From an uncultured Lachnospiraceae bacterium (lineage in GTDB: Bacteria > Bacillota > Clostridia > Lachnospirales > Lachnospiraceae), in assembly GCA_902803245.1 (NCBI GenBank), contig CADCPJ010000029.1, positions 1 through 8,651 on the forward strand: 8,651 nt of DNA. Reading direction: 5' to 3'. Position 1 is the stretch's first letter. Every line of letters begins with the position of its first letter. A model generated the notes under the pieces. It was not told the DNA's origin. It did not search any database and worked only from the letters and a program-made list of their open reading frames with translations. The position numbers were made by a program, and so were the translations under genes. Below, piece after piece: positions 1-8,651 of the stretch.

Positions 1-1755
1 CTGAAGATGCGCGCCAAGGGCTTCGCAGCCAATGAAGAGAATCCGCTGATCCTGCACGACATGAACCGCTGCGTCCTCTGCGGCCGCTGCGTCAGGGCCT
101 GCAACGATCTCCGCGGCGTCAAGGTTCTCCAGTACCAGAAGAAGGACCTCGAGGTCTACACGGGAGCTCTTCACGACAGGCTCTTAAAAGACGCCAACTG
201 CCGCTTCTGCGAGGCGTGCGTCGAAGTATGTCCGACGGGCACCATCCGCGACAAGCTGGCAAGCTCCGAGGTCAGAAAAGAAGACTATGTGGTTCCGTGC
301 CGCATGGGATGTCCCGCGCACATCGACGTGCCGCGCTACATCCGCTTCATCAACCAGGGCGACTACGCTTCCGCGAACGCCACGGTCCGCGAGAAGGTTC
401 CGTTCCCGCACTCACTCGGATACATCTGTGTCCACAACTGCGAGACGGAGTGCAAGCACCAGTACCTCAACGAGCCGGTATCCATCCGCAACCTGAAGAG
501 ATTCGCTGCGGAGCATGACGACGGCGAGTGGAAGAAGAAAGCATTTAAGAAGCCCTCTACCGGGAAGAAGATCGCCGTCATCGGCGGCGGCCCCGCGGGT
601 CTTACTGCCGCTTATTTCGGCGCGAAGCTCGGACACTCCGTCACTGTCTTTGACGAGTCGAAGAAGCTCGGCGGCCAGCTCCGCTACGGCATCCCCTCCT
701 ACCGCCTTCCAAGGGAAGTGCTGGACAAGGAGATCGCGGATATCCTTGAGGCGGGCGACATCACCGTGAAGACGGAGACGAAGGTGGAACATGCCCCATC
801 TCTCCTTAAGCAGGGCTTCGACGCCGTGTTTGTGGCCGTCGGCACACATCAGGGCGCAAGGCTCCCGCTTCCGGGCAACGACCTCGAGGGCGTTCAGGTC
901 AACACGGACTTCCTCCGCAAGTTTGAGGAGGGATGTGCCCAGGTGGGCGAGCACGTGGTGATCCTCGGCGGCGGCAACGTGGCCATCGACTGCGCCGGAG
1001 CGGCGTTCCGCCTCGGTGCGAAGACCGTCGACATGGCATGTCTTGAGGCCTATGACGCGATGACTGCGACGGACGAGGAGAGAGCGTGGGCACTCGAGGA
1101 AGGCGTCGTCCTTCACAACTCCAAGACCTTCCCGCAGATCATCGGAGAGAACGGCCGCGTCACGGGCGTGGAGATCAAGAGCGTCGGCAACTTCCGCAAG
1201 GAGAACGGCCGCATGATGTTCGACGTCCTGGACGGCACGGAAGAAGTGCTTCCCTGTGACACCGTCATATTCGCGACCGGCCAGAGGCCGACCATTCCGA
1301 TGGATGCAGAAGCCTTCGGCCTCGAGCTGACACATGGCAATTACATCGCGGGCAAGGGCCAAAGCGGCGAGACCAGCGTGAAGGGCATCTGGGCAGCGGG
1401 CGACTCCCTGACCGGAACGACCTCCGTGATCAAGGGCATCGCCGGCGCGAGAGACGCCATCAAGGCGATCGACATCTACCTCGGCGGAGACGGCAATATC
1501 GACGAGAACCTCGCTCCCGAGCAGGTGAAGGACCCGTATATCGGCATCATCGACGGCTTCGGAGATTTGAAGAGGACAGAGCCGAATGTGGTTCCGGCAC
1601 CTGAGCGCGTGGAGAACTGGAAGAGCTGCGGCCCGATGGACAAGGGCTTCGACGAGAAAAAGGCGAAGTGCGAGTCTGAGCGCTGCCTGCAGTGCGACCT
1701 GAGACTGTGCATCTCGAACCCCAGGTCCTGGGGCGACTTTTCAAAGGAGGCTTAA
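1..1755 (+). CDS. Iron-sulfur/FAD NAD(P) oxidoreductase, NuoG-like region fused to GltD-like domain (5' partial)
   Basis: The reading frame is open from base 1 (CTG AAG ATG), and the first visible residues match the middle of NuoG/HydA-type proteins, so the true start, probably with a [2Fe-2S] domain, lies outside the window. Numbering from the ATG at 7, two [4Fe-4S] motifs follow: C22-x2-C25-x2-C28-x3-C32 and C65-x2-C68-x2-C71-x3-C75. A GltD-type N-terminal cluster region follows (C98, C102, C141, C145, C149). The FAD Rossmann motif GGGPAG is at 193-198, the NAD(P) Rossmann motif GGGNVA at 321-326 and the FAD-closing motif GIWAAGD at 460-466. The C-terminus carries another Cys group (C555, C560, C563, C568). 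Such proteins pass electrons between NAD(P)H, FAD and iron-sulfur clusters in the cytoplasm. The usual YRR of GltD after the second Rossmann strand is C345-L346-E347 here, which argues against classical NADPH binding. It is the upstream partner of the NuoF-like gene. The physiological substrate is unknown. Confidence 0.88.
   Translation: MKMRAKGFAANEENPLILHDMNRCVLCGRCVRACNDLRGVKVLQYQKKDLEVYTGALHDRLLKDANCRFCEACVEVCPTGTIRDKLASSEVRKEDYVVPCRMGCPAHIDVPRYIRFINQGDYASANATVREKVPFPHSLGYICVHNCETECKHQYLNEPVSIRNLKRFAAEHDDGEWKKKAFKKPSTGKKIAVIGGGPAGLTAAYFGAKLGHSVTVFDESKKLGGQLRYGIPSYRLPREVLDKEIADILEAGDITVKTETKVEHAPSLLKQGFDAVFVAVGTHQGARLPLPGNDLEGVQVNTDFLRKFEEGCAQVGEHVVILGGGNVAIDCAGAAFRLGAKTVDMACLEAYDAMTATDEERAWALEEGVVLHNSKTFPQIIGENGRVTGVEIKSVGNFRKENGRMMFDVLDGTEEVLPCDTVIFATGQRPTIPMDAEAFGLELTHGNYIAGKGQSGETSVKGIWAAGDSLTGTTSVIKGIAGARDAIKAIDIYLGGDGNIDENLAPEQVKDPYIGIIDGFGDLKRTEPNVVPAPERVENWKSCGPMDKGFDEKKAKCESERCLQCDLRLCISNPRSWGDFSKEA
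1744..1750 (+). promoter_or_regulatory. Ribosome binding site inside the end of the upstream gene
   Basis: AAGGAGG lies 8 bases before the ATG at 1759 and within the last codons of the preceding gene, whose TAA is at 1753-1755. This fixes the start of the NuoF-like gene and suggests translational coupling, so the two proteins are probably made in similar amounts. Confidence 0.85.
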
Positions 1756-1758
1756 GGC

Positions 1759-2946
1759 ATGACGAAGACATTCGAAAACGCCGGGGCGATCGGCTATGCA
1801 GAGCTTCTCGAGAAGATCAAAGGCGCAAATATCATGGAATACGGGCTCAAAAGAGAGCCGCTTTCGGATAAGATCTACGCGGCATGCGCCAAAGAAGGCG
1901 ATGTCTACGTCCATGCGGGCTTAAACAACGCCGATGTGGACGGTGCGCTCCTCGCACTCCTTAAGGACGATGCGGATGCAGTGCTCTCCGGCATCGCTGT
2001 GGCGGGCATGCTCGTCGGAGCAGCGGCGAAGTTCCTGTATCTCCCGGAGCGGGAGAAGGAGCTGACGGAAGAGATCCGCCCGAAAGCTGAGGAATATAAG
2101 ATTGTTGTTGTAAATGACATCATCAACGTGCGCGAGTCCGAGGGAGACCTTCTCCTTCATCTCGCCACGGCGAAGGACCTGGCGGATCTGGTGGACGGCA
2201 CTTTTGCCGCGGGGCACTATGTCGTGCTTCCCGGCGAGGCACCGAAAAAAGTCGCTCCGGACACAAAGGTCACTGACCTTGTCCCTCAGGACGGAGTCAA
2301 GGCCTATTACCTCGGCTATCAGTATTATACACCGGAGGAGGCCGCGTCCCTCACGGCTGCGGACGCGACAAACGGCGTGATCCGCGCGCTGACCGAAAAG
2401 GACTGCATCGTCACCGAGACGGCAAAGCTCCTTCTTAAGGACCGCGAGGCGAGCTGCGGGAGATGCGTCTTCTGCCGCGAGGGCCTCATCCAGCTGGAGT
2501 ACATGCAAAAAGAGATCACACAGGCCCGCGGCAAGGCTTCCTTTGCGGATCTGACGACCGAAATCGGCGAGGCGATGGGCTATAACACGCTCTGCACCGT
2601 CGGCCAGGTGTCCGCGGACATCGCGCTTTCCGCCATGAAGAAATTCGGCGACGAGTACGACGCCCATATCAAGAAGAACAAGTGCCCGGCGGGAGTCTGC
2701 ACGTCCTTCGTGCACATCTACATCGATCCGCAGACCTGCACGGGCTGCGGGGACTGCCTGGATGTGTGCCCTGCAGACGCCATCGAGGGGAAAGCGAAGT
2801 TTATCCATATGATCGACGAGTTCGAGTGCACGAAGTGCGGCAAGTGCATCGAGGCCTGCGAAGAGGGCGCAATTATGCAGACGGCGGGCAAGCTGCCGAA
2901 GCTTCCTTCAAGGCTCACGAAGGTAGGAAAATTCAAGAAGCATTGA
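1759..2946 (+). CDS. NuoF-like iron-sulfur protein lacking the NADH/FMN motif, with 2[4Fe-4S] ferredoxin tail
   Basis: A 395-residue cytoplasmic electron-transfer subunit. Residues 230-280 carry the NuoF C-terminal cluster signature: SCGRCVFCREG (C233, C236, C239) with the fourth cysteine C279 in LCTVGQ. After a linker with C309 and C314 comes a bacterial-type 2[4Fe-4S] ferredoxin domain, C327-x2-C330-x2-C333-x3-C337P and C357-x2-C360-x2-C363-x3-C367. The first 200 residues align loosely with the NuoF core (for example the stretch around 74-100, like the NuoF segment before YIYLR), but the glycine-rich GRGGAGFP-type FMN/NADH motif is absent and the protein is shorter than usual NuoF/HydB proteins. 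I infer that it wires electrons between clusters and does not oxidise NADH itself, the pyridine-nucleotide site being supplied by the FAD protein upstream. It ends the operon before a terminator. An NCBI-style name would be NADH-ubiquinone oxidoreductase-F iron-sulfur binding region protein. Confidence 0.85.
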   Translation: MTKTFENAGAIGYAELLEKIKGANIMEYGLKREPLSDKIYAACAKEGDVYVHAGLNNADVDGALLALLKDDADAVLSGIAVAGMLVGAAAKFLYLPEREKELTEEIRPKAEEYKIVVVNDIINVRESEGDLLLHLATAKDLADLVDGTFAAGHYVVLPGEAPKKVAPDTKVTDLVPQDGVKAYYLGYQYYTPEEAASLTAADATNGVIRALTEKDCIVTETAKLLLKDREASCGRCVFCREGLIQLEYMQKEITQARGKASFADLTTEIGEAMGYNTLCTVGQVSADIALSAMKKFGDEYDAHIKKNKCPAGVCTSFVHIYIDPQTCTGCGDCLDVCPADAIEGKAKFIHMIDEFECTKCGKCIEACEEGAIMQTAGKLPKLPSRLTKVGKFKKH

Positions 2947-2967
2947 GTATAAATACGCGGCAGCATG

Positions 2968-2999
2968 AGCCGGGAGTGCAATATCTCCCGGCTTTTTTT
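2968..2999 (+). terminator. Rho-independent terminator of the redox operon
   Basis: A perfect 9-bp stem AGCCGGGAG (2968-2976) / CTCCCGGCT (2985-2993) with an 8-base loop is followed by a run of seven T (2993-2999). It sits 21 bases after the stop of the NuoF-like gene and separates the redox operon from the regulatory genes. Confidence 0.93.
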
Positions 3000-3011
3000 C
3001 GATATAAACGC

Positions 3012-3038
3012 GCAGCTTTCGGGAGAGCGGAAAGCTGC
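3012..3038 (+). promoter_or_regulatory. Inverted repeat in the leader of the response regulator gene
   Basis: GCAGCTTTC (3012-3020) and GAAAGCTGC (3030-3038) form a perfect 9-bp inverted repeat around a 9-base spacer, 33 bases before the chosen ATG. No T-run follows, so it is unlikely to be a terminator. It could be an operator (possibly autoregulatory) or a leader hairpin. No convincing -35/-10 pair was found near it, apart from a lone TATAAA at 3003-3008. Confidence 0.45.
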
Positions 3039-3071
3039 CGCAAAATGAGAGCGGACCTTTTGGTGGTGGAT

Positions 3072-4670
3072 ATGCGAAAAGTACTGATTGCGGACGACGA
3101 GCAGCTGATCTGCCGGATGATCACGAAGATGATTGACTGGGAAGGAAAGGGCCTTAAGCTGGCGGGAACCGCGGACAACGGCCTCACCCTTCTTCAGATG
3201 ATCGAAGACGTGCACCCGGACATCGTGATTACGGATATCCGGATGCCCGGCCTCGACGGCCTGTCTCTGATCGAGAGGGCTCTCGCAGTACACTCCCAGC
3301 TTGACTTCATCATTATCAGCGGCTATAAAAACTTTGAATACGCCCATCAGGCCCTGACGCTGGGCGTGCGCCACTATCTCTTAAAGCCGATCGATGAGGC
3401 CGAGCTGAGCGAGACCCTCGACCGCATCATCAGGGAAAAGGAAAAGGACGATGAGTCGAGATCGAGGAGCGAGGCGCTTGAGGAAGAGCGCTTCTCCCAC
3501 AGGCAGAATGTGAGGCAGCATTTTTTAAACAATATCCTGCGCTCCGCAAATATCGGAGTGGGGGAGGAGACGGAAGACGAGGACAGCTCCCTTGCATTTC
3601 GGAACAGCAGGTATCTGGCGTTCCTCGTGAAAGTGGACTGGACGGAGGAGGGGGAGATTGCTCCCGGCATCCTTGAGATCCTTAGCGCCATCATCGAGAG
3701 AGAGGAGCGGGAGTGGGGATGCGAGTATGTGAACTCCCACGTAAAGAGCGGGGTCGTGTCCGTCATCAATTATCCAAAGGGGGCCAGGGAGTCGCATCCC
3801 GACGACATGGAGGGCCTCTTTACGAAGTGCCGCAAGGAAATTGACAAGTTCTCCGGCTATTCCGTCACGATCGGAGTCGGATCCGAGAAGGGGGGCATCG
3901 GAGAGACCAGACAGGCGATCGACGAGGCCGTCGCCGCAGTGAAATGCCGGATCCGGAAGGGACTCGGGAGAATCATTTTCTTCGACAGGCTCTCCTATCA
4001 GAAGGTGAATGTCGAAGAGATGGTGAACCCCTCCCGGAAAGGGATAGCCAGGGCAGTGGAATCCCTTGACGCGGAGGCGGTGAAGAACGATTTTCAGCTG
4101 ATGAGCGAGGAGATCCGGGCGAATCCGAGAAACTCACCGGCAGCGGTCTTCGAACTCACGGAGATCTTCCGTGACCTCATCGTGGAAGTTTTCCGGGACA
4201 ATGCGGTAGATGAGAAGACAGCAAAGGCATTTGCGGATGAAACGGATCTCCTGATGGACAGGGCGACGAGCGAGCCCCAGCTCGTCCAGTACTTTGAGGA
4301 CGCGGTGGAGCGGTTCTTCCGGCAGATCCTCTCGGAGAGGCGCCGGAGCGGGCAGGCCCCGGTCCGCCAGGCCAAGGCCTATCTGTCGGAGCATTTCCGG
4401 GAAAATCCCACGCTCGAGCAGGTGTCCGACGTGGTGGGAATGAGTCCCGCCTATTTCAGCACGCTGTTTAAAAAAGAGCTGGGCATCGGGTTCAGCGAAT
4501 ATCTGATCCAGCTGCGCTGCGAGGAGGCGAAGCGGCTCATGCGGGAGACGGGTGAGAGCATGAACCGGATCGCCGAGGACGTCGGGTACCTGGACGCAAA
4601 GTATTTCAGCCGGATTTTCCGCAAGACCGTCGGGATCAAGCCGAGCGAATACAGGAAGCTCTACCGGTGA
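3072..4670 (+). CDS. YesN-type response regulator with AraC DNA-binding domain
   Basis: A 532-residue two-component regulator. Residues 1-120 form a receiver domain with acidic pocket D8-D9, phosphoacceptor D55 in TDIRMPG, S83 and K105 in LLKP, so all key residues are present. The middle (about 120-430) is a poorly conserved region typical of long YesN proteins and contains charged helical stretches. The last 100 residues are a double helix-turn-helix AraC/XylS domain ending in the familiar GIKPSEYRKLYR. Phosphorylation by the adjacent kinase should switch DNA binding; in this family targets are usually nearby sugar transport or binding-protein genes. I chose the ATG at 3072 because receivers of this type begin M-R-K-V-L-I-A-D-D-E and a GGTGGTGGA stretch lies just upstream. 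An in-frame ATG at 3045 would add nine residues and cannot be excluded. It is the first gene of a probable three-gene operon with the kinase and the ABC protein. Confidence 0.93.
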   Translation: MRKVLIADDEQLICRMITKMIDWEGKGLKLAGTADNGLTLLQMIEDVHPDIVITDIRMPGLDGLSLIERALAVHSQLDFIIISGYKNFEYAHQALTLGVRHYLLKPIDEAELSETLDRIIREKEKDDESRSRSEALEEERFSHRQNVRQHFLNNILRSANIGVGEETEDEDSSLAFRNSRYLAFLVKVDWTEEGEIAPGILEILSAIIEREEREWGCEYVNSHVKSGVVSVINYPKGARESHPDDMEGLFTKCRKEIDKFSGYSVTIGVGSEKGGIGETRQAIDEAVAAVKCRIRKGLGRIIFFDRLSYQKVNVEEMVNPSRKGIARAVESLDAEAVKNDFQLMSEEIRANPRNSPAAVFELTEIFRDLIVEVFRDNAVDEKTAKAFADETDLLMDRATSEPQLVQYFEDAVERFFRQILSERRRSGQAPVRQAKAYLSEHFRENPTLEQVSDVVGMSPAYFSTLFKKELGIGFSEYLIQLRCEEAKRLMRETGESMNRIAEDVGYLDAKYFSRIFRKTVGIKPSEYRKLYR

Positions 4671-4676
4671 CGCGCG

Positions 4677-4694
4677 TGCCGCAAGGCCGCGGCA
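4677..4694 (+). other. Short GC-rich hairpin between regulator and kinase genes
   Basis: TGCCGC (4677-4682) pairs with GCGGCA (4689-4694) across six bases, just after the regulator stop. There is no T-run, so it would not be an efficient intrinsic terminator. It may be a minor RNA-stability element within the operon, or chance in GC-rich DNA. Confidence 0.25.
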
Positions 4695-4742
4695 GGGAAT
4701 GCTGAACAGTTACGTTTGTTCTTACTTGAGAGATATTAGGAA

Positions 4743-5621
4743 ATGAAGATTGCCGCTGCCATTGTAATACTGATACTCATTGCCCTGGTGATATATCTGC
4801 TGCTCTACGTGCAGGAGGTGCAGGGAATTCTGCGGCTGATCTCAGGAAGAGCTGTAAAGAAGACAGAGATCGTGCCGAGGAAGAAGCTCGGCATCCTGAA
4901 AGCGGAGCTTATGGAGAAGCAGAAGGCCGTGAGAAATTTAAGCGACGCGGAGAGGGACCGGGAGCTCATGGAGACCCGGATGAAGTTTGCGCAGCTCCAG
5001 AATCAGATCAATCCGCACTTTCTGTACAATACCCTGGAGAACATCCGGGCCAGGGCGATCCTCGACGACAACGACGTGATCGCGGACATGACCGAGGCCC
5101 TGTCCCGCTTCTTCCGCTACAACATCAGCAAGCGGGCGGATATCGTGAAGCTCTCCGAGGAGCTGGACAACATCCGGACCTACATGCACATCCAGCAGTA
5201 CCGCTTCACCAACAAATTCGATTTCCAGGTCTATGTCCACGACGACGAGCCCGGGGTGATGGAAGCCAGGATTCCGAAGATGACGCTCCAGCCCATCGTG
5301 GAAAATGCGATCTTCCACGGCATGGAGAACAAGATCGGGAAGGGGCACATCGAAATACACATCGAGTCCGACGAGAACAGCGTCTTCGTGATCGTGGAGG
5401 ACGACGGGGTCGGGATGTCTCCGGAGAGCTTAAGAGAACTCGAGGACAAGCTTGTAAGGGAGCCGGACGGAACATGGGAGACGGGGCACGGCAGCGACGG
5501 CATCGCCATGCGGAACGTCAACAACCGCCTGAAGCTCTTCTTCGGGGAGGAGTGCGGCATCCACGTGTCGAGCACCGAGGGGGTCGGAACGGAAGTGGAG
5601 CTGATTCTGCCGAAGAGATAG
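4743..5621 (+). CDS. Short LytS/YesM-type sensor histidine kinase without external sensor domain
   Basis: A 292-residue membrane-anchored kinase of the HisKA_7TM-independent LytS/YesM (His_kinase plus HATPase_c) type. One hydrophobic helix spans about residues 3-23. A charged, probably coiled-coil linker (about 45-85) leads to the phosphoacceptor motif QINPHFLYNTLEN with H92. The N box is QPIVENAIFHG (N188), the G1 box EDDGVGM (219-225) and the G2 region GHGSDGIAMRNVNNRL (248-263), so catalysis should be intact. YesM and LytS kinases usually carry a large extracellular or multi-helix sensor part; here almost nothing lies outside the membrane, so the input probably comes from a partner protein. 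The start is fixed by an in-frame TAG at 4737-4739; the ribosome site is weak (GAGAG at 4728-4732 or AGG at 4738-4740). The gene lies 72 bases after the regulator, its likely cognate partner, and 71 bases before the degenerate ABC gene. Confidence 0.9.
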   Translation: MKIAAAIVILILIALVIYLLLYVQEVQGILRLISGRAVKKTEIVPRKKLGILKAELMEKQKAVRNLSDAERDRELMETRMKFAQLQNQINPHFLYNTLENIRARAILDDNDVIADMTEALSRFFRYNISKRADIVKLSEELDNIRTYMHIQQYRFTNKFDFQVYVHDDEPGVMEARIPKMTLQPIVENAIFHGMENKIGKGHIEIHIESDENSVFVIVEDDGVGMSPESLRELEDKLVREPDGTWETGHGSDGIAMRNVNNRLKLFFGEECGIHVSSTEGVGTEVELILPKR

Positions 5622-5662
5622 CCGGCTTTTGGCACATCGAAGGCTTCTTTTGCCGGGACAAT

Positions 5663-5682
5663 TCTGTCGGCGGCCGGACAGA
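5663..5682 (+). promoter_or_regulatory. 6-bp inverted repeat next to the ABC gene ribosome site
   Basis: TCTGTC (5663-5668) and GACAGA (5677-5682) are perfectly complementary around an 8-base spacer and end directly at the AGAGGG ribosome site (5685-5690). An RNA hairpin here could tune translation of the downstream gene. The stem is short and may be chance. Confidence 0.25.
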
Positions 5683-5692
5683 TAAGAGGGAT

Positions 5693-7177
5693 ATGAAGAG
5701 AGAATTTCTCCGCATTCACAATCTGGTGACAGGTGAGGAGGAGGGTGGGCTCAGCCGGTTCCACCTGCGCCTGTCGTGTGGGGATTTTGTGGAGATGCTC
5801 GGGACGGAAGGGGCGGGCAAAAGCGCCGCCGCGTCCTTTTTTTCCGGAAAGGAGAAGATCCGGGAGGGCTATGTCCGGATCGCGGGAGTGAGATACTATC
5901 CCGGGGAGACCCTTTCCGGAGCGGATATCCAGTGCATCGGACCGGTTCCCTCCCTCGCAGAAAGCCTCACCGTTGCGGAGAATGTCGCCCTCCTCACGCC
6001 CAAGCGGCGGATCCGGGGCCTCATCCGTCACAAAGATATGGAAGCGAGGGTGAACTTCCTGCTCGCCGAGTTCGGGCTGACGATCCGCGCGGACCGGAAG
6101 GTACAGGAGCTTTCTGAGAGCGAAAAGCGCTGCGTGGAACTGGTGAGGGCGGCGGAAAATGAGGTTCCCTTCATTTTTTTAAGCCACGTATTCGACTCTC
6201 TCGGCCAGGCGGACATCCAGCTCATCGAGGAGTGCCTCCTGGAGCTTAAGAAGAGGGGGACCACGATCCTTATCTTAGGGGGCGGGTTTCCCATCTTCCG
6301 CGGGCTCGACGACCGCATCGTGGTGCTCCGCGGAGGGCAGACCGTCCGCACCATCTACAGCGGGAGCTTTGACCGGGAGGAATATGTCAAGTGGGTGTTC
6401 GGCGTGACGATCCCGGAAAATGTGAGGCAGGAAGCCACCGTCCACCTTCAGAACAGGGAGACGGACCGATACAGGGAGACGGACCGGCACGGAGAGGGCG
6501 GCCGGGACGAAGTGCTGAGGCTTGGGTCCGTCAGATTCGGGGCGTCGGAGGAAATCTCGATGTCGGTTATGCGCGGCGAGATTGTCGGCCTCTATGACAT
6601 GAACAACGTCTGCAACCGGGAGCTGATCCGTCTGCTCACAGGCGGTATGGAGCCCGATTCCGGATGGATGTCCCTCATGGGACGGCCGTATGCTCCGGCC
6701 TCCTTAAGGGAAGCGATCCGCAGAGGGGTCTCATTTATTCCCGGCACGGTTCTTCAAAATGCAGTGATCGAGGGCATGAGCTGCGGCGAGAATCTCGCGC
6801 TCTCCACTTTGCGGCAGCACAGCCTGCTCGGAATCTTTCCCAAAAAGAGAGTCCTGAAGTTCCTTGAGAGGGAGTTCCTTCCGGAGACGGGGGACGGGAC
6901 GGGAGCAGACGGGGCAGGTGGGCTCAGCAGATATGATAAGATGCGGATCGTCCTTGGCAGGGCTCTCATCTCCCGGCCGGTTCTCCTTCTCGCCGAGGAC
7001 ATCGCAAGCGACATGAGCGTCGGCATGCTGAAGCTCGAAAATGAGTATTTCTCCAGGCTGACCCGGGAGGGCTGTGCGGTTCTCATTTCCTCTCAGAACT
7101 TCACTGTGCTCCGGCAGATCTGCGACCGCATCCTCGTGATCAACTCCAATCAGGAGGCGTCCGGCCTCCGCCCTTAG
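5693..7177 (+). CDS. Degenerate tandem ABC ATPase of the RbsA/MglA sugar family (probable pseudo-ATPase)
   Basis: The 494-residue length and two-cassette layout match sugar-importer ATPases such as RbsA and MglA (about 500 residues). Cassette 1 keeps Walker A (GTEGAGKS, 37-44), but its signature is LSESEK (140-145) instead of LSGGQ-like, Walker B DEP is replaced by S164-H165-V166 and the H-loop SH is replaced by glycines near 196-198. Cassette 2 has lost the Walker A glycines and basic residue (D302, N305, C307, N308 in the region 295-311), has LSRYDKM (411-417) for LSGGNQQK, and A434-E435-D436 for DEP; it keeps the ISSQ segment (465-468) and DRILVI end typical of this family. Nucleotide binding at site 1 is possible, but normal hydrolysis is unlikely. 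The frame is intact, so this is not a decaying pseudogene in the ordinary sense. The ATG at 5693 fits the family start and follows AGAGGG. Position between kinase and binding protein suggests a regulatory or coupling role (inference). Confidence 0.85.
   Translation: MKREFLRIHNLVTGEEEGGLSRFHLRLSCGDFVEMLGTEGAGKSAAASFFSGKEKIREGYVRIAGVRYYPGETLSGADIQCIGPVPSLAESLTVAENVALLTPKRRIRGLIRHKDMEARVNFLLAEFGLTIRADRKVQELSESEKRCVELVRAAENEVPFIFLSHVFDSLGQADIQLIEECLLELKKRGTTILILGGGFPIFRGLDDRIVVLRGGQTVRTIYSGSFDREEYVKWVFGVTIPENVRQEATVHLQNRETDRYRETDRHGEGGRDEVLRLGSVRFGASEEISMSVMRGEIVGLYDMNNVCNRELIRLLTGGMEPDSGWMSLMGRPYAPASLREAIRRGVSFIPGTVLQNAVIEGMSCGENLALSTLRQHSLLGIFPKKRVLKFLEREFLPETGDGTGADGAGGLSRYDKMRIVLGRALISRPVLLLAEDIASDMSVGMLKLENEYFSRLTREGCAVLISSQNFTVLRQICDRILVINSNQEASGLRP
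6453..6486 (+). repeat. In-frame 18-bp direct repeat in the inter-cassette linker
   Basis: The 16-base sequence ACAGGGAGACGGACCG occurs at 6453-6468 and again at 6471-6486 (period 18), giving the peptide repeat RETDRY-RETDRH. It lies in the linker between the two ABC cassettes, so the duplication extends a flexible charged segment without breaking the frame. Confidence 0.8.
7153..7169 (+). other. Hairpin at the 3' end of the pseudo-ATPase gene
   Basis: GGAGGC (7153-7158) pairs with GCCTCC (7164-7169) across a 5-base loop, just before the stop codon. It has no T-run. It could slow or stabilise the message end, but evidence for a role is weak. Confidence 0.25.
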
Positions 7178-7320
7178 TGCGCACGGATGCAGACACCAAA
7201 AAAGACATGAAAGGGCTGCGCTCATGCCCTTTCGGGCGCACAGGCTCAGACAGGGAAAGATATGAGGCGGCTGCATTTATGTCCCTTTCGGGCGCACGGA
7301 TGCGGACAGGAAAAGAAGAT
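7171..7320 (+). repeat. Imperfect 56-57-bp tandem repeat, about 2.6 copies
   Basis: Units begin near 7171, 7227 and 7283. CCCTTTCGGGCGCAC is identical at 7227-7241 and 7283-7297, and a variant (CCCTTAGTGCGCAC) is at 7171-7184 overlapping the pseudo-ATPase stop codon. GCGCACGGATGC-GACA is shared at 7179-7195 and 7292-7308 with one difference. The third unit fades out near 7320. The array fills most of the gap before the binding-protein gene and ends about 35 bases upstream of its proposed -35 box. Direct repeats upstream of a target promoter would suit an AraC-type regulator, but this is unproven. A GTG-started frame across the array (7177-7359) simply translates the repeat and is not called a gene. 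Confidence 0.8.
7209..7233 (+). other. Perfect 8-bp inverted repeat inside the tandem array
   Basis: GAAAGGGC (7209-7216) and GCCCTTTC (7226-7233) pair across nine bases. No T-run follows, but it could still act as a weak terminator or transcript-end hairpin for the three-gene operon, since no better terminator is seen between the pseudo-ATPase and the binding-protein gene. The second repeat unit does not keep the left arm. Confidence 0.4.
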
Positions 7321-7355
7321 CGAAAAAAAGTCCACCTATTCGCAAGTCCGTCTCA

Positions 7356-7384
7356 TTGAGGGCCTGCGACATTTTTTATAAAAT
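7356..7384 (+). promoter_or_regulatory. Candidate promoter of the sugar-binding protein gene
   Basis: TTGAGG (7356-7361) and TAAAAT (7379-7384) are 17 bases apart, resembling a vegetative sigma-factor promoter; an overlapping TATAAA (7377-7382) is an alternative -10. The segment is noticeably AT-rich against its GC-rich surroundings. It would give a leader of about 60 bases. A separate promoter would let the binding protein be made in larger amounts than the membrane and regulatory proteins. Confidence 0.5.
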
Positions 7385-7421
7385 GAATCCATCGAAAGCA
7401 CAGCGGGTAACGATCTTGCAT

Positions 7422-7432
7422 GTACCCGGTAC
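7422..7432. promoter_or_regulatory. Short palindrome in the binding-protein leader
   Basis: GTACC-C-GGTAC is an 11-base palindrome between the candidate -10 box and the ribosome site. The one-base centre makes an RNA hairpin unlikely, so a DNA-binding site is the more plausible reading. It is short enough to be chance. Confidence 0.25.
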
Positions 7433-7435
7433 CAG

Positions 7436-7442
7436 AAAGGAG
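7436..7442 (+). promoter_or_regulatory. Ribosome binding site of the binding-protein gene
   Basis: AAAGGAG is 8 bases upstream of the ATG at 7451 and is the best-formed ribosome site in the right part of the window, in line with high expression of a secreted binding protein. Confidence 0.85.
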
Positions 7443-7450
7443 AATGAATA

Positions 7451-8497
7451 ATGAAAAAGCGTTTCATCAGCGGACTTCTCACAGCATCCATGGTTATGGG
7501 CCTTATGACAGGCGCGGCGACTGTCGCTTCTGCGGACGAGGCAGCCGAGTCCAGATCCGGACTTAAGATCGGCATGACCATCCCGGCCGTCAGCTCCGAT
7601 TTCATGGCAGCTCTCGGCGACCTGCTCAAGGGCTACCTTGAGGACCAGGGCCACACGGTTCAGTTCGACTCCGCGGACGGCGATGTGACAAAGCAGGTCA
7701 CTCAGGTTGAAAATGACATCCAGATGGGCTGCGACGCCCTGGTGATCTGGCCGGTGAACGGCGAGGGCATGGCTGCCACAGTTGCCAATGCTACCGCTCA
7801 GGGCATCCCGGTTCTCGCATTTGCGAATGCGATCCCCGGCGCAACGGCTAACCAGGTCGCAGCGGACGACTACGAGATGGGCTACGCTGAGGCAGAGCTC
7901 GCCAATGACTGGATCAATGAGACATTTGCCGATGCAGGCGACAAGGGCGTGAAGGTCTTCGTGATCACCGCTTCCAACACACCGCAGGCCGTTCAGAGAA
8001 GTGAAGGCATGCAGCAGATCGCCGAGATGAACAGCAAGGTCGATATGATTACGGCTGATGTGGACTGGGACAGCCCCAGCGGCTCCTCCGCACTCGTTGA
8101 AAACACCCTGATGACCAATCCGGACGTCAAAGTCATCATGGCACCGGGCGGAACGGTCGGCGTCGCTGCCAACAACTTCGTCATGAGCGCAAATTCACAG
8201 GTCGAGGACAAGGACCATTTCGCAGTCTTCACCGTCGACGAGACAGAAGAGATTGATTCAGCCATCGCCGGTTCTCCGGAAGGCGCTTCCGTCCTTCGCG
8301 GAACGATCTCCATGGGCACATTCGCTGACACGATCGCTGACTTCGCAAAGGCAATCCAGCCGTACCTCGATGGCGGTGAGATGCAGCAGGTCGACGGCCA
8401 GGCCTTCAAGGTCACTCCTGAGAGCCTCGCAGGAAGCGCTGCAGAGAGCACAACTGAGAGCGCAGCAGAGAGCACAACCGAGAGCGCAGCAGAATAA
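7451..8497 (+). CDS. Secreted type-1 sugar-binding protein (RbsB-like), no lipobox
   Basis: A 348-residue extracellular solute-binding protein. It has a classical signal peptide: KKR, a hydrophobic core (about 5-23) and a likely signal-peptidase I cut at ASA|DE (28|29). The mature part starts with the Peripla_BP_4 pattern KIGMTIPAVSSDFM, followed by a KQVTQVENDI helix, the CDALVIWPVNG strand-loop and GIPVLAFAN, all typical of ribose/galactose/xylose-type binding proteins that hand sugar to an RbsA/RbsC-type importer or a sensor. The exact ligand is not predictable. It lacks the lipobox cysteine that anchors most Gram-positive binding proteins; the only cysteine seen is C94 inside the fold. 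The C-terminus is an Ala/Glu/Ser/Thr repeat (329-348). It follows the pseudo-ATPase gene, has its own promoter and terminator, and no permease gene follows within the window. This favours a sensing role or service to a transporter encoded elsewhere (inference). Confidence 0.9.
   Translation: MKKRFISGLLTASMVMGLMTGAATVASADEAAESRSGLKIGMTIPAVSSDFMAALGDLLKGYLEDQGHTVQFDSADGDVTKQVTQVENDIQMGCDALVIWPVNGEGMAATVANATAQGIPVLAFANAIPGATANQVAADDYEMGYAEAELANDWINETFADAGDKGVKVFVITASNTPQAVQRSEGMQQIAEMNSKVDMITADVDWDSPSGSSALVENTLMTNPDVKVIMAPGGTVGVAANNFVMSANSQVEDKDHFAVFTVDETEEIDSAIAGSPEGASVLRGTISMGTFADTIADFAKAIQPYLDGGEMQQVDGQAFKVTPESLAGSAAESTTESAAESTTESAAE
8435..8494 (+). repeat. 24-bp tandem repeat encoding the SAAESTTE tail
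   Basis: Two 24-base units (8435-8458, 8459-8482) differing at two third-codon positions, plus half a unit (8483-8494), encode SAAESTTE-SAAESTTE-SAAE at the very C-terminus of the binding protein. Such repeats can change copy number by slippage without shifting the frame. Confidence 0.9.
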
Positions 8498-8511
8498 ATT
8501 CTGGTCGGTTC

Positions 8512-8548
8512 AAAGCTCCCGCGGGCGGACTGCCCCGGGAGCTTTTTT
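8512..8548 (+). terminator. Rho-independent terminator after the binding-protein gene
   Basis: AAAGCTCCCG (8512-8521) pairs with CGGGAGCTTT (8536-8545); an inner GGGC/GCCC pair (8523-8526 with 8532-8535) lengthens the stem, and six T (8543-8548) follow. It lies 14 bases after the stop codon, so the binding-protein gene is the end of its transcript. Confidence 0.95.
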
Positions 8549-8593
8549 GGAAGAGACTTGAAAGATGGTAACTATTCAGCACCCCCAGCATTC

Positions 8594-8651
8594 GGGACGC
8601 TTTGCGTCCCTCATTGTGGGCGTTCAGAGACGCTCCGCGTCTTGTCCGCCC
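8594..8651. repeat. Cluster of perfect hairpins at the right edge, possible dispersed intergenic repeat
   Basis: GGGACGC-TTT-GCGTCCC (8594-8610) is a perfect 7-bp hairpin. AGACGC-TCC-GCGTCT (8628-8642) is a perfect 6-bp hairpin nested in an outer GGGCG (8618-8622) / CGCCC (8647-8651) pair that reaches the window end. No T-run follows either, and no gene is visible from 8549 onward. The shape resembles REP-like palindromic intergenic elements, but copies elsewhere cannot be seen from here. Confidence 0.5.

Follow-up and report, generated by a model that had tools for sequence, protein, structure and literature searches.

The gene at positions 5693-7177 of the window, the whole 8,651-nucleotide stretch of DNA analysed here, encodes a tandem ABC protein of the RbsA type whose ATP-hydrolysing motifs have been dismantled. 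It belongs to a family of such proteins in many Lachnospiraceae-type bacteria, referred to here as dead RbsA or pseudo-RbsA, whose genes almost always lie directly behind that of a histidine kinase lacking a sensor domain. Judging from sequence and gene order, dead RbsA is probably a non-hydrolytic relay that passes a signal from a sugar importer to the sensorless kinase encoded just before it, and in this way replaces the missing sensor.

The window protein and its neighbours

The window is the whole of contig C29 in an 86% complete genome of 417 contigs. The features that bear on the argument are the following.

3075..4670, + strand: AraC-type response regulator, receiver domain and HTH (Pfam Response_reg, 81.6 bits; HTH_18, 82.6 bits)
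4743..5621, + strand: YesM/LytS-type histidine kinase, 292 aa (Pfam His_kinase, 91.4 bits; HATPase_c, 45.8 bits)
5693..7177, + strand: pseudo-RbsA, degenerate tandem ABC protein, 494 aa
5801..5824, + strand: cassette 1 Walker A of pseudo-RbsA, GTEGAGKS, retained (residues 37-44)
5951..5995, + strand: cassette 1 segment past the Q-loop position, SLAESLTVAENVALL, conserved in the dead family
6110..6127, + strand: cassette 1 signature position, LSESEK (residues 140-145)
6182..6190, + strand: cassette 1 Walker B position, SHV for DEP (S164-H165-V166)
6596..6619, + strand: cassette 2 Walker A position, DMNNVCNR
6764..6814, + strand: cassette 2 counterpart of the docking-side segment, VIEGMSCGENLALSTLR, with an Asn found in 61/62 sequences
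6923..6946, + strand: cassette 2 signature position, LSRYDKMR for LSGGNQQK (LSRYDKM being residues 411-417)
6995..7003, + strand: cassette 2 Walker B position, EDI for DEP (E435-D436-I437)
7451..8497, + strand: sugar-type substrate-binding protein, SBP (Pfam Peripla_BP_4, 91.3 bits)

The pseudo-RbsA frame is open throughout and codes for 494 amino acids followed by a stop codon, as the initial annotation had stated. It can be extended upstream mechanically to 567 amino acids (from position 5474), and 21 aligned homologues share the Met of the 494-residue start. Two stretches of the protein match Pfam ABC_tran, and two ABC cassettes in one chain of about 500 residues are a feature of the RbsA type of CUT2 ATPase. 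The NCBIfam models match over nearly the whole length, the best scores being 129 bits for AraG (cut-off 689) and 106 bits for RbsA (cut-off 745), but for none of the 25 families shown does the protein reach the curated cut-off. An AlphaFold model based on 18 sequences has a mean pLDDT of 80.8 and a pTM of 0.62; tandem ABC chains of Dpp/Opp importers are its best structural match. Fold and length are kept, judging by the Pfam hits and the model; the relatives have 478-516 amino acids.

Of the elements that make up a complete ATP site (Walker A1, Walker B1 DE, the H-loop His and the LSGG of cassette 2), the window protein has Walker A1 only. For cassette 1, sequence and alignment agree with all that had been read in it: GTEGAGKS is kept, SHV and LSESEK stand at the Walker B and signature positions, and glycines replace the H-loop Ser-His. 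For cassette 2, LSRYDKM was confirmed, as were D302, N305 and C307, which occupy the Gly positions of a canonical cassette 2, but the reported 'AED for DEP' was shifted by one residue, the alignment giving E435-D436-I437. The D of DMNNVCNR is common in the dead family (41/62), and so is the N (35/62). In the window protein itself, site 1 may have kept the ability to bind ATP.

Among relatives, the genes run in the order AraC-type response regulator, YesM-type kinase, dead RbsA, SBP, normal RbsA and RbsC. The window holds the first four, and its contig ends 154 bases past the SBP gene. The normal RbsA and the RbsC of the same genome are most likely those of contig C230, a link made by content alone and not by assembly; there, an RbsA gene whose product is 89% identical to that of L020 starts about 90 bases in from the contig end, and RbsC follows. 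The response regulator, its start codon picked from the position of the receiver domain, has an orthologue preceding the kinase in relative loci, and a relative of the SBP follows pseudo-RbsA in L019, L020, L022-L026 and L068. The kinase combines His_kinase (PF06580) with HATPase_c, as YesM/LytS-type kinases do, and has the His box NPHFLYN; by eye, its N terminus has a single membrane helix, with no sensor domain outside the membrane. In another family of the same order, the G613 locus (L067) reads RbsA, RbsC, SBP, response regulator, kinase and dead RbsA.

Some minor features of the window may be recorded here. CCCTTTCGGGCGCAC occurs twice between dead RbsA and the SBP gene, at 7227 and 7283 (window 7227-7297), and the two copies are possible repeats or leader elements. 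Upstream of the module, the frame at 7-1755 has, by eye, the look of an iron-sulfur NAD(P)H oxidoreductase, and 1759-2946 encodes a short protein with ferredoxin motifs whose similarity to NuoF is confined to the C-terminal part of the latter. A frame resembling an iron-sulfur protein is also found upstream of the module in L020.

Motif loss and constraint in the dead RbsA family

The public proteins include 22 clusters at 46-99% identity to the window protein (478-516 aa), with a gap below them, the other matches being CUT2-like ATPases at ≤28% identity; both statements apply to the best 120 of 493 matches. These clusters make up a close clade, and the possibility of a chance frame was rejected. 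In an alignment of the window protein with 21 clusters, the 99% cluster being left out, GxGK of cassette 1 is present in 20/22 sequences and the full Walker A with its Ser/Thr in 8/22; no sequence (0/22) has the Walker B Glu, LSGG or a P-loop in cassette 2. Several of the positions at which motifs have been replaced are invariant (Y301-D302-M303, E435-D436 and D440-M441), as is expected of a new function.

A wider census aligned 62 dead sequences with 43 canonical ones; L132 was left out of the census, the tree and the profile. Among the dead sequences, the full Walker A of cassette 1 is kept in 17/62, the H-loop His in 10/62, the Q-loop Gln in 5/62 and the Walker B DE of cassette 1 in 1/62 (L106). 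The P-loop glycines, Walker B DE and signature GG of cassette 2 occur in 0/62, and 0/62 have a complete site 1. Given that the canonical set was chosen by LSGG plus DEP, the contrast at these columns exists partly by construction; this does not apply to the finding that no kinase-linked RbsA had the LSGG-plus-DEP set. Nucleotide binding cannot be the shared function of the family, because the full Walker A is present in 17/62 sequences for cassette 1 and in 0/62 for cassette 2. Thus, of the two roles suggested at the outset, that of a scaffold (or relay) fits better than that of a nucleotide-state sensor.

Where public members carry a name at all, which few do, it is 'ATP-binding cassette domain-containing protein', 'sugar ABC transporter ATP-binding protein' or something close to these, and because of such names dead RbsA may be miscounted as sugar-transporter ATPases. 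Such proteins can also escape annotation, as seen from the dead RbsA of L116 and L127, which score 20.0 and 24.5 against a Pfam ABC_tran cut-off of 25.

Most pairs of loci are saturated for dN/dS, and those usable for dead RbsA were L024/L025 and L141/L142 only, neither being close to the window. Between the sister species L141 and L142, dead RbsA has 31.5 synonymous versus 5.5 amino-acid changes (dS 0.116, dN 0.0047, omega 0.04), and the kinase has an omega of 0.15, from few changes. Between L024 and L025, dead RbsA has a dS of 1.41 and an omega of 0.10, equal to that of the adjoining kinase. These values are not near 1, and of the two signs named beforehand as marks of decay, namely frameshifted copies and an omega near 1 in close relatives, neither was seen. 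The claim that the gene is under selection for a non-hydrolytic role other than transport is supported, as far as sequence goes, by the two omega values, the loss of motifs and the constant company of the same genes.

The distribution of constraint was compared between 57 dead and 23 canonical non-redundant sequences, with L115 left out. From canonical to dead, conservation drops at the 26 ATP-motif columns (92nd to 48th percentile) and climbs at the 32 columns past the Q-loop position of the two cassettes (44th to 69th; 20,000 permutations, 1e-4). The Walker B columns of cassette 2 go from the 93rd to the 74th percentile, a drop that is not significant; a 14-column core, picked after the census, goes from the 57th to the 89th. 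The position of the Q-loop Gln lies at the 4th percentile in the dead family, among its least conserved columns. In MalK, the permease coupling helix is described as docking in a cleft of the helical sub-domain, with the Q-loop and F81-Y87 involved (PMC3150292, PMC7658222). The segments measured here start inside the stretch equivalent to F81-Y87, overlap it partly and continue along the helical sub-domain; in the window protein, the segment at 5951..5995 adjoins and partly overlaps the region that holds the coupling helix in MalK (PMC7658222, PMC3150292). The identification of this docking side relies on homology with MalK, which belongs to an importer of another subfamily, and a PDB search with the neighbouring canonical RbsA gave no CUT2 importer among the best 60 of 574 matches. 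The shift in constraint can be read as a loss of catalysis with the contact to the permease retained or tightened, a reading to be taken with caution in view of the variable Q-loop Gln position.

In a quick maximum-likelihood tree (85 rows, LG+G4), all 58 dead rows fall on one side of a branch with an SH-aLRT of 100, although these rows have long branches, so that long-branch attraction could account for part of the clade, and some pairings are unsafe. The first branch of the dead family in this tree is L115. At this locus (L115:7882-11139, in G174), a kinase with a 217-residue extracytoplasmic loop is followed by a tandem ABC protein with intact GNNGAGKS and Q-loop Gln; the H-loop His and the cassette 2 Walker B are lost, and cassette 2 is half-degenerate. 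L115 is an apparent intermediate, or transitional locus.

Linkage to kinases without a sensor domain

Searches with the ABC protein itself gave little. At the threshold used, dead RbsA was detected in 4/42 genus genomes and 6/397 family genomes, the window's genome being counted in both, and a single-protein scan of the species collection returned one distant ABC relative only, in a Chloroflexota genome. Of the 25 matches that the alignment retrieved from 392 order genomes, at four scored candidates per genome, 23 have LSGGNQ and count as ordinary RbsA, which leaves the window and G613 (L028) as the degenerate ones. When 22 genomes of G613's family were searched with the dead RbsA of G613, one ordinary RbsA at 26% was found besides G613. 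Dead and normal ABC proteins score alike, so the ABC sequence is a poor bait and the kinase was used in its place; kinase searching later gave dead RbsA in two more genomes of the G613 family (L152, L158).

An alignment search with the kinase in 299 family genomes found 74 matches in 44 genomes, with up to six per genome; the first screening step was loose and few candidates were scored, so the genome counts are lower bounds. Of these matches, 45 were looked at: the window, four close loci, and L101-L140, the latter 40 being fetched with wide context. In 39 of these 40 loci, picked by kinase similarity alone, dead RbsA (here, a tandem ABC protein that does not have LSGG plus DEP) is encoded immediately 3′ of the kinase in the same orientation, and in the 40th (L132) it stands at the head of the same cluster. 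The same arrangement is seen in ten further loci (L019-L026, L067, L068); since these were found through dead RbsA, the adjacency is tested by the 40 kinase-picked loci only. The overlap between kinase and dead RbsA genes is exactly 4 nt in 16 of the 50 loci; large overlaps depend on the longest-frame start.

The fetched DNA of the 50 loci contains an SBP in 47, an RbsC in 44 and a canonical RbsA in 43 (on the opposite strand in 4), counts that are limited by contig ends in L019, L021, L101 and L104; the RbsA of L025 lies about 15 kb away (L059). The permeases are of the RbsC type by profile, and Pfam BPD_transp_2 was found in the four tested. For L132 and L140, the fetched DNA (12.4 and 19 kb) includes an SBP and an RbsC besides dead RbsA but lacks a canonical RbsA. 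An extra, diverged RbsC (BPD_transp_2) was observed directly after dead RbsA at L116:11367-12293 and L127:6814-7722, besides the usual RbsA-RbsC pair. In L135 (G193), the response regulator before the kinase reads as two frames (259 and 308 aa), possibly by a frameshift or an assembly error.

A hydrophobicity scan of the 50 kinases predicts, before the phospho-acceptor histidine, two helices in 40, one in 7 and none in 3, counts that are sensitive to the choice of start codon. The loop between the two helices is ≤24 residues in 39 of the 40 two-helix kinases and 217 residues in that of L115. Nearly all of these kinases thus lack an extracytoplasmic domain with which to read a sugar or bind an SBP.

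In a fresh test, a broader kinase alignment was searched against 378 phylum and 295 order genomes, and the 38 loci returned were examined with 1.5 kb on each side; the window (L145) and the repeats L151 (= L103) and L153 (= L067) were set aside. Dead RbsA without LSGG or DEP follows 12/12 of the new short kinases (323-409 aa) and, within 1.5 kb, 0/23 of the sensor-bearing kinases (511-686 aa), a few of which have an SBP and the beginning of a normal RbsA behind them. Such a split has an exact probability of 1 in C(35,12), about 1e-9, and the Fisher test gives 1.6e-10 for 14 versus 23 when L151 and L153 are counted in; it should be noted that the split of 12, 0 and 23 rests on a profile built from short kinases, and that L141 and L142 are near-identical. 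The new short kinases come from families f1, f5, f22 and f24 of the order and f53, f120 and f125 of the phylum. This kinase type is common, with a match in 44 of 299 sampled family genomes, and it reaches other families of the order and the phylum.

Across 39 loci, the evolutionary distances of dead RbsA correlate with those of the response regulator at 0.79, the kinase at 0.69, RbsC at 0.71 and the normal RbsA at 0.70; for comparison, kinase and RbsC correlate at 0.52, and response regulator and RbsC at 0.62. These values are suggestive of dead RbsA as a go-between and are confounded by shared ancestry.

Proposed role, rival explanations and known systems

The mechanism that we favour would run as follows. 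Dead RbsA would sit on an RbsC-type permease, instead of or beside the working RbsA; a sugar-loaded SBP would alter the shape of the permease, and dead RbsA would hand this change to the kinase, which would phosphorylate the AraC-type regulator and thereby switch the transporter operon. Without ATP turnover, the complex would report binding rather than transport. Each step of this scheme is our inference: that ATP is not hydrolysed, that dead RbsA docks on RbsC and touches the kinase, that sugar is the signal and that the transporter operon is what is controlled. As most loci also encode a normal RbsA, dead RbsA would have to share RbsC or compete for it. Among multitask importer ATPases such as MsmX, one ATPase can energise several permeases, making contact via the coupling-helix cleft (PMC7658222). 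Docking of the dead paralogue on RbsC is plausible in the light of this; unlike dead RbsA, MsmX is an energising ATPase.

Two other explanations were considered and rejected. That the gene is merely decaying has a negligible probability: dead RbsA does evolve faster than the adjoining canonical RbsA (50% versus 83% identity for L110/L113), yet its frames are full-length, omega is 0.04 and 0.10 in the two usable pairs, it has conserved positions of its own and its synteny is strict. Hardly more credible is an atypical ATPase that still works and drives an alternative transporter. The fold and length would suit it, as would the Walker A 1 of 17/62 members, whereas a complete site 1 is found in 0/62, and the signature GG and Walker B DE of cassette 2 in none.

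Two further explanations are judged unlikely. Dead cassettes could bind a nucleotide, a sugar phosphate or another metabolite in the cytosol and control the kinase directly, without any permease. The Walker A 1 of the window protein and the common D and N gained at the cassette 2 P-loop position speak for such a sensor, to which we give only a small chance; the full Walker A 1 is limited to 17/62 members, an SBP and an RbsC accompany the pair in 47/50 and 44/50 loci, and the docking-side segments have gained conservation. The same segments would also serve if dead RbsA acted as a brake on the transporter, occupying the RbsC dimer in competition with the working RbsA so that uptake drops, and were tied to the kinase by co-expression only; a normal RbsA to compete with is present in 43/50 loci. 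Nevertheless, it is the kinase gene and not RbsA to which dead RbsA is coupled in 49/50 loci, it follows short kinases and not sensor-bearing ones, and L132 and L140 have no canonical RbsA in their fetched DNA, all of which leaves the brake, too, with a slightly smaller chance still.

The relay, which we prefer, can be taken one step further, and here our confidence is tentative. An SBP, an RbsC dimer and dead RbsA might together form an importer frozen as a non-transporting receptor, which would drive a kinase without a sensor of its own and represent a new receptor class. In this stronger form of the relay, the loci with an extra RbsC (L116/L127), those with no normal RbsA seen (L132/L140) and L115 would be stages of one conversion from pump to receptor.

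Among the closest known systems are the CUT2 ATPases (RbsA, AraG, YtfR, XylG, MglA), with which dead RbsA shares the tandem ABC architecture, length, NCBIfam matches and, in the tree, common ancestry. It differs from them in having no LSGG, neither of the Walker B DE pairs and no cassette 2 P-loop, and in being encoded directly after a kinase. A transporter, or a paralogue of one, acts as the receptor for a kinase in PstSCAB-PhoU-PhoR and UhpC-UhpB, respectively. UhpC is a paralogue of an MFS permease and PstB is an active ATPase; neither of the two is a dead ATPase subunit.

Another comparison is with the Bce modules (BceAB-BceS-BceR), in which, as here, a kinase without a dedicated sensor domain is encoded with an ABC transporter. 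BceS needs its ABC transporter for activation, and a flux-sensing mechanism is proposed (PMC10314905). There, the working transporter is the proposed sensor, whereas here a separate dead ATPase paralogue goes with the kinase; the modules described here also differ in encoding a sugar importer with an SBP, a YesM-type kinase and an RbsC-type permease, not a BceB-type permease with a large extracellular domain. Clostridial sugar sensing by a kinase and a regulator with an SBP is described for CuaDSR and XylFII-LytS, the SBP binding the extracytoplasmic part of the kinase (PMC10384115), a part that is absent from nearly all kinases here. Among the open-licence papers listed, no description of the present module was found; subscription papers lay outside this scope, and an earlier mention is possible.

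For the transporter-coupled kinases known so far, sensing is attributed to the working transporter; in the modules described here, a motor subunit has seemingly been duplicated, disarmed and attached to a kinase that has lost its outside sensor. Two questions thereby become open to test: how a kinase that has no sensor domain can read nutrients, and by what route an ATPase turns into a signalling part.

A separate observation concerns three public proteins of 855-865 amino acids (P0042, P0096 and P0133), in which an RbsC-type permease domain (PF02653) and ABC_tran are found in one chain.
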